A stretch of DNA of 64,000 nt from Diaphorobacter limosus. Lineage in GTDB: Bacteria; Pseudomonadota; Gammaproteobacteria; Burkholderiales; Burkholderiaceae_C. How positions within the stretch are numbered: the first letter of the stretch is position 1; each line of letters begins with the position of its first letter. The DNA lies in contig NZ_CP136921.1 in the NCBI RefSeq assembly GCF_033100095.1, forward strand, positions 714,501-778,500, read 5' to 3'. This document shows, piece after piece, positions 1-64,000 of the stretch. A program made the position numbers and the translations under genes. The notes below the pieces were generated by a model, which did not search any database, was not told the origin of the DNA, and saw only the letters and a list, made by a program, of their open reading frames with translations.

Positions 1-395
1 CCCTTACGGGTAGGGGCACCCGCCCCGAGCTGCGCCAACTGGAGGCAGAGCTTGACAGGCTGGAGCAGCACATGGATGAGCTGATCGAGGCGAGCAAGCG
101 GGTGCATGGCGGACACATCTACCTGGCACGCCATCTGCGGGCTTCAACTGGCTACACGTTTCTGCGCTGGCGCGAGGCCGGTGGCTCCAAGCGGCACCTG
201 TCCTGGGAGCTGGCGCAGCAGATGTATTCGGCGTACCAGCAGCGCACCCGTAGCTGGTACGCGCAGCTCTCCGAGCAGGCGATGAAGGCCAACGATGAAC
301 ATGTGCGCCTGCGCAAGGAGATCAGGATGATCAGGCGCCGATTGATCAGGAGTGAGCGTGCCGTGTATGCGAAGGCCATTCCGGGATCGAAATGA
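1..395 (+). CDS. DUF3158 family ICE protein (5' end outside window)
   Basis: The frame is open from base 3 with no stop, so the gene starts before the window; the first internal ATG is at 72. The visible part is basic and helical, with an RRRLIR-type tail. It resembles the DUF3158 proteins of pKLC102/PFGI-1-type integrative elements, which are typically found just upstream of the element's ssDNA-binding protein, as here. The molecular role of DUF3158 is unknown. The neighbour order is the main support for the family call; the protein itself has no catalytic motif that I can see. Confidence 0.6.
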   Translation, partial: LTGRGTRPELRQLEAELDRLEQHMDELIEASKRVHGGHIYLARHLRASTGYTFLRWREAGGSKRHLSWELAQQMYSAYQQRTRSWYAQLSEQAMKANDEHVRLRKEIRMIRRRLIRSERAVYAKAIPGSK

Positions 396-475
396 ACTGA
401 GGCATGGATACCCTGGTCTTGTGGCACTGGTGCAGCTGCTGGGCCTTCCTTGAACCGCACCACGAGGAATAAGTG

Positions 476-871
476 ATGCAGAACCTTTTCATTGGCAAGG
501 GCAACCTCGGCGATTCGCCAAAGTTGAAGCATGTTGCCGGCAGGAGCGGCGATTTCACGGTGGCGTCGATGCGTGTCATGTTCGGACGCTATGGCCAGAC
601 CGAGGATGGTGGGGTAGAGCAGGTGGGTGGTTTCTGGCGTGAGGTCGAGATTTACGGCGCAAAGGCCGAGGCCTGTGCCAAGCATCTGCGCAAGGGTGCT
701 CGAGTGCTGGTCATCGGTGAGGAACGAGAGTTCACTGCCACGGATGACGATGGCAATGAGGTGCAGGTGATCAAGGTGGTGGCCGAGGATGTGGCGCTTC
801 AACTGTCGCGGATTGAATCCATCACGTTCACGCCATCACGCGCACGGGAAACAGAAGCGGCCGAGGTTTGA
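476..871 (+). CDS. ssb: Single-stranded DNA-binding protein (ICE type)
   Basis: This is an OB-fold protein of about 131 residues. It opens MQNLFIGKGNLGDSP and has the SSB pattern of a short N-terminal strand, a W-R-E-V-E-I-Y-G-A-K-A core near residues 57-67 and an LRKGARVLVIGEE segment. It would coat ssDNA during conjugative transfer or element replication. A GTG at 473 is in frame, but the ATG at 476 has a better spaced GAGGAAT ribosome site at 464-470. The C-terminus ends acidic (EAAEV) but lacks the classical DDDIPF tip, as in many ICE-borne SSBs. It lies 80 bp after the DUF3158 gene. Confidence 0.85.
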   Translation: MQNLFIGKGNLGDSPKLKHVAGRSGDFTVASMRVMFGRYGQTEDGGVEQVGGFWREVEIYGAKAEACAKHLRKGARVLVIGEEREFTATDDDGNEVQVIKVVAEDVALQLSRIESITFTPSRARETEAAEV

Positions 872-934
872 TATTCCATTGAGCAAATAACCCCATGCGT
901 GAAGCGTCGCCAGTTTTACCCAATGGAGGTTGTC

Positions 935-1237
935 GTGAATATAGCGCATCAATCCGAAAAGACGGAGTGTTTATTCAAGCTCATTGCACTGGAGCCCGAA
1001 ACACTCGAAAATCTTACTCGCGCCACGGGCTGGAGGCACAAAGAAACCCAAGATATATTACTTAGGCTCATTGCCGATAGTCGAATTACCTGCAGAAATA
1101 CTAATGGAGGGCGATTTTACACGGTCAAGCAGCGCTCCCCTTTAACAAGTAGCAACCGGATGCAGGGGGCGGAAAGCGTTCTGGCTACGCCCGCAAAGTG
1201 TGCCAACGCTCAAGAATATCGCGTGCCAAGGTCATGA
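935..1237 (+). CDS. Small winged-helix-like hypothetical protein
   Basis: The protein is about 100 residues. I chose the GTG at 935 because a GGAGG at 924-928 stands 6 bases before it; an upstream GTG at 899 is also in frame. Residues 15-60 (LFKLIALEPETLENLTRATG, then LLRLIADSRI) read as helix-turn-helix followed by a wing with a GGRFYTV strand, so DNA binding is plausible. The tail is basic and low in structure. Codon use is less GC-rich than the ssb gene. I do not recognise the family. It is the last gene before the integron-derived segment. Confidence 0.5.
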   Translation: MNIAHQSEKTECLFKLIALEPETLENLTRATGWRHKETQDILLRLIADSRITCRNTNGGRFYTVKQRSPLTSSNRMQGAESVLATPAKCANAQEYRVPRS

Positions 1238-1299
1238 GCAGCTCACCATGTTCCAATGCAAGTTGTTCGGCTGCCCTCGCGAAGCAGTCTTAGAGCCGC

Positions 1300-3195
1300 T
1301 CACCTAGTGACGCCGTAGTGCTTGACAGCGTATTCCTTGAAGGTACCGAACGTCTTATCGTCGAGCGCGAACTTGACGCCCGCGTTTGCGGCTGCAAAGG
1401 CCTCTGCGTCCCTATACGGTATCGGATTACCACGAATATCGAGGTACGAGAGCCGTTCGCTCTGGTGCAGTGCTTGTAGGCTTTTAACCAAATTACCACT
1501 GAGGTCGAGCGTCGTCAAGCGTGGCAACGTAGATAGTATGCTTATATCCGATATGTTATTCTTGGACAAAAGTAAGCGGATTACGGAATTATTGTTCGCC
1601 AAGCCAGCCAGATCGCCTATATTGTTATTCTTCAGTTGAACATCCGCCAATTTGGAAAGTCCGGAAAGAGGACTAAGATCTGAAACCTTGTTGTTGTTCA
1701 GTTCCAAAATCTCCAGATCACGCATATCGCGAATCACGCTCAAGTCGTCGATCTCGTTTTGATTAGCGAGCAACCATCGAAGTTGAGTGAACTCGCTTAC
1801 AATTCCAAAGTTCTCTCTCAGCAAGCCGCTTACGTCCATGCTGTTTCTGGCGGCCAGTTTCTCACGAAGTTGGTGACAATGCTCAGCATCTCGCACTGCT
1901 ATACCGATGTCCTTCTTTTCCTCAGCGATCCCCCCCAGATAAGCAATCGACCTCTTCAGAGGATCGCTCCTCGGCAGTAAGAGAGAGTCGATGCACAAGA
2001 CTTCAAATGAATCCAGGGCTAAACTTCCGGCAGGGACGGCCGCGAGCCTTAGATTTTTTGCCCTCTCAAGACAATCTTCGTTCGGATTCTCATAGCAAAA
2101 CGTCGCAGCCCCCCGAATATTGTCAACGTTCTCTTGCGCGGAAGCACGTGTTTGCTCTATACGTCCGCGTCTACTGGGATGAAGCCTTCCGCTAAGCAGA
2201 CGCTTCGACACGGTCAGAGTTTGGAAATTCTTCTCGAAGATCTCCGCCAGATTCTCGCGAACCGATTGCACAGATTTCTCCAAAGCACGGTATTCCATGA
2301 AGATTCCGGCTGCTTCATAAGAGACAACACTGTAACTAAGATCGGCCGGTCCGGGCTTTGCTGTGGTTGTCAGTTGGGAAGGGAAACCCGTTGTCGTGTT
2401 CCCGGCGTAGTCCAAAATTGCCGTTAGGAGAGCGGCGCACTTGTCAAAGGAGCCTAATCCACACTCAATGTACGCAGCCCGTGACTCGTCGCTCTTGGCA
2501 AAGATCTGAGTGACCTTCGTAACATCGCCACCATATTGGAATGCGCTGATGGTGACCTTGGCGTTCTTGTCGATACTGGTAGAAGCCTTCTTGAGGTCAG
2601 CATTTGCACTCGCAAGCGGACCAGAAATTGAAAACTTTGAAGAAAACTCTTCCTTCTTTTGTTGCGACGAGAAATCGATCCTTACGGATACGAATAGCTT
2701 CGCTCCCCGCGTGATTTCGGAGACAAACCGATCCCCGCATGACGCAGCCCACCTCAACGGCGCATTTTTGACGCTGCCACCGATCGGGGAAAGTTCCACA
2801 GATCCCAATTTCTCAACGGGCAAAAAGTAAGTTGCCTTGTAGATAGAGGACACCGAGTATGAACTTGCCATGGAGCGGGACAAGAAGTCGGCCGCGAGTG
2901 ACCCATCGATAACGCCATACCGGGCCCTGGCACCGATAGAAAAGCCAAGCTCATTTGATAAGGCGCTTTCGCTTATGGCTTGGTCCAAAGCGAAAGAGCT
3001 GGTCGACCCTCCGCTTGGTTCTCCGGTTCCCTGCACGCAGCCGAATCCAACAAAAGTTTCCTTATCCGACTTGTAGGCGCTTCCCAGGAACGCCGCCCGA
3101 TTGCCGGCGTTAACGACTACGTCGGCCGGCTGTGCAAACGTCGGGCTGCAAAAGTAGGGCGACTGCCCTGCTGCGTAACATCGTTGCTGCTCCAT
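1300..3195 (-). CDS. Leucine-rich-repeat protein with possible MACPF-like domain, fused to attI1 ORF-11
   Basis: The protein is about 631 residues from the ATG at 3195. Its first residues, MEQQRCYAAGQSP, are the known ORF-11 peptide of the class 1 integron attI1 site. The frame then continues into foreign sequence (FAQPADVVV...). The middle has a CGDRFVSEITRGAKLF block that resembles the MACPF/SNTX signature region, which is a weak match. The C-terminal 120 residues hold about five 22-residue internalin-like repeats (LxxLxLxxNxIxDLSPL). The reading frame stays open upstream to GTG 3309 through ATG 3273, which would add a hydrophobic signal-like N-terminus translated from attI1. The native signal peptide seems to have been cut off at its end (TFAQ/PADVV). 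The cassette promoter PcW at 3369-3397 points into this gene. Function is unknown; a secreted or surface protein is inferred. Confidence 0.6.
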   Translation of the reverse strand: MEQQRCYAAGQSPYFCSPTFAQPADVVVNAGNRAAFLGSAYKSDKETFVGFGCVQGTGEPSGGSTSSFALDQAISESALSNELGFSIGARARYGVIDGSLAADFLSRSMASSYSVSSIYKATYFLPVEKLGSVELSPIGGSVKNAPLRWAASCGDRFVSEITRGAKLFVSVRIDFSSQQKKEEFSSKFSISGPLASANADLKKASTSIDKNAKVTISAFQYGGDVTKVTQIFAKSDESRAAYIECGLGSFDKCAALLTAILDYAGNTTTGFPSQLTTTAKPGPADLSYSVVSYEAAGIFMEYRALEKSVQSVRENLAEIFEKNFQTLTVSKRLLSGRLHPSRRGRIEQTRASAQENVDNIRGAATFCYENPNEDCLERAKNLRLAAVPAGSLALDSFEVLCIDSLLLPRSDPLKRSIAYLGGIAEEKKDIGIAVRDAEHCHQLREKLAARNSMDVSGLLRENFGIVSEFTQLRWLLANQNEIDDLSVIRDMRDLEILELNNNKVSDLSPLSGLSKLADVQLKNNNIGDLAGLANNNSVIRLLLSKNNISDISILSTLPRLTTLDLSGNLVKSLQALHQSERLSYLDIRGNPIPYRDAEAFAAANAGVKFALDDKTFGTFKEYAVKHYGVTR

Positions 3196-3281
3196 AACAT
3201 CACACATCGACCCACGGCATAACGCGCTTGCCGCTTGGATGCCCGAGGAATAGACTGTACAAAAAACAGTCATAACAAGCC
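3155..3281 (-). other. attI1: attI1 region of class 1 integron 5'-conserved segment
   Basis: Read on the minus strand from 3281, the sequence follows the class 1 integron leader that I know: TTGTTATGACTG, TACAGTCTA, CTCGGGCATCCAAG, then ATGTTACGCAGCAGGGCAG and ending GCCCTA at 3155. The expected continuation with the recombination core (AAACAAAGTTAGGC) is missing, and foreign coding sequence follows directly. The crossover point has therefore been deleted, so the LRR gene was not joined by a normal cassette insertion, or the junction was later trimmed. Confidence 0.85.
3255..3269. promoter_or_regulatory. Degenerate LexA box of the integrase promoter
   Basis: The sequence is CTG-TACAAAAAA-CAG, with nine bases between the half sites. 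The class 1 integrase promoter normally has CTG-N10-CAG, the LexA consensus. One A of the A-tract is missing, which should weaken SOS control. The same deletion shortens the spacing of the cryptic P2 promoter (TTGTTA to TACAGT) to 13, so P2 should be inactive. Confidence 0.6.
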
Positions 3282-3368
3282 ATGAAAACCAGCACTGCAC
3301 CGTTACCACCGCTGCGTTCGGTCAAGGTTCTGGACCAGTTGCGTGAGCGAATACGCTACTTGCATAAC

Positions 3369-3397
3369 AGCTTACGAACCGAACAGGCTTATGTCCA
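3369..3397 (-). promoter_or_regulatory. Cassette promoter PcW
   Basis: On the minus strand there is a -35 TGGACA (3392-3397), 17 bases, and a -10 TAAGCT (3369-3374). This is exactly the weak Pc variant of class 1 integrons and lies inside the intI1 5' region. It reads leftward through attI1 into the LRR gene. It sits just outside the inverted segment, so it is unaffected by the inversion. Confidence 0.85.
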
Positions 3398-3413
3398 CTG
3401 GGTTCGTGCCTTC

Positions 3414-3857
3414 AGCTGCTCGCGCAGGCCGGGCGCCAAGCTATCGGGCAACATCAATGCCCGATCCTTGGAGCCCTTGCCCTCCCGCACGATGATCGTG
3501 CCGTGATCGAAATCCAGATCCTTGACCCGCAGTTGCAAACCCTCGCTGATCCGCATGCCCGTTCCATACAGAAGCTGGGCGAACAAACGATGCTCCCCTT
3601 GCAGAAAACCGAGGATGCGAACCACCTCATCCGGGGTCAGCACGACCGGCAAGCGCCGCGACGGCCGAGGTCTTCCGATCTCCTGAAGCCAAGGCAGATC
3701 CGCGCACAGCACCTTGCCGTAGAAGAAGAGCAAGGCCGCCAATGCCTGCCGATGCGTGGATGCCGAAACCTTACGCTCGTTTGCCAGCCAGGACAGGAAT
3801 GCCTCGACTTCGCTGCCGCCCAGGGTTGCCGGGTGACGCACACCGTGGAAACGGATG
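3414..3857 (-). other. Inverted 444-bp segment inside intI1
   Basis: The minus-strand frame across this segment reads IntI1 residues 45-192 without interruption. Inverting exactly these bases rebuilds a full-length frame. No inverted repeat is visible at the two junctions; the outer flanks share only a direct CGTGCC. The length is a multiple of three, and both junctions fall at codon boundaries to within the ambiguity of a base or two. Confidence 0.85.
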
Positions 3858-4295
3858 GCGCGTGCCCGGGCATGGTGGCTGAAGGACCAGGCCGAGGGCC
3901 GCAGCGGCGTTGCGCTTCCCGACGCCCTTGAGCGGAAGTATCCGCGCGCCGGGCATTCTTGGCCGTGGTTCTGGGTCTTTGCGCAGCACACGCATTCGAC
4001 CGACCCACGGAGCGGTGTCGTGCGTCGCCATCATATGTATGACCAGACCTTTCAGCGCGCCTTCAAACGTGCCGTGGAAGAAGCAGGTGTCGCGAAGCCT
4101 GCTACACCGCATACCCTGCGCCACTCGTTCGCGACGGCCTTGCTCCGTAGCGGTTACGACATTCGAACCGTGCAGGATCTGCTCGGCCATTCCGACGTCT
4201 CCACGACAATGATTTACACGCATGTGCTGAAAGTGGGTGGCGCCGGAGTGCGCTCACCGCTTGATGCGCTGCCGCCCCTCTCTAGTGAGAGGTAG

Positions 4296-4396
4296 GGCAG
4301 CGCATGTCAATCCTGGCGGATTCACTACCCCTGCGCGAAGGCCATCGGTGCCGCATCGAACGGCCGGTTGCGGAAAGTCCTCCCTGCGTCCGCTGA
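4296..4396 (+). other. 5'-conserved segment downstream of intI1
   Basis: After the intI1 stop, the sequence continues as in known class 1 integrons (GGTAGGGCAGCGCA, CCTGGCGGATTCACTACC, GTCCGCTGATGG). It stops abruptly at the TGGCCGAGAGC end of the adjoining element. The usual continuation toward the Tn402 terminal repeat is absent. Confidence 0.75.
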
Positions 4397-4618
4397 TGGC
4401 CGAGAGCACTGCTTCGGACGTGCTCCAAATAGCAGCCATTGAAGGCGGCCACACCCCTGCACTAGGACATGGCCGCTCCAATCGTTGAACTCAGATCTCT
4501 GTCTGCTCGGAGATCTCAAGGGCATCGTCGACCTCGATACCCAGGTACCTCACCGTGGACTCAAGTTTCGAATGGCCGAGCAGCAACTGCACGGCCCGCA
4601 GATTCTTGGTCCGGCGAT

Positions 4619-6012
4619 GGGAGTGTCAGGATTTCTGTGTGTGAGGCTGTTGAATCCGTCACTCAATCGTGAGGCGGCTTGGTGATCTTACTGGCCCGAT
4701 CTGGTAAATCGGTCCTCGTAGAGGATCGCAAATTGGTTCATCGCTGATTTCCAGTGGTTGGCCGCCCGCCCCCAGTCCGCGGTGATGTTGCGCAGCGCCA
4801 GCCAGATCAGCTTGGTGGCCGCCTCGTCGCTGGGGAAGTGGCCGCGCGTTTTGATGATCTTGCGCAGCCGTGCGTTCACGCTCTCGATGGCGTTGGTGGT
4901 GTAGATCACGCGCCGCACCTCGGGCGGGAAGGCGAAGAACGGGATGACCTTGTCCCAGGCCCGGCGCCAGGCGCTGACCACGGTCGGGAACCGCTGCCCC
5001 CAGGGGCCGGCCGCAAACGCATCCAACTCGGCCTCGGCCGCCTCGGCGCTCACCGCGGTGTAGATGGGTTTGATGGCTGCGGCCAGCGCCTTGCGGTCTT
5101 TCCATGACGCAAAGTCCAGGCCACCCCGGATCAGGTGCACGATGCAGGTCTGCAGCGTCGTCGCCGGGAACACTGCGCCCAGCGCCTCTGGCATGCCCTT
5201 GAGGCCGTCGGTGACGGCAATCAGGATGTCCTGCACCCCGCGCGTCTTCAGATCGTTGAAGACCTTCATCCAGAACTTCGCCCCCTCGGTGTTCTCGATC
5301 CAGATTCCCAGGATGTCGCGCGAGCCGTCAGGCAGTACGCCCAGCGCCAGGTAGACGGCCTTGGAGCGCACCACCGCATCCTCGCGAATCTTGACCCGCA
5401 GCGCATCGAAGAACACCACCGGGTACATCGCCTCCAGCGGCCGTGTCTGCCAGGCCGTGACCTCGCCCATCACCTCATCGGTGACACGGCTGATGAGCTC
5501 GGGCGAGACGTCCACCGAGTACATCTCAGCCAGGAAACCCTGGATCTCGCGCACCGTCATGCCGCGTGCGTACATGGCGATGATCTTGTCGTCGAAACCC
5601 GTAAAGCGCCGCTCGTGCTTGCCAATGAGCTGCGGCTCGAAGCTGCCTTCGCGATCGCGTGGGACATCGATGCGCAGCGCCCCCACATCGGTCAGTACGG
5701 TCTTGGTGCTCTTGCCGTTGCGGTGGTTGGCTGATCCGCCTGTGGGCTTGGCTTGGCCGGGCGCATAGCCTAGGTGATGACTCATCTCGGCGCCCAGCGC
5801 CCGCTCAAGAATTGACTTCTTGAACTGATCGAACAGCCCTTGGACTTGGCCCGGCGTCATGGGCCCGGTCACCAACTGGTCAAGCAGCTCGGCCGGGATG
5901 TGAAATTGCGGCTGTGCCGCCTGGTCCGCCAAAGCGGTGGGTTTGGTCTTGCGTGGCATTCATGCTCCTTGTCGACATGCTATGCCTCACACACAAAATT
6001 TCTGACAAGCTC
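4619..6012 (-). mobile_element. IS256-family insertion sequence, copy 1
   Basis: The ends are related inverted repeats: GGGAGTGTCAGGATTTC at 4619 and, on the other strand from 6012, GAGCTTGTCAGAAATTTTG, both continuing into TGTGTGTGAGGC. The flanks repeat TCCGGCGAT (4610-4618 and 6013-6021), an 8-9 bp duplication as usual for this family. The intact target is visible in the other recombinase copy. The length is 1,394 bp. Confidence 0.92.
4688..5959 (-). CDS. IS256-family (mutator-type) transposase
   Basis: The 423-residue DDE transposase begins MPRKTKPTALADQAAQPQF. It shows the family marks: VVFFDALRVKIRED (first Asp, near 190), LIAVTDGLKGMPEAL (second Asp, near 257) and TTNAIESVNARLRK (Glu, near 360). 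The ATG follows a CAAGGAGCATGA ribosome site. The frame is intact, so this copy could supply transposase, in contrast to the frameshifted copy at 26.3 kb. Confidence 0.95.
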   Translation of the reverse strand: MPRKTKPTALADQAAQPQFHIPAELLDQLVTGPMTPGQVQGLFDQFKKSILERALGAEMSHHLGYAPGQAKPTGGSANHRNGKSTKTVLTDVGALRIDVPRDREGSFEPQLIGKHERRFTGFDDKIIAMYARGMTVREIQGFLAEMYSVDVSPELISRVTDEVMGEVTAWQTRPLEAMYPVVFFDALRVKIREDAVVRSKAVYLALGVLPDGSRDILGIWIENTEGAKFWMKVFNDLKTRGVQDILIAVTDGLKGMPEALGAVFPATTLQTCIVHLIRGGLDFASWKDRKALAAAIKPIYTAVSAEAAEAELDAFAAGPWGQRFPTVVSAWRRAWDKVIPFFAFPPEVRRVIYTTNAIESVNARLRKIIKTRGHFPSDEAATKLIWLALRNITADWGRAANHWKSAMNQFAILYEDRFTRSGQ

Positions 6013-6666
6013 TCCGGCGATAGATCAAGGTCGCCTTTGTCCTGCGCATTGAATGGGTCCCGTACTCTGATCGATCCAACCCAAGTTCGTCCACCCAGTG
6101 CCCAAGAATCCGCGCGTACTGCCTGGTTCCCAAATGTGGTGAATCGTGAAGTCGGCTTGGGAAGAGGAAGTCATCTGACTTCAGCTCGGACTTTTTGATC
6201 CAAGCTTGCAGGGCATCACGGGTGACTCCTGTGATCTCGAACTGGACCGGTCGTTTGGTCTTGTGCTGCATGACGATGGCCCGCGTAGCCACCTGGTCAC
6301 CATGTGTCACGTCGCGCACTTTAAGTGCAACGAGATCGCATCCGCGAAGTTTGCTGTCAATGCCTAGGTTGAACAGCGCGAGCTCACGAACCCGCCCTTG
6401 CATCTGAAGGCGTACGCGCAGTGCCCAGATGTCTTTCACCTTAAAGGGTGCCTTCTGCCCAACGATCTTGTCTTTGTTCCACGGCTCGCGGTGCGCGGTT
6501 TGGCCTTCGGTATCCATGATGGTCTCCTATCGAGTTGAGGGCTCGACAGGATGCGCGTCCAAGGCGCCGAGGCGCCAGCCTAGCGAGGCTGCAAGGATGT
6601 CGTGAGGTTGCCCTTGAAAACTGGAGTTCTTAACCCTTGTTGAAAATACCGACAAGGAGTTCAGAG

Positions 6667-6999
6667 ATGAGTGACAAGCAGGTGCGTGCGCAGTACACGC
6701 GAGAGTTCAAGCAGGAGGCTGTTCGGCAGGTCCGCTCGGGTCAGGCGATTGCGGTGGTGGCCAAGGTACTGGGCATTCCCAAAGCGAGCCTGGGCAACTG
6801 GGTACGGCTGTCAGCCAAGGGAGAATTGGACGGTGCGGGCGGTGGAGACAAGAGCATCCAGGTTTCGCCCGAGCAGATGGCGATAGCCCGGTTGCGTGCA
6901 GAGAATGCTCGCCTTCGCATGGAGCGCGACATCGCAAAAAAAGCCGCGGCGTACTTCGCGCAGGACACGCTGCGAGGTACGCCTGGATTCACCAAATGA
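6667..6999 (+). CDS. IS3-family transposase OrfA
   Basis: The 110-residue protein has a helix-turn-helix (EFKQEAVRQVRSGQAIAVVAKVLGIPKASLGNWV) and a leucine-zipper-like LRAENARLRMERDIAKKAAAYFA tail. This is the usual OrfA layout for DNA binding and dimerisation. The ATG at 6667 has AGGAG at 6656-6660. It overlaps OrfB by 4 bases (6996-6999), where programmed frameshifting normally makes OrfAB. Confidence 0.92.
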   Translation: MSDKQVRAQYTREFKQEAVRQVRSGQAIAVVAKVLGIPKASLGNWVRLSAKGELDGAGGGDKSIQVSPEQMAIARLRAENARLRMERDIAKKAAAYFAQDTLRGTPGFTK

Positions 7000-7863
7000 G
7001 AAAGCTGTACCCGGTGAGTGTGTCCTGCGGGGTGCTGGAGGTCAGCGCAAGCGGGTACTTCAACTGGCTACGCCGGCGTGAGTCTGGCCACGGTGGACCT
7101 GCCCGGCGTCACAGCGACGAAGCCCTGCTGGCGTACATGCGCGCCATCCACGCCGAGGTGAAGGGGGAATACGGCTGGCCCCGCATGCACAAGGAACTGC
7201 TGGCCCGGGGCATCCGGGTGGGCACACCGGGTGCGCAAGCTCATGCAGCAGCACGGCATCAGGGCCAAGACCAAACGCAAGTTCGTGGTGACTACCGACA
7301 GCCGCCACAGCCTGCCGGTGGCGCCCGACTTGGTACAGCGGCGCTTTAACCCCGAGGCGCCCAACCAGCTGTGGAGTGGCGACATCACCTACATCCAAAC
7401 CGACGAGGGCTGGCTGTACCTGGCTGCGGTCATCGACCTGTTCAACCGTCAGGTGGTGGGTTGGAGCCTGCAGCCGCACATGCAGGCCAGCCTGGTCAAG
7501 GACGCGCTGGCCATGGCGTGGTGGCGCCGCAGGCCACCTCCTGGACTGATATTCCACAGCGACCGGGGCAGCCAGTATTGCAGCCATGAGTTCCAGGATG
7601 CCTTGAAGGACTGGGGCATGCGTTCATCGATGAGCAGAAAGGGGAACTGCTGGGACAACGCACCGACCGAGAGCTTCTGGGGTCGGCTGAAAACAGCCAG
7701 CGTACATGGGTGCAAATTCGCTACCCGTGAGCAGGCCAGGCAGGCGGTGATGGACTGGATGGCCTTCTACAATCACCGCAGGCTGCATTCGTCGCTGGGC
7801 TACCTCAGCCCGATGCAGTACGAGCAGCGCTGGTACGAGGCACAGCGTAAAAAGGCCGCGTGA
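6996..7863 (+). pseudogene. IS3-family transposase OrfB, frameshifted
   Basis: The integrase-core protein starts MRKLYPVSVSCGVLEVSASGYF. At about 7215-7230 (GIRVG, then TPGAQAH) the frame is lost and continues one frame over with RVRKLMQQHGIRAKTKRKF. A small deletion is likely. The DDE core is all present in the second part: LWSGDITYIQT, IFHSDRGSQYCS, NCWDNAPTESFWGRLK. The copy is probably inactive unless the shift is bypassed. Confidence 0.88.
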
Positions 7864-8050
7864 ACCGTGGGTTAAGAGCTACACGAAACAGGGGCAAGGT
7901 CAGTCGGGCTACGACGACGAAGGGCAGCTTCCAGACACGCAGCCAGTTTCACGCTCTCGGCCATTACCGGTCACTCGGTTCAGACCGCTCCAATGGTCTT
8001 TGGCTGTACATGCACCTTGCCGAAGTCCAGTGTGGTAAGTGCACTGAGCC

Positions 8051-10336
8051 TTAATGCCCGGCTTCGCCCGGAAGAGCAGCACAACTCTCGCTGCAATATC
8101 CGCAGCACCGACAGATGAGTTTTCGGCAGGACGGACATTGGGACTCGACTCCCAGAATAAGGGGGGCACATCCACAACGCCCTTTGCCATCAATGCGGCC
8201 CCCACAATACGCGAGCACAGTCTCCCAAGATGAGTCTTGGCGGACCCGCCCTTGCAAGATTCCCCCTCCACTTAAACGATATTGCGCAAATCTGCCGAGG
8301 TCAAGGTGCTCCCTGGCAATCCAGAGTTGCTGGAGACTCTCACACAGAGTACGGATCGTGTCCAAAGGGTCTTCAATGCCAAGAGGTCGTCGGCTCGACG
8401 GCGATTGGGGAGACGCATGCTCCTCAAACAGCAATCGAAGGTAAGCAGTAGGCTCATAGAAATCGATATGATTCCCTTGGATTTTGCTCAAGAAGTCGGT
8501 GAGTAACAAAAAGAATAGGTGCGCGAGCTTTGGCCTTGGCGTGCAGACCGATTGAATTTTTCTGACGAGCACTCGCATCCAAGGTGTCATGCCTTCTAAC
8601 ACCCAATTTGGCAGCGCAATCTGAGCCGCAAGGTACGTCGGTATTGGAAACGCATGAATATCGCCGCCATACAGCAAGCGCGTTTCGTTTTCGACAGGCG
8701 AATCAGTCTCGCGCAATTGGGCGCTGATGGATTCGAACTGGCGGTACCATGCGTCTGGAAAGTCGAAGTACCACGGCGGCAAAAATGCTCCATCTGTAGG
8801 ATCTTGAACGGTAAGAGAACTACTGCTAAACATCGCGCATAGTCGAGAAACTCTTTCGAGGTTGGTCTCGCCCAAATACCTCACGTCGCTTACCTGGAAT
8901 GGTGCACTTTCCAGATCCTCCATGTAGGTCAAAGACAAATAGGGAGACACAACGGCCACTATGGTGACATCGCGTCCTCTCCTATTTCGCTTGAATCGAG
9001 GAATAGTATGTTCGACATAGAAGGCTTTGCTATTTACCGGTAGGCGAGCGTTCTTAACGTCCACGGGCTGCGATCCGTTCAGTAGAAGATCATGCGTCTT
9101 CCAATGATCAGATTTACCGGATAGCTGGTGTTTCGCGACGTCGACCGTCTCAAAGCCGAGGTGGATGTAGAACCATGCTGCGACCTTTTCGGCGGCTCGC
9201 GCGGAAAGCATTCGTGCGAATTCGTGGCTGCTATCTGATCCAGTGCTCCACAACTTAGCGAGCTTCCGGTCATCATCGTCCAACTCGCCGTAGACCACCG
9301 CTGAGTGCCAGTCTCCACTTGTCGCCGAGTTGTGGCGAAATAGTCGATTGAGCCACATTAGGTGGTCATGGAAGTGCCTACGAAGAATCCGGCGCTGGAT
9401 ATGAAGAGGCGCAAGCGAAAATAGCTGACTGTTTTTTGAAACTGAAGCCTCGTGTCTTGTCCAAAATTGATCAATCAAATCTGGCGACAAATTTCTCAGA
9501 TTTGCACTAGCGGCATCGATCAGCAACTGGAGGGATAGATCCATGAATCGTGGCATGAGATCGCTGTCTATAGTGACCAGAACCTCTAACTGGATAGCAA
9601 TCGATGCTTGAGCCAGTGCTTCGTCGAATGACACGTCGTCCACGTGGTTCTCCACGACCTCTTGAATCAGCTCTCGCCGCAGTCCGTCACTGATTTGGAA
9701 TGCGTTATCAGACAGGACCTGAAGCTTCCTTTGAAGCGGTAGATGCGCGTAATGTACGACTCGCCAGAGCCTCTCCTTCCACCAACTCGGCGCTAGGGGC
9801 ATGAGTGCTAAACACTCTGTAGCCGGCGCTCGAGCCTTCCAAAATGCCGCAAGGGCATCATCCAAGCTGCTGTCTGCCGACGCCTTGCGTAAAAGTGGCA
9901 CTAGGTCATCCATCAGGTGCTCGACTGACTTGGCCGAGGTAAAGATTCCCAGTTGATCTCTCACCGAGAGGCCGCGCAAGAGTACCCATTCCTCGTCATT
10001 AAGCTGGCGTCCGCTGCGAGTTTTCCTAACGAGTTCCTGTCTTGCAGCCTTCTCACGAGCAATCTGAGCCTCTCGTGCTCTGGCTTGCTCAAACTCCACG
10101 CGGGCCTGTTCCTCCTGGCGCATCCGCTCACGGTTAAATTCTTCAACCGAGCAGAAACAACCTGGGGGAATCCAACTGAATGTGCAGCCAGCGAACTCAG
10201 CATCGCAATTACCGTCCGGATAGATTTTGGTGATTCGTCCTTCGCCGACGTCGAGCCTGCCAAGATGCCTGACGAACGTTCCGACTTCGATTGGGTCGGA
10301 ATATTCGGTAAAGCTAATATGCGGGGACCTAGGCAT
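8051..10336 (-). CDS. Large putative nuclease with C-terminal zinc finger
   Basis: The 761-residue protein has no family that I can name. Its N-terminal 60 residues (VGTFVRHLGRLDVGEGRITKI) look like a small beta-barrel of the SH3 type. A charged coiled coil follows at 65-110. A long helical region leads to AAEKVAAWFYIHLGFE...SDHWKTHDLLLNGSQPVDVKNAR near 380-430, which has the Glu, Asp and D/E-x-K spacing of a PD-(D/E)xK nuclease. The last 60 residues hold ten cysteines in CGG..CGC, CPSC, CRCC and CSESC groups, a metal-binding module. It stands alone between element copy 1 and the 198-bp repeat. A defence role is inferred from context only. Confidence 0.55.
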   Translation of the reverse strand: MPRSPHISFTEYSDPIEVGTFVRHLGRLDVGEGRITKIYPDGNCDAEFAGCTFSWIPPGCFCSVEEFNRERMRQEEQARVEFEQARAREAQIAREKAARQELVRKTRSGRQLNDEEWVLLRGLSVRDQLGIFTSAKSVEHLMDDLVPLLRKASADSSLDDALAAFWKARAPATECLALMPLAPSWWKERLWRVVHYAHLPLQRKLQVLSDNAFQISDGLRRELIQEVVENHVDDVSFDEALAQASIAIQLEVLVTIDSDLMPRFMDLSLQLLIDAASANLRNLSPDLIDQFWTRHEASVSKNSQLFSLAPLHIQRRILRRHFHDHLMWLNRLFRHNSATSGDWHSAVVYGELDDDDRKLAKLWSTGSDSSHEFARMLSARAAEKVAAWFYIHLGFETVDVAKHQLSGKSDHWKTHDLLLNGSQPVDVKNARLPVNSKAFYVEHTIPRFKRNRRGRDVTIVAVVSPYLSLTYMEDLESAPFQVSDVRYLGETNLERVSRLCAMFSSSSLTVQDPTDGAFLPPWYFDFPDAWYRQFESISAQLRETDSPVENETRLLYGGDIHAFPIPTYLAAQIALPNWVLEGMTPWMRVLVRKIQSVCTPRPKLAHLFFLLLTDFLSKIQGNHIDFYEPTAYLRLLFEEHASPQSPSSRRPLGIEDPLDTIRTLCESLQQLWIAREHLDLGRFAQYRLSGGGILQGRVRQDSSWETVLAYCGGRIDGKGRCGCAPLILGVESQCPSCRKLICRCCGYCSESCAALPGEAGH

Positions 10337-10554
10337 TAGTGTCGGCTCCTCTCATTTATACTCGTCGCGGCCATTTACAGAGGGGGTTGACCGCGACCCT
10401 ATCTCTCTCATTTCCCGCCTACTGGTCACCGGGATAGCAACCGCAGAGACCTGCGCCCTTTGGTAAGTCCGGCCAATGTTACACAGCAGACAATGTCAGC
10501 TGATTCGGGCGAATGCTGCCCGATGACGAGACCATGCCAGCCACTGTCGCCTGA

Positions 10555-10752
10555 GGGTCGAGAGCGTGAGTTGGCTCCCGCGAACAGCGGACATTCGGCA
10601 GTGAGCTGGCTAGGAGACGTGCAGCCCACTACCCCGGAGGACCGAAGTTCCCTCGATACCGGTCATTGTCGCGGCCGCGCTGCTTGGTGAACCGATGACA
10701 GCTTGGTGCCCGGCATCATGAAGCCGGATCAGATCCGCGACCGGCTCCAACC
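10555..10752 (+). repeat. 198-bp direct repeat, copy A
   Basis: It is identical base for base to 15527-15724. It begins GGGTCGAGAGCGTGAG and ends CGGCTCCAACC. The copies lie 4,972 bp apart and enclose the NTPase-nuclease and RHH/ImmA-IrrE/PIN genes. Confidence 0.95.
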
Positions 10753-10870
10753 GCTGCTGAACCGACCTCCGGCGTGGCAGCTTCAGGCTGAAGGCGGTCC
10801 GTCACCGCCGGTCGATCCAACGACTGCTCCGGCCGTAAGCGGTCGTCCGCGCAGCAAGGGCGCCTGACCG

Positions 10871-10884
10871 CACGCTCTCGACCC
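10871..10884 (-). repeat. Inverted copy of the GGGTCGAGAGCGTG motif
   Basis: CACGCTCTCGACCC is the exact reverse complement of the first 14 bases of the 198-bp repeat at 10555. The pair bounds a 330-bp block. The motif shares CGAGAGCGTGA with the end of the recombinase elements (TGGCCGAGAGCGTGAAAC), suggesting related termini. Confidence 0.6.
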
Positions 10885-11027
10885 GAAGCAGACTCGGCGC
10901 TCACGCATCCGCTGCCCGAAAGCCGACGCTCGCTCGGCCAATCGATGGAATTCCAGACTCAATGTGCCCGCGATGACGAAGCGCGAGAATGGCCATCCAT
11001 AACGCTGCCTCAGATGACTCCCCCCAC

Positions 11028-13090
11028 ATGCCTGAATATTTAAACCTTGACCGACGCTTCGGGCTGTTGACCAAGTACTCAGTCGAGGAGTTGCTCGCAT
11101 CCGACGTGCTGGGAAAACGCCTCACCTGGGACCGCGTTCTCGAAGGACGGCTCTCTCTCATAACTGCTCGTGCCAACTTCGGAAAGACGTTTGAACTTGA
11201 AGCCTGCGCGAAGGGTCTTCGGGACGAGGGGAAGCACGCGGTCTTTGTCCCGCTTCACAGGCTACTTGGGCAAGTTGACTTCGCCGAAGCACTGAGCGCG
11301 GACGATGACGCTGCGTAACCGTAGCTGGACTCCAAGGTTTGTACCTTGACCTCGGCGACGGGGAGGCGCTGCCGGCTTTGACGGAACACGAAGTTCGCCA
11401 AGCCATTCGCTATGCGCCCTTCGAAATCAACGGCTTCCCCAAGTGGTTCTGGCCGGTCGTGACGGCGCACGAACGAGTCGCCCTTGACGAGTTTCGAACC
11501 ATCCTGAACAGCGCCGTCCTTGGGGCCGTGTCCGCTGATAAGGCCGAAACCCTCATTCGCCACTTGGACGAGGCGCCTGATGCGATTCGGCAAGGGCTGG
11601 CCCAAGAGGCATGGGCGTATGTGACGGGAAGTTCCAAGACTCAGGAGTACGCGACCGAAGCTGCACTGACTGTGGCGACCGCAATTGGGGGCTCGGTTGA
11701 CCGCACAGCCTTCGAGAGGGAGGCTTGGGCGCGCATAACTGCAGCATTCGAGGTCGCGTTGCCCGAACTGGGGGAGGTCCCGGTGGCGATGGATGTTGAC
11801 GAAGCTCGGGCGCAACAGGCGCTCGAAGGAGTCTTCAAGGAGCGCAGTCGCCTCAGAGCTAACGCGGTGGTGTGGGGCTCGTTCTGGCTTTGGCACTTCC
11901 CAGACTCGTTCGGCAGGGACTGGGAAGCTTGGCGCGCAAGCAACAAGCCAGCGTCCGAGGAGTTCATGTTTGACCTAGCGGCTAGCTTGGGGGAAGACCG
12001 AAAGGCTCGCCTTCGGGATGCCGCAGGGAACGGACCGCAGGGGCTGAAAACTCTGAAGACGCTTTACGAGTGGGTCCTTTCCGTGGTCCCCGAGACCGAA
12101 GACCGCACCCACGAGGACGGCCGCGTTTACAGCGTAGGCGCGCGAGACCAGGCGCAAGGCCTGAGAGACGCGCTGCTTCCGGCCATCGCGAGCGCGAAAT
12201 CACAAGCCGCATACGAGACTCTTGAGGACCTCCGTGGGAAAACCGATGGGAATCGTGCGAAGTACATCCGCCAGCTTCAGTTCAACATGCGCGAAGACGA
12301 GGCGGCCACCCCTCCCTTAGCGCAGCAAAACTACGACAAGTTTGAGCATGACTTTGCGCCGCCGGTCACCGACTACGTTTCGTTTGCGCAAACAGTTCAC
12401 AACGACCTGCTGGCCGTCAAGCGAAGCGTTGAGCAAGGCGAGTTCAGCCTTAGGAGGTTCTTCAACTCAATCCCCTTTGAGCATGTCAAAACGGACACAG
12501 AGGGCCTGGCGCTTGAAGAAGACTTTCAAGCGCTTCTTGGCAGCGAGTTGAACCATGCCAGTGTTGGCCGCTACGGCGTGAGTCTTGAGCCCATCCTCCC
12601 TGATTCGACCCGTCGCGACGTGCTTTGCCAGATTGGGGATCTTCGAGCCACGGTCGAGCTCAAGATGTCGATACGATGGACGCTCGAAGACTACTTGGTG
12701 GCCCTCGAGCACCAGCTGAAGGGGCAGTACATGCAGTCGACAAACTCGAAGATAGGGTTCTTCGTTGTTGTGTTGCAGAAGAAGCGGCGATGGAACATGC
12801 CAAGTGGCGGAACCGTGAGCTTCCCTGGGCTGCTTGACATCCTCGGCACAAAGGCGCGCGAGCTCCAAACTGCTGACTCCGGATTGTTCTTGCGTGTCGT
12901 CGGCATCGACGCAACAGCGAAGGATGACTTCCGCGCTGTCAGGGCTGCCGACAAGGCGAAAAACGTAGGCGCGCCAAAGTACGACGACGGAAATGGCAAC
13001 ACGTGGGTCGGGCGAGGACCCAGGCCGAAGTGGGTCAAGGACGCACTCGCAGCCGGGAGGGGGCTGGACGAGTTCTTGGCCGCGAAGTGA
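11028..13090 (+). pseudogene. P-loop NTPase-nuclease, frameshifted and possibly internally deleted
   Basis: Starts are ATG 10989 or, better, ATG 11028 (MPEYLNLDRRFGLLTKYS). A P-loop-like LITARANFGKTFELEA lies near residue 45. The first frame stops at 11318, and the frame two bases on continues from about 11309 (VTVAGLQGLYLDLGDGEAL) to 13090. One missing G near 11315 would explain the shift. No clear Walker B (hhhhDE) lies near the join, so an internal deletion is also possible. The C-terminal 200 residues contain DVLCQIGDLRATVELKMS followed by an LEHQLKGQYMQ helix, the D...ExK pattern of a restriction-type nuclease. The predicted original is a defence-type NTPase coupled to a nuclease. The N-terminal third no longer joins the rest. 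Confidence 0.65.
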
Positions 13091-13096
13091 ACCGCC

Positions 13097-13131
13097 CCGG
13101 GGCGGTTCATAGCCGACTGCCCGCTATGCGG
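13097..13131 (+). repeat. Intergenic tail motif, copy 1
   Basis: CCGGGGCGGTTCA, then GCCGA and CCCGCTAT follow the stop of the NTPase-nuclease gene. A similar string follows the gene ending at 20598 (20894-20930). The motif may mark the ends of cassette-like units. Confidence 0.4.
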
Positions 13132-13142
13132 TTACCTGCTGG

Positions 13143-13610
13143 CTAGAACTCCCAGCCTTCGCTCTCCATGAAGCCTTCAAGGTCCAGGCACGGGATACCG
13201 AAGTGCTTGCAGATATTGGGCACCTTCGCGGCGTTCGGCTTTAAGTGCTCTGCGGTCACCACGGTGCCGCCGCTCGCGAAGGCGCGAGCTACGACGAAGG
13301 CGTCGGCGTTGCGGCCGCCCTTGTAGAGCTTCTGCTTTTCGATGTTGGCTTGGAGGTGCGCCACGGCGTAGATCTTGGCTACAAAGGCCCCCTCCTTCGC
13401 GTCCGGCGTCACGAAGAGCTTGGGGTTGGCCTTAGCCCACTCAAGATCGGCACCAGGCGATCCGTCGCCGAGCTCGTGGAAGACCTCGCGGGTCGACGTG
13501 ATCTTGCCGTCGGCGACGAGCTGGTCGAACTCCTTCCACAGCGATACGAAGCGCTTGCGGTAGTAGTTTTTGTGGAGGTTGGAGATCACTCCCGTATCTA
13601 GGACATACAT
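13143..13610 (-). CDS. PIN-like DUF4411 family protein
   Basis: The 155-residue protein starts MYVLDTGVISNLHKNYY. The acidic residue of VLDTG, the TSTREVFHEL glutamate and the NADAFVVARA aspartate make the PIN nuclease acidic set. DUF4411 proteins are PIN-fold and are usually encoded next to an ImmA/IrrE peptidase, as here. Its start codon (13608-13610) overlaps the end of the upstream peptidase gene, so the two are translationally coupled. The role is probably a toxin or defence RNase; this is inferred from the family and the pairing. Confidence 0.8.
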   Translation of the reverse strand: MYVLDTGVISNLHKNYYRKRFVSLWKEFDQLVADGKITSTREVFHELGDGSPGADLEWAKANPKLFVTPDAKEGAFVAKIYAVAHLQANIEKQKLYKGGRNADAFVVARAFASGGTVVTAEHLKPNAAKVPNICKHFGIPCLDLEGFMESEGWEF

Positions 13611-14767
13611 CAGAGCCCTCCCCCCGCAAACTTCTCTGCAAAGGTGGGCAGACTCTTGGGCTTCATGTTCAGGTACTCGGCGAGCTGCCTCCGGTCAAAG
13701 CGCTGCTGGTAGTACCTGGTGAACGCGAGGTCGATGTAGCGCTGCCCAAGGTAAGCGTGCTGGCTGTTGTAGTAGTTACCCGATGACTCCTTGCTGTCGG
13801 GCTTCTTCATCTGTGCCGTCCACTCTTTGGCGGCCGCGACATACTCGTCAGCGTCAATCAGGCCACGATCGAGAAACTTCCGATAGATCACTTCACGACT
13901 GACGTTGAAGTGGTCGGCGAGCTGGCTTGCGGCAAGCCGGCCGATTTTCATGCCCTTGAGCATCGTGTCAAGCAGGTCGTCGGGCACCAAGACGCGCGCG
14001 GCCAGGCCGTTGCAAATGACTTCAATTTTCTGTTCAGCGTCGCCCAGGTGCTTGATGAACGGATCGTCGAGCAGGTCGACGCCGCTAGTGTGAAAGAGCA
14101 GATGTCCCAGCTCATGGAAGAGCGTGAAGATCTGACGGGACTTCGCCGAACTGTTGTTGATGTAGATGACGGGGAACTCGTCGTCGTACAGGCAGAACCC
14201 GAAGTAGTTGGGCGCGCGAAAGGCGTCCTTGAACACAAAGATCCCGGCCTTCGTGGCGAAGACCTCACGCCACTTGTCCAAGGCCTGATCGACGTTCTTC
14301 CATCCGACCTGCTGGTCGACGCTCACGCCGAGATACTTGCGCACATCGACGGCGATGTTGTCGAGCGACGAGTTGAGTGTGACCTTGAGATCCCGCGTGA
14401 TAAGGCGCTGCGAAGGGTTCTTGCCGTCGTTCAGCTCGGCCAGGTTGAGCTGCATCGCCTGTCCCTGGCGCAGGAAGAAGCGCACCCTGCGGGGGATGGC
14501 GGCGAAGTCTTCGGGCGTAAGCGTGCGGAACGATTTTTCGAGCGGTGGAACCTCGGGCGGCTTCGGGAAAAAGAAGACGGCCACAGGCACCTTGAAGCGT
14601 TCGGCCATGTCTTCGACCTGGACGTAGGTCGGCAGCGCCTCGCCTGCTTCCCAGGCGGCGATCTTTTTGAAGTGACGCTTTGCGTCTTCGAGCGAGTATC
14701 CTGACCGTTCGCGCGCCCACTGCACGACAGTGGGGGTGATCGGCAGGCCTTCTTTCACCTCTGCCAT
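13610..14767 (-). CDS. HTH-XRE / ImmA-IrrE metallopeptidase
   Basis: The 385-residue protein has an N-terminal helix-turn-helix (VVQWARERSGYSLEDAKRHF...AAWEAGEALPTYVQVEDMAERF, residues 13-60). The peptidase domain has the zinc motif FHELGHLLFH near residue 217 and a following E of the IEVICN helix. Such proteins cleave or sense a partner repressor and are often paired with PIN or other toxins. It forms an operon with the DUF4411 gene (overlap) and the RHH gene two bases upstream. The frame is intact. Confidence 0.9.
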   Translation of the reverse strand: MAEVKEGLPITPTVVQWARERSGYSLEDAKRHFKKIAAWEAGEALPTYVQVEDMAERFKVPVAVFFFPKPPEVPPLEKSFRTLTPEDFAAIPRRVRFFLRQGQAMQLNLAELNDGKNPSQRLITRDLKVTLNSSLDNIAVDVRKYLGVSVDQQVGWKNVDQALDKWREVFATKAGIFVFKDAFRAPNYFGFCLYDDEFPVIYINNSSAKSRQIFTLFHELGHLLFHTSGVDLLDDPFIKHLGDAEQKIEVICNGLAARVLVPDDLLDTMLKGMKIGRLAASQLADHFNVSREVIYRKFLDRGLIDADEYVAAAKEWTAQMKKPDSKESSGNYYNSQHAYLGQRYIDLAFTRYYQQRFDRRQLAEYLNMKPKSLPTFAEKFAGGGL

Positions 14768-14768
14768 G

Positions 14769-15086
14769 TCATTGACCTTCGCCCAGTTTCAAGGATACAG
14801 GCACGTTGTGCTTCGTGAAGCGGTCGCGCAGGGCCTCGGCCAGGCAGTCCTTGATGTTGCACCCCGTCTTGGCTTGGACCATGCGCAGGGAAGCTTTCAC
14901 TTCGGCCGGGAAGTAGGCCGAAATGTTGACCTCGCCCGCCTTGTGAATCTGACGAGCCTTTGGCACGACTGGGGTGGTGACACCGCTGGCGTTATGCCCC
15001 ACTTCAGCGGCCGTCATGACGTGCGTGGGCTTGGCTCTCGCCTGCGTCGGCGAGGTGGGTGGCAACTGCGACCCCTGCTTGGCCAT
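14769..15086 (-). CDS. Ribbon-helix-helix-like protein
   Basis: The 105-residue protein has a disordered, basic N-terminus. Residues 52-95 (EVNISAYFPAEVKASLRMVQAKTGCNIKDCLAEALRDRF) read as beta strand, helix, turn, helix, the ribbon-helix-helix fold of antitoxins and ParG-like regulators. It is first in a three-gene operon with the ImmA/IrrE and PIN-like genes. It is the likely transcriptional regulator or antitoxin of that unit. Confidence 0.65.
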   Translation of the reverse strand: MAKQGSQLPPTSPTQARAKPTHVMTAAEVGHNASGVTTPVVPKARQIHKAGEVNISAYFPAEVKASLRMVQAKTGCNIKDCLAEALRDRFTKHNVPVSLKLGEGQ

Positions 15087-15933
15087 TCCTAGGCATCCTT
15101 GAGAGATTTAGAGATTGGGATAATGTACCTTTCCTGGTAGGCCCGAAGGCGGGGGGTTGTTCACAACACCGGTGTTAGAAATCGGAACGAAAACGGCGCC
15201 GACGGCGGGGGGCTGAAGAAGCGTCCGACCCGCTCGAAGAGTCAGCTTTCGAGCTGGGCTGCTTGAAATACTGACCGACTCCATTGGGCCCGGTTACGTA
15301 AGTTCAGCGCAGTGAACAGCGGTCATTAGCTAGGTCGCGACGAGAGTAGCATGATGAAGGCGCCGGCTATGTCAGCAACACCTCACATTGCTGCCGCTCA
15401 TGTCAACCACGGCGGCCGAACCGAACGTCGGCTTCATGGCGCCGACAGTGAGATCGCACGCTGACCCCGACCGACCGCAACCGCTGCAATCCGGCTGCTC
15501 GTGGCTTCCAAGCGAGCGGCGGCAATGGGTCGAGAGCGTGAGTTGGCTCCCGCGAACAGCGGACATTCGGCAGTGAGCTGGCTAGGAGACGTGCAGCCCA
15601 CTACCCCGGAGGACCGAAGTTCCCTCGATACCGGTCATTGTCGCGGCCGCGCTGCTTGGTGAACCGATGACAGCTTGGTGCCCGGCATCATGAAGCCGGA
15701 TCAGATCCGCGACCGGCTCCAACCAGCCTGAAGCTGCCGAAGTGCGGTCAAGTCAGCTCCGCAGCGGTTGCGGCCGTTCGACGGTGAGGGCCGAGCTTGC
15801 GGTCCTCGCTCCAAGGCGGTCATTGAGCCGCGCTGATCTGCAGATACGCGAATGACGGGAAGGGGCGGACAACCTCGACATGGAGCGCAAGACGCCCGGC
15901 AGCTTCCGTGATCTCTCCTCGGCTACTTTAAAT
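15087..15933. other. Intergenic mosaic with repeats, no gene seen
   Basis: This stretch holds repeat copy B (15527-15724). AGCCTGAAGCTGCC at 15725-15738 is the reverse complement of 10776-10789, so the sequence after the repeat is partly inverted relative to copy A. Between 15100 and 15526 I see only short frames and the promoter region of the RHH operon. Confidence 0.6.
15527..15724 (+). repeat. 198-bp direct repeat, copy B
   Basis: Its sequence is identical to 10555-10752. Recombination between the copies would remove the NTPase-nuclease and PIN/ImmA/RHH genes as a 4,972-bp circle. Confidence 0.95.
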
Positions 15934-17937
15934 TTAAGTTCCACTCGTTTCAGGAGACCCACTGGTACTACCGCCGTAATAGAAAAGCTTGTTTTCCGTC
16001 GGGTGAGTCTCGCGCTTGACAACACCGACCTTTTCTAAGCGCTCGCCGAATTTGGCAACCTTCTGCACGTAGCAGCCAACATCATCGGCAATCTGTCTGG
16101 CAAAAACTTGGTCTTCGCGAGCTGCTGAACGTATGGAACCGATGATCTTGGTCTCTTCTTCGGTGTACTGGAGTCTCGAATCAGCCGATTGTTGGCTGAC
16201 CAGATCAGCTCTATCTCTCGGACAAAACATCAGCTGGGTCCCTGCAACTATGAGTTCGCTTTCCGCATATATCGTGCCGCATTGTGGACACCGGAATGTC
16301 GCTTCTGCGGTCACTCCGAAGTACTTCTCAAATCGGGTAAGCGCATCGTCATACGCAAAGCGCTGCTGCCTTATCACGTTCTTGTCAGTCGTAAATCCGA
16401 GGTTGTTCTCCTCGCACACTCCAAAATCGAAGCAGTACAAGTTCCGCGATGACCGCTCCTTTTTCGTTGTGCGTCCTTTCGTCAACAAATGGACTAGAAA
16501 GAACATGTTCAACATCGATAGCATTTGCTCGTTCCGAACCAAGATCAGAAAGTGACTTGCCGCCACGTCAGGCACCTTTGTTTTTTCTGCCTGCGCACGC
16601 GTAAGCAACGCGTTCCACATGTCTTCGTGAAACGACGGTATCGCGACGCCATCTCTCGCTGCGCCTAGAAGTTGGTTCAGGTACGCGGTCGAGGCGTAGC
16701 GGATTCCAAAACTGATGTCGGATTTACGAATCTTGCGCGCACTACCTTGTCGCGATCGACTCCAACTCTGCTTCAGCACAATGCCAAGAGTTCGCGGGAC
16801 CCCCATCGCAGACTTGCTCAGAAGGGCGTACGTCTCTCCGGGTTCCTCAAAGATCTCATCGGGTGGAGGACAGGAGTAGGCAGAAAGACGAGAGCGAACA
16901 ATCTTTTCAGAGTAATCCGCCAATCCTTCCATTGCATCATTAAGTGAATGGGATCGTTCGACAAATGCGTCGAGGTCTAGTGAAAGCTCAAACAAGTCAC
17001 GCTGCAAAATGATGGCACTTCCCAGGGCGTACTTGTCGGTGATGGCGCTCAGCTTGATAAACACGCCAGCGTGAGAGCCCAACAGCTTCTTCAAGAGAGT
17101 AGAAAATCGGCGCTGCAAGTCCGTCGAGAGCGCGGAGAACTCATCTATGAATAAGTACGTCGCAGATATCCCGGCCTTCTCTCGTAAATCGCCAAGAATG
17201 CGAAGAATGTCGGCAACAGTGAGTCGATAGCTGGTTCGCGTGGTGTACGAGCGCTCGCTTGCACGCGACTCTGTACGCCCCTCATTCAGCTTTGCTGCGA
17301 TTGATGGATCACCCTCGCTGAATGTTGCTCCGAGCTCAGCGCCCTTTGTCTGCGTCGACCCAGACGACTCCTTAAAGTCGACCGCGGAGGAACGATCAAT
17401 CACTCGCGGTAGGCCTTCGCGCAACAGTCGTGCAATGCCATCAAGGACACCCCTCACTTCGGCGACTTGGTTGCTCTCGGCTGCCTTGAACAATTTGGAG
17501 AAGTATCCTGGCTCTTGAGCCAAAGCAGGCCAGAAACGAGTAAGTTGCTCCGTAATAGCGTCGCAGACATCACTGACAAAAGCATGCTCAAACGCTACAA
17601 AATCTGTATCAGCGACATCCTCGATGTATTGGCACTTACTCAGATCCACATAGATGCCTAGCGTCCTTTGTTTGGGAGCGATGTGTTCTGGATGATCGTT
17701 TCGCCAGGATTGCATACATCCTACGAATGCTCGGTAAAAGAGCGTCGTCTTGCCAGTTCCACGTCGGCCGACGATCAGTTGGTCGGTGTCGGACAACACC
17801 TCTGGGATGAGGCCAAAGTAATCGACGTAGTACTTTGCGAGAAGACCCAGCCGCTCTGTATCGTTCAGCGATATGTAGTCGGTGCGGAGCATGGAGTTGA
17901 ATGCTTCCGTTATCTTGGCGTCGGCGTAGTGAATCAT
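15934..17937 (-). CDS. P-loop ATPase with zinc ribbon and winged-helix tail
   Basis: The 667-residue protein has Walker A VGRRGTGKTTLF near residue 56 and Walker B ATYLFIDEFSAL near 265. An arginine-rich sensor region follows. A zinc ribbon (CPQCGTIY...CPRDR, about residue 560) and a C-terminal winged helix (IADDVGCYVQKVAKFGERLEKVGVVKRE) end the chain. This ORC/Cdc6-like AAA+ layout occurs in large defence and mobile-element ATPases; I cannot name the family. The gene stands alone next to element copy 2 and is AT-richer than its neighbours. It is full-length, with no frameshift seen. Confidence 0.6.
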   Translation of the reverse strand: MIHYADAKITEAFNSMLRTDYISLNDTERLGLLAKYYVDYFGLIPEVLSDTDQLIVGRRGTGKTTLFYRAFVGCMQSWRNDHPEHIAPKQRTLGIYVDLSKCQYIEDVADTDFVAFEHAFVSDVCDAITEQLTRFWPALAQEPGYFSKLFKAAESNQVAEVRGVLDGIARLLREGLPRVIDRSSAVDFKESSGSTQTKGAELGATFSEGDPSIAAKLNEGRTESRASERSYTTRTSYRLTVADILRILGDLREKAGISATYLFIDEFSALSTDLQRRFSTLLKKLLGSHAGVFIKLSAITDKYALGSAIILQRDLFELSLDLDAFVERSHSLNDAMEGLADYSEKIVRSRLSAYSCPPPDEIFEEPGETYALLSKSAMGVPRTLGIVLKQSWSRSRQGSARKIRKSDISFGIRYASTAYLNQLLGAARDGVAIPSFHEDMWNALLTRAQAEKTKVPDVAASHFLILVRNEQMLSMLNMFFLVHLLTKGRTTKKERSSRNLYCFDFGVCEENNLGFTTDKNVIRQQRFAYDDALTRFEKYFGVTAEATFRCPQCGTIYAESELIVAGTQLMFCPRDRADLVSQQSADSRLQYTEEETKIIGSIRSAAREDQVFARQIADDVGCYVQKVAKFGERLEKVGVVKRETHPTENKLFYYGGSTSGSPETSGT

Positions 17938-18418
17938 CTGGATTTAAAGTCAGCGGTCAATTCAACGGAAGCATCACAGCGGAGTGCCTCAGCAAGAAGT
18001 GAGCAATTCTCGTTCAATTTCCAACTCCGTTGTTCGGGGCGAGCGCGCATGAGCTGGATCTGTACCGGTGCTATCCGCTCCACGACGGTAGTGCGCCTCA
18101 GTGAGGCGTCATCGCGTGACGCAAACGAGCTTTAACACCGTGAGTAGACAAAGGCATTTAAATGCTGCTTTCCTGTAGCGCTCGGCCGCATAGGGAGAGG
18201 ATCACACTTCGCAGCGGGCGGGCCGCCGTTCGCCAGTCGCGGCCGCCGACCTGGAGCCAACCGTCCTTCGAAGAGAGCTTTTGAAGTGACAGTGGGTCCT
18301 CGCGGCAGACTTCGGCCAATGTCGGGTATTGGCAACCGCCATCGATGGGCGGCCCCAGCCGCACCGGCAGCAATCAGCCTGACGCCGTCGCCAAGCGGGC
18401 GATGCGACTGGCAGTTCC
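17938..18418. other. Intergenic region, no gene seen
   Basis: No coding frame is convincing. It holds the divergent upstream region of the ATPase gene and GC-rich sequence up to the TGGCCGAGAGC end at 18419. Confidence 0.5.
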
Positions 18419-19278
18419 TGGCCGAGAGCGTGAAACTGGCTGCGTGTCTGGAAGCTGCCCTTCGTCGTCGTAGCCCGACATCCTTGCAGCCTCGCTAGGC
18501 TGGCGCCTCGGCGCCTTGGACGCGCATCCTGTCGAGCCCTCAACTCGATAGGAGACCATCATGGATACCGAAGGCCAAACCGCGCACCGCGAGCCGTGGA
18601 ACAAAGACAAGATCGTTGGGCAGAAGGCACCCTTTAAGGTGAAAGACATCTGGGCACTGCGCGTACGCCTTCAGATGCAAGGGCGGGTTCGTGAGCTCGC
18701 GCTGTTCAACCTAGGCATTGACAGCAAACTTCGCGGATGCGATCTCGTTGCACTTAAAGTGCGCGACGTGACACATGGTGACCAGGTGGCTACGCGGGCC
18801 ATCGTCATGCAGCACAAGACCAAACGACCGGTCCAGTTCGAGATCACAGGAGTCACCCGTGATGCCCTGCAAGCTTGGATCAAAAAGTCCGAGCTGAAGT
18901 CAGATGACTTCCTCTTCCCAAGCCGACTTCACGATTCACCACATTTGGGAACCAGGCAGTACGCGCGGATTCTTGGGCACTGGGTGGACGAACTTGGGTT
19001 GGATCGATCAGAGTACGGGACCCATTCAATGCGCAGGACAAAGGCGACCTTGATCTATCGCCGGACCAAGAATCTGCGGGCCGTGCAGTTGCTGCTCGGC
19101 CATTCGAAACTTGAGTCCACGGTGAGGTACCTGGGTATCGAGGTCGACGATGCCCTTGAGATCTCCGAGCAGACAGAGATCTGAGTTCAACGATTGGAGC
19201 GGCCATGTCCTAGTGCAGGGGTGTGGCCGCCTTCAATGGCTGCTATTTGGAGCACGTCCGAAGCAGTGCTCTCGGCCA
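18419..19278 (+). mobile_element. Tyrosine-recombinase element, copy 2, intact (860 bp)
   Basis: It runs from TGGCCGAGAGCGTGAAAC to GCAGTGCTCTCGGCCA, carrying one gene. By eye it is identical over its length to copy 1 without that copy's insertion sequences. The flanks differ (AGTTCC left, AGAGCT right), giving no duplication. The two copies are inverted with respect to each other and enclose 8.0-18.4 kb. Confidence 0.7.
18561..19184 (+). CDS. Short tyrosine recombinase (catalytic domain only)
   Basis: The 207-residue protein begins MDTEGQTAHREPWNKDK. Catalytic residues are visible: Arg in SKLRGCDLVAL, His-x-x-Arg in GTHSMRRTKATLIY, and LLGHSKLESTVRYLGI with His and the nucleophilic Tyr. It lacks an N-terminal core-binding domain. 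The ATG follows GATAGGAGACCATC. As the only gene of an 860-bp element with inverted ends, it probably mobilises that element, though this has not been shown. Confidence 0.88.
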   Translation: MDTEGQTAHREPWNKDKIVGQKAPFKVKDIWALRVRLQMQGRVRELALFNLGIDSKLRGCDLVALKVRDVTHGDQVATRAIVMQHKTKRPVQFEITGVTRDALQAWIKKSELKSDDFLFPSRLHDSPHLGTRQYARILGHWVDELGLDRSEYGTHSMRRTKATLIYRRTKNLRAVQLLLGHSKLESTVRYLGIEVDDALEISEQTEI

Positions 19279-19422
19279 AGAGCTGACCTTCGATGCTGCG
19301 GGACAGCCGACCGGTTCACTGCCGGCGACAGGCTATTGGCGGTGCCAGCACACGCTATGCTCTGTGCCCAGAGCGCTGAGTTCTTTCCTAACTCGGACGC
19401 AGTGCCACGAAAGAATGACAGC

Positions 19423-20598
19423 ATGCTCGCAGACCTTGGACTTACCGTCGCCCGCCAGATTCCAATTGAAACGCTCACGGGCTTAGTCAGCGGGATGTAC
19501 ACCGTGCATGGCGGCGTGATCAGAGACGCGGGAGGCCGAATCGTCTCGCACCTCGTGACCTCGGGCGGGAGTGCAGCAATGAGCAGCCTCGTTCCGGGTC
19601 TCGGAGTCCTGGGGCAGGCCCTTCAGGGTGCGCAGCTCTGGAAGATTGGCAAAGATGTTGCCGCGGTTCAGCAAACGGTCAATACGGTGCTCAATGTCGC
19701 GATGACCGGAACGGTGCTTTCGGGCCTGGGGCTGGTGACCTCGGTCGCTGGTTTTACGTACCTTCGGCATAGGCTGAACCAGCTGGAAAGGAACTTGGCT
19801 GATATGGCCAAGGACGTCAAGAAGATCAAGCTGTCACAGGAAGGCTTGCACAAGTCCGAGTTGCAAACGGCAGTTGACGGTGCGCGTCACGCTGAGCATG
19901 CAACCGATGAGTCCGTGCGCAGGGGCTTGTTGATCGACAGCAAGCGCGAGTTCAACAAACTGATGCACCACTACAAGCAAGAGTGGGCCCGCAGCGAGAC
20001 TGTGCCGGAAATCCAAACCGTCAACGAGTTGTACACCTTGGCCATCTTGGGCTACGCGATGGTGTCCAGCGAATTGGGACTGCAAGACGCCGCAGCGCTG
20101 GATCTCAGGAACAACTGCCAGGACTGGACGACGCTGGCTCGCGGGCATGCAAAATCGATCGTGCTTGGCGCGCATCCAGAGCGGTTCATTGGCGGCGACT
20201 ATGTCGAGCAGCTTCCCGCCAAGGTGCTGGTGGATCTATTGGATTTTGCGCACGACGAGCATCGCGGAATTGAGTGGTTCGACGAGCTCCGCCTGCAAGC
20301 TTCAAAGCACAGCACCCTGTTCGGGAGCCTGGCATCTTCGGCCCCCGATTCGCTGCGAAAGCGGTTGATCAAAGGAGAACCCGAAGGATCAATCGAACTG
20401 GCCAAGGGGCTCTATGCCCGCGCCAGCGTGTTGGACGCCAACGTGGCGCACTTCGAGTTCCTCCAGGACAAGCAGATCTCTGCCAGTGCGTTTCAGCAAC
20501 AACTCGAGGACGCGCGCAAGGATTCCGGGGGTGAGGCTATTTGCGTCTACCCCGTTGAGATGGCGCAGGCGTACCCAGTTGAGATGTTGCAGACGTAA
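19423..20598 (+). CDS. Membrane protein with coiled coil, unknown function
   Basis: The protein is about 391 residues from the ATG at 19423. The frame is open further upstream into the recombinase element, with a GTG at 19402 as an alternative start. Two hydrophobic stretches (about residues 45-65, and 85-112, TVLNVAMTGTVLSGLGLVTSVAGF) are followed by a heptad-like RLNQLERNLADMAKDVKKIKLSQ coiled coil. The rest is soluble and helical. I do not recognise the family. It begins 145 bp after the element's end, so readthrough transcription from the element is possible. Confidence 0.55.
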   Translation: MLADLGLTVARQIPIETLTGLVSGMYTVHGGVIRDAGGRIVSHLVTSGGSAAMSSLVPGLGVLGQALQGAQLWKIGKDVAAVQQTVNTVLNVAMTGTVLSGLGLVTSVAGFTYLRHRLNQLERNLADMAKDVKKIKLSQEGLHKSELQTAVDGARHAEHATDESVRRGLLIDSKREFNKLMHHYKQEWARSETVPEIQTVNELYTLAILGYAMVSSELGLQDAAALDLRNNCQDWTTLARGHAKSIVLGAHPERFIGGDYVEQLPAKVLVDLLDFAHDEHRGIEWFDELRLQASKHSTLFGSLASSAPDSLRKRLIKGEPEGSIELAKGLYARASVLDANVAHFEFLQDKQISASAFQQQLEDARKDSGGEAICVYPVEMAQAYPVEMLQT

Positions 20599-20893
20599 AT
20601 CGGGCTCCTCTGCAGGTTGAACTTGGCAGAGGCCAATGCCATTGAGCTTGGCTTGGCGCCTTGATCCGATCGTGAGGCTTGTCTATCGCCTCAAGGGTCC
20701 TGCGCACATTCAGACCCGGTTGAACACGCTGAGCGCAGTGGCCACCAGGGGCGTGTGCGAGGGATGTCGCATGTGCGAAGTGGGGCGTCTTGGGCCCGCT
20801 GCCGCTCTGGTCATTGGAAGCCTGACTGACACGCGGAGTCCGCATCCGCATGGCGCTTTGACAGCGGGACTCACTTGAGATCATCCTCAAATC

Positions 20894-20930
20894 CGGGGCG
20901 GTTCAATGGCCGAGTACCCGCTATTACGCT
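20894..20930 (+). repeat. Intergenic tail motif, copy 2
   Basis: CCGGGGCGGTTCA, GGCCGAG and CCCGCTAT in the same order and spacing as at 13097-13131. Both follow the stop of a cargo gene. Confidence 0.4.
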
Positions 20931-21394
20931 TGAAGCGGTCCCACGCAGGGCCGACAGTCGAATGACTGGTCACGGCCGCCGCTGTCGAACAAGCGGGCAG
21001 CAGCGGACGACTCAGTTCAGCCTAAACCTGTCCGATCGCGACTCGTCCACTGGCACGCACTGTCACTCCTTTGCCACACGAACGAGCAACCCGTAGGAAA
21101 CGGGTAGGGGCGCCGTTGCTCCCAGTTCTTGGGCCGGCAACGAAAGGGGAAATTTCTCACCAATTTCCTCCCAATGACCGAACAGAGAAAGCAAGCACTC
21201 ACAAACAATGTGCATTCAACTGGTGGCTAGGCCGCATTGCGGAGCAATCAACGCGCGATTCGCGGCTCTAAGGGGTGGGGCAAAATTTCTGAAATTTGCT
21301 TCAAAAGAAGGCTGAGAAGATAGGCGAAACGTCACCAGGAAGAAATTTCCCATTGAAAATCAAATAGTTACGCGATCTTTTCGCGCCCCAAAAG

Positions 21395-21425
21395 TACAAA
21401 ACTCAATGAGAAAAATACAAAACTC
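21395..21425. repeat. TACAAAACTC direct repeat upstream of recombinase operon
   Basis: TACAAAACTC occurs at 21395-21404 and 21416-21425, exactly 21 bases apart, i.e. two helical turns. It lies 160 bp before the first gene, in AT-rich DNA. This fits binding sites for a regulator or the recombinase; the function is inferred. Confidence 0.45.
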
Positions 21426-21581
21426 GAGTGGAATCGACACCTGTTGGGAGGCGATGAGGGCAACTATGGGAGGTTTTTAGAGGTTCCCGTAAATTGTTGA
21501 TTTTTAAGAAATAATTCAAAAATTACGTACCTCGAACTTTTTGAGGCACCGAGTTAAGGCATTTATTCGTATGTCACGATA

Positions 21582-22163
21582 ATGAAAGTTATGTTGACGC
21601 AGGAAGTCAATCAAGGTCGAGATGTGGGGCAGGTGGCCGGGTACGAGCCGCAGGCGCTTGAGCGGCTGCGCGCGCGCATCGCCAGCGCGGGTAGCCGCCT
21701 GCCGAGTGCGTCGATGAAGTCCGTCGGCTGGATGAGTGATGCGGGGCTATGGCGCGTGCAGCTGCCGGCCTTTGCCGAGGGCTTGGCCGCCAGGCAGACC
21801 TATTTTTCCCCGAGGGACTATGGTGGCATCGAAGCGGCGTTGATCGAAGCACAGTATTTCCGGGATGAGGTTTTTGCCTGGCGGAAGTACAAACCCGAGG
21901 CGCAAACCTACTTGACGCGCAAGCGGGCCGTTCGGGGTCTCGCGTTGCCGATCAGTTGTGTTTTTGACCCGCGAAGGCAGACGCATCGGGTCATCGGCTA
22001 CTGGATGGAGACCGTGGACGGTGTGCGCAAACAGCGCAAGGTCAGTCGTAGTGTCGGCCGGCACGGTTTCGAGGACGCCTGGTACGAGGTGGCGGCCATC
22101 GTTTCGGCAAAAGTCGGTTTGCCGGTGGAGGCACCGCCGAAGGGGCTTCTATGTACGCTGTGA
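21582..22163 (+). CDS. Hypothetical protein of recombinase operon
   Basis: The 193-residue protein (MKVMLTQEVNQGRD...) is basic, has no transmembrane segment and no motif I recognise. Its end overlaps the start of the large recombinase gene by 13 bases, so the two are translated together. It may be an accessory or targeting factor for that recombinase; this is inferred from coupling alone. Confidence 0.55.
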   Translation: MKVMLTQEVNQGRDVGQVAGYEPQALERLRARIASAGSRLPSASMKSVGWMSDAGLWRVQLPAFAEGLAARQTYFSPRDYGGIEAALIEAQYFRDEVFAWRKYKPEAQTYLTRKRAVRGLALPISCVFDPRRQTHRVIGYWMETVDGVRKQRKVSRSVGRHGFEDAWYEVAAIVSAKVGLPVEAPPKGLLCTL

Positions 22164-24091
22164 CGAATATGGCGGCCTTGAATGGGCACGCGCAGCGGGG
22201 GCGGCCGCAAGGCCGTGAATTGGTAGTGCGCGTTCGCGGGTTGCGATTGCATGATCTAGCGCTGCTGCGCGCCATCGTGCAGGGAATGCATCCGTCTGCA
22301 GCGGCTGGGCGTTATCTGCCTGAGCTGCATGCCGATGCCAGGGTGGTGCGCTCGTATCTGCTGGCGCTGGTGCGTGAGGCACGCGCGCACCTGGAGGGCC
22401 TGGGGGAGGGCGGTCTCGCCGGGTCGCTGGTGCGCGCCCTGCGGCTCGATGCGGTCGTGGCGTGCCGGCCAGCCAGCGCTCCGTCGCTGCAGGAGTTCAC
22501 CGACCGCTTCGATGCCGATCTCTACGGCGAACGAGAGCTGTTGGCACTCTACGAGGAGGAGTACGGTGCCTCGGCGCAACCCGGTTTGACAACGGCACTA
22601 ACCGACGACCTGAATCTGGCGCTGCGTGGCTTGAATACGCTTCAACTACACAGCGCGCAGATGCCCAAGGCTCATGATTCCGTATCGCAATGGCTGTCCG
22701 AGCGGCTTTGCCACCAGTTGCGGCCGTTTGGCGTACTGCAACTGTCCGACCTGGTGACTCTGGTGAACTGTCACGGCCGCACCTGGTGGCGTGCAGTGCC
22801 AGGCCTTGGCCGGGAGCGGGCCGAGCGCCTGGTGCAATGGCTGAGCGATCATGAGACGTGGCTGGAGCGACCCCTGTCGCCCAGGGTGAGAGGTGTGGGC
22901 ACTGCCATGGCGGCTGTCGCGGAACCGGGATCGTGCAGGCCCGCAGTGCCAAATGGTACCGATCTGCGGAGCGCAGGGTTCAATGCCTTGGGCGCCGTGT
23001 CGGATCAACAGGCCCTGCGGGTCTGGCTGGACACCCTGACCCTCAAATCCCCGCATACCCTGGCCGCCTACCGGCGCGATGTGGAGCGGCTGCTGATGTG
23101 GGCCCATGAGCGTGGGCAAGGCCTGTCCACGCTGACCGTGGCCGACGCCATCGAGCACGCGCGCTTCCTGGTCAGTCCCCCGGCGCATTGGGTGAATGCC
23201 TTGCCGGCTACGCGCAAGGATGGCGACTGGCGCCCTATGCGCGGGCCGCTCTCGCGCAGTAGCGCGAGGCGCGCCCTGGCCGCCATCGGTCACCTGTATG
23301 GATTCCTGGTGGAGAGCGGCTACCTGACAGCCAATCCCTTTGCCCGCGTGCGCGCCGCCGCTGGTGCCGGCATGGCGAACGCCATGATGGACACGACGCG
23401 CTCGTTTGGTCTGCGCCACCTGGGCGCCATGAAGGCAGCGCTCGATGCCATGGTGGGCAGCGCCCACAAGCGTCGCCTGCTGGCCATCCTGATGCTGGGC
23501 GAGACCACCGGCATGCGCCGTCAGGAGATGAGTGCCCACACCTGGGGCGATCTGCGCAAGCATGGCGGAGACGCCGCAGGTGCCCGGTATGTGTTGACCG
23601 TGCGTGGCAAGGGGGGCCATGAGCGCAAGCTACCCGTCAAGGACTCCGTGATTGACGCCCTGGAGCGCCACCTCGGGGATCGCAGGGCGCTCGTGGCTGC
23701 CGGCGAGCTGCCTGATGTGGGCCTGGCCGAGACTCCTTTGATCAGCATCCTGGAGCAACCGCCCGTGGGCACCATGCATGCGTCCTGCGGCGCCTTGTCG
23801 GAAGCCGGCCTACATCGGGTGCTCAAGCGCTTCTTTGAGGGCGTTGCCGAGCACCTGGAGGGGCTTGGTGAGCCTGAGACAGGGGATCTGCAGGAAGATT
23901 TCAGGCGGGCCTCCTGCCATTGGCTGAGACACACCTTTGCCCACGAAATCCTCAAGGCATCCGGTGCCGATCTGCCGGTCACGCAGCAGCTGCTGGGGCA
24001 CAAGAACATCAGCACCACCGGCATCTATCTCAAGGCCGATCTGGGGCAGCGCATCGAGGCCGTGGCGGCCTTGCCGGAGCATTTCCGATGA
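22151..24091 (+). CDS. Large tyrosine recombinase with extra N-terminal domain
   Basis: The 646-residue protein has about 270 N-terminal residues typical of DUF3701-type phage integrases, including a helix-hairpin-helix-like VPGLGRERAERLVQWL near 222. A SAM-like core-binding domain follows (LKSPHTLAAYRRDVERLLMWA, residues 297-317). The catalytic domain has TGMRRQEM (Arg), the CHWLRHTFAHEIL box (His-x-x-Arg), LLGHKNISTTGIY (His, Tyr). All key residues are present and the frame is intact. It is coupled to the gene before it. It likely integrates the element that holds it. Confidence 0.88.
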   Translation: MYAVTNMAALNGHAQRGRPQGRELVVRVRGLRLHDLALLRAIVQGMHPSAAAGRYLPELHADARVVRSYLLALVREARAHLEGLGEGGLAGSLVRALRLDAVVACRPASAPSLQEFTDRFDADLYGERELLALYEEEYGASAQPGLTTALTDDLNLALRGLNTLQLHSAQMPKAHDSVSQWLSERLCHQLRPFGVLQLSDLVTLVNCHGRTWWRAVPGLGRERAERLVQWLSDHETWLERPLSPRVRGVGTAMAAVAEPGSCRPAVPNGTDLRSAGFNALGAVSDQQALRVWLDTLTLKSPHTLAAYRRDVERLLMWAHERGQGLSTLTVADAIEHARFLVSPPAHWVNALPATRKDGDWRPMRGPLSRSSARRALAAIGHLYGFLVESGYLTANPFARVRAAAGAGMANAMMDTTRSFGLRHLGAMKAALDAMVGSAHKRRLLAILMLGETTGMRRQEMSAHTWGDLRKHGGDAAGARYVLTVRGKGGHERKLPVKDSVIDALERHLGDRRALVAAGELPDVGLAETPLISILEQPPVGTMHASCGALSEAGLHRVLKRFFEGVAEHLEGLGEPETGDLQEDFRRASCHWLRHTFAHEILKASGADLPVTQQLLGHKNISTTGIYLKADLGQRIEAVAALPEHFR

Positions 24092-24107
24092 GGGTGGGAA
24101 CGCAGGG

Positions 24108-26042
24108 ATGCTGACGCCTGTGACCTTGAGGCCGCCGCCGCTGCTAATCCATGCGGTGAGCGACGGTCGGCGTCTTGGCTTGCAGCTGCACAGCATTGCC
24201 GGCATGGGTCGGGCCCTGTCCAGGGCCGGGGCCTGGTGGGTGCCTGGCCGCCGGATGTGGGCCATCGAGCTGGTGAACGTCGCGCGCAGCCTGGAGTGGC
24301 TCAGAACGCTTTACGCCGGCCAGCATGTCGAGCTGGATGATGCGCAACGCATTTTGCAGTCTGCTATCGCGGCGCCCGAGGGTGATTTCTTCACGCAGGT
24401 GCTGGACGTTCAGGTGTTTCCCTTGTCGCGGGGCGACCTGGCCCAGGGCGAGCATGCCGTCAGCTTTGCCTACGACCTGTTCTGTGTTCGTGCCATGCGG
24501 GCACTGCGAGGGAGTTTTCATAAGCCGGCCCTGGCCTGGCAGGTTGCCGGGGGCACTGAGCGCATTTTGGAGGTATTGCGCGAACTCGCTGGTGTGGCGC
24601 CCGAATTCGCTTTTGTGCATGAGCATCCCGTGGTGCTCGAAGAGCTGATTGCGCCTGCACCCGATGTCTCACCCATTCAGGTTCCAGGAGCATCGCCATT
24701 GCCTGGCGATGCAGGCAGCGACGAGCGGGTCGGCAGCGGTTTCCTCTCTGCTGAGCTGTCCAGCGAGGCACTGGCAATCGACCAGGCCGCTTTGGCAGCG
24801 GAGGGTGTGCGTGCGGGCTTGCGTGATTACCAGCTCATCGGCGTGCGCCATCTGCTGGGCCAAACCGGCGCCTGCCTGGGCGATGACATGGGGTTGGGCA
24901 AGAGTCGCCAAACCGTGGTGGCTGCACGTCTGGCCGCGGGCGAGGGCAGGGTGTTGATCGTGTGCCCGGCTTCGCTGCGCATCAACTGGGAGCGCGAAAT
25001 CCGCATGGTCTATCCCGACACCATCGTCGGCATGGCTGGCGAGGATCGCATCTCGGCGCTGTATGGATGCCACTGGGTCATCGCCAACTACGAGCGTCTT
25101 GGCGGACTGGTGCGTGAAATCCAGCTCGAATTCCAGGTGATGGCCGTGGATGAGGCGCATTACCTGAAAGAACACCAGGCCGGACGCACCCGCAATGCCT
25201 TTGTGATGGCCACGCGCATTCCACGCCGTTACGTCATTACCGGTACACCCTTGCTCAATCGGGAGATCGAGCTGCATACGCTACTGCGGTTGACAGGCCA
25301 TCCGATGGGGCAACTGCCAATGAAAGCGTTTCGCAAGGAATTTACCGGAACCGGTGAAAAGCGTGCGGCGCTGGCGGCGGCTTTGCGTGGCTGGATGCTG
25401 CGCCGGCGCAAGGACGTGCTCAAGGATCTGGGTGACAAGACACGCCAGTTGCGTTGGGTTTCACCACCGGAAGGGTTGGGTGGATACAAGGAAATCCATG
25501 GCGATATGAGCCTGCAAACCATGCCCAAGATCACTCGCCTGCGGCAAAAGCTGGAAGCGCTCAAGACGCCATTTCTCATCGAAACAGTGGAAAGCCTTTC
25601 CGAGGGCGACAAGATCCTTATCTTCTGCGAGTACATGGCGACGGTGGAGGCCATGCAGGATGCGTTTGCACAGGCCGGCATTGCCTGTGTCACCCTGGTG
25701 GGCGCGGATTCGGGCGCCAGACGGCAAAAGGCGATTGACGCCTTTCAGAATGATCCGGCCGTCACGGTATTTATCGGCACCACGTCAGCGGCAGGCGTGG
25801 GAATCACGTTGACGGCGGCGAACCATGTGGCATTTGCCTCCTTGCCCTGGACGCCGGCCTTGATGCGCCAGGCAGAAGATCGCGCCTACCGGTTGGGGCA
25901 ACGACGCAATGTGCTGGTCATCGTGCCGCTGGTGGCCGGCTCGATTGATGAAGGTATATGGAGCCTGCTGCAGTCCAAGCAGGCCACGGAGCAGGATGTC
26001 GTGGAGGCTGTGAAATCCCAGCTGTCCGGCAACAACCCATGA
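24108..26042 (+). CDS. SNF2-type DEAH helicase
   Basis: The protein is about 644 residues from the ATG at 24108. The frame extends upstream into the recombinase gene, but only this ATG is well placed after its stop. After about 220 residues of lead-in, the two helicase lobes appear: DDMGLGKSRQTVV (motif I), AVDEAHYLKE (motif II, DEAH), ITGTPLLNR (III), FCEYMATVEAMQ, and AYRLGQRRNV (VI). The SMARCAL1/HARP-like order suggests an annealing or remodelling ATPase. It follows the recombinase by 16 bp and precedes the split gene by 26 bp, so it is probably one operon. Confidence 0.85.
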   Translation: MLTPVTLRPPPLLIHAVSDGRRLGLQLHSIAGMGRALSRAGAWWVPGRRMWAIELVNVARSLEWLRTLYAGQHVELDDAQRILQSAIAAPEGDFFTQVLDVQVFPLSRGDLAQGEHAVSFAYDLFCVRAMRALRGSFHKPALAWQVAGGTERILEVLRELAGVAPEFAFVHEHPVVLEELIAPAPDVSPIQVPGASPLPGDAGSDERVGSGFLSAELSSEALAIDQAALAAEGVRAGLRDYQLIGVRHLLGQTGACLGDDMGLGKSRQTVVAARLAAGEGRVLIVCPASLRINWEREIRMVYPDTIVGMAGEDRISALYGCHWVIANYERLGGLVREIQLEFQVMAVDEAHYLKEHQAGRTRNAFVMATRIPRRYVITGTPLLNREIELHTLLRLTGHPMGQLPMKAFRKEFTGTGEKRAALAAALRGWMLRRRKDVLKDLGDKTRQLRWVSPPEGLGGYKEIHGDMSLQTMPKITRLRQKLEALKTPFLIETVESLSEGDKILIFCEYMATVEAMQDAFAQAGIACVTLVGADSGARRQKAIDAFQNDPAVTVFIGTTSAAGVGITLTAANHVAFASLPWTPALMRQAEDRAYRLGQRRNVLVIVPLVAGSIDEGIWSLLQSKQATEQDVVEAVKSQLSGNNP

Positions 26043-26222
26043 TGGCCGTCATTTTTTGGAGATAGACCATGACCGCAAATTCTGAACGCACCAGTCAGGA
26101 ATCAGACAACTATGTCACGAGTTTCGAGACTGGCATCATGGCACGCAAGGGCGAATGGGTCGGCATCTGCATCAAGTTTGCGATGTATGACCACCGCACC
26201 AAGCTCACGCATTGGCCACCCA

Positions 26223-27618
26223 GAGCTTGTCAGAAATTTTGTGTGTGAGGCATAGCATGTCGACAAGGAGCATGAATGCCACGCAAGACCAAACCCACCG
26301 CTTTGGCGGACCAGGCGGCACAGCCGCAATTTCACATCCCGGCCGAGCTGCTTGACCAGCTGGTGACCGGGCCCATGACGCCGGGCCAAGTCCAAGGGCT
26401 GTTCGATCAGTTCAAGAAGTCAATTCTTGAGCGGGCGCTGGGCGCCGAGATGTCAGTCATCACCTAGGCTATGCGCCCGGCCAAGCCAAGCCCACAGGCG
26501 GATCAGCCAACCACCGCAACGGCAAGAGCACCAAGACCGTACTGACCGATGTGGGGGCGCTGCGCATCGATGTCCCACGCGATCGCGAAGGCAGCTTCGA
26601 GCCGCAGCTCATTGGCAAGCACGAGCGGCGCTTTACGGGTTTCGACGACAAGATCATCGCCATGTACGCACGCGGCATGACGGTGCGCGAGATCCAGGGT
26701 TTCCTGGCTGAGATGTACTCGGTGGACGTCTCGCCCGAGCTCATCAGCCGTGTCACCGATGAGGTGATGGGCGAGGTCACGGCCTGGCAGACACGGCCGC
26801 TGGAGGCGATGTACCCGGTGGTGTTCTTCGATGCGCTGCGGGTCAAGATTCGCGAGGATGCGGTGGTGCGCTCCAAGGCCGTCTACCTGGCGCTGGGCGT
26901 ACTGCCTGACGGCTCGCGCGACATCCTGGGAATCTGGATCGAGAACACCGAGGGGGCGAAGTTCTGGATGAAGGTCTTCAACGATCTGAAGACGCGCGGG
27001 GTGCAGGACATCCTGATTGCCGTCACCGACGGCCTCAAGGGCATGCCAGAGGCGCTGGGCGCAGTGTTCCCGGCGACGACGCTGCAGACCTGCATCGTGC
27101 ACCTGATCCGGGGTGGCCTGGACTTTGCGTCATGGAAAGACCGCAAGGCGCTGGCCGCAGCCATCAAACCCATCTACACCGCGGTGAGCGCCGAGGCGGC
27201 CGAGGCCGAGTTGGATGCGTTTGCGGCCGGCCCCTGGGGGCAGCGGTTCCCGACCGTGGTCAGCGCCTGGCGCCGGGCCTGGGACAAGGTCATCCCGTTC
27301 TTCGCCTTCCCGCCCGAGGTGCGGCGCGTGATCTACACCACCAACGCCATCGAGAGCGTGAACGCACGGCTGCGCAAGATCATCAAAACGCGCGGCCACT
27401 TCCCCAGCGACGAGGCGGCCACCAAGCTGATCTGGCTGGCGCTGCGCAACATCACCGCGGACTGGGGGCGGGCGGCCAACCACTGGAAATCAGCGATGAA
27501 CCAATTTGCGATCCTCTACGAGGACCGATTTACCAGATCGGGCCAGTAAGATCACCAAACCGCCTCACGATTGAGTGACGGATTCAACAGCCTCACACAC
27601 AGAAATCCTGACACTCCC
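26223..27618 (+). mobile_element. IS256-family insertion sequence, copy 2
   Basis: It is nearly identical to 4619-6012 but in the opposite orientation. It starts GAGCTTGTCAGAAATTTTG and ends TCCTGACACTCCC. The target duplication is GCCACCCA at 26215-26222 and 27619-27626. It is 1,396 bp, two more than copy 1, because of a TC insertion in the transposase gene. Confidence 0.93.
26276..27549 (+). pseudogene. IS256-family transposase, frameshifted
   Basis: The protein matches copy 1 from MPRKTKPTALADQ to GAEMS. There the bases TC are added at about 26453-26456 (GAGATGTCAGTCATC against GAGATGAGTCATC), giving a stop at 26465-26467. The remaining frame, open from 26551 (GTG) to 27549, is unchanged and has all DDE motifs. 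The copy can move only if copy 1 supplies transposase. Confidence 0.92.
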
Positions 27619-28197
27619 GCCACCCAAGGCCTACGCCTTGCTTATGAGGTCTTTGGCTGGCTATTGCAACCACCTTGGCAGCAATGCCTTCATGCTGCGT
27701 GCCAAAGCCGATCCCTCGCTGGTGGAGAACCTTCCTGCGAGGCACCCCTACCACACGCTGTTGACGGAAGTGCCAAAGCTGACCGAAGACGAGGTGGGAA
27801 GAGCCCGCCGGGTCACGGTCATTGAACGCGCTACATACACAGTCACGGGCACGGCATTGGAGTTGCGCGCCGTTTTTGGTGACGGCCGTACCGAAAGCAT
27901 TTTCTTGCATGAGTACACCGCCCTCAGTTTGTTTGGCTACCTGCAGGAATACCTGGAGGCGGCGGACATATTGACCGGCCCCGCTGCAGGCTCCGCTTGA
28001 TGCTGCAGCGCCAGCCAAAACTCTTGCTCATGGAAACCACTGCGGCAACCGGATCAGTGGTGCACCCAAGCGGGTGGCATGCTCGCTGTAGCCCTCTGCG
28101 TGCCAGTCCGGCACCACGCTTGCCCAGTCGAGCTGCCGCGGCCGGCGCAGCGTGCAGGTGATCTTGCGTTCTGGTTGCTCACTGCTCTCGTCTTGGT

Positions 28198-28527
28198 TTA
28201 TGTAAACAGCTCGGAGTGAGTTCCGCTGCGCACGAAAACGACCAAGCCGTTTTTGCCCGAATCGTCGAGCCGGTAGATCAGCAGGAAGTCGCCGCCGATG
28301 TGGCACTCGCGATGGTTCGCCCAGTCACCCGTGAGCGGATGGTCGAGCCATTCAGGCGGCAGCGGCCCGTCATTGGCGATGAGTAGCAGCATGGCCTCTT
28401 TCAGCCGGTTCATGTCGTACCGGCCGGAGTGGGACAGGCGCACCCAGTCCTTCCGGAACTCTTTGGTGTAGTCCGATGCGTGAGGCAGGTTTGTCCGCTT
28501 ACTTGCTGCTGGCTTCTTCGAGGTCAT
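28198..28527 (-). CDS. yafQ: YafQ-type mRNA interferase toxin
   Basis: The 109-residue RelE-fold toxin has the YafQ blocks: DYTKEFRKDW, LPPEWLDHPLTGDWANHRECHIGGDFLLIYR, and VFVRSGTHSELF with the catalytic-region His and the conserved terminal Phe. In E. coli YafQ cleaves mRNA on the ribosome. Its start overlaps the end of the antitoxin gene by 29 bases. Unusually, it has about 18 extra N-terminal residues, so an internal start is possible. Confidence 0.92.
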   Translation of the reverse strand: MTSKKPAASKRTNLPHASDYTKEFRKDWVRLSHSGRYDMNRLKEAMLLLIANDGPLPPEWLDHPLTGDWANHRECHIGGDFLLIYRLDDSGKNGLVVFVRSGTHSELFT

Positions 28528-28780
28528 TCAGCAACGCGTCGGCGGTTGCGAAACGAGCACGACGGCTCTTGATGATCTCGTCGGCCTCGGCAATGGCGAC
28601 GCGGCTGGTGGCGTTCGGTGCCTTAAGGGCAAACGGCAGTTCCTTGTCTGCGACGACACGGGTCAGGAACACGCGGATCGCATCGGAGACAGTCAGGCCC
28701 ATCGAGGCCAGTGTTTCCGCCGCCTGCGTTTTGATGTGCTCGTCCACGCGAACGTGAACCATGGTGGTAGTTGCAGCCAT
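28499..28780 (-). CDS. dinJ: DinJ-type antitoxin
   Basis: The 93-residue RHH antitoxin has MVHVRVDEHIKTQAAETLASMGLTVSDAIRVFLTRV, the RelB/DinJ ribbon-helix-helix. The C-terminus (ARFATADALLNDLEEA) is the toxin-binding part. It is upstream of and overlaps the toxin gene. The region at 28781-28830 contains its promoter. Confidence 0.92.
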   Translation of the reverse strand: MAATTTMVHVRVDEHIKTQAAETLASMGLTVSDAIRVFLTRVVADKELPFALKAPNATSRVAIAEADEIIKSRRARFATADALLNDLEEASSK

Positions 28781-28990
28781 GACGGCCTCCTATTGCGACT
28801 GATTGAGATGCATTGTATCGCATTCCTCCACTTTCACGGGGCGGCTCCTCCCCCCCGGTTTTGATATCTGCCTGAGCCTGGTTGTCTGCCGCAGGTTCCT
28901 GTTCTGAACCAGGCCCGCTATCGCCCTCATTGCTGCGAATACCATCTTCAGTTTGCTGCGATCGTGTTCTGCAGATGGGTTAAAAATCAC

Positions 28991-29055
28991 TTGCATATCG
29001 TATCGTATCACATTAGAATATCATATCTGTAGTGATATGAAATGGTGTGATATGA
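28991..29055 (+). promoter_or_regulatory. AT-rich iterated operator before kfrA
   Basis: It contains GCATATCGTATCGTATCA, then AATATCATATC, TGATATGA and GTGATATG. These are repeated TATC/GATA half sites in both orientations, ending on the kfrA start codon. This is the layout expected for autoregulation by KfrA, which is known to repress its own promoter. Confidence 0.5.
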
Positions 29056-29681
29056 CTCGTCCAGGAATTACCGCCGCCCACGTCGCAGCCGCCGCCGAGG
29101 CGCTGCAAGCCGAGGGCCAGCAGCCCACGATTCGCGCCGTGCGCGAGCGGCTGGGCGACACCGGCAGCCCAAACACCATCCAGCGGCACCTGGCCGCGTG
29201 GCGCAAGGCACGCCCAGCAGCAGCACCTGGGCAGGAGTTACCGCAGGCACTGGCCGCGGCCATTGCCGCCGAGCTGGCAGGCGCTGCGGCTGCAGCGCGT
29301 GACGCTGCCCAGGCCGAGATAGACCAGGCGCAGGCCGAGGCTGCGGATCTGGCCGCAGCGGGCGAGGTGCTGGAGGGCGAGCGTGACGATCTGGCAGCGC
29401 AGGCACAGGCACAGGCACAGGCACTGCGCGGGGAGCGCGACAAGCTCGCGGGGCGGGCCGATGCCCTGCAGGCCGAGGGCGAGCGCCTGCGCGCTGCCCT
29501 GGATGCGGCGCGGGAACAGGCCCAGACCGCGCAGCAGGCCGCAGCCGTGGCGCAGGCGCAGGCCCAGGCCACGCTGGAGCGCGCCACGCGCGCCGAGACA
29601 CTGGCCGCGCAGCAGGCCCAGGAGTTGGCCAAGGCCCAGCAGGAGGCCGCGCACCTGCGCGGGCGCCTGGAAGCAAAATGA
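29052..29681 (+). CDS. kfrA: KfrA-like DNA-binding coiled-coil protein
   Basis: The protein is about 209 residues from the ATG at 29052 (MTRPGITAAHVAAAAEAL). The N-terminal 60 residues carry the KfrA DNA-binding domain (IRAVRERLGDTGSPNTIQRHLAAWR). The rest is an alanine/glutamine-rich coiled coil (QAQAQAQALRGERDKL, QAQAQATLERATRA). KfrA proteins are plasmid regulators with a structural role in partition. Its presence supports plasmid or ICE stability functions in this part. ATG 29037 is an in-frame alternative. Confidence 0.85.
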   Translation: MTRPGITAAHVAAAAEALQAEGQQPTIRAVRERLGDTGSPNTIQRHLAAWRKARPAAAPGQELPQALAAAIAAELAGAAAAARDAAQAEIDQAQAEAADLAAAGEVLEGERDDLAAQAQAQAQALRGERDKLAGRADALQAEGERLRAALDAAREQAQTAQQAAAVAQAQAQATLERATRAETLAAQQAQELAKAQQEAAHLRGRLEAK

Positions 29682-29946
29682 CCGCTTACGCCGTCGTGTG
29701 CATGTTCCAGGATGCCCGGCCTGGTTCAGCGCATGGGCGCAAGCACAGGACGTGTACCGCAAGCGGTCATTGAGTAAATTATCGGGGCGCTTGTCAGCGC
29801 TGCTGGACGAAAGCCGAGGAGGATTTCAGGCATCGGACATCGGTCGAACGCCAGTCCCATTGAGAGGACACACCTCGCACGGCACAGATCGACCAAGGCG
29901 CTATTAACACAAAGCATAGCGTTAGGGATGCCCTGAACAACTCATT

Positions 29947-29975
29947 CCCAGGCGTGCTACGCCTGGGCTATTTTT
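29947..29975 (+). terminator. Rho-independent terminator
   Basis: A perfect 9-bp stem CCCAGGCGT / ACGCCTGGG with a GCT loop is followed by CTATTTTT. It lies 266 bp after kfrA and just before the IS5-family element. No gene was found between. Confidence 0.85.
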
Positions 29976-29980
29976 CAGAT

Positions 29981-31127
29981 GGTGCAAACTTGAGTTGATT
30001 TCGGCAGTTTCCCCTGCCTTTTGCCCTTGAAACAGGGCTTTTTGCCGCTTTTGGCGGCCCGCGCCCTGTTTTCGGGCGCACTCATCCCCGTGCTCCTTGC
30101 TGCTGCATTAACTGATGGCGCGCCATCCACAGGTTCGAGAGCGCAAACAACGTCACGATCTGCAGGGTGTTTTTCTTCAGGCCTCGATAACGCACCTTGG
30201 TGTAGCCAAACTGGCGCTTGATGACGCGAAACGGGTGTTCCACCTTGGCGCGGATTTGCGCCTTCACGCGCTCGAGCTGATCGACCAGAGCATCTACAGC
30301 ACTGTGTTCTTTGTCCAATGCCTTGCGTTTGGCCGGCCCCATGGCAACGTGCCACGGCACGTCGTTAGGCGCATCGGCGCGTTTGTCCGCTCCCTGGTAG
30401 CCAGCGTCGCCAAAGACCTGCACCTCCTGTCCGTGCAGCAGGCTGTTGCCTTCGACCACGTCGCCGACGTTGCCCGAGGTGCAGCGCACGGTGTGCACCA
30501 GGCCGCTGTCGGCATCCACGCCGATATGGGCCTTCATGCCGAAGTACCACTGGTTGCCCTTCTTGCTCGAATGCATCTCGGGGTCTCGCGCGTTGTCTTT
30601 GTTCTTGGTTGAGCTCGGCGCGGCAATCAAGGTGGCATCCACGATGGTGCCTTCCTTGAGCTGCAGGCCTTTGGCGCACAGCAGGTCGTTGACGGTGGCC
30701 AGCATCTGCTCGGCCAGCTTGTGGCGCTCCAGTCGGTGGCGAAAGCGCAAGATGGTGCTCTCGTCAGGCAGCCGCCCGTGGGCATCGAGCTGGGCAAAGT
30801 CCCGGTACAGGGGCGTGTCAAACAAGGCTTCCTCCATCCCCAGGTCCGACAGCTTGAACCACTGCTGCAAGAAGTGCAGGCGCAGCATGGTCTGCAGCTC
30901 AAAGGGCGGGCGCCCGTTCCTGCCCTGGGGGTAGTACGGGGCGATCAGTTGCACCAGCTCTTGCCAGGGCACGACCTGCTCCATCTGTTCGAGGAAGACT
31001 TGCTTGCGGGTCTGGCGCGTGCTCAGGTTCAAGGCGAGGCTAATTTGCTTCATAGATGCTGAGGATGCCAGCGGTGGCTGACAGCTACCAGACAAATGGG
31101 GAGGTTTTGCAGGATTTCCTTAGCACC
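29981..31127 (-). mobile_element. IS5-family insertion sequence
   Basis: It is bounded approximately by GGTGCAAACTTGAG at 29981 and the inverted CTTAGCACC ending at 31127. Terminal similarity is limited to GGTGC plus scattered bases, so the ends are uncertain by a few bases. It encodes one transposase. Confidence 0.7.
30082..31053 (-). CDS. IS5-family transposase
   Basis: The protein is about 323 residues from ATG 31053 (MKQISLALNLSTRQTRKQVF); the frame is also open upstream. DDE motifs are present: GTIVDATLIAAPSSTKN, QVFGDAGYQGADKR and VEHPFRVIKRQFGYTKVRYRG. The frame is intact. Confidence 0.93.
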   Translation of the reverse strand: MKQISLALNLSTRQTRKQVFLEQMEQVVPWQELVQLIAPYYPQGRNGRPPFELQTMLRLHFLQQWFKLSDLGMEEALFDTPLYRDFAQLDAHGRLPDESTILRFRHRLERHKLAEQMLATVNDLLCAKGLQLKEGTIVDATLIAAPSSTKNKDNARDPEMHSSKKGNQWYFGMKAHIGVDADSGLVHTVRCTSGNVGDVVEGNSLLHGQEVQVFGDAGYQGADKRADAPNDVPWHVAMGPAKRKALDKEHSAVDALVDQLERVKAQIRAKVEHPFRVIKRQFGYTKVRYRGLKKNTLQIVTLFALSNLWMARHQLMQQQGARG

Positions 31128-31220
31128 GCGACATTTTACTAGTTGTATTAATCAGTCACTTCCCTTGACGTTTTCCGGGGGGGGGTAACATTTTTTCAAC
31201 TAATTACAAATTCTTCTGCG

Positions 31221-32867
31221 ATGCGCAAGAATCTTCCCGTCACACAGGCCAACTTTGACTTTCCTGCGGATCGAACCCTGATTTCGATCACTGACACCAA
31301 GGGTCGCATCACCTACTGCAATGCGGACTTCATTGCTGTCAGCGGGTACAAAGAGGATGAGCTCTTGGGCCAGCCGCACAACCTGCTGCGCCACCCAGAT
31401 ATGCCTGCCGAAGCGTTTCGGGATTTCTGGGACACCATCCAAAAAGGCCTGCTGTGTAGCGCCGTGATCAAGAACCGGCGCAAGAATGGCGACCATTACT
31501 GGGTACGTGCCAACGCGACGCCGATGCGCGATGGCGAGCGCATTGTCGGTTTTCTGTCGGTACGCTCGCGTCCGAGCAACGAAGAAATCCGCGAAGCCGA
31601 ACAGTTGTACGCGCGCATGAGCGCGCATGCCGAGGCCGGCAAAAAGGTGTATTCCTTCCGCCACGGCGAGCTGATGCGTGTCGATGCCTTGGGGCGGTTG
31701 GCAGGGGCGTTGCGCCTGCGGCCCAGGGGGCAATACGCAGCCTGGATGGCATTGGCTGCGGCGGGGCCGGTAGTCGTCGCAAACACGGGCAGTCCACTGT
31801 GGGGCGTCTGGCTGGCCGGCGTCGTCAGCGCGTGTGTGGCGGGGTATGGCTTGGCAGGCGTCACGTTGCGCCCGCTGAAAAACGTGATTCGCGTCTCCCG
31901 GCAGCTGGCGAGTGGCGACTTGTCGCAATTTTTTGCGGTTCAGGGCAATGGTGTTGCTCGCAGTCTGCTGCTGCCCATGATTCAGGTGGGCCTGTCCACC
32001 AGAACCGTGATGGGCGACGTGCGCGACGACCTGCGACGTCTGCAAACGGCAGCGCAGGAAATTGCACACAGCAGCAACGATCTGTCCGCGCGCACCGAGG
32101 CTCAGGCGGCCAGCCTAGAGCAAAGCGCTGCGGCGATGGATGAGATCAACAGCACGGTGCAGAACACCTCGCAACTGGCCAGCTGCGGCGTACATATGGC
32201 ACATGAAACCACCGCTAACGCCCAACGCAGCCAGGAAGCCATACGCAGTGTGGCCGACACCATGCAGGAAATCACGCAGTCGTCCAAGCGGATCGGGGAC
32301 ATCATCCAGGTGATCGAAAGCGTGGCGTTCCAGACCAATATTCTGGCGCTCAACGCGGCGGTGGAAGCTGCGCGAGCCGGTGAACAAGGGCGTGGTTTCG
32401 CTGTGGTGGCCAGCGAGGTTCGCTCGCTGGCGCACCGCACGAGCGGCCTGGCCAAGGAGATCAACGACATCATTCGCGAGTCCCAACAGAGAGTAGCGAC
32501 GGGCGGCCAACGCACCGCACAAGCAGGTCAGCGCATGGAGGAGGCGATGCAGTCGGTGCAAAAAGTCGCTCAGATGCTGCAGCAAATCGACCAGGCTGCG
32601 CGCGAACAAGCCCAGGGTGTGGTTCAGATCAGTGAAGCGGTGCAGCATATAGACGGCATCACCCAGCAAAACGCCGCCCTGGTGGAACAGCTGGCGGGCG
32701 CGGCCCAGCTCATGGATGCCGAAGCCAGGCAGGCCCGCCACAATATCCAGGTGTTTCGCCTTGGTCGTGGAGACCGCACACATGCTGAAACCGACGCCGT
32801 CGAGTTGCGCAGGCGCTCGCGCGAGCGCTCGGACGCCGAGCCACTGGCACTGGAATATGAAGCATAG
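31221..32867 (+). CDS. PAS-domain methyl-accepting chemoreceptor (Aer-like)
   Basis: The 548-residue protein has an N-terminal PAS domain (residues 15-125) with the Aer-type [25 protein letters not shown] block. Two hydrophobic segments follow near 175-215, then a HAMP-like stretch. The signalling hairpin tip is [38 protein letters not shown]. Aer-type receptors sense redox state or oxygen via FAD. It stands alone on mobile DNA, with no other chemotaxis gene nearby, so it would plug into a chromosomal pathway. Confidence 0.9.
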
Positions 32868-32958
32868 CCCTGAACTACTGCGCCGCGATGCACTGCGGCT
32901 GCGCAGGATCGAGGTGGGGCATAGTAAAGAGCGGTAGGGCGGGCTGGGCGGGGGTGGG

Positions 32959-33253
32959 TCAGGCCCGAACGGGCTCTGGGCTTCCCACCAGTGACTGGGC
33001 CTGCATGCCCAGCGTCAAAATCCGTCGGATCATGAGCACTGTGAGTGGACGTTTGCCATTGAGCACTTCATACCCCCGCAGACGTGATCCACTGTAGGGC
33101 GCGATGTCGGCCACCGTCAGGCCCGACTGGTTCATGCGGAATTTGATGGCCTCGAAGGGCTCGAGTGGCTCCAGGGGGCAGTGTTTGCGCTCCCAGGCTT
33201 CGATGAGCGCTTCGATCTATGCGCCTTCCTCGCTGGCGGGGTCGAGTATCCAC
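32959..33253 (-). pseudogene. HigA-like antitoxin remnant
   Basis: Read leftward, the sequence gives ASEEGA-stop-IEALIEAWERKHCPLEP, then FRMNQSGLTVADIAPYSGS, LNGKRPLTVLMIRRI and ends PEPVRA. This is the C-terminal HTH part of HigA-type antitoxins. A TAG interrupts it at about 33219-33221 and no toxin gene accompanies it. The stretch 32868-33368 holds nothing else except the parDE promoter. Confidence 0.75.
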
Positions 33254-33323
33254 GGACGCTCACGCCAGGGTTGGATTACAGCTGTTGATCCTTGATCTGT
33301 TGGAGGTGTGGCAGTACGATAAA

Positions 33324-33338
33324 TACCAATTATTGGTA
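33324..33338. promoter_or_regulatory. parDE operator/promoter
   Basis: The perfect palindrome TACCAAT-T-ATTGGTA overlaps a TATAAA -10-like hexamer, 31 bases before parD. ParD is a known autorepressor; this is its likely site. Confidence 0.6.
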
Positions 33339-33368
33339 TAAAATGGTACCGAGCCAAGGAGAAAATCT

Positions 33369-33614
33369 ATGAGAAATACCTCCGTATCCCTCGGACAACA
33401 CTTCACCAGCTTCATTGATTCCCAAGTGCAGGGCGGGCGTTATGGTTCCGCAAGCGATGTAATCCGGGCAGGGTTGCGACTGCTTGAAGAGCATGAAACC
33501 AGGGTGAAGGCGCTGCAAGATGCGCTGAGCGCCGGCCTTGAATCTGGCGAACCGCGCCCGTTCGACTTTGAGGCTTTTAAGGCCCGTAAGCGAGCAGGGT
33601 TTCAAGCGCAATGA
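33369..33614 (+). CDS. parD: ParD antitoxin
   Basis: The 81-residue protein begins MRNTSVSLGQHFTSFIDSQV. It is a CopG-like ribbon-helix-helix (RYGSASDVIRAGLRLLEEHE) with a C-terminal toxin-wrapping tail. Its stop overlaps the start of parE (ATGA). Confidence 0.93.
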   Translation: MRNTSVSLGQHFTSFIDSQVQGGRYGSASDVIRAGLRLLEEHETRVKALQDALSAGLESGEPRPFDFEAFKARKRAGFQAQ

Positions 33615-33895
33615 AGGTCATCGCGTTTTCGCCAGCGGCGGAGGCGGACATTGGCGAGATTTGGGACTACAGCGCGGACAGGTGGGGGCCAGACCAGGCC
33701 GACAGCTACACCGACACAATTCGGGATGCCTGCTATGCGCTAGCCCGAGGAGCAAAGCAAGGCCGCCCCTCCGTGCTGCCGAACCTGCAGAAATACCTAT
33801 GCGGCTCGCACGTGGTCTATTTTCTGGACTACCCCGATCACTTGGACGTTATCCGCGTGCTGCACCAACGGCAAGATGCCGAGTGGCACCTATAG
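33611..33895 (+). CDS. parE: ParE toxin
   Basis: The 94-residue RelE/ParE-fold protein has FSPAAEADIGEIWDYSADRWG at the start and HVVYFLDYPDHLDVIRVLHQRQD at the end. ParE toxins poison DNA gyrase. It is coupled to parD and would stabilise the element. Confidence 0.93.
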   Translation: MKVIAFSPAAEADIGEIWDYSADRWGPDQADSYTDTIRDACYALARGAKQGRPSVLPNLQKYLCGSHVVYFLDYPDHLDVIRVLHQRQDAEWHL

Positions 33896-33958
33896 GTCAA
33901 AGAAACTCTCTGCTGCCTTGAGTGCAGCGCGACAGCCGGCTTCGGTGTCACTGTTGAT

Positions 33959-34007
33959 GGGGTGCGGGGTGCGGGGTGCGGGGTGCGGGGTGCGGGGTGC
34001 GGGGTGC
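33959..34007 (+). repeat. Tandem heptamer GGGGTGC x 7
   Basis: Seven perfect, uninterrupted copies of GGGGTGC lie in the gap between parE and the DUF3577 gene. The period of 7 and the G-runs could allow slippage or a G-rich structure. No other feature is seen in 33896-34177. Confidence 0.95.
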
Positions 34008-34177
34008 CGTTCATAGTGTGGCTTCCACGGTGTCGGCGGCGATGACGACTATTGACATCGCTCCCCGAACCATATAGCTTTCGTCCTGTGACATGCCGCA
34101 AGGCACCACGCAGCGTCTCAACTCTTGAAAGGCGCACGCACTGATTCCCAAGGTCGGTGCCAGAGTATTTTCGTTGT

Positions 34178-34267
34178 AACCCGGACAGGGATTTTGCGTA
34201 TCCCTGTCCTCGGCCTCACGGTCCGTGTCGGGCTGCGTGATCTCCTAAGTCCATTCTTTTGGAGATC
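34178..34267 (+). promoter_or_regulatory. Structured ICE leader 1 (radC-motif-like)
   Basis: The leader opens AACCCGGACAGGGATT and its complement ATCCCTGTCC forms a strong hairpin; a GGAG precedes the start. It is the first of about 16 related leaders in 34-45.5 kb. Shared layout: (T)CAACCC near the start, a G-run, a C-run pairing with it, a second G-run, then a short spacer and ribosome site. The published radC RNA motif sits before radC, methyltransferase and ssDNA-binding genes in such elements, so this may be that motif. Confidence 0.6.
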
Positions 34268-34990
34268 ATGATGACTGCTTCCGCACAAACCAACCATTTC
34301 AACCTGCATGTCAATGGCGTCGGATACGTGAACCGTGTCCGCTGGGTTGAACCTCGTCGCAACGCCGGCCGCCGTGCCGATCCCTTCCTTGCCTGTTCCG
34401 TGTCTGCCATTCGTGGCAATGCGGAGAGCCCTGACTACACCTACTTCGACCTGCGGGTCAGTGGCAGCGAGGCCATCGAGATGGTCGAGCGCCTGAAGGT
34501 GGATGTCGAGGAAAAGCGCAAGGTGTTCATCGCATTCCGCATTGGGGACATCTATCCCCACATGTACGAACGCGATGTACGTGAGCGCGATGGTCGCAAA
34601 ACTGGCGAGAAGGAGATGGCAGCACTCATCAAGGGTCGCCTGCTCCTGATCAACAGTATCACCATCGATGGTGAAAACGTGTACCGGCGCGATCCCGAAG
34701 CCGACCAGCCCGTTGACGACCTGCAATCCGCTCCCCCGGAGCTGGAGCAGGGTTCGCCAGCGGCGCAACCGGTTGAACAGGGTGAAGAGCTGCAACGCGA
34801 TACTGCGCCGCAGGTGGCCGAGGGTGAACCTCAACGCCAGCGTCCAGAGCGCATCCAGGAACGTATCCAGCCGGCGGCTCGTCCGCCACAAGCACGTCCT
34901 GCCAGCCAGCGTCCCGCCTACAACGGTGGATACGCTGCCGGTCGTACCGTCCGCCAGGGCGCCGACTATGTTGCTCGTGCCGTAGCCTGA
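34268..34990 (+). CDS. DUF3577 / STY4534-family ICE protein
   Basis: The protein is about 240 residues. The N-terminal 130 residues (FNLHVNGVGYVNRVRWVEPRR...FIAFRIGDIYPHMY) match the STY4534-type ICE protein, likely an OB-like fold linked to element replication. The C-terminus is proline/glutamine-rich and disordered. ATGs at 34268 and 34271 are both possible; the second has better spacing from GGAG. In related ICEs this gene is near ssb, so an insertion of about 32 kb seems to separate it here from ssb at 0.5 kb. Confidence 0.8.
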   Translation: MMTASAQTNHFNLHVNGVGYVNRVRWVEPRRNAGRRADPFLACSVSAIRGNAESPDYTYFDLRVSGSEAIEMVERLKVDVEEKRKVFIAFRIGDIYPHMYERDVRERDGRKTGEKEMAALIKGRLLLINSITIDGENVYRRDPEADQPVDDLQSAPPELEQGSPAAQPVEQGEELQRDTAPQVAEGEPQRQRPERIQERIQPAARPPQARPASQRPAYNGGYAAGRTVRQGADYVARAVA

Positions 34991-35009
34991 AACTCAGCGC
35001 CACGACCAG

Positions 35010-35054
35010 ACCCCTCGCATTCGCCTTCGTGGCGGATCGAGGGGTTTGCTTTTT
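35010..35054 (+). terminator. Rho-independent terminator
   Basis: The stem CCCCTCG(C)ATTCGCC / GGCG(G)AT-CGAGGGG with a short TTCG-type loop is followed by TTTGCTTTTT. It lies after the DUF3577 gene and just before the next small gene. Confidence 0.75.
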
Positions 35055-35073
35055 GAAGCGAACGGAGTACCAG

Positions 35074-35301
35074 ATGACAGAGTCACAACACCCACAGACC
35101 CCTGCGCATGGCCTGTTGGCCCGGCAGTATTGCAACAAGTACCTGCCACTGCAGGTGCTGCAGTCGCGGGCGGGCTACTACCTTGGCACTTGCGATCAGG
35201 ATGGGCCAGTGTCCCGCGAGTCAGAGGAGTATTTCCTGACCGCTGACCAGGCGCGTGCAGCGCATCGCAGCCGCGCATGGACGCAACGTATGGAACCCTA
35301 G
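35074..35301 (+). CDS. Small ICE hypothetical protein
   Basis: The protein is 75 residues, MTESQHPQTPAHGLLARQYC. It follows CGGAG at a good distance. The region YYLGTCDQDGPVSRESEEYFLTADQARAA is conserved-looking in ICE proteins of this kind, with no known role. The sequence between its stop and 35600 has no gene. Confidence 0.6.
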   Translation: MTESQHPQTPAHGLLARQYCNKYLPLQVLQSRAGYYLGTCDQDGPVSRESEEYFLTADQARAAHRSRAWTQRMEP

Positions 35302-35600
35302 AGTTGCCGTGCATGCAGCCAGTCTTGATTTTCTGATGCCCAGCGCATATCCTTAGAGCGCTTTGCGAGTGTTTACTGGTGTCACTTGAATAACCAGGGC
35401 CAGCACTGCTGGCGTATGAGGCCCATCAACCCCTGAAGTGGGCACGCGCGCAAGCGCCGGGGTACCCTCGGCACGCCTCCTCGAACTGCACACACACTCG
35501 CTGTTGCGTCGCCAGAACTGCCAGGTCGCAAGCCTGTCAGTAACTTCAAGCCTCGGAGAGCCCAGGCCGCGCAAGCGGTCTGGGTATCTTCTCTATTTTT

Positions 35601-35683
35601 TTCAACCTCACGGGACAGCCCTCATGTCCCGCGAGGGGCGTGCGTGGAGTGCTTCCGTGTTTTTTCACCAGGAGCACACCACC
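35601..35683 (+). promoter_or_regulatory. Structured ICE leader 2
   Basis: TTCAACCTCACGGGACAGCC pairs via GGGAC with GTCCCGCGAGG; CAGGAG is the ribosome site. It precedes the DUF3275 gene. Confidence 0.6.
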
Positions 35684-36283
35684 ATGATCACCGTCAAAAA
35701 TGCCACCCTGCGCGTCAAGCGCATCAACGGCCGCAATGGCCCGTTTTGTATTGCCGACCTGTCCACCGACTTCGGTGAGTTCAAGGTCAAGGAATCACTG
35801 CTCGACCAGTTCGACGAGGGCACCTACGAGGCGACCGTGTGGATCGACGAGATCTACATGGGCCAGTATGTCGCCTACGGCAAGGCCGTCACGGAGATTC
35901 GGGCACGCCTGCGCGATGTGCAGGTGCTGACCGAAGATCAACGCCCGGTGACCGAGGAAATCGTTGAACCCGATCCCCTGGAAGAGCAGCCGCAGCCGGT
36001 ACCCGTCATCCAGAAGCCACCCGTCCAGGAAGAGCCCCGCGACAAGCGCTGGGACAAGTTCAAGAAATCCAAGGAGGAAGCCGCACCCGTACAGGACGCG
36101 GATGAATCTGAATCTGCGAACGATCTGTTCGATGAAGAAACCTGGTCGGCCATGGAGCGGGCCATGCCCGTCAAGCTCGATGCCTCCGTGGATCGGGCCT
36201 TGTTGAGACAGCAGGCAGGAATGCTCAGGCAGCGTGGCTATCGCTTCGATGCCAAGCAGCAGATCTGGCTCTTTACCAGTTGA
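35684..36283 (+). CDS. DUF3275 family ICE protein
   Basis: The protein is 199 residues from the ATG at 35684 (MITVKNATLRVKRINGRNGPF). The N-terminal 90 residues (FCIADLSTDFGEFKVKESLLDQF, TYEATVWIDEIY) form the DUF3275 domain. An acidic/proline linker is followed by a C-terminal DASVDRALLRQQAGMLRQRGYRF unit. The family is confined to integrative elements. Its function is unknown. Confidence 0.8.
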   Translation: MITVKNATLRVKRINGRNGPFCIADLSTDFGEFKVKESLLDQFDEGTYEATVWIDEIYMGQYVAYGKAVTEIRARLRDVQVLTEDQRPVTEEIVEPDPLEEQPQPVPVIQKPPVQEEPRDKRWDKFKKSKEEAAPVQDADESESANDLFDEETWSAMERAMPVKLDASVDRALLRQQAGMLRQRGYRFDAKQQIWLFTS

Positions 36284-36596
36284 CAGGAAGGGGAGCCCGC
36301 AAGGGTTCCGCCTCCAGCCCGCCTGACGGTGGGCTGACCTCTACATCGTTCGTTGGGTGTAGAGGCCAGCCTCCCGGCATGCCGCGGGATGATGTCCTAG
36401 CAGGGTGGCGGCGACCTCATGCGTCCGCAGCTTTGCGAATGGGCGGTGTGCGGTGAAAGCCAAGCCGCACCGTTGACCCTCGCGCCTTTTATTGGTCACC
36501 TCGACCCCCGCTTTCGGTGATCCACCTGCCGCCCCAGCTCCTCGGAGCAATGACGGGCCGCAGTGAGGGGGTGCAGTTCAAGCAATCGTTTCTAGC
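36284..36596 (+). other. Structured non-coding gap
   Basis: No gene was found. Several stable hairpins are visible, such as CCTCTACA / TGTAGAGG (36339-36366) and GGGGAGCC...GGTTCCGCC. It continues directly into the first of the long structured repeats. Confidence 0.5.
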
Positions 36597-36730
36597 CCGG
36601 AACCCGATGGGTTCCCCGAGTGCCCGCAGCGTGGCGGACACTGGGGGAAACCATCTGACCCGAACCGAAGATGGTCTCAAGGCGTGTTCAACCCTGAAAA
36701 CACGCGGGCCGGCGCAAGCCTACCGGGTAC
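36597..36730 (+). ncRNA. Long structured repeat 1 (candidate RNA)
   Basis: The order is a hairpin GGAACCC/GGGTTCC, a second stem, the single-stranded GGGGAAACCATCTGACC, a GATGGTCTCAA segment, a hairpin with GCGTGTTCAACCCTGAAAACACGC and a final GGCCGGCGCAAGC...CCGGGTA. The same order recurs at 38.5, 41.7, 42.6 and 43.8 kb with compensating base changes in the stems. That points to a conserved RNA structure or a DNA element folding when single-stranded. Confidence 0.6.
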
Positions 36731-36744
36731 AACTGTGATTTCCA

Positions 36745-36810
36745 TCAACCCTTGCGGGCGCCTGTTCGCAAGGGCCAGGCCCTGCATTTTTCGATGCAAG
36801 GAGTAGACTG
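36745..36810 (+). promoter_or_regulatory. Structured ICE leader 3
   Basis: TCAACCCTTGCGGGCGCCTG pairs with TTCGCAAGGG; AAGGAG ribosome site. It follows long structured repeat 1 by 14 bases. Confidence 0.6.
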
Positions 36811-37110
36811 ATGAGCGTGTCTCATTTGACTGTTTACTGTTCGTTGTCGCGAGCGGGCATCCCCTCCGATAACGCCAACGAGGTGGAACAAGCCATGAAA
36901 CAGATGGTCGATAACGGCGTCGAAGGCGTGCGCGGCGATGTTCGGGATTTGCGAGAGCAAGTTCTGAGCAAAGCGGACGGGCAAGTGCTTCGGGCTGAAA
37001 TCGTGACCGAGCTTCACAAGACCATCAACGACCTCACGATCAAGATGTTCGGTGCAATGCTTGCTTCGACCGGCATCATCATCGCCGTAGTGATCAAGCT
37101 GGCGGCATGA
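36811..37110 (+). CDS. Coiled-coil protein with C-terminal membrane anchor
   Basis: The protein is 99 residues. After MSVSHLTVYCSLSRAGIPSDNANEVEQAMKQ there is a heptad-rich stretch (VRGDVRDLREQVLSKADGQVLRAEIVTELH) and a transmembrane tail (MFGAMLASTGIIIAVVIKLA). The layout resembles DUF1640/CCDC90-like small proteins. The role is unknown. Confidence 0.6.
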   Translation: MSVSHLTVYCSLSRAGIPSDNANEVEQAMKQMVDNGVEGVRGDVRDLREQVLSKADGQVLRAEIVTELHKTINDLTIKMFGAMLASTGIIIAVVIKLAA

Positions 37111-37111
37111 C

Positions 37112-37381
37112 ATGGCTGTCGATTTCTACAAAACCCTGGTGGCGGCCGGCAAGCCCCACGATGCAGCCTACAAGGTGGACAGGGCACTTCATGAAGTGCT
37201 CGACTATCTGAGGCCCGTCATGCTCAGGCGCGAGATGCCCTGGCCTGAGCTGCACATCTTCGAGGCGTTTACCGAGTTGGGCACACCACCCGACATGGCC
37301 AACAAGCTCGAAGGCGAGTTTCAGAAACTGCTCTGGGACTTGCGTGAAGAAGGCTGGGAACACCGACTGCGTTCCCGCTGA
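37112..37381 (+). CDS. Small ICE hypothetical protein
   Basis: The 89-residue protein starts one base after the previous stop, so the pair is co-translated. MAVDFYKTLVAAGKPHDAAYKVDRALHEVL resembles the start of its neighbour (AGIPSDNANEVEQAM). The shared helix motif suggests a common partner. The family is not recognised. Confidence 0.6.
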   Translation: MAVDFYKTLVAAGKPHDAAYKVDRALHEVLDYLRPVMLRREMPWPELHIFEAFTELGTPPDMANKLEGEFQKLLWDLREEGWEHRLRSR

Positions 37382-37415
37382 GTTCGTCCGGCACTGCAGC
37401 CGGAATGCATTTTCA

Positions 37416-37484
37416 TCAACCCCCTGGGGACAGCCAATCCCCGTGCGGGGTAGGTCGTCCCCGTTTTTTCTCATGGAGACGACG
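37416..37484 (+). promoter_or_regulatory. Structured ICE leader 4
   Basis: TCAACCCCCTGGGGACAGCC with CCCCGTGCGGGGTAGG; GGAG ribosome site ahead of 37485. Confidence 0.6.
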
Positions 37485-37763
37485 ATGACCTTCAACATCT
37501 TTGCCCTGACTGCCGACGCGCAAGAGCGAATGCTGTTTCACAGCATCTTCAACGAGTGGCTGAGCCGAGCATCCGACGAGGACTGGCAGCAATTGGAGCA
37601 GGCGCGCGAGCGCTTTGCACCTAACGAAGTGTGCTCGGCCGTCAGGCTGGTGCGCCGCTGTCTGGCTCGCCGGGATCTGGCGCGGGAGCTTCCGCAGTCC
37701 CTGCGCCAACTACTGCAAGAACGGAATTGGCCGCCGGCTTGCGACGGCGCGATAGCGCTCTGA
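37485..37763 (+). CDS. Small helical ICE hypothetical protein
   Basis: The protein is 92 residues, MTFNIFALTADAQERMLFHSIFNEWLSRASDED. It is helical, with basic and acidic faces (VRRCLARRDLARELPQSLRQLLQERNW). The start at 37485 fits the GGAG spacing better than the upstream ATG at 37473. No family is recognised. The minus strand is also open here (see rejected items). Confidence 0.55.
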   Translation: MTFNIFALTADAQERMLFHSIFNEWLSRASDEDWQQLEQARERFAPNEVCSAVRLVRRCLARRDLARELPQSLRQLLQERNWPPACDGAIAL

Positions 37764-37918
37764 GCCGGGGCAGGGCCTGCCTCAAGTCCATGTCCTCCAG
37801 CAGTTCGGTCAAATCGACCTGCTGGGCGGCATTGCCACCCTGGATGGGTATCAGTTTCGTGCGATCGGCCATGGCCGACAGTGTGCCATCGCATGGGCCG
37901 ATTCCCGTATCACTCATT

Positions 37919-37986
37919 TCAACAACCCGGATGGGGCGACGCTCCTACCGGGGGTGTTCTCCGTCCATTTTTGACTGGAGAGCACC
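37919..37986 (+). promoter_or_regulatory. Structured ICE leader 5 (before radC)
   Basis: TCAACAACCCGGATGGGGCG with CCTACCGGGGGTG and CTGGAG. This copy stands in the position for which the radC motif was named. Confidence 0.65.
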
Positions 37987-38508
37987 ATGTTCATCAATCC
38001 GATTGACTCTCGCGCACGCGAAGAAAACTCGCCACTGCTGGTGGCCGAGGCCGGTGGCTGCTATAGGCCGGCGTCGGACGTTGAGATCCTGAGCGCCGCC
38101 GAGCTGCGGCTGCTGGCCAGGGTGCATCACGGCCCGGCCCTGCAGACGCCGACGGCGGTCAAGGAGTATCTACGGATTCGCATGGGCACCTTGCCACATG
38201 AGGAGTTCGTGGTTCTGTATCTGGATAGCCACTACCGACTGCTGCATGCTGAAACGCTGTTTCGCGGCACCTTGGGACAGACCTCTGTGTATCCGCGCGA
38301 GCTTGCCATCGGGGCGCTACGCCACGAAGCAGCGGCCGTCATGGTGGCTCACAACCACCCCAGTGGCGATCCAACTCCGTCACGCGCCGATGAGGTGCTG
38401 ACGCAGACCCTCAAAACTGCCCTGGCGATGCTGGACATCCGGCTGCTCGATCACTTCATCGTCACGCCGATGCAGGTATTGAGCCTGGCAGAGCAAGGCT
38501 TGGTCTAA
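37987..38508 (+). CDS. radC: RadC-like JAB-domain protein
   Basis: The 173-residue protein has the MPN/JAB metal site HNHPSGDPTPSRAD near residues 120-133 and the FRGTLGQTSVYPRELAIGALRHEAAAVM block typical of RadC. It lacks the N-terminal helix-hairpin-helix domain of chromosomal RadC, as usual for ICE and plasmid copies (short form). The exact biochemical role is unsettled; a DNA-repair function is no longer supported for the family. Confidence 0.92.
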   Translation: MFINPIDSRAREENSPLLVAEAGGCYRPASDVEILSAAELRLLARVHHGPALQTPTAVKEYLRIRMGTLPHEEFVVLYLDSHYRLLHAETLFRGTLGQTSVYPRELAIGALRHEAAAVMVAHNHPSGDPTPSRADEVLTQTLKTALAMLDIRLLDHFIVTPMQVLSLAEQGLV

Positions 38509-38516
38509 CCCTCAAC

Positions 38517-38662
38517 CCGGAACCCACCCACGGATGGGTTCCCACAGCGCCAGGCCCGCACATAGGCAGAGCAGGGTGCTGTGGGAAACCATCCCTCCAA
38601 CCGAAAGATGGTTTTGCGCTGTGTTCAGCCTTGTAAACACAGCCGGTCGCCCTGGCGATCGA
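38517..38662 (+). ncRNA. Long structured repeat 2 (candidate RNA)
   Basis: GGAACCCA...TGGGTTCC, a second stem ending GGTGCTGTGGGAAACCATCC, AAAGATGG, then GCTGTGTTCAGCCTTGTAAACACAGC. This is the same hairpin order as repeat 1, with different stem sequences. Confidence 0.55.
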
Positions 38663-38680
38663 GGCAATTCTCCAACTTCA

Positions 38681-38743
38681 TCAACCCGGACGGGCTGGCC
38701 CCTCCGGGTCACCTGTCCATCCACTGCACCAAGGAGGTGTTTC
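38681..38743 (+). promoter_or_regulatory. Structured ICE leader 6
   Basis: TCAACCCGGACGGGCTGGCC with CCTCCGGGTCACC; AAGGAGGT ribosome site. Confidence 0.6.
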
Positions 38744-38956
38744 ATGAGTACTGATCTAACGCAGAAATCTTGCCTCACCGATGGCATGGAGGACGGCGCT
38801 GGTGCATCGGTGGCTGGTTCCGACACTGTTCCGGGCCTTGCCAGCGAAAGCGCTGTGCCCGAACTCCAGGCCGAGATGCCACAGGCCGAGCAGCTGCCCA
38901 ACTTTAGGCAGCCGTTCGGCTTTGAGATGTGGTCGCGCTGCTGGCAACCGCTCTAG
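38744..38956 (+). CDS. Small ICE protein resembling part of a HicB-like protein
   Basis: The protein is 70 residues, MSTDLTQKSCLTDGMEDGAG. Its middle GSDTVPGLASESAVPEL resembles TSDDVPGLATESASLEAL of the HicB-like protein encoded just downstream. It may derive from a partial duplication of that gene. No full domain remains. Confidence 0.45.
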   Translation: MSTDLTQKSCLTDGMEDGAGASVAGSDTVPGLASESAVPELQAEMPQAEQLPNFRQPFGFEMWSRCWQPL

Positions 38957-38976
38957 CGTTACTGGCTTCGCTTTCA

Positions 38977-39037
38977 TCAACCCGGATGGGCTGCCCCTCC
39001 GGGGCACCTGTCCACCACCTGTTCAAGGAGGTGCTTT
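38977..39037 (+). promoter_or_regulatory. Structured ICE leader 7
   Basis: TCAACCCGGATGGGCTGCCC with CTCCGGGGCACC and AAGGAGGT. It precedes a toxin-antitoxin pair rather than a core ICE gene. Confidence 0.6.
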
Positions 39038-39313
39038 ATGGCACTTGCACTGTGCATGCCGGCCTATACTGGCCCCATGCAAAAGCCCTATCTCATTCAC
39101 GCCGAGTGGGACGACGAGGCGGGCGTTTGGGTGGCAACCTCGGACGATGTTCCGGGTCTTGCCACCGAAAGTGCCTCACTCGAAGCCCTGGCAGAGAAGC
39201 TCCACCACCTGGTGCCTGAGCTGCTCGAAGCCAATGGCGTAGCGATGGATGATGCGGTTACCTATGAGCTGATGGCGCGTCGCTGGGGCATCACTTCACG
39301 CGCGCTCCATTGA
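39038..39313 (+). CDS. hicB: HicB-like antitoxin (DUF1902)
   Basis: The protein is up to 91 residues. The ATG at 39038 has the leader's strong ribosome site. A second in-frame ATG at 39077 (MQKPYLIHAEWDDEAG) is where HicB/DUF1902 homologues normally begin, so the leader seems spliced onto an older gene. WVATSDDVPGLATESASLEALAEKL is the partial RNase H fold. It should neutralise the HicA encoded 4 bp downstream. Confidence 0.8.
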   Translation: MALALCMPAYTGPMQKPYLIHAEWDDEAGVWVATSDDVPGLATESASLEALAEKLHHLVPELLEANGVAMDDAVTYELMARRWGITSRALH

Positions 39314-39317
39314 GTCC

Positions 39318-39515
39318 ATGGGCGCCAGCTTTACGCCGGAGCTGATCCGGCTGCTGCGCGCTGCCAGCTGTCGTTTCGAGCGTCCTGGCAAGGGCGATCA
39401 CGACATCTGGTACTCGCCACATACCGGGACTCGCTTCCCGGTTGACCACAAGATCAAGTCTCGCCACACCGCCAACGCGGTGCTCAAACAGGCAGGCTTG
39501 CCCAAGTCGTTCTGA
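39318..39515 (+). CDS. hicA: HicA-like toxin
   Basis: The 65-residue protein has a dsRBD-like fold: LIRLLRAASCRFERPGKGDHDIWYSP with the catalytic His-type GKGDHDIW and SRHTANAVLKQAGL at the end. HicA cleaves mRNA. It forms an operon with hicB. Confidence 0.85.
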   Translation: MGASFTPELIRLLRAASCRFERPGKGDHDIWYSPHTGTRFPVDHKIKSRHTANAVLKQAGLPKSF

Positions 39516-39561
39516 CCTGCCCGTTCGCGGCGCTTCGGCGCTGCACGGGCCTTCCTTTCTT

Positions 39562-39626
39562 TCAACCCCCGGGGTGTTCCTGCCCCGAACGGGTGCGGGC
39601 ATCCCACTTTCCTTTTGGAGACAACC
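39562..39626 (+). promoter_or_regulatory. Structured ICE leader 8
   Basis: TCAACCCCCGGGGTGTTCC with CCCCGAACGGGTGCGGG; TTGGAG ribosome site. Confidence 0.6.
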
Positions 39627-39935
39627 ATGTCCGCTTCTATGAACGCGTCTTTTGCATTCGGGCGTCCGCTGTTTGAGCTCGGCAGCATCTGCATGACCGA
39701 AGGCGTCTGCGACCTCGTCGGAAACGGGCTGCTCAGGCCCGCCCCCTTAGTGCTCCGGCATGTCTCGGGCGACTGGGGCGAGATGGACGCCGAGGATTGC
39801 GCGACCAACAACCGTGCCGTCAAGCATGGCGGTCGCATCATGTCGTCCTACCAGATCAACGCCACTACCAAGATCTGGATCATCACCGAATGGGATCGCT
39901 CGGTGACCACCTTGCTGCTCCCATCTGAGTATTGA
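39627..39935 (+). CDS. ICE hypothetical protein
   Basis: The protein is 102 residues, MSASMNASFAFGRPLFELGSICMTEGVCDLV. It ends with an ATTKIWIITEWDRSVTTLLLPSEY strand-rich part. This is a familiar type of plasmid/ICE protein with no known function. An in-frame TTG at 39615 is a less likely start. Confidence 0.6.
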   Translation: MSASMNASFAFGRPLFELGSICMTEGVCDLVGNGLLRPAPLVLRHVSGDWGEMDAEDCATNNRAVKHGGRIMSSYQINATTKIWIITEWDRSVTTLLLPSEY

Positions 39936-39945
39936 GTCTTTCTAC

Positions 39946-40015
39946 CACCAACCCTTGCGAGGCCAGGCATCCCGCATGGGGTGCTGTCTCCGCTTGTTCA
40001 AACCAGGAGATCAAC
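39946..40015 (+). promoter_or_regulatory. Structured ICE leader 9
   Basis: CCAACCCTTGCGAGGCCAGG with CCCGCATGGGGTG; CCAGGAG ribosome site. Confidence 0.55.
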
Positions 40016-40429
40016 ATGAAGAAATTTGAGGTTAGCTACACCTTGCCCTACCGTCATGACGTGACCGTAGGGATCTCTGCCAACAGCGCCGAGGAAGCGA
40101 TTTGCATCGCCGACGCGGCTGCCACAGACGGCTCACTTTGGGACGACAGTGAGGAGATGCCATTGCTCTGTGACGATTTCGAAGAAGTCGATGGCGGCGT
40201 GCTGGAGTTCGAGGCGATCGAGATCGAAGGTGACTTCGTTCCTCGTTTTTCAGTCGTGGAACTACGGCGCAAGCGCAAGGCCATCAAAGCCTGTGAGGCG
40301 CTGATCGCCGCCTATGAAGAAGGCGAGGCCAGAGGCGGAAGCGTTGCGTGGGAAGGGCTTGATGAAGCCTTTCGCCTAGCCCTTGAAGTCGTCGGCTTCA
40401 ATACTGAGGACGCCCCCGTTTTCGATTGA
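40016..40429 (+). CDS. Acidic ICE hypothetical protein
   Basis: The protein is 137 residues, MKKFEVSYTLPYRHDVTVGISANSAEEAICIAD. It is strongly acidic in the middle (SEEMPLLCDDFEEVDGG), with a helical C-terminal half. It may be a DNA mimic or protein-binding module; this is speculative. Its family is unknown. Confidence 0.55.
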   Translation: MKKFEVSYTLPYRHDVTVGISANSAEEAICIADAAATDGSLWDDSEEMPLLCDDFEEVDGGVLEFEAIEIEGDFVPRFSVVELRRKRKAIKACEALIAAYEEGEARGGSVAWEGLDEAFRLALEVVGFNTEDAPVFD

Positions 40430-40452
40430 CGGATAACTGAAGTTCCAGTTTT

Positions 40453-40515
40453 TTAACCCGGACGGGGCAACTCCCCGTCAGGGGTGTCTCCCGTCCACAA
40501 CCCAAGGAGAACCCC
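40453..40515 (+). promoter_or_regulatory. Structured ICE leader 10 (before methyltransferase)
   Basis: TTAACCCGGACGGGGCAAC with CCCCGTCAGGGGTG; AAGGAGAA ribosome site. Methyltransferase genes are a known context of the radC motif. Confidence 0.65.
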
Positions 40516-41664
40516 ATGGCTTTGATCTTCCAGCGCCTGGCGCGCAATTTCATCAAGAACGGCTACTTCCCGACCGACGGGGAGACCCTGAGCCGCATCC
40601 TCCCCATGCTCATTCCCGACCTGTCGGGTGGTGTGCCATGCGAGGGCCGGACGATCCGCATGCTCGATCCGTGTTGCGGCGAGGGTGCTGCCCTGGCTGA
40701 CCTGTGTCAGGGCCTGTGCAACAGCTGGCCCAACGGGCCATTCATCGAAACCTACGGTGTCGAGTTTGACCAGGAACGTGCCTGGCATGCGAAAACTATC
40801 GTGCAGAGCGTGATCCATTCGGACATCCATGACGTGGTGATCAAGCCGAGAACGGTGGGCCTGCTGTTCCTGAATCCGCCCTATGGGTTTGGATTGAAGG
40901 ACAACGCCACTGGAGCCGTGGCTTCGGACACCAACGAGCGGGCCGAACGGCTGGAGCGCACTTTTCTGAAGAAAACCGCACCGCTGTTGATGATCGGTGG
41001 GGTGTTGGTGTACATCATTCCGCACTACGCCCTGGACGATGAAATCCGCACCTACCTGGCGCGCAATTTCACCGACCTGCGGTTTTTCATGGCACCCGAG
41101 CAGCAGTTCAAGCAATGCGTCATCGTGGGAACCAAGTGCAAGCCTGGGCACCCCCGAAAAGACGTGCTGGACATGCTGACACGCGCCCAGGCCGGCGAGC
41201 TGAACGACCAGGAGCTGCCCAGGCAGTGGACGCAGGAGCGCTATGTGGTTCCATCGGTGGCCTATGGCTCGGAGTTCGACTTCCGTGCCGTGCGTCTCGA
41301 TGGGCCGCAGCTCGCGCAAGAGCTCGATCGGTGGCAAAACAGCCTGTTGTGGACGGGGTTCGACACCACGTTCAGCCAGGCCAAATCGGAGCACCGCAGG
41401 CCCCTGCGCGATATGACCAAGTGGCACCTGGCCCTGGCGCTTGCCGCCGGACAGGTCACTGGCCGCATCGAGAGCAAGGACGGCCGTGTGTTTCTGATCA
41501 AGGGCGACACCTTCAAAAAGAAGGAGCGCACGGTGGCCACCCAGGTCGATGACAACGGCAACGTGACGGAGACCATCACCATGCTCGACAGGTTTGTGCC
41601 TGTGATCAACGCGATCGACTTCACGCCGGGCGACCGGCTGGGGCAGATCGTGAAGATCAGTTGA
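40516..41664 (+). CDS. DUF6094-type DNA methyltransferase
   Basis: The 382-residue class I SAM-dependent enzyme has motif I IRMLDPCCGEGAALADL near residue 50 and motif IV LLFLNPPYGFG near 115, the NPPY of amino-group DNA methylases. It is a typical member of this ICE family, located after radC. It lacks a partner restriction gene, so it is likely a solitary methylase that modifies or protects the element; this role is inferred. Confidence 0.82.
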   Translation: MALIFQRLARNFIKNGYFPTDGETLSRILPMLIPDLSGGVPCEGRTIRMLDPCCGEGAALADLCQGLCNSWPNGPFIETYGVEFDQERAWHAKTIVQSVIHSDIHDVVIKPRTVGLLFLNPPYGFGLKDNATGAVASDTNERAERLERTFLKKTAPLLMIGGVLVYIIPHYALDDEIRTYLARNFTDLRFFMAPEQQFKQCVIVGTKCKPGHPRKDVLDMLTRAQAGELNDQELPRQWTQERYVVPSVAYGSEFDFRAVRLDGPQLAQELDRWQNSLLWTGFDTTFSQAKSEHRRPLRDMTKWHLALALAAGQVTGRIESKDGRVFLIKGDTFKKKERTVATQVDDNGNVTETITMLDRFVPVINAIDFTPGDRLGQIVKIS

Positions 41665-41701
41665 CCGGCACCAAAGAGGGCTTGCACAATGCAGGCTCAA
41701 A

Positions 41702-41840
41702 GAACTCATCGCAGATGAGTTCCCTGAGTGGCCCTTGACCTTGGCCCTTCAGGGAAACCTTCTGCATCAAACCATGGAACGGTTTCAAGGAGCGCTCAAC
41801 TCTGAAAGCGCGCCAGGCCAGTGCAAGCTGGTCGGGTACC
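41702..41840 (+). ncRNA. Long structured repeat 3 (candidate RNA)
   Basis: GAACTCATC/GATGAGTTC hairpin, then CCCTGA...TCAGGGAAACCTTCTGC, AAACC, a GCGCTCAACTCTGAAAGCGC hairpin and GGCCAGTGCAAGCTGG-TCGGGTA. The last 75 bases nearly match repeat 4. Confidence 0.6.
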
Positions 41841-41848
41841 CATCTTTA

Positions 41849-41900
41849 TCAACCCCGTGGGGCCATCCCCCACCGGGGCGTGGCTTCTCTTGAAAGGAGC
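41849..41900 (+). promoter_or_regulatory. Structured ICE leader 11
   Basis: TCAACCCCGTGGGGCCATC with CCCCACCGGGGCG; AAAGGAG. It is followed by the RelE operator instead of directly by a gene. Confidence 0.55.
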
Positions 41901-41919
41901 CATGATGCTTTTCATGCAA

Positions 41920-41936
41920 GTACGCCACTGGCGTAC
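41920..41936. promoter_or_regulatory. relE-type operator
   Basis: GTACGCCACTGGCGTAC is a perfect inverted repeat with 7-bp arms, ending 3 bases before the toxin start. It is the likely binding site of the HTH antitoxin. Confidence 0.65.
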
Positions 41937-41939
41937 AAT

Positions 41940-42269
41940 ATGAACTCGTTGGAGTTCATCGAAACGCCGGTTTTTACCCGCCAGATTGTGCAACTCATGT
42001 CCGACGATGAGTACGCGGCCATGCAACGTGAGCTGCTCGACGACCCTCAGCGGGGAGCACTCATCAAAGCTGGTGGCGGAATTCGGAAGATGCGATTTGG
42101 ACTGGACGGTCAGGGAAAAAGTGGCGGCGTTCGTGTCATCTACTACTGGCTTAAAGAAGATGGGCAGATCTTCATGTTGCTGGTCTATCCGAAATCGGAG
42201 AAAGACAATCTAACCGACCGCGAAACGGCGATTTTGCGGGAACTTGTAAAGGAGCTGTGCCGTGGATAG
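41940..42269 (+). CDS. RelE/HigB-type toxin
   Basis: The protein is 109 residues from the ATG at 41940 (MNSLEFIETPVFTRQIVQLMSDDEYAAMQ). It has GGGIRKMRFGLDGQGKSGGVRVIYYW and MLLVYPKSEKDNLTDRETAIL, typical of the RelE-like toxins paired with NadS-type HTH proteins. It is encoded before the antitoxin, the reverse of the classical order, as expected for HigB-like systems. Confidence 0.88.
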   Translation: MNSLEFIETPVFTRQIVQLMSDDEYAAMQRELLDDPQRGALIKAGGGIRKMRFGLDGQGKSGGVRVIYYWLKEDGQIFMLLVYPKSEKDNLTDRETAILRELVKELCRG

Positions 42270-42552
42270 CACGCTATTTGGCGATCTCGTGCAGAGCTTG
42301 AAAGAAGCTGGCCAGATCAAGCGAGGCGAAGCCGAGGCTTCGCGCCGCTTCACGATGAGTTCTCTGGATGTCAAGAAGGTGCGCGAGCGCACTGGCTTGT
42401 CTCAGGGTGATTTTGCCAACCTCATGCATGTCAGCATCAAGACACTTCAAAACTGGGAGCAACAGAGGCGAACCCCCACGGGGCCGGCCTCGGCACTGCT
42501 GAAAATCGTGTCTCAGGAGCCGATGCTGGCGATGAGCGCTTTGCAACGCTGA
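42262..42552 (+). CDS. HTH antitoxin (NadS/HigA-like)
   Basis: The protein is 96 residues from the GTG at 42262, overlapping the toxin gene by 8 bases. The Xre-type helix-turn-helix VRERTGLSQGDFANLMHVSIKTLQNWEQQRRTPTGPA is clear. It should bind the palindrome at 41920-41936. Confidence 0.88.
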   Translation: MDSTLFGDLVQSLKEAGQIKRGEAEASRRFTMSSLDVKKVRERTGLSQGDFANLMHVSIKTLQNWEQQRRTPTGPASALLKIVSQEPMLAMSALQR

Positions 42553-42559
42553 TTCATCC

Positions 42560-42693
42560 CCCCCCCTCTTGGAGGGGTTCCCAAAATGGCTTGCACCAGG
42601 CCATTTCGGGAAACCTTCTGCATCAAACCAAGGAACGGTTTCAAGGCGCGCTCAACTCTGAAAGCGCGCCAGGCCAGTGCAAGCTGGCCGGGT
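42560..42693 (+). ncRNA. Long structured repeat 4 (candidate RNA)
   Basis: CCCCTCTTGGAGGGG hairpin, AAATGGC...GCCATTT stem, CGGGAAACCTTCTGC, AAACC, GCGCGCTCAACTCTGAAAGCGCGC hairpin and GGCCAGTGCAAGCTGGCC. It lies just after the HTH gene. Confidence 0.6.
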
Positions 42694-42701
42694 ATTTTTC
42701 G

Positions 42702-42774
42702 TCAACCACCCGCCGGGGCAGTCTGTCCCGGCCAGGGGCGGCTCTCCGGCATTTTTTTGCAAAGGAGAACCGCC
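42702..42774 (+). promoter_or_regulatory. Structured ICE leader 12
   Basis: TCAACCACCCGCCGGGGCAG with CCCGGCCAGGGGCGG and AAAGGAGAA. Confidence 0.6.
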
Positions 42775-43209
42775 ATGGGATGGCTATTTACCGATTTGAG
42801 CCGCACGGCATTGATCAATGACTTGTTGCAACCGCGCGAGTCCGAGTATGCCCGCCGGGAAACGCTCGACTCCGCCGATCGCGACAACGTGTTGTGGTCG
42901 GTGGTGCGCATCACCGCGCTACAGGATGGTGTTGCCCACCTGAAGGCCGGGCAGTACCTCGACTTCATCAGGTGTGACCTGCTGGATCGTGACCAATATG
43001 GCTGGGGTTGCAAGTCCATGGAGGAAGCCATGGGCCCTTGCTACTACAGCTGTCCATTGGAATTCCTGGACATGACTCCCGTGCAATGCCAGTCCTGGCG
43101 CGACCAGGTGCGCAGGCACCACGCGCTGGTGCTGCATGGCGAACGTGAGGCTGCGAAGGCGAGGGCGCTGGCAGCATTTGCGGACAAGCTGGTGGATCGC
43201 GCCGACTGA
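42775..43209 (+). CDS. ICE hypothetical protein (DUF6927-like)
   Basis: The protein is 144 residues, MGWLFTDLSRTALINDLLQPRESEYARRETLD. Residues 80-105 (YGWGCKSMEEAMGPCYYSCPLEFLDM) form the best preserved-looking block, with CxxxC-type cysteines. It is known only from integrative elements and plasmids. No function is assigned. Confidence 0.6.
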   Translation: MGWLFTDLSRTALINDLLQPRESEYARRETLDSADRDNVLWSVVRITALQDGVAHLKAGQYLDFIRCDLLDRDQYGWGCKSMEEAMGPCYYSCPLEFLDMTPVQCQSWRDQVRRHHALVLHGEREAAKARALAAFADKLVDRAD

Positions 43210-43234
43210 CCGGCAGGCACAACGCACTTCTCTT

Positions 43235-43299
43235 TCAACCCCGTGGGGCCTGTTTCCCCGCAGGGCAGCAGGCTTCACACGCATTTTTGGAGCTTGCAA
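43235..43299 (+). promoter_or_regulatory. Structured ICE leader 13
   Basis: TCAACCCCGTGGGGCCTG with CCCCGCAGGGCAGC; TTGGAG. Confidence 0.55.
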
Positions 43300-43743
43300 A
43301 TGAACAACGGTACTTCTCTGACCAACGTCGAATTCATCGTGGATTTGATGAACTTCAACAACAGCGGGGCGCTGGCGCAGGTCTTCATCATCGACGCCAT
43401 CATGAAGCGCGCCGAGGCAGTGGCGGAGGTCGATCCCGAAACGATCGACCGCCCTTTGATTTCCGGCCATGCCTGGGTGCGCTGCGCCCAGGAAATCCGT
43501 GATCGCATGGGCGCGAAATACGGCAAGCGTTCCGGTTCTTCATCCGAACCCCAGGCCGACAGCGACAGCCCGGCCGACTCGCCGCAGCACCGGGCAGACA
43601 GGTTGCTGCGCCAGGTGCAGGCCTTCAACGACGAACTCAATCGCTCGGAGAAGGTGCCCGATGGCCATGACTATGAAACCCTGTTCTGGATGGTAAGGGA
43701 TGGCTTGCAGGCATTGCAGTCGTCCCTGAGCGTCAGCCGCTGA
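43300..43743 (+). CDS. ICE hypothetical protein
   Basis: The protein is 147 residues from the ATG at 43300 (MNNGTSLTNVEFIVDLMNFNNSGALAQVFIID). The helical first half is followed by a Ser/Asp-rich linker (GSSSEPQADSDSPADSP) and a C-terminal helix pair. This fits a common ICE protein of unknown role. Confidence 0.6.
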   Translation: MNNGTSLTNVEFIVDLMNFNNSGALAQVFIIDAIMKRAEAVAEVDPETIDRPLISGHAWVRCAQEIRDRMGAKYGKRSGSSSEPQADSDSPADSPQHRADRLLRQVQAFNDELNRSEKVPDGHDYETLFWMVRDGLQALQSSLSVSR

Positions 43744-43773
43744 ACCTTCCTTTCAACTTCCTTTCAACCCACT

Positions 43774-43905
43774 GGGAACCCGATGGGTTCCCCGAGCGCC
43801 CGCCGCATGGCGGACGCTCGGGGAAACCATCTGACCAAAAGGATGATGGTCTCAACGCGCGTTCAACCCTGAAAACGCGCAGGCCGGCGCAAGCTGGCCG
43901 GGTAC
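43774..43905 (+). ncRNA. Long structured repeat 5 (candidate RNA)
   Basis: GGGAACCCGATGGGTTCCC hairpin, CGAGCGCCCGCC/GGCGGACGCTCG stem, GGGGAAACCATCTGACC, GATGGTCTCAA, GCGCGTTCAACCCTGAAAACGCGC hairpin and GGCCGGCGCAAGCTGGCC. It is closest to repeat 1. Confidence 0.65.
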
Positions 43906-43910
43906 TTCTG

Positions 43911-43984
43911 CAACCACCACCCGCCGGGGAATTCCTTCCCCGATGGGGCAGGGCTATCCGGCATTTTTTTGAAGGAGAGCCCTC
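43911..43984 (+). promoter_or_regulatory. Structured ICE leader 14
   Basis: CAACCACCACCCGCCGGGG with CCCCGATGGGGCAG and GAAGGAGA. Its first half matches leader 12. Confidence 0.6.
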
Positions 43985-44311
43985 ATGCAAACCACCTACT
44001 TCCGCGACAGCCAAGGCTGGAACGGCAAGACCACGGTCGAGATGCCTGGCAACCAGGAACTCATCATCGAAACCAGCCGGCGTGCATTCGGCAACGGCCT
44101 GTCCACTCGGGCCGCCGTCTGGCGGCACGACGGGCGTGGCTTCAAATCGCACGCCGCCGGCCTGGCCGGTACGGGCGATTTCTACGAGCGCCTGGAGCTG
44201 ACAAGCCCCAAGCGCATCACGGAAAAAGCCGTGCGTGAGCAGCACGCGGCCGTCATTGCACGCATTGACGCCATTCGTTCAAAGGTCGAGGCCTACTACA
44301 GCAAGGCCTGA
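43985..44311 (+). CDS. ICE hypothetical protein, paralogue A
   Basis: The protein is 108 residues, MQTTYFRDSQGWNGKTTVEMPGNQELIIETSRR. It aligns along its length with the next gene's product (YFRDSQGW/YYRDAYGW; PKRITEKAVREQHAAVIARIDAIRSKVEAYY / PPRITEARVTEQHERALENLHTIRAKVEQFY). It arose by tandem duplication. Function is unknown. Confidence 0.65.
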   Translation: MQTTYFRDSQGWNGKTTVEMPGNQELIIETSRRAFGNGLSTRAAVWRHDGRGFKSHAAGLAGTGDFYERLELTSPKRITEKAVREQHAAVIARIDAIRSKVEAYYSKA

Positions 44312-44320
44312 ATTTTTCCA

Positions 44321-44386
44321 TCAACCCTGGCGGGGATCACTTCCCCGTGGGGAGGTGACTTCGCCTGCAATCCAAGGAGAGTCACC
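44321..44386 (+). promoter_or_regulatory. Structured ICE leader 15
   Basis: TCAACCCTGGCGGGGATCAC with CCCCGTGGGGAGG and AAGGAGA. The leader was kept with the duplicated gene. Confidence 0.6.
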
Positions 44387-44719
44387 ATGCAAGTCAAAAC
44401 GTCCTATTACCGCGATGCCTATGGCTGGGCGGGTTTGTCCCTGATCGAGCTGGGCAACAACGGCGTGCTGCGCATCATTACCGAGAGGCGCGAGGCGCGC
44501 CATGGCCTGGCAACCTGTGCAAGTGTCCACCTGCGCCGAGGCGCCATCCTGGAGCACCGCCTAGGCGTTGATTACAGCGCGGTCATCGCCGTATCGAACC
44601 CTCCGCGCATCACCGAGGCCCGGGTGACCGAGCAGCACGAGCGCGCGCTTGAAAACCTGCACACGATTCGTGCCAAGGTCGAGCAGTTCTACCTGCAGCA
44701 GGCAGCGCAAGGAGCCTGA
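44387..44719 (+). CDS. ICE hypothetical protein, paralogue B
   Basis: The 110-residue duplicate of the previous protein starts MQVKTSYYRDAYGWAGLSLIELG. It is diverged but with the same length and motif order. Its stop and the start of the next gene are one base apart, so they are coupled. Confidence 0.65.
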   Translation: MQVKTSYYRDAYGWAGLSLIELGNNGVLRIITERREARHGLATCASVHLRRGAILEHRLGVDYSAVIAVSNPPRITEARVTEQHERALENLHTIRAKVEQFYLQQAAQGA

Positions 44720-44720
44720 G

Positions 44721-45428
44721 ATGCTGAACCACACGCTCTATCAGATCGAGGAGTTCTCCGACATTTGGGCCGATGCCTGCCTGCGCGACAGCGAGGGGCG
44801 GCTGATGTTCCTGTCGGTCTATGGCCGCGATGGTGTGCTGATGCAGATGCTCGCCGCGTTCGAGCTGGGGGCCTCCCAGCGTGGCGTCAATCAGATTCAC
44901 CTGGTCGGCAAGGATGGCGAGCGCCACCGTGTCGATGTGGGGGATGTGAAGCGCCTGGACAAGCACGCCGGCAAGCTGCCTCGGCAGAACCTGTTTGGCC
45001 CGCTGAACCAGATGTGGTTGTTTGACAGAGGCATGCGCTCACCCGACCGCGCCAATCGCATCGGTTGGGCCTTGCACTCATCCTCGGCGGCCAGGCGCAG
45101 TGCTGAGCAGGCCGAGGACTATCGCCATCGACTGTGGCAGCTGGTCAACCTGCTCTCGCCCGTGGCGCTGCAAGAGCACTGGCGCGAGCCGGTGTTCCAG
45201 TGGTGCCGGGAAAAGCAGGCCATCCAGGCCTTGGATAGCAGGCTGTATCCAGCCCTTGGAAACATGACCGCGATGCGCGTCAGTCTCAGCGACCACTTCA
45301 CCGCCTTCATCAGCAGCAGCGTCCGCATGGGCGTTCTGCGGCTGGAGGAGGGCGGTGCAGCACTGCAGGCAAGCCTCGGCCACCAGTCGGTCGAGGCCTC
45401 TCGAATTCAGGAGGCCATCGCCGCCTGA
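44721..45428 (+). CDS. ICE hypothetical protein
   Basis: The protein is 235 residues, MLNHTLYQIEEFSDIWADACLRDSEGRLM. The N-terminal half is beta-rich (LMFLSVYGRDGVLMQMLAAFELG), the C-terminal half helical. It has no own leader and depends on translation of the preceding gene. It is not recognised beyond being an ICE protein. Confidence 0.6.
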   Translation: MLNHTLYQIEEFSDIWADACLRDSEGRLMFLSVYGRDGVLMQMLAAFELGASQRGVNQIHLVGKDGERHRVDVGDVKRLDKHAGKLPRQNLFGPLNQMWLFDRGMRSPDRANRIGWALHSSSAARRSAEQAEDYRHRLWQLVNLLSPVALQEHWREPVFQWCREKQAIQALDSRLYPALGNMTAMRVSLSDHFTAFISSSVRMGVLRLEEGGAALQASLGHQSVEASRIQEAIAA

Positions 45429-45462
45429 GCATCGGCGCCCACGCAGGTGGGTGCATTTTTCA

Positions 45463-45527
45463 TCAACCCGTGCGGGGAGTCCGGCCCCGTGCTGGCTCTC
45501 CGTTTTTTTAACTGAAGGAGAGTCGAA
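45463..45527 (+). promoter_or_regulatory. Structured ICE leader 16
   Basis: TCAACCCGTGCGGGGAGTCC with CCCCGTGCTGGC and GAAGGAGAG. This is the last leader of the array, before the helicase. Confidence 0.6.
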
Positions 45528-47870
45528 ATGGAAAACATGGAATGTGAAACTGTCGGCGGCCAACTCGAACAGGCCCTGTCCGATCCACAGCAGCAGCTCC
45601 AGGACACCGGAAACGGTGAATCCGGGCCGCAGTTGGCACTGGCACAGTTCATCGAAGAATTTGGCGACGGCCTGCTGGAGCAGGTCAAGTCGCAGAACCC
45701 TCCGGTGTTCGATCCGGCCATCGATGAGAGAACCACACTTTGGAACGCGCGCCAGGCCATTCTTGACGGACTCAAGCGCCAGCCGTTCAAGGCCCAGGCC
45801 GATGCCGTGCATGCCACGGTGAAGCTGCTGGTCGATGAGAACCGGCCTGCAGCCGTCATCAACGCGGAAATGGGCACGGGCAAGACCATGATGGCCATCT
45901 GCGCGGCGGCCGTGATGCAACGCACGCACCCGCGTACCCTGGTCATCTCGCCGCCGCACCTGGTTTACAAGTGGCGGCGCGAGATCCTCGATACCGTGCC
46001 GAATGCCAAGGTCTGGATCTTGAACGGTGCGGATACGCTCAGGAAGCTGCTGATGCTGCGCGACGCTCTGGGGGTGAAAACCGGCAAGCCCGAGTTCTTC
46101 ATCCTGGGACGGGTGCGCATGCGCATGGGTTTTCACTGGAAGCCGTCGTTCATCACGCGCAAGCAGCACGTCGATGGACAGACGTTCACGGTGGCCGCCT
46201 GTTCGGATTGCATGGCGCCGATCACGCGCGAGGACGATGAAGGGCATCCCATGCCCGTGTCGTCCGAGTTTGCGCAGGCCACGCTAGGCGACCGGCGTCT
46301 CAAGTGCAGCCATTGCGGCAGCGCCTTGTGGACGCTGATGCGCGCCGGCAAGCCGATCGAGTCCATGTACGACCTGGTGCTGTCCGCCCTCAAGCAGATG
46401 CCCACCATTGGCGACAAGACCGCCCGGCGCCTACTCTCCATCTTTGGGGAAAAGGCGCTGGGCGACATGCTCGGTGACAACGTCTATGAGTTCGTCAACC
46501 TGATGGACGACAACGGTGAGCTGGTGTTCAGTGACCGGCAGGCCGCGCGCATGGAGCGCAGCCTCGCCAACTTTGAGTTCAGCATAGGGGAGGGTGGCTA
46601 CCAGGCCACCGAGTTCATCAAGCGCTACCTGCCACGGGGCTACTTTGGCCTGCTGGTGGTCGATGAGGGGCACGAGTACAAGAACGAGGGTTCGGCCCAG
46701 GGCCAGGCCATGGGGGTGCTTGCCAGCCAGTGTCAAAAAACACTGCTGCTGACCGGCACCCTCATGGGCGGCTATGCCGACGATCTGTTTCACCTGCTGT
46801 GGCGTCTCGATCCGGGCAGCATGATCGAAGACGGGTTCAAACCCGCCAAGACCGGCTCGATGGGCAATGCGGCCATGGCCTTCATGCGTGAGCATGGCGT
46901 GCTCAAGGACGTGTACAAGGAGTCCAGCGGCCCCTCGCACCGCACGGCCAAGGGAAAGCAGATGACGGTTCGCACCAGCAAGGCCCCAGGCTTCGGCCCG
47001 GTGGGCATCATGCGCTACGTGCTGCCGACCACCGTGTTCCTTAAGCTGCGCGACATTGGCCAGAAGGTCTTGCCGCCCTACGAAGAGCAGTTCCTGGAGG
47101 TGCCCATGGCGGAAGTGCAGGGCGAGGCCTATCGCCGCATGCAGAGCATTCTGGTGCAGGAGTTGAAGCATGCCCTCGTACTGCACGACAACAGCCTGTT
47201 GGGTGTCGTGATGAACGTGCTGCTGGCCTGGCCAGATTGCGCGTTCCGTTTTGAAAGCGTGCAACATCCGCGTTCCCGCAAGGTGCTGTACTCGCAGCCG
47301 GCCGTGTTTTCTGAAGGTGAATCTTCGCCCAAGGAACTGGAGCTGCTGCGCATCTGCAAGGAAGAAAAGGCCAATGGCCGCAGAGTCCTGGCCTACTCGA
47401 TCTATTCCGGCACCCGTGACACCACGGCCCGGTTGAAGTCGCAACTGGAGCAGGAAGGCCTGAAGGTCGGCGTGCTGCGCGCCAGTGTGGACGCTGCCCG
47501 CCGCGAGGACTGGGTGGCCGACCAGGTGGAGCGCGGTATCGACGTAATGATCTGCAACCCCGAGCTCGTGAAAACCGGCCTGGACTTGCTGGAATTCCCG
47601 ACGATCGTGTTCATGCAGTCGGGCTACAACGTCTATACCGTCCAGCAGGCATCCAGGCGCTCATGGCGCATTGGTCAGAAGCTGCCCGTGAAGGTGTTGT
47701 ACTTGGGCTATGCGGGCACCACGCAAATGGACTGCCTCAGGCTCATGGGCAAGAAGATCGCCGTGTCACAGTCCACGTCGGGCGACATGCCGGACAGCGG
47801 CCTGGACGTGCTCAACGACTCGGGCGACAGCCTGGAAGTGGCACTGGCCAGGAAGCTGCTGCACGGTTGA
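45528..47870 (+). CDS. SNF2-like DEGH helicase with inserted zinc finger
   Basis: The 780-residue protein has motif I INAEMGTGKTMM near residue 110, motif II VVDEGHEYKN near 380 (DEGH in place of DEAH), LLTGTLMGG (III) and a second lobe ending RRSWRIGQKLPVKV (VI). Between lobes it carries a CSDC...CSHC four-cysteine zinc finger and a helix-hairpin-helix-like LKQMPTIGDKTARRLLSIFG. This is a constant gene of this ICE family, probably in DNA processing or replication. Confidence 0.85.
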   Translation: MENMECETVGGQLEQALSDPQQQLQDTGNGESGPQLALAQFIEEFGDGLLEQVKSQNPPVFDPAIDERTTLWNARQAILDGLKRQPFKAQADAVHATVKLLVDENRPAAVINAEMGTGKTMMAICAAAVMQRTHPRTLVISPPHLVYKWRREILDTVPNAKVWILNGADTLRKLLMLRDALGVKTGKPEFFILGRVRMRMGFHWKPSFITRKQHVDGQTFTVAACSDCMAPITREDDEGHPMPVSSEFAQATLGDRRLKCSHCGSALWTLMRAGKPIESMYDLVLSALKQMPTIGDKTARRLLSIFGEKALGDMLGDNVYEFVNLMDDNGELVFSDRQAARMERSLANFEFSIGEGGYQATEFIKRYLPRGYFGLLVVDEGHEYKNEGSAQGQAMGVLASQCQKTLLLTGTLMGGYADDLFHLLWRLDPGSMIEDGFKPAKTGSMGNAAMAFMREHGVLKDVYKESSGPSHRTAKGKQMTVRTSKAPGFGPVGIMRYVLPTTVFLKLRDIGQKVLPPYEEQFLEVPMAEVQGEAYRRMQSILVQELKHALVLHDNSLLGVVMNVLLAWPDCAFRFESVQHPRSRKVLYSQPAVFSEGESSPKELELLRICKEEKANGRRVLAYSIYSGTRDTTARLKSQLEQEGLKVGVLRASVDAARREDWVADQVERGIDVMICNPELVKTGLDLLEFPTIVFMQSGYNVYTVQQASRRSWRIGQKLPVKVLYLGYAGTTQMDCLRLMGKKIAVSQSTSGDMPDSGLDVLNDSGDSLEVALARKLLHG

Positions 47871-47883
47871 AACGTCAGCCTTG

Positions 47884-47920
47884 AACCATCTCTCGCGCAA
47901 GCGGGGGGTGGTTTTTTTTT
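47884..47920 (+). terminator. Rho-independent terminator
   Basis: AACCATCTCTCGC-GCAA-GCGGGGGGTGGTT is followed by a T-run, 14 bp after the helicase stop. It ends the ICE gene array. Confidence 0.8.
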
Positions 47921-47975
47921 GGGTGCGCCAAAAGCCGCATGTGAGCCAGAACCACCGAAAATTTCGCCTTGATAT

Positions 47976-47994
47976 GTACGGCAATTCGCCGTAC
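47976..47994. promoter_or_regulatory. tacAT operator
   Basis: GTACGGCAATTCGCCGTAC is a perfect inverted repeat (7-bp arms, AATTC centre), 24 bases before the antitoxin start. It is a likely RHH binding site. It resembles the operator at 41920-41936 in its GTACG arms. Confidence 0.65.
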
Positions 47995-48017
47995 GATTGC
48001 ATCAGGAGGATAAAACC

Positions 48018-48299
48018 ATGCCCGTCGCCGTCTCTACCGCTCGTCTCGAAGCCCGAATCAGTACCGATCTGCACTCGATGCTCAAGCGTGCCGCCGAACT
48101 TCAGGGGCGGACCATGACCGATTTCGTGGTGTCTGCCGTGCAGGACGCCGCGCAGCGCGCTATCGAGCAAGCCGAAGTCATCCGCCTGTCTCTGGCCGAT
48201 CAGGAATGTTTTGCGCAAGCCCTGTTGTCGCCACCGAAACCGGCCCCGGCTTTGAAGCGTGCCTTCGCTCGCCGTAGCAAGCTCTTGCGCACTGAATGA
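48018..48299 (+). CDS. tacA: TacA-type antitoxin (DUF1778)
   Basis: The 93-residue protein has ARLEARISTDLHSMLKRAAELQGRTMTDFVVSAVQDAAQRAIEQ, the DUF1778 ribbon-helix-helix. The C-terminal tail should block the acetyltransferase. AGGAGG at 48004-48009 sets the start. It overlaps tacT by 4 bases. Confidence 0.92.
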   Translation: MPVAVSTARLEARISTDLHSMLKRAAELQGRTMTDFVVSAVQDAAQRAIEQAEVIRLSLADQECFAQALLSPPKPAPALKRAFARRSKLLRTE

Positions 48300-48784
48300 G
48301 CCGCGCACCGTTCCTACTCGCGCCGCTCGATGTGGCACATGACCGCAGCGGATTCAATAGTAACTCCGAGCCGCTGAATCGCTACCTGCGCGAGCAAGTC
48401 ACGCAGGACATTCGCCGTCGCGTGGCTGCCTGTTTCGTGGCCTTGGCGGACGGGCAGCGCATCACTGGTTACTACACCCTGGCATCGGCAAGCCTTCTGC
48501 TGGCCGATCTTCCGGCCAGCACGGGCAAGAAGCTGCCACGCTACCCGACCGTACCTGCAGTTCGCATGGGCCGCCTGGCTGTCGATCAGGCATTCAAGGG
48601 GCAAGGTCTTGGCGGTGCGCTGCTGGCCGATGCGCTCGACCGTGCCGCCCGTTCGGAGATTGCCGCCTTCGCCCTGATGGTGGATGCCAAGGACGAGGCG
48701 GCAGCGGATTTCTACCAGCATCACGGCTTTATTGCCTTGCCAGACGCGCCGCGAACCTTGTTTCTGCCTCTGGCTTCATTTTGA
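48296..48784 (+). CDS. tacT: TacT-type GNAT toxin
   Basis: The 162-residue N-acetyltransferase acetylates aminoacyl-tRNA in characterised homologues and so stops translation. The acetyl-CoA site is MGRLAVDQAFKGQGLGGALLADAL near residue 95. The conserved ADFYQHHGFIALPDAPRTLFLPL end, with Tyr, is present. Confidence 0.93.
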   Translation: MSRAPFLLAPLDVAHDRSGFNSNSEPLNRYLREQVTQDIRRRVAACFVALADGQRITGYYTLASASLLLADLPASTGKKLPRYPTVPAVRMGRLAVDQAFKGQGLGGALLADALDRAARSEIAAFALMVDAKDEAAADFYQHHGFIALPDAPRTLFLPLASF

Positions 48785-48799
48785 ACAGCCACGTACCGC

Positions 48800-49951
48800 T
48801 CAGATGTTCAAAGAGGGTAGCGCAGCAACAATCTTCTGCGTCTCCAGGCTCACCGTCACCACGCGCTGGAACAGCTCCAACGGGTATTTTGGATTGCCCA
48901 TGGTTTCGATGGCCCAATCGTTGGCATCATTGACGATCCCGCTGGCTTTGTCGGTTTTGACGCACTGGCGCTCCATCACCCAGTCCAGCGCGGCCTTGCC
49001 GTTGACCACGTAGTCCCAGGCTGCTTCGGGGATGGCGCGCAGGGTGATCTTGCCGTTGTAGATGACGGTTGTCTTGTCGCCTTTTTTTGCGAACTTCATC
49101 TTCTCCACGCGGTAATCAGCATCGGCCAGCGGCCCTTTGGCCTCGATGGTCAGGGGATAGGGCTGCACCGTCTCGTAATTCAAATGCAGGTCGGCCAATT
49201 CGCGGCCTGCCTGGCTGAAGGCCCAGAAGTCGGCAGCGGTTTTGACGTGAGGGATACGCGGCAATTCTTTGCTCAGGTTGTCGGCGTAGCGGTCGCGGTA
49301 GTCCGGCGAGTGCAACAAGCCATAGATGTAATAAAACAGGTCTTCCTTGGTAATCGCCTCGCCTGGGTAGGCTTCCTGGAAGTGGGCCAGTCCGGCATCG
49401 GTGATGGCATCGCGGCGTGGGCGCTGGGCAGTGCCAGCAGCAGGAGCGGCAAACATATCTGGCGTGTCGCCAGCCTGGTTCTGGGCTTCCTCGTCGTAGA
49501 GGTAGAGGGGAAAGCATTGGCTACCGCCATCTGTTTGCAGCTCTGGGGGAGCGTTTACCATCAGCACGAAATGGCCCTCGTTGTTCATCCGCTGCTTGAC
49601 CATGATGAGTAAATTCTCTGCCCCAGCCTCGGGGAAGATGCGGGGCATTTGGTACACCATCTCATTGAAGGTGCGGTTGAAGTACATCCATTGCTTAGTA
49701 AATGGACGGTACAGCGAGGGTGTAAGGCAACTTGAAAAGTATTGAAAAGATCTGTTTTTCGCCAAATCATTCTTGAGCGCGCGCGTCCAACTGATGCGCT
49801 CCGGGTTGGTGTCGATAAAGCGATCCAGCACGTCCTCTCTGGCTTTTTTATCCAGTCCAGGATGGGCAGCGTTGAAGCGCTTCACCTCGGCGTTGTAGAA
49901 GCCAATCATGCTGGTCATATTGGCTTGCACCTTGGCTTGGCTGGCGTTGTA
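48800..49951 (-). pseudogene. Type ISP restriction enzyme, C-terminal fragment
   Basis: About 384 residues remain. MTSMIGFYNAEVKRFNAAHPGLDKK leads into the family's C-terminal specificity region (FNEMVYQMPRIFPEAGAENLLIMV, ITKEDLFYYIYGLLHSPDYRDRYADNLSKELPRIP). The helicase/nuclease and methylase parts of a normal 1,500-residue enzyme are missing: the frame runs into the IS1071 end at 49951. It is non-functional. Confidence 0.85.
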
Positions 49952-52085
49952 GGGGTCTCCTCGTTTTCAGTGCAATAAGTGACGGTACGAAAAGCTAGCA
50001 CTGGCGCGGAGGTGGTGTTGGTAGATCGTTGATTTCATTGACTTTCCTGTTCACTTTCAAATCTGCGATTCGTGGCGTCAAACCGTGGTCGGTTTCATCC
50101 ATTGGTGCCAGTTATCGATGCATTTGGCCGCGAAGGCAGGATTTGGTCAGCATAGCGGTCAACCGGGAAGCGAAACACACCCCGCAAGTTGATGCTCTCC
50201 AGCCTGGTGGGCGCAATCTTCCCGATCAGTTCCGGTGGAATGACCTGGCGGCGGTTCGACCAGCGATCCAGGGACCGCCTGCATCTGTGAGGTATTCCAC
50301 GCCATCACGATGTTGGCCATCAGGCTCAACGCATCGGCCACAGCCTGCATTTCATCGACACGTTTGGCCTGCGCCGGGCTGATCCGGCCGGTATAAATGG
50401 CGCGCTTGAGGGCGTTAACAGCCTCGCCCCGATTGAGCACCCGGCGCAACTCGTTCCTGAAAGCGTCCTTGACAAAGTAGTCAGCCAAAAACGCCGTACG
50501 CAGCAACCGCCCCAATTGCACGCCAGCCTCATAGATTGGATCGCCCTGGGCGGCAGAACCGAACCGCGCAAGAGCTGCCACCGCACTGGCATGTCCGCTC
50601 ATGACCGAGGCTGCCAGGTGCACCAGACTATCCCAATGCTTTTCGATCAAAGCGACGTCGACATTGGCTTCGCACACCGCAGCGATTTCTGCGGGCACTT
50701 TGGTGCCGCGTGGCACAAAGAGGTGGCGCTGTTTGAGTTCCTTCAACCGCGGGCAAAGATCAAAACCAAGCAAACGGGCAGCTTTGCAATGGCGACGAGC
50801 AACGACCGCACGGGGCGAATTCCATCAATCAATCCCTCGCGACCAGGGAGGCCCTGCTCGGTGGTTTGCGTTTCTGGGTTTCGGTGATCAAGGCTTCAAG
50901 ACGGGCACGCAACTCAGCATCTGGCACCGCACCTTGCGCGCTCAAGGCAACAAGTTCGCCGAGCAGCGTTTTGTACATTGCGGCCCAATTGACGGTAGCG
51001 GGGACATCGGCGGCAGCCTGACGCCACAGATCGGCGATCCGGCGCTGCACCATAAGGATCAACTGGTCTGTGGTGGTGAACAGGCAATACCGAAGAAAGC
51101 ATGCGACCTCCACGGTGCGCGCTGGCTCTTTGATCTTGGCTCCGGCTGAGGGCGGCCTGGAGACAAGTCGGCGCGCGTAGCGGCGCAAGATGAGATCGGG
51201 GATGTCTGCCAGGTGCTTATGAACGTCCAGCGTGTAAAGCAGGTCGATGCGCTCCAGTACCTCGCTGATTTGGCGGGTTGAGTGTTTCGCCGGTGCAGCC
51301 CATAGCCAACTCTGCTGGGTTTGTCCATCTGGGCGCAGCTCTGAAACTGAGGCTCGCCAGCGATCAAGTGTTGCTGGATCAACGCTGGCGGCGATGGCGG
51401 TGCCTGTTTCAACTTCAAACTGGGCAAGTGCCGCCGCAATCAGTGTCCGAATTGCCCGCTCGTGCACGATCACCAGCTTGTTCTTGTACAGCCATTGACG
51501 CGCCCGCACGAGTAGCTGATCGCGGTCGGCGCAGCGCGCCACTTCGTCGCGCAGTTCACGTACCAGTGAGCGGCGCTGGTGCTCGCTCATCCACTGGAAT
51601 CCAGGGTGACCGTGCAGGCTACTTGTTGGTGATCGAATAGCGTGCGCCCGCGTTCATACATGGCTCTCAGCGAGGCGACTTCTGGTGCTGCAATGCCAAG
51701 CTCGTTGCCAAGGTGGCGCCACAAGGCTACTGGAATTACCCGAAAGGCACCGAGCAAACGCCCACTCATGCGCAGGAAACCAATATGGAGCGCCAGACCA
51801 AGCTTGTGGGAATCACCTCGGCGTGCATTGATTGCGTCGCGCTCGGCACCATCGAAGGTGAAAAATGCCTTCATCTCGAAGTCGCTGATATCGCGGGGGA
51901 GCCCACGCATCCCCAAAAACGTTGTGTGCCAACCCTGCATCGTGAACCTCAAAAGTGGGAGGCCACCATACCCGTTTACAAAGCGAACAGGAAAGTCAAT
52001 GAAATCAACGGTCTACCCAGACCACCCCCGCGCCAGTGCTAGCTTTGCGTACCGTCACTTATTGCACTGAAAACGAGGAGACCCC
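49952..52085 (-). mobile_element. IS1071, internally deleted
   Basis: Both ends carry the long IS1071 inverted repeat, GGGGTCTCCTCGTTTTCAG at 49952 and its complement ending at 52085. The repeats run for roughly 110 bp with some differences at the inner side. The length is 2.13 kb against about 3.2 kb normally. There is no 5-bp duplication (TTGTA left, CATAT right), so flanking DNA was rearranged. IS1071 is a Tn3-family element common around catabolic genes in Comamonadaceae. Confidence 0.9.
50098..51952 (-). pseudogene. tnpA: IS1071 transposase remnant
   Basis: The N-terminal part starts at 51952 (MRFTMQGWHTTFLGMRGLPRD) and shifts frame near 51590 into MSEHQRRSLVRELRDEVARC. It continues to PPSRASLV near 50829. 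The next recognisable part is LLGFDLCPRLKELKQRHLFVP from 50773, so about 330 residues with the DDE core are deleted. A further shift occurs near 50270 after MAWNTSQMQAV. Confidence 0.88.
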
Positions 52086-52088
52086 CAT

Positions 52089-53152
52089 ATGGACAAGGCA
52101 GGCCTGCACATCGGTGCCATCGCCTTCATTCACCGATTCGGCTCCAGCCTCAATGAACACGTCCACTTCCACGTTTGTGTGGTGGACGGGGTGTTTGAGG
52201 AAGTGGCAGGCGAGGGCAGCGCTGATGCCGCAATGCAAGTCTCTGCGTCAGGTGTCGTATTCCACCCTGCCACCGGCATCGATGCGACACCCGTGGCACA
52301 AGTGCAGACCACACTGCAAAAACGTATCCTGCGCGCCTTTGTGGGCCGCGGGCAGCTGGAGAACTTCGAGGCAAAAGAGATGCTGGGGTACAAACACAGC
52401 GGTTTCTCGGTGGATGCCGGGGTGTGCATTGAATCCCACGACCGTCCAGGCCTTGAGCGGCTCTTGCGCTATTGCGCCCGCCCACCCTTTGCGATGGACA
52501 GGCTGCGCAAAGAGGGAAGCAAACTGGTGTACCGCTGCGGCAAGCAGCGCAGCGAACCCACCAGCGACAAGCGCGGTGCCAAGGTTGATGAGCTGCACCT
52601 CACACCGCTGGAGCTGATCGACCGCATTGCCGCGCTGGTTCCCCCGCCACGCACCCACCGGCACCGCTATTTTGGCGTGTTGGCACCCAACTCGCCGCTC
52701 AGGGCTGCGGTGACGGCGCTGGCGACACCGGCGCAAGCCGCTCCCGTGCTGGGCGCGTCGATCAGCACGGGGGAGTGCGCGCCTGGTGTGGTACCGATGA
52801 GCAGCGCGCTGCCATCCCAGAGCGAGCCGGTGCTGCCCAAGCGTGCAGCGCACTACCTGTGGGCGGTGCTGATCGCCCGCATCTACGAGGTGTTCCCCTC
52901 TTGTGTCCGCTGTGTGGCGGGCATATGCGCATCATCGCGTTCATTACGCACAGCGCTGACATCCGGCACATCCTGGGTAACATCGGGGCAGATTCAGAGC
53001 CACCCCGCATCTCCCCGGCGCGCGGGCCACCGCTGTGGGATGACTGTAGTGATGCGCAGATGGATGACGGGGCGCAAACCGAGCCAGCAGACTGGGACCT
53101 AGCGGCGCAACCGGCACCGGACTTTGAGGTCGATCAGCGCATCAGTTGGTGA
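52089..53152 (+). pseudogene. IS91-like transposase fragment
   Basis: It starts at the IS1071 border without a native N-terminus. GAIAFIHRFGSSLNEHVHFHVCVVDGVFE is the HUH-type (HVHFHV) motif of IS91/IS801 transposases. The frame breaks near 52900 (YEVFP, then LLCPLCGGHMRIIAFITHSADI in another frame), ending at 53152. The upstream zinc-binding and tyrosine parts are incomplete. Confidence 0.85.
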
Positions 53153-53914
53153 ATGAACAAAGCGGCGATTTTGACTTGCCGCGAACTGGCTCTGCGCCCG
53201 GTACACGCCGAGCGCCGCAAATCACTCTCCTGAACGCCAAACCCTGGTGGTGAACCTGACACCTGGGCGGGAAAATCGAGTGTCTCAGCCGGCTTGATGG
53301 CGCTTCCGCGGTGCGATACTTGGCCTCATGCGGTTAAAACGCCTATCCGTTGCCCAATAGGTAGCTAACTTATTAATTTAACAAAAGTGACGTGTGTCGT
53401 TCTGCAGGGCATGCTGTTCCCCAACCCTGGAAAACCTATCCTCTTTAACACGTCAAAGTCGATTGATAGGCTTGCTGCAACAGCTATCTGCCCGGTTGAA
53501 GTCGAAGATCGATGTATCTGTAGGGTTTGGAAATAAATGCGGGCGCCCACCGCACTCACGGCTCAGTTACCATTCTTTGTGCATCGCGGCCGCGCGGCTA
53601 GTTGGTAGCTGTTCTAAGCCTAGTCAGTGCCGCCCTTCGCCCCAAGCCCCATAGTCAGATTTGAGAAATGACAGTAGGCGATGCCGCAACGCGCTTCATC
53701 GACCTATGTAAAACGACTCCTTTATCGAAATAGTGCACTCATCGCTCTCCACGGCGATCCCTTCATCGCGAATTGCACCGCCCAAGACGATCTGCACTGA
53801 AATCAATACTTTCTGATGCCTCTTGATTAGAGATGCCAGCCATAATCATCTCATCGCCAACGCATACGGCGTTCGGCAGCCAACACACTCTCACTCACTA
53901 CTGGAAGCTCAGAC
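53153..53914. other. Intergenic region at border of lower-GC cargo
   Basis: I see no gene in about 760 bp. Composition shifts from GC-rich to about balanced between 53330 and 53400. The last 150 bases should hold the promoter of the DUF417 gene. Confidence 0.5.
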
Positions 53915-54433
53915 ATGAAAACCATAGGCATTGAAAACTCGAAGTCCAGCGTACAGGCCCACTTAACGCTTGGAACCAAAACTATGGGGCTAGGTATCTA
54001 TGGCGCGTACTTGGCTCTCGCTATTATTTACTTCTGGTTCGGCGGCATGAAATTTACCCACTACGAGGCCGAGGGCCTGGTTCCACTGGTGAGCAACAGC
54101 CCGCTTTTGGGATGGGTGTATAGCATTTTTTCGGTCGACATGTTCTCCAGCCTGCTCGGCATACTAGAGATTTCGATCGGCACTCTGATCGCAGGCCGCA
54201 TGCTGTCACCCAAACTATCCGTGGTAGGAGGCGCTCTGTCTGCAGGCCTGTTCTTCACAACCCTTAGCTTTATGTTTTCCACTCCGGGCGTCATTGAGCC
54301 TAGTTTAGGGTTTCCGGCGATTTCCGTTGCGCCAGGTCAGTTTCTGCTTAAAGACTTAGGGTTGCTTGCTGTTTCGATATTTGTGGCAGGCCATTCGCTG
54401 GTTGAACTGGAAAAACGTAAAATTAATGCATAA
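53915..54433 (+). CDS. DUF417 (RclC/YkgB-like) membrane protein
   Basis: The 172-residue protein has four hydrophobic segments. GIYGAYLALAIIYFWFGGMKFTHYEAEGLVPLVSNSPLL is the characteristic DUF417 start, with FPAISVAPGQFLLKDLGLLA near the end. In E. coli the homologue RclC belongs to the reactive chlorine resistance operon. Its convergent neighbour is an AraC regulator with RclR-like cysteines, which supports that link. Confidence 0.88.
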   Translation: MKTIGIENSKSSVQAHLTLGTKTMGLGIYGAYLALAIIYFWFGGMKFTHYEAEGLVPLVSNSPLLGWVYSIFSVDMFSSLLGILEISIGTLIAGRMLSPKLSVVGGALSAGLFFTTLSFMFSTPGVIEPSLGFPAISVAPGQFLLKDLGLLAVSIFVAGHSLVELEKRKINA

Positions 54434-54462
54434 TTTTTTCAATGGCTTAAGGCAGTAATGCC

Positions 54463-55308
54463 TTAGGCCTTTTTGCCGTCATTTTCCCCCGCCAGATCTT
54501 TCAACCAGTCACGAGGGCTCAACCCCGTCTTGCGTCTAAATGCGCGAGACAGCGCCGAAGGACTTTCGTAGCCGACTTGAGCTGCAATCAGCGTAATCGA
54601 GCGCCCTTCTCGCATCAGCTTCTGAGCCAGGCTAACTCGCCAACTCAACAAATAATCAGCAGGCGTCTGTCCGATGACACTCTTGAAATGCACGGCATAC
54701 GCAGCGCGTGACATATTTGACTCACTGGCCAGCTCTGCTATTGACCAGGCATGTTCCGGGGAGTTGTGCATCTGTAAAAGCGATCGGGCAAGCCGCATGT
54801 CGGCCAGTCCAGCCATCATTCCGGTGCGCAACTGGTGATGATCGAGCAGGTAACGGAGCAACAGAATGATTAGGAGCTCAAATAAGCGCTCAAGCGCGGC
54901 TTCCCTTCCACAATGCACATTTGCCGCCTCGGCGAACATCCACTCCAACGTGTCTGCCAGCATGGGCAGATCATCGAGTGCGAGCACCAAACAGTCCGGT
55001 AATGAAGCCGACAAAGGATTATCAATTCCGCCCTCAAACTCCATGGAAGCACACAACAACTTTGCGCCATCGGACTCACCCGCAAACAATTGATGCTTGG
55101 CGGGGCGTGGCATAAAAATCAAGCTAGGGCGAGTGAGCTGCAAATCCTTGCGATCGGGACCAAGCAACGTCACGCTGCCGGCCTGAAGCAGATGGATATA
55201 ACCTCGCCGCTCGGCGCCATCGTAAGATGCAGAGCCGCATAGGTCGCCGTCATAGAACAGATTGGCCCGCACGCCGAACCGCGAGAGCAAATTAGACAAA
55301 CGATCCAT
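54463..55308 (-). CDS. AraC-family regulator, RclR-like
   Basis: The 281-residue protein has an N-terminal cupin domain (residues 15-190) and a C-terminal AraC double HTH (IAELASESNMSRAAYAVHFKSVIGQTPADYLLSWRV...SITLIAAQVGYESPSALSRAFRRKTGLSPRDW). Cysteines at 24 and 86 lie close to Cys21 and Cys89, which sense hypochlorous acid in E. coli RclR. It is convergent with the DUF417 gene, 29 bp apart. Confidence 0.8.
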   Translation of the reverse strand: MDRLSNLLSRFGVRANLFYDGDLCGSASYDGAERRGYIHLLQAGSVTLLGPDRKDLQLTRPSLIFMPRPAKHQLFAGESDGAKLLCASMEFEGGIDNPLSASLPDCLVLALDDLPMLADTLEWMFAEAANVHCGREAALERLFELLIILLLRYLLDHHQLRTGMMAGLADMRLARSLLQMHNSPEHAWSIAELASESNMSRAAYAVHFKSVIGQTPADYLLSWRVSLAQKLMREGRSITLIAAQVGYESPSALSRAFRRKTGLSPRDWLKDLAGENDGKKA

Positions 55309-55449
55309 TGGCCGATCCTTGACGAGTCAGAACGCACAGACCATACCATCTGCGTTGTCGTTCAGTGCCTGTAGCGAACATGCCGGCGTAAATCAGCCAA
55401 CGGATAAAGTGATCACTGAGCAGCTCAGCCTCCCTTTCCAGTTCGGCTG

Positions 55450-56506
55450 GGCTTTGTTGCACAAAGCCAGTCCGCTGAGCTGGTAGCCTCGAGACATGAG
55501 TGAACCGAAGGGGTCCAAGGCCCGCTACAAGACCACCAACTGGGCAGAGTACAACGCCGCGCTCAAAGCCCGAGGGTCGCTGACAATCTGGCTGGACAAA
55601 GGCATGCAGTGGTACGCCCCATCCAGCGGCAAACGCGGGCGCCAGCACATCTTCTCCAACGCAGCCATCCAGTTCTGTCTGGGCATCAAGTGCCTGTTCG
55701 GTCTGGCCCTGCGTCAAAGCCTGGGCATGGTTGAAAGCCTGCTGCGTCTGGCAGGCCTGGACTGGCGGGTGCCCGACTACAGCACCGTGTGCCGACGCCA
55801 GAAGACTTTGCAGGTACAACTGCCCTACCGAGCCAGTACCACCGCACTGGAACTGCTGGTGGACAGCACCGGCATTCAGTTCCTTGGCGAAGGCGAATGG
55901 AAACGCAAGAAGCACGGTGCCGAGTACCGGCGCCAGTGGCGCAAGGTGCACCTGGGTATTGATGCCCACACGTTGGAGATCCGGGCCATCGAGGTGACCG
56001 ACAACAGCGTGGGCGATGCGCCCATGCTGCTCGAGTTGCTGGAGCAGATACCACCCGATGAGCCGATTGCCAGCGTCAGTGGGGACGGTGCCTACGACAC
56101 CAAGGCGTGCCATGCGGCGATTGCCCAGCGAAATGCGCAGGCGGTGATCCCCCCGCGCAAGAACGCCCAGACGTGGAAGGCGACCCTGGTGGGAGCGCAT
56201 GCGCGCAACGAAGCGCTGCGAGCCTGTGACAGATTGGGGCGCAGCATCGGCTTTGTTGCACAAGTCGGAAGGCAGACGAGATTACCCCAGCCCCAGACGC
56301 AGCTATGCCATGGCACCCACGGGCACCGTGCTCGGGCGCCCGAGTTGCGTGAAACGGTTGAGCAGAGCCACACGCACATGCAACTCCACCACCTGCCGCT
56401 CAAACGTGCGCGCCATCACCCGTTGGCCCAGGCGTTTGAAGCAGTGCATCTTGGTCTCCACCAGACTTCTGCGGTGATAGCCGCTCCACTTTTTCCAGAT
56501 GCTGCG
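55450..56506 (+). mobile_element. IS903-type (IS5-family) element A with inverted right part
   Basis: The left end GGCTTTGTTGCACAA is at 55450. The right 250 bp (56249-56497) are inverted in place. The inverted block begins with the element's own right end, GGCTTTGTTGCACAAG at 56249. The block is flanked by CGCAGCATC (56240-56248) and its reverse complement GATGCTGCG (56498-56506), a 9-bp target duplication in inverted orientation. Confidence 0.88.
55496..56498 (+). pseudogene. IS903-type transposase of element A, disrupted by inversion
   Basis: The plus-strand frame MSEPKGSKARYKTTNWAEYNAALK runs to RLGRSI at 56248. The remaining residues (WKKWSGYHRRSLVETKMHCFKRLGQ...VPVGAMA) are on the minus strand, 56498 down to 56303. 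Two catalytic acidic residues lie in LVDSTGIQFLGEG and SGDGAYDTKA; the glutamate of RRSLVETKMH is in the inverted part. The gene is inactive. Confidence 0.88.
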
Positions 56507-57554
56507 GGCTTTGTTGCACAAACCAGAAGCGAGCCGAGATAACCCCAGCCCCAGACGCAGCTACGCCACAGCAGGCACAGGCACCGTTGCCGGGCGCCCA
56601 AGTTGTGTGAAGCGGTTGAGCAAAGCCACCCGCACATGCAGTTCTGTGACCTGGCGCTCAAACGTTCGCGCCATCACCCGCTCGCCCAAGCGCTTGAAGC
56701 AATGCATCTTGGTTTCCACCAGGCTTCTTCGGTGATAACCGCTCCACTTCTTCCAGATACGGCGCCCCAGCCTTTGGCAAGCTCGCAGGGCTTCGTTGCG
56801 CCCGCCCGCTCCCTCCAGCGTTTGTCTCCAAGGCCTTGCATTCTTGCGCGGGGGAATCACCGCCTGCGCACCTCTTTGCGCTATCGCCGCGTGGCACCCC
56901 TTTGTGTCGTAGGCTCCATCCCCACCGACACTTGCCACCGGCTCATCGAGCGGTATCTGGGCCAACAGTTCGGGCAGCATGGGAGCATCGCCCACGCTGT
57001 TGTCTGTGACTTCAATGGCCCGAATCTCCAGCGTGTGGGCATCAATGCCCAGGTGCACCTTGCGCCATTGCCGCCGATATTCGGCTCCGTGCTTCTTGCG
57101 TTTCCATTCCCCTTCACCCAGGAACTTGATGCCCGTACTGTCCACCAGCAAATCCAGCGCTGTGGCGCTGCGCTGGTAAGGAAGCTGCACCTGCAGCGTC
57201 CTCTGACGGCGACTGATGGTGCTGAAATCGGGAACCCGCCAATTCAGCCCCGCCAGACGCAGCAGGCTCTGAATCAGTCCCAGGCTCTGGCGCAGTGCCA
57301 AGCCAAACAGGCACTTGATGCTCAGGCAAAACTGGATGGCCGCATCCGTGAACGTCTGCTGGCGACCCCGTTTGCCACTGGCAGGTGCGTACCACTGCAT
57401 GTCTTTGTCCAGCCAGATCGTCAGCGCCCCTCTGACCTTGAGTGCGGCGTTGTACGCAGCCCAGTTGGTTGTCTTGTAGCGGGTCTTAGGCCCTTGGGGT
57501 TCATTCATGCGCCGAGGTTACCAGTGCAATGGGGCTGGTTTGTGCAACAAAGCC
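56507..57554 (-). mobile_element. IS903-type (IS5-family) element B
   Basis: The ends are GGCTTTGTTGCACAAACCAG at 56507 and the complementary TGTGCAACAAAGCC ending at 57554. The length is 1,048 bp. It lies directly next to the 9-bp scar of element A and is in opposite orientation to A. A and B are related but clearly not identical. No direct duplication surrounds B. Confidence 0.9.
56561..57508 (-). CDS. IS903-type transposase of element B
   Basis: The intact 315-residue DDE transposase starts MNEPQGPKTRYKTTNWAAYN. Motifs: LLVDSTGIKFLGEGEWKRKKHG, SVGGDGAYDTKGCHA, and the YHRRSLVETKMHCFKRLG signature with the catalytic Glu. It could act on the ends of A as well, since they match. Confidence 0.93.
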   Translation of the reverse strand: MNEPQGPKTRYKTTNWAAYNAALKVRGALTIWLDKDMQWYAPASGKRGRQQTFTDAAIQFCLSIKCLFGLALRQSLGLIQSLLRLAGLNWRVPDFSTISRRQRTLQVQLPYQRSATALDLLVDSTGIKFLGEGEWKRKKHGAEYRRQWRKVHLGIDAHTLEIRAIEVTDNSVGDAPMLPELLAQIPLDEPVASVGGDGAYDTKGCHAAIAQRGAQAVIPPRKNARPWRQTLEGAGGRNEALRACQRLGRRIWKKWSGYHRRSLVETKMHCFKRLGERVMARTFERQVTELHVRVALLNRFTQLGRPATVPVPAVA

Positions 57555-57574
57555 CTTGTGGCTTATGCTGTTTG

Positions 57575-57586
57575 GGGGTAACGCCA
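57575..57586 (+). repeat. 12-bp direct repeat, left copy
   Basis: GGGGTAACGCCA lies 20 bp after element B and 9 bp before the haloacid gene cluster. An identical string is at 62516-62527. Confidence 0.6.
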
Positions 57587-57595
57587 ATTTGTCAT

Positions 57596-58402
57596 CTAAG
57601 CAACGCGACCCAGCGCCCTAGATAATGTTGATGGGCTGGAATAACCAGTTCGCGTTGCAATTTGCTTCAACCCGATACCGGTGTCAACCAATTGCCGCGC
57701 AATAGCTAACCTCAAGTTTTCTAAATACTTTCCTGGTGATACCTGCATCACTTCCTTGAAGTAATTGGCAAATGATGTTCGCGACATTCCAGCCAAGTTA
57801 GCCAAACTTTCCAAGGTCCAAGGATGGGCTGGCTTGGAATGCATCGCTACCAAACTTTTAGCAATCCGCGGATCTGACAAAGCCTGAAACAACCCTGTGG
57901 ATTGTTGTGGTCGAGAAGTCAGGTGTCGCATCAAGCTAACCAACAAAATATCGCCTGCCCGATTCATGAAGAAGGGTTGTCCACAACGACTGGCCTGCAT
58001 TTCGTTTGCAATCAGCATCATGACTTGCACCAACGATGGATCAGCATCCTTCATGACGATTGAGATTGGCTTAGATTGCTCCGCTAAGAAGCTAGGCCCC
58101 ATTGGCCCATCAAAGACAACATCAAAGCTCATGCAGCACTGCTGATCTGCTTGCAGAAGATTCTCAAAATAGCTCGCCGCAGGGCAAACCAACAATGACA
58201 AGGCGTCCTGCTGAATACCCGAGAAACTGTCGGTTGGATGATCAGATGTCCCCGTCTTGATGATGTGCAGCGAAAACCCGTCTGGCTTAGTTGCCAAGGT
58301 TACTTTCGGACTAAGTCCCTCAAGCAAGGCGGTGAGTCGATCTAAGCGCGGAGCGTCCATTTGTACGAATTGCAAATTTATATGTACGAATTGTTGCACC
58401 AA
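57596..58402 (-). CDS. AraC-family regulator of the haloacid cluster
   Basis: The protein is up to 268 residues. A second start at 58360 (MDAPRLDRLTALLEGLSPKV) is more likely by homology. It has an N-terminal cupin domain and C-terminal HTH (LESLANLAGMSRTSFANYFKEVMQVSPGKYLENLRLAIARQLV...IATRTGYSSPSTLSRALGR). It is divergent from the transporter operon, which it probably controls; the 50-bp gap holds the operator. Confidence 0.85.
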   Translation of the reverse strand: MVQQFVHINLQFVQMDAPRLDRLTALLEGLSPKVTLATKPDGFSLHIIKTGTSDHPTDSFSGIQQDALSLLVCPAASYFENLLQADQQCCMSFDVVFDGPMGPSFLAEQSKPISIVMKDADPSLVQVMMLIANEMQASRCGQPFFMNRAGDILLVSLMRHLTSRPQQSTGLFQALSDPRIAKSLVAMHSKPAHPWTLESLANLAGMSRTSFANYFKEVMQVSPGKYLENLRLAIARQLVDTGIGLKQIATRTGYSSPSTLSRALGRVA

Positions 58403-58453
58403 GTGCAGGATACTGCAATCTGTTCTAGTTTTTCACGTAACAAGTGAGGGCAC

Positions 58454-59329
58454 ATGTTTTCAAAAATCGCATCCATCACGCTGCCAATTTTTACCCTTGT
58501 GCTGGTTGGTTTTCTCTACAGCCGACGCGTCAAACCGGACCTAGGGGGAGCCAACAAACTGGTGGTGGACATCGCACTGCCTATTTTGATTTTTATCTCG
58601 TTGTCCGCTAAATCATTCGATCCCATTTCTGCCATGTCTTTCACTGGGGCATCGATCGTGTTGATTCTTCTGACTGGCCTGATCGCTTGGCCATTCGCAA
58701 AATTCTCAGGCGCATCAGTGCAAGCATTTTTGCCGTGTGCCATGTTCACTAATGTTGGTCCAATTGGCATTCCCTTGATTGCACTTGCCTATGGACCCGA
58801 GGGCATGGCTCCCGCGGTCGTTTTGTTGGTGATTTCTAATATCCTGCATTTCACGCTTGGTGCTGGCGTGATGAGCGGCAAAGTTGACTGGCGGATGGTT
58901 TATGCCAACCCACTTGTTTGGTCAACCGTATTGGGTGTTGCTAGTTCTCAATTGCAGATAACACTTCCGGAGTGGGTTCAAACATCCTGCACCATGATTG
59001 GCAGTGTACTGGTCCCGATGATGTTGATGTCACTCGGAGCAAGACTTGCCAGCAGTCAAGTGGCGGACGCATGGGTAGGTGTTCGCTCAGGCGTGCTTAT
59101 TTTGATCATCAGGCTTGCTGCTGTACTTTTGGCCCTTTGGTTCATTCCATTGGAAGGACTAGAGCGTGGGGCATTGATCCTTTTTGCATGCTTGCCATCG
59201 GCAGTCTTCAATTTCATGCTTGCAGACAAATTTCAGGTGGAGCCTAACAAGGTGGCTTCCACAGTCATCGTTGGACATTTACTGAGTCTGGCTTTTCTGC
59301 CACTCGGGATTTGGCTGGCATTCATTTAA
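58454..59329 (+). CDS. AEC-family transporter
   Basis: The 291-residue protein has about ten hydrophobic segments. MFSKIASITLPIFTLVLVGFLYSRRVKPDLGGANKLVVDIALP and TNVGPIGIPLIALAYG are typical of auxin/malonate efflux carriers. It is first in an operon with glutathione transferases and a haloacid dehalogenase. It could move organic or halogenated acids across the membrane; the substrate is inferred. Confidence 0.88.
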   Translation: MFSKIASITLPIFTLVLVGFLYSRRVKPDLGGANKLVVDIALPILIFISLSAKSFDPISAMSFTGASIVLILLTGLIAWPFAKFSGASVQAFLPCAMFTNVGPIGIPLIALAYGPEGMAPAVVLLVISNILHFTLGAGVMSGKVDWRMVYANPLVWSTVLGVASSQLQITLPEWVQTSCTMIGSVLVPMMLMSLGARLASSQVADAWVGVRSGVLILIIRLAAVLLALWFIPLEGLERGALILFACLPSAVFNFMLADKFQVEPNKVASTVIVGHLLSLAFLPLGIWLAFI

Positions 59330-59361
59330 GTTTTTCATTCATAAGCAAAAAGGAGTTCATC

Positions 59362-60057
59362 TTGATCAAGTTTTATTTCCATCCTTCGCCCAACCCTTTA
59401 AAGATTGCCCTGTACCTTGAAGAGACAGGAGAGCCCTATGAGCTCATTCCTGTCGACACACGTAAAGGCGAACAGCACTCAGATAGCTTTAAGGTCATCA
59501 ACCCGAACGCGAAGACGCCAGCCATGCTTGACGACGACATTCGAGTTTTTGATAGCAATGCGATGTTGCTTTATTTGGGCGAAAAGATTGGCAAGTTTGT
59601 GCCTGTAGGGACGCCAAAGAACAAAGCTGAGATGTATTCATGGCTGATGTTTGTAGCCACAGGTATTGGCCCTTACTGTGGTCAGGCTGTCCACTTCAAG
59701 CACTTCGCTCCAGAGCCCAAAGAATACGCAGTGAACCGCTATGACTTTGAAGCATGGCGTCATTGGAACCTCATCAACGACCACTTGGCACATCAGCCGT
59801 ACATGATGGGCAATGATTACTCAATAGTGGACATGTCGGTATGGGGCTGGGCTCGCGTCGTCCCCTTTGTATTGGGTGCTGATGCTTGGGAAAAACTGCC
59901 GCACGTTAAACGCTTGCTTGATGAAATCAACGCACGTCCTGCGGCGCAACGAGCAGAAGCCTTGAAGACCAAGTTTGCTTTCAAAACCGAAATGGATGAA
60001 GACGCACGCAAAAAGCTGTTCCCATCTAACGAGCGCCTGAAAGCCTCTGGAGTGTGA
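59362..60057 (+). CDS. Glutathione S-transferase-like protein A
   Basis: The protein is about 231 residues from TTG 59362, preceded by AAGGAG with good spacing; an in-frame ATG at 59311 lies inside the transporter gene. Thioredoxin-like N-terminal domain (IKFYFHPSPNPLKIALYLEETG; NPNAKTPAMLDDDIRVFDSNAMLLYL) and helical C-terminal domain (YSIVDMSVWGWARVVPF). The SPNPxK active-site loop suggests a Ser/Asn-type GST like YfcG/YghU. It probably handles glutathione-dependent dehalogenation or detoxification. Confidence 0.88.
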   Translation: MIKFYFHPSPNPLKIALYLEETGEPYELIPVDTRKGEQHSDSFKVINPNAKTPAMLDDDIRVFDSNAMLLYLGEKIGKFVPVGTPKNKAEMYSWLMFVATGIGPYCGQAVHFKHFAPEPKEYAVNRYDFEAWRHWNLINDHLAHQPYMMGNDYSIVDMSVWGWARVVPFVLGADAWEKLPHVKRLLDEINARPAAQRAEALKTKFAFKTEMDEDARKKLFPSNERLKASGV

Positions 60058-60060
60058 GGC

Positions 60061-60759
60061 ATGGTTGATTTTTATTACTGGACCACACCTAACGGCCACA
60101 AGGTCACGATGTTCTTGGAAGAGTCAGGTCTTGACTACAACATCAAACCAATCAATATCAGCAAAGGCGAACAATTCGTTCCTGATTTTTTGAAAATTGC
60201 GCCCAACAATCGCATACCGGCCATCGTAGATCACACACCTGTTGGTGGAAGCGAACCCATTGCCATTTTTGAATCGGGTGCCATTCTTTTGTACTTGGCA
60301 GACAAGACGAAACAATTTATCCCTCAGGACTTACGTGGAAGAAATGAATGCCTGCAATGGCTTTTCTGGCAAATGGGTGGTCTAGGCCCAATGGCTGGTC
60401 AGAACCATCACTTTGTCCAGTACGCACCAGAGCAACTGCCGTATGCCATTGATCGTTATGTCAAAGAAACATCACGCTTGTATGGCGTGCTGAATAAGCA
60501 TCTATCAGATGGTCGCGAATACATTTGCGGTGAGTACTCTATTGCCGACATGGCCTCCTATCCATGGGTTGTCCCACACGAACGCCAACGACAAGACATG
60601 AGCCAGTTCCCCTACCTATCTTCATGGTTTGAACGGATTGGAAGTCGTCCGGCAACACAAAAGGCCTATGACATCGCAAAGTCGATCAATACCGCGCCTA
60701 CTGTGGACCAGAACGCCAAATCCATTTTGTTTGGTCAAGATGCAAAGACAGTAGTTTGA
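60061..60759 (+). CDS. Glutathione S-transferase-like protein B (YfcG/Ure2-like)
   Basis: The 232-residue protein has TTPNGHKVTMFLEESGLDYN, PNNRIPAIVDH, and FWQMGGLGPMAGQNHHFVQYAPE, the signature of the YfcG/Nu-class disulfide-bond oxidoreductases. It starts 3 bp after GST A. The two are homologous but diverged. Confidence 0.92.
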   Translation: MVDFYYWTTPNGHKVTMFLEESGLDYNIKPINISKGEQFVPDFLKIAPNNRIPAIVDHTPVGGSEPIAIFESGAILLYLADKTKQFIPQDLRGRNECLQWLFWQMGGLGPMAGQNHHFVQYAPEQLPYAIDRYVKETSRLYGVLNKHLSDGREYICGEYSIADMASYPWVVPHERQRQDMSQFPYLSSWFERIGSRPATQKAYDIAKSINTAPTVDQNAKSILFGQDAKTVV

Positions 60760-60779
60760 TTCCCAACTAGGAAATTTTC

Positions 60780-61481
60780 ATGACTATAAAAGCAGTTGTT
60801 TTTGATGCTTACGGCACATTGTTTGATGTTTACTCCATCCAAGTATTAGCTGAAGAGCTCTACCCAAGCCATGGGGCTGACATTGCGGTGAAGTGGCGCG
60901 ACAAGCAAATTGAGTACACAAGGTTGATTACGCAGTCTGATCCGCACAACGCATCTGGCAGTCAATACTTCCGTCCATTTTGGGAGCTGACACGCCTGTC
61001 ATTGGAGTACACCCTAGACAGACTGAAACTAAATCGTGAATCGGATCAGGTAGAAAAACTGATGCAGCAATACGCTCACCTGACCCCGTTTACTGAAAAT
61101 TTGGCAGTCCTTCAGAAAATCAAAGCTAGTGGTGTTACGACTGCCATCCTCTCTAATGGCAGCGTGGACATGCTGGCATCAGCTGTCAAGAGCGCGGGCA
61201 TGGAAGATGTCTTAGATCAAGTCATATCAGTAGATTCAATACGCCTTTTCAAGACATCGCCCGAAAGCTATGGACTTGTGCAACAGACGATTCCCGTAAA
61301 CAAAGATGAAATTCTGTTCGTATCAAGCAATGCATGGGATGCACTAGGTGCTACTTGGTTTGGCTTTACAACGCACTGGGTCAATCGACAAGGTTTGCCG
61401 TTTGAGGCTTTGACACCTCGCCCGCATTATTCCGGGCCAGATCTCAAGTCAGTCCTTCACTCGTTGGAGCTAGCGGAGTAA
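60780..61481 (+). CDS. (S)-2-haloacid dehalogenase, type II
   Basis: The 233-residue HAD enzyme hydrolyses L-2-haloacids (for example chloroacetate) to hydroxy acids. Catalytic Asp9 lies in VVFDAYGTLFD, Arg40 in KWRDKQ, Ser125 in AILSNGS, Lys158 in FKTSPESYGL and the SSNAWDALGA loop follows with Ser, Asn and Asp. These correspond to the known L-DEX residues. The frame is complete and in one operon with the GSTs. Confidence 0.93.
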   Translation: MTIKAVVFDAYGTLFDVYSIQVLAEELYPSHGADIAVKWRDKQIEYTRLITQSDPHNASGSQYFRPFWELTRLSLEYTLDRLKLNRESDQVEKLMQQYAHLTPFTENLAVLQKIKASGVTTAILSNGSVDMLASAVKSAGMEDVLDQVISVDSIRLFKTSPESYGLVQQTIPVNKDEILFVSSNAWDALGATWFGFTTHWVNRQGLPFEALTPRPHYSGPDLKSVLHSLELAE

Positions 61482-61489
61482 TCATTGCT

Positions 61490-61981
61490 ATGAAATTTCA
61501 TCTACTTTTAAGTTTCATACTTCTTTGCACAGTGCCAAATGCAAATGCACAGCTGCTAGATGCAATTCGTGGTCATGCTCAAGACCTAAGAGTGCGATTT
61601 GACGATCACCAAAAAATCGAAGGCGAACTCATCAAACGAGGACAGATTGACAAAACAGCAAAGGGGCAGGATTTAATCCACAACTCCTCTGGCGAGTGGT
61701 CTGTCATAAAGGTAGGAAATCAATTATTTTTGCAATCAAGCGAGAACTTTAGATCCAGCCCAGGCCCTGACTACCATGTCTACATCAGTAGCAAATCTGC
61801 CATCAAGGACAACGATGAATTTAGCGTTCAACAAATTGAAGTTAGCCGGCTTAAAAAGCCTAATGGTGCCGCTTTCTATCTCCTGCCAACGCAAAACCCA
61901 GAAGACGTAACGAGTGTGCTAATTTGGTGCAAGCAGTTCAAAGAATACATCGGTTCGGCAGATTTACGGCAAGCAAAGTAA
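61490..61981 (+). CDS. Exported DM13-domain protein
   Basis: The 163-residue protein has a signal peptide (MKFHLLLSFILLCTVPNANAQ). The mature part has GEWSVIKVGNQLFLQSSENFRSSPGPDYHVYIS and VLIWCKQFKEYIGSADL, a DM13 electron-transfer domain. It begins 8 bp after the dehalogenase stop. Why it is in a dehalogenase operon is unclear; oxidative stress handling is possible. Confidence 0.82.
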   Translation: MKFHLLLSFILLCTVPNANAQLLDAIRGHAQDLRVRFDDHQKIEGELIKRGQIDKTAKGQDLIHNSSGEWSVIKVGNQLFLQSSENFRSSPGPDYHVYISSKSAIKDNDEFSVQQIEVSRLKKPNGAAFYLLPTQNPEDVTSVLIWCKQFKEYIGSADLRQAK

Positions 61982-62240
61982 GTTGATCAGACAAGAAATT
62001 AATGAGCAGCATATGAAGTGCGAGCAATCGCACAGTCAATTCCACGGTTTTCACTTCGTATGCTTCTCATTTCGTTGAGTTCGACTCCCGAAATTGAACT
62101 CGATCAATGCACCCTACTTTCGTCTCACTACTGCACCAAACCTTGATTTCCCTTGGCTCCTAGTTTGATTGCCTTTTGATTGGCTCATCATTTGCCGAGT
62201 AAAATGCTATAGGACACATCAAAAGTGCTTTAAACCTCAG

Positions 62241-62263
62241 AAAAGTTACATTATGTAACTTTT
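62241..62263. terminator. Possible bidirectional terminator hairpin
   Basis: There are 11-bp perfect arms, AAAAGTTACAT and ATGTAACTTTT, around a single T. The A/T-rich arm ends could give a terminator in both directions. It is 260 bp past the DM13 gene, so an operator role is an alternative. Confidence 0.45.
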
Positions 62264-62266
62264 GGC

Positions 62267-62292
62267 TTATTACACGGTTTATTACACGTTTA
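62267..62292 (+). repeat. TTATTACACG iteration
   Basis: TTATTACACGG is followed at once by TTTATTACACGTTTA; a third copy (TTTTATTACACGG) is at 62417-62429. The spacing of the first two is 12 bases. This is consistent with protein-binding iterons; no associated gene is evident. Confidence 0.5.
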
Positions 62293-62511
62293 TCGTTTTT
62301 GCCTATAAATTATTGATTTATATGGATTTTTGACGAGCCTGGCTTTCTGTTAATCAGAGGTTCTCTGGTTAAAACTTAGCTCATTATTTAGACCAATTTT
62401 TCTCAGTCATTGCACGTTTTATTACACGGTCGATGACCAAAAGCAAGCTGCATAAATCGATCTGTACAAAGTGCTACTCACTCCAACTCATACTATAGAA
62501 ATTGTCTACCG

Positions 62512-62659
62512 TTATGGGGTAACGCCACTGATGTGGGTGAACACCAGATCGCTCCAGCCATACAGCGCCACCAGCCGGTAACACGCGGCCAAGCCCAGCC
62601 GCAGCTGCCATTCATCGGGGTGAACGCTATCTTTTAAGGAAGGAATCTCAAACGCCATG
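62512..62659 (-). pseudogene. Class II aldolase/adducin-family gene, truncated
   Basis: Reading leftward from ATG 62659: MAFEIP, a one-base shift near 62641, then SLKDSVHPDEWQLRLGLAACYRLVALYGWSDLVFTHIS. This is the N-terminus of class II aldolases. Homology ends after HIS at about 62527, and a stop follows at 62512. The rest of the gene (about 200 residues) is missing. It marks the edge of inserted DNA. Confidence 0.8.
62516..62527 (+). repeat. 12-bp direct repeat, right copy
   Basis: GGGGTAACGCCA is identical to 57575-57586. It lies exactly where the class II aldolase homology stops. Confidence 0.6.
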
Positions 62660-62766
62660 GCTGTGCTCCGCAGGTCAGCAAAAGGGATTCAGCTTAGCGG
62701 CAAGCGGGGCGGGGGGATGACTTGTTGGTGACTGGGCGTAAAGGGCTGCCAACGATGAGGCCGCAC

Positions 62767-63129
62767 TCACCCCGGCCGCGTCAATTCCTCCAGCCGCATC
62801 AGCCAAGCCCGGGCGTGCACCCCGCCATCGGCCACATCCCCACACATCTCCACCGACGCTTGCAGTTGCCCACACATCGCGGGCCGTTCGGGTTGCCCAA
62901 AAACTTTGCAGCGCATTTGTTCGTCAAGTTGCACGCAGGGCACGCCCGCTGGTTTGCCTTGGGGCATGGTGGGGATGAGCGAGGAGATGGATGACTCGCG
63001 CAGCTGGAATAAGGCGCGCACAACTTGATGCCCAGGGCCTTGCAGCCAGGGCTGGAAGACGCGTTCGCAGGAGACGTAGAAGTTGTTGCCGTCAATGAGG
63101 GCGAGCTTGGCCGCAGGAGTGAAGGCCAT
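62767..63129 (-). pseudogene. UmuC-YkgJ fused remnant
   Basis: The frame opens with [23 protein letters not shown], the start of UmuC-type DNA polymerase V. A short internal deletion follows: KALGIK appears in another frame, where the parent sequence shares CAAGG at both sides. Then [41 protein letters not shown]...LEELTRP is the C-terminal two thirds of a YkgJ-type cysteine-cluster protein, lacking its first cysteines. The 120-residue product is unlikely to work as either. Confidence 0.75.
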
Positions 63130-63220
63130 CTGTGTGCCAACAGGAGCAACACGGCCACCTGCGCCAACGACCACCAGGAGGTGGCCGTTGGCGTTCCCCG
63201 CTTGTCAGCGAGGCTGGGCT

Positions 63221-63760
63221 TTACAGGGCGACTGGCACGGCTGGGAAGTCGACGTCGGTGTCGGCAATGTGGTTGGTGTAGTTGGTCAACACGTTGAGGG
63301 CCACGTTGGCGGTGACTTCGATGACCAGGCCATGGTCCACACCCGCTGCTGCGGCATCGGCCAGATCGCTGTCGGCCAACACGCCACGCTGACGGACGAT
63401 TTTGATGGCCAGCTCAACCAAGGCCTTGTCTTGTTCGCCTTCGGCGGTGCCGCTTCGGGCTGCGCGGATGGCTGCTTCCGACAAACCAGCACCTTTACCG
63501 ATCAGGGTGTGTGCAGACAAGCAGTACTGGCAAGCGTTGGTTTGGCCCACGGCCAATGCGATCAACTCGCGCTGGGCGGCGCTCAAGCGGCCTTTGCTCA
63601 GTGCGTCGGAGAAAGCCAGGTAGCCGTTCAGGGCGGCTGGAGCCTGGGCGAAGGTGGCAAACAGGTTGGGTACCATGCCGAGCTTGGCCTTGACGCCGTT
63701 GAGGGTGGCTTGGGTGGTGGCGTCGGCTTGGGCAAGTGATACAGGTGCGATACGTGTCAT
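63221..63760 (-). CDS. AhpD-like carboxymuconolactone decarboxylase-family protein
   Basis: The protein is 179 residues from ATG 63760 (MTRIAPVSLAQADATTQATLNGVKAKLG). The redox motif NACQYCLSAHTLIGK has the CxxC and His of AhpD-type peroxidases. VPNLFATFAQAPAALNGYLAFSDAL is the family's N-terminal part. The frame is also open upstream, but this start lies divergent from the AraC gene with a 107-bp gap. Confidence 0.9.
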   Translation of the reverse strand: MTRIAPVSLAQADATTQATLNGVKAKLGMVPNLFATFAQAPAALNGYLAFSDALSKGRLSAAQRELIALAVGQTNACQYCLSAHTLIGKGAGLSEAAIRAARSGTAEGEQDKALVELAIKIVRQRGVLADSDLADAAAAGVDHGLVIEVTANVALNVLTNYTNHIADTDVDFPAVPVAL

Positions 63761-63867
63761 GGTGAAACTCTCGTTTTGAATGGCTGTGCGACATGCACCA
63801 GTGAATTGTGCGATACGTATAATCACTGAAAGTACAAGAAAGCATACCCAAAGTATCAAGCGCCGCC

Positions 63868-64000
63868 ATGGACCGACTTTCACCTTTGTTTGCCCGCTCG
63901 GTGCCCAGCGCACGCGTGTTCTATTCGGGCAACCTGTGCCAGATCTCCGCCTTTGAGGCCGAAGCTCATGTGGGCCATGTGCATTTGATGCGCAGGGGCA
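63868..64000 (+). CDS. AraC-family regulator, N-terminal part (runs off window)
   Basis: ATG 63868 opens MDRLSPLFARSVPSARVFYSGNLCQISAFE, the cupin domain start of RclR/AraC-type regulators. It continues past base 64000. Its start resembles MDRLSNLLSRFGVRANLFYDGDLC of the regulator at 54.5-55.3 kb, including the Cys near residue 24. It probably controls the divergent AhpD-like gene. Confidence 0.8.
   Translation, partial: MDRLSPLFARSVPSARVFYSGNLCQISAFEAEAHVGHVHLMRRG

What the first reader, a model, noticed from the sequence alone, without database searches (positions are those of the whole stretch)
3282..4295. Exact, frame-preserving 444-bp inversion inside a class 1 integron integrase gene
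IntI1 residues 45-192 are on the minus strand, while 1-44 and 193-337 are on the plus strand. The three pieces sum to the normal 337 residues, so nothing was lost or gained. The gene can be restored by flipping 3414-3857. The cassette promoter Pc lies just outside the segment and stays active. If the inversion is reversible, this would be an on/off switch for integrase that leaves cassette expression on; if not, it is an unusually clean lesion or an assembly artefact. No inverted repeats flank it, which speaks against a classical invertase.
Basis: seen in the sequence. Interest (0 to 1): 0.9.

Follow-up and report, generated by a model that had tools for sequence, protein, structure and literature searches.

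The report
Integron integrase gene broken by inversion
A bacterial gene that captures mobile gene cassettes has had a middle stretch turned back to front without losing a base, which almost certainly disables it; it looks like a recent one-off accident in a decaying element and not a genetic switch.

Summary
The inversion is in the sequence. intI1 (3282-4295) lies in three blocks: codons 1-44 on +, about 45-192 on -, 193-337 on +. Against an intact relative no base of the gene is missing. No inverted repeats beyond chance flank it. All 80 related loci examined keep the normal order. Neither junction was found in plasmids or E. coli genomes, nor the left one in species genomes or viral contigs. 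The one-contig genome holds one intI1 copy, which argues against misassembly. The pieces carry no stop or indel and 4 private changes, so the event looks recent. The setting is a chromosomal-type class 1 integron, damaged elsewhere: attI1 core lost, LexA box one base short, neighbouring recombinase cut by two IS elements. Promoter Pc is intact outside the inversion. Best reading: a one-off inactivating inversion at 2-bp microhomology. A reversible switch is unsupported. Reads could not be checked.

The parts
3282..3413 (+). intI1 codons 1-44, native orientation
   Evidence: alignment; translation; Pfam PF13495 positions 2-30, E 3.4e-4, below its curated cut-off
3413..3857 (-). inverted block of intI1 (about codons 45-192); endpoints ambiguous by the shared CA/TG, so 441, 443 or 445 bp
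   Evidence: minus-strand match of 445 bp at 95.3%; NF011946 positions 45-191
3858..4295 (+). intI1 codons 193-337 and stop, native orientation
   Evidence: NF011946 positions 193-337
3413..3414 (.). left breakpoint, CA shared in inverted form with the right breakpoint
3856..3857 (.). right breakpoint, TG
3369..3397 (-). cassette promoter Pc, TGGACA-N17-TAAGCT (PcW type; the name by hexamers is recalled)
   Evidence: pattern match; intact, 15 bp from the left breakpoint
3255..3269 (.). LexA-box-like site of the intI1 promoter, 15 bp instead of 16
   Evidence: 9 of 10 relatives checked have 16 bp; L084, whose gene is in normal order, also has 15. Coordinates read
3155..3281 (+). remaining attI1/5' region; the core crossover sequence beyond 3155 is missing
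   Evidence: alignment: AACTTTGTTTT is present in 13 of 15 relatives shown and absent from the window and from L016 and L018
1300..3309 (-). open frame of a leucine-rich-repeat protein running from the attI1/intI1 leader; the N-terminus of its closest relative is absent
   Evidence: Pfam LRR_4 E 9.7e-18; P0001 begins MRNLCLTGLLTAC before the shared FCSPTFAQ
4296..4402 (+). conserved tail of the class 1 integron up to its outer end TGGCCG; no clinical-type 5'-CS continuation
   Evidence: alignment; outer end (TGGCC) found in 66 of 80 loci, 55 of them with the clinical-type continuation
4397..7963 (-). tyrosine-recombinase unit, copy 1, interrupted by an IS256-type (4619-6013) and an IS3-type element (about 6603-7902)
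   Evidence: self-BLAST; termini; target-site repeats; Pfam Transposase_mut, NCBIfam IS3

Best explanation
This is a real, recent, one-off inactivating inversion inside the integrase gene of a chromosomal-type class 1 integron that is already decaying. Shown: three intI1 blocks with the middle one reversed and nothing lost; only 2 bp of inverted homology at the ends; Pc intact outside; other damage around it. Inferred: two strand breaks rejoined in swapped orientation, or a double template switch at the replication fork, using the CA/TG microhomology. The result splits the catalytic domain, since the block with the first conserved arginine is on the opposite strand from the block with the last catalytic residues (residue roles recalled from the tyrosine recombinase family). 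No full-length integrase can therefore be made, and loss of the integrase is tolerated or favoured, as for many integrons.
For: Exact three-block structure. No repeats beyond chance at the ends. 80 of 80 related loci have the normal arrangement of the pieces they contain. Neither junction in plasmids (none of the 5,000 best-scoring records covers 80% of the query) or E. coli (0 of 2,918 and 0 of 2,999 matching records); left-junction 22-mer absent from genome contigs and viral contigs. One intI1 copy in a one-contig genome. No stop or indel in the pieces and 4 private substitutions, 2 silent and 2 not. Lost attI1 core and 15-bp LexA box. Published context: 43-46% of integron integrases look inactivated (PMC3108266, passages), and an active integrase is costly and was lost by frameshift in serial transfer of Acinetobacter baylyi (PMC3510236, passages).
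Against: No reads were available, so an assembly error or a mixed population is not excluded. A clean inversion without loss or repeats is an unusual kind of lesion; frameshift and nonsense changes are what surveys frequently report (PMC3510236, passages). Four private substitutions are too few to prove relaxed selection or to date the event. The accompanying damage is not specific: L084 has the same short LexA box, and L016 and L018 also lack the attI1 core stretch, all three with the gene in normal order.
Confidence: 0.85

Rival explanations
1. Assembly artefact: the block was placed backwards when the genome was assembled and the cell has a normal gene.
For: The junctions were found in no other record where they were searched. 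No reads could be inspected.
Against: Only one intI1 copy in a one-contig genome and no repeats at the ends, so an assembler had nothing to confuse. Both joints are base-exact with no loss.
Confidence: 0.1
2. Reversible invertible segment: a recombinase flips the block and switches the integrase on and off while Pc stays on.
For: The inversion is exact and Pc lies outside it. The genome encodes many tyrosine recombinases (18 PF00589 matches, two of them the intI1 pieces), one with an intact frame in this window (18561-19184).
Against: No inverted repeats; 80 of 80 loci in one orientation; no small resolvase-type invertase. Zwartia carries a 92% identical recombinase beside its intI1 (L015) and its gene is in normal order. 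The attI1 core is destroyed, so a switched-on integrase would lack its home site.
Confidence: 0.02
3. A site-specific recombinase (IntI1 itself, or a serine recombinase with a 2-bp crossover) made a single illegitimate inversion at pseudo-sites.
For: No loss of bases and a 2-bp shared core, as strand exchange by a serine recombinase would leave (recalled chemistry).
Against: In-register similarity of the two ends is 14 of 42 bases in the two Thauera relatives and PA7 (L009, L074, L016) and 17 of 42 in L005. The only PF00239 protein is a large one far away. Two bp of homology or more is common by chance (about 18%).
Confidence: 0.03

Closest known systems
Inactivated integron integrase genes (Cambray 2011 PMC3108266, Starikova 2012 PMC3510236, passages read)
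   Same: Integrase lost while the promoter side remains; here too the LexA box is altered.
   Different: The lesion is an exact internal inversion; none of the passages read describes one, and the frameshifts in PMC3510236 are single-base changes.
Chromosomal class 1 integrons of Betaproteobacteria (Ghaly 2017 PMC5460862, passages read; Thauera loci L009, L010, L011, L074)
   Same: IntI1 type, PcW promoter, conserved tail ending at TGGCCG, no clinical-type continuation.
   Different: Inverted block, truncated attI1, fused leucine-rich-repeat frame.
Phase-variable invertible DNA such as fimS or Hin/Gin segments (recalled)
   Same: A short segment of a few hundred bp is inverted.
   Different: No flanking inverted repeats, no dedicated invertase found, one orientation in the 80 relatives, and the segment is coding sequence and not a promoter.

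Membership tests
Class 1 integron | intI1 gene of class 1 type | tested here: met
   95-96% identity to a plasmid intI1 in three pieces; NF011946 pieces; not as one open frame
Class 1 integron | intact attI1 site | tested here: not met
   core crossover sequence missing beyond 3155
Class 1 integron | Pc promoter inside intI1 | tested here: met
   3369-3397 minus strand; sequence only
Class 1 integron | gene cassettes with attC sites | not tested
   no attC model run; by eye no clear attC after the LRR gene
Clinical (Tn402-type) class 1 integron | 5'-CS continuing past TGGCCG towards IRi | tested here: not met
   55 of 66 loci with a found outer end have it, the window does not
Invertible switch (phase variation) | flanking inverted repeats | tested here: not met
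Invertible switch (phase variation) | dedicated invertase near by | tested here: inconclusive
   a tyrosine recombinase with an intact frame is 15 kb away (18561-19184) but its role is unknown; no small serine invertase
Invertible switch (phase variation) | both orientations seen | tested here: inconclusive
   80 of 80 related loci in one orientation and the window alone in the other; the mixture within the strain is not testable without reads
Inactivated intI pseudogene | no full-length open frame | tested here: met
   the frames that hold the intI1 pieces are 74, 200 (mostly the inverted block) and 146 aa

The most novel reading that the evidence does not exclude
The block is a reversible element: a host recombinase flips it at low frequency, giving a population in which a few cells can make integrase while Pc keeps cassette expression on in all.
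Probability: 0.02. Interest if true: 0.85.

Novelty: new variant of a known kind. Interest (0 to 1): 0.22.

Why it matters
It adds an uncommon lesion, an exact internal inversion, to the ways in which integron integrases are lost. It also shows that the gene content of a pseudogene can be complete while its order is not. Screens for intI1, a much used marker of pollution, that go by a short amplicon or by coverage would probably count this gene as present (inference). If it did prove reversible, it would be a new control of integron activity.

Tried and rejected
Switch by inverted repeats: rejected. The best inverted match, CCTTCAGC, is out of register with the right breakpoint by about 24 bp and is no better than chance.

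Plasmid records whose three pieces lie on one strand (H1-H12) looked like inversions; the two opened, L006 and L007 (2 of 12), each hold two normal-order intI1 copies facing each other. The other ten were not opened; the spans printed for the twelve, about 2.5-3.2 kb, do not fit an exact inversion of 1.25 kb. L008 (H14) is intI1 with an IS5-type insertion.

The junction 20-mer with up to 2 mismatches in 398 family genomes gave matches in 182 genomes, which I take as chance, and a cut list. The only exact match among the rows shown is the window's own; I draw no count from it. The right junction was not searched in genome contigs or viral contigs. A family member, G014, shares window 1-1537 at 100% but has no intI1 at high identity; another, G030, holds only a 337-bp 3' piece at 94%. 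Neither gives a second example.

Private-change dating is weak: only 4 changes, and some of the 24 distinct comparison sequences are themselves broken and misaligned, which can hide private sites. Of 81 loci tried there (80 plus L005), 74 had all three pieces placed; 7 were dropped. Of the 80 loci (the best 80 of 241 confirmed relatives, not a random sample), 59 have an open 337-codon intI1, 16 do not (three of these, L010, L011 and L077, stop only 4 codons early) and 5 run off their contig.

Paper searches for an inverted intI1 listed 3, 0 and 1 papers. In the two of these opened by passages (PMC3108266, PMC8024014) 'inversion' has another sense; PMC11551772 and PMC8371274 were not opened. 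This covers only that library and those terms.

Full report
Observation. The intI1 gene at 3282-4295 is present in three blocks. BLASTN against an intact intI1 (L005, a Stutzerimonas plasmid) gives window 3155-3414 on plus, 3413-3857 on minus and 3856-4406 on plus, at 96.2, 95.3 and 95.6% identity. They cover the reference end to end except for a 1-bp gap in the leader. Codons 1-44 and 193-337 are in native orientation and about 45-192 are reversed. That the total is 337 codons follows from exactness and is not separate evidence.

Ends of the block. In four relatives with normal order (L005, L009, L016, L074; L074 has no open 337-codon frame) the longest exact inverted match within 30 bp of the breakpoints is 6 bp, within the range of 300 random pairs (4-8 bp). 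In-register identity is 14-17 of 42 bases. Microhomology of 2 bp or more occurs at about 18% of random endpoint pairs. In the window as it stands an 8-bp inverted match exists, but about 24 bp out of register; 27 of 300 random intervals did as well. There is thus no sign of recombinase sites.

Occurrence elsewhere. All 80 intI1 loci fetched from species genomes have the normal relative orientation of the pieces they contain. In 72,556 plasmid records none of the 5,000 best-scoring matches covers 80% of either 100-base junction query, and a full junction match should have ranked first. In 20,395 E. coli records 2,918 and 2,999 records match part of a junction query and none covers 80% of it. 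The left-junction 22-mer has no exact match in genome contigs or viral contigs; the right junction was not searched there. The tools note that records of the window's own genome, or of one very near it, may be left out of these searches.

Is it real? The genome is one contig of 4,099,615 bases at 100% completeness and holds a single intI1-like gene at high identity; its other three matches are 73-76% and about 100 bp long. With no repeat at the ends and no second copy, a repeat-driven misassembly is hard to construct. Reads could not be inspected, so this stays an inference.

Age. The pieces have no stop codon or indel. Against the nearest intact relative, Thauera L009, there are 18 silent and 5 replacement differences. 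Against 24 distinct relatives the window has 4 private changes, two silent and two not. The inversion is therefore probably recent, though the numbers are small.

Setting. The integron is of the chromosomal betaproteobacterial kind. By DNA the inverted block is nearest to Thauera L009 (98.4%), then Thauera L074 and Pseudomonas aeruginosa PA7 L016 (both 97.7%); PA7's copy has the clinical-type continuation, so likeness of the block alone does not settle the kind. The tail does: it ends at TGGCCG without the continuation present in 55 of the 66 loci whose outer end was found. [quoted passage not shown] The five other members of the genus searched (G001-G005) have no such gene: best E-values are 8e-16 to 4e-19 with distant matches, or none. 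The rest of the element is damaged. The attI1 crossover is missing beyond 3155. The LexA-type box has 15 bp against 16 in 9 of 10 relatives checked. A leucine-rich-repeat frame runs out of the attI1 leader and lacks the first 13 residues of its closest relative P0001, whose source the table does not show. The neighbouring recombinase unit is split by an IS256-type and an IS3-type element. These lesions are not specific to the inversion: L084 has the same short box, and L016 and L018 also lack the attI1 core stretch, all with normal gene order.

Mechanism. The best-supported account is a single inversion by rejoining of two breaks, or by template switching, at 2-bp microhomology. It divides the integrase so that no full-length protein can be made; the frames that hold the three pieces are 74, 200 and 146 codons. 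Published passages say that 43-46% of integron integrases look inactivated (PMC3108266) and that an active IntI1 is costly and was lost by frameshift during serial transfer of Acinetobacter baylyi (PMC3510236). Steps shown: structure, ends, singularity within what was searched, surroundings. Steps inferred: the molecular route and the loss of activity.

Switch or lesion. A switch needs recombination sites, a recombinase and both orientations. The first is absent. The second is uncertain: tyrosine recombinases are plentiful (18 PF00589 matches, of which two are the intI1 pieces), while the only PF00239 protein is a large one about 1.5 Mb away. The third is unseen. I give the switch 2%.

Verdict. 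Confirmed observation with a small coordinate correction; ordinary outcome (an inactivated integrase) by an unusual route. Novelty is a new variant of a known kind of lesion.

Noticed in passing
4397-7963 and 18419-19278: Two inverted copies of an ~860-bp unit with termini TGGCCGAGAGC that encodes a 207-aa XerC-like tyrosine recombinase; copy 1 begins exactly at the outer end (TGGCCG) of the class 1 integron. A similar unit (859 bp, TGGCCGAATGC / TGGCCGAAAGC) sits at the same integron end in Zwartia (L015 5984-6842), in the opposite orientation; it is the only one of the 80 loci with this recombinase. TGGCCG-ended units also surround relatives on two plasmids (L138, L140) of five examined. The shared end hints that TGGCCG may be a recombination site where chromosomal class 1 integrons join their surroundings. 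Against this, TGGCCGAGAGC is common in the genome (37 sites; its reversed control has 1).
   Followed up: partly
1300-3309: Leucine-rich-repeat protein gene fused in frame to the attI1/intI1 leader, without the first residues (MRNLCLTGLLTAC) of its near-identical relative P0001. The one-base-short A-run at the LexA box may help to keep this longer frame open (read by eye, not computed).
   Followed up: partly
1-1537: 100% identical over 1,537 bp to a genome of another genus of the same family (G014:C8, locus L136 10529-12065), which also carries pieces 99.6-99.9% identical to window 49952-52086, a Tn3-type region: a recently shared mobile region.
   Followed up: partly
4619-6013 and 26222-27618: Two copies of the same IS256-type element, 99.7% identical, in opposite orientation; the first has an 8-9 bp target repeat inside the recombinase unit.
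   Followed up: yes
10555-10752 and 15527-15724: 198-bp direct repeat, 100% identical, about 5 kb apart.
   Followed up: no
60780-61481: Haloacid dehalogenase type II gene (TIGR01428, above cut-off) next to two glutathione-dependent oxidoreductase-like genes (below cut-off); suggests a catabolic island.
   Followed up: no
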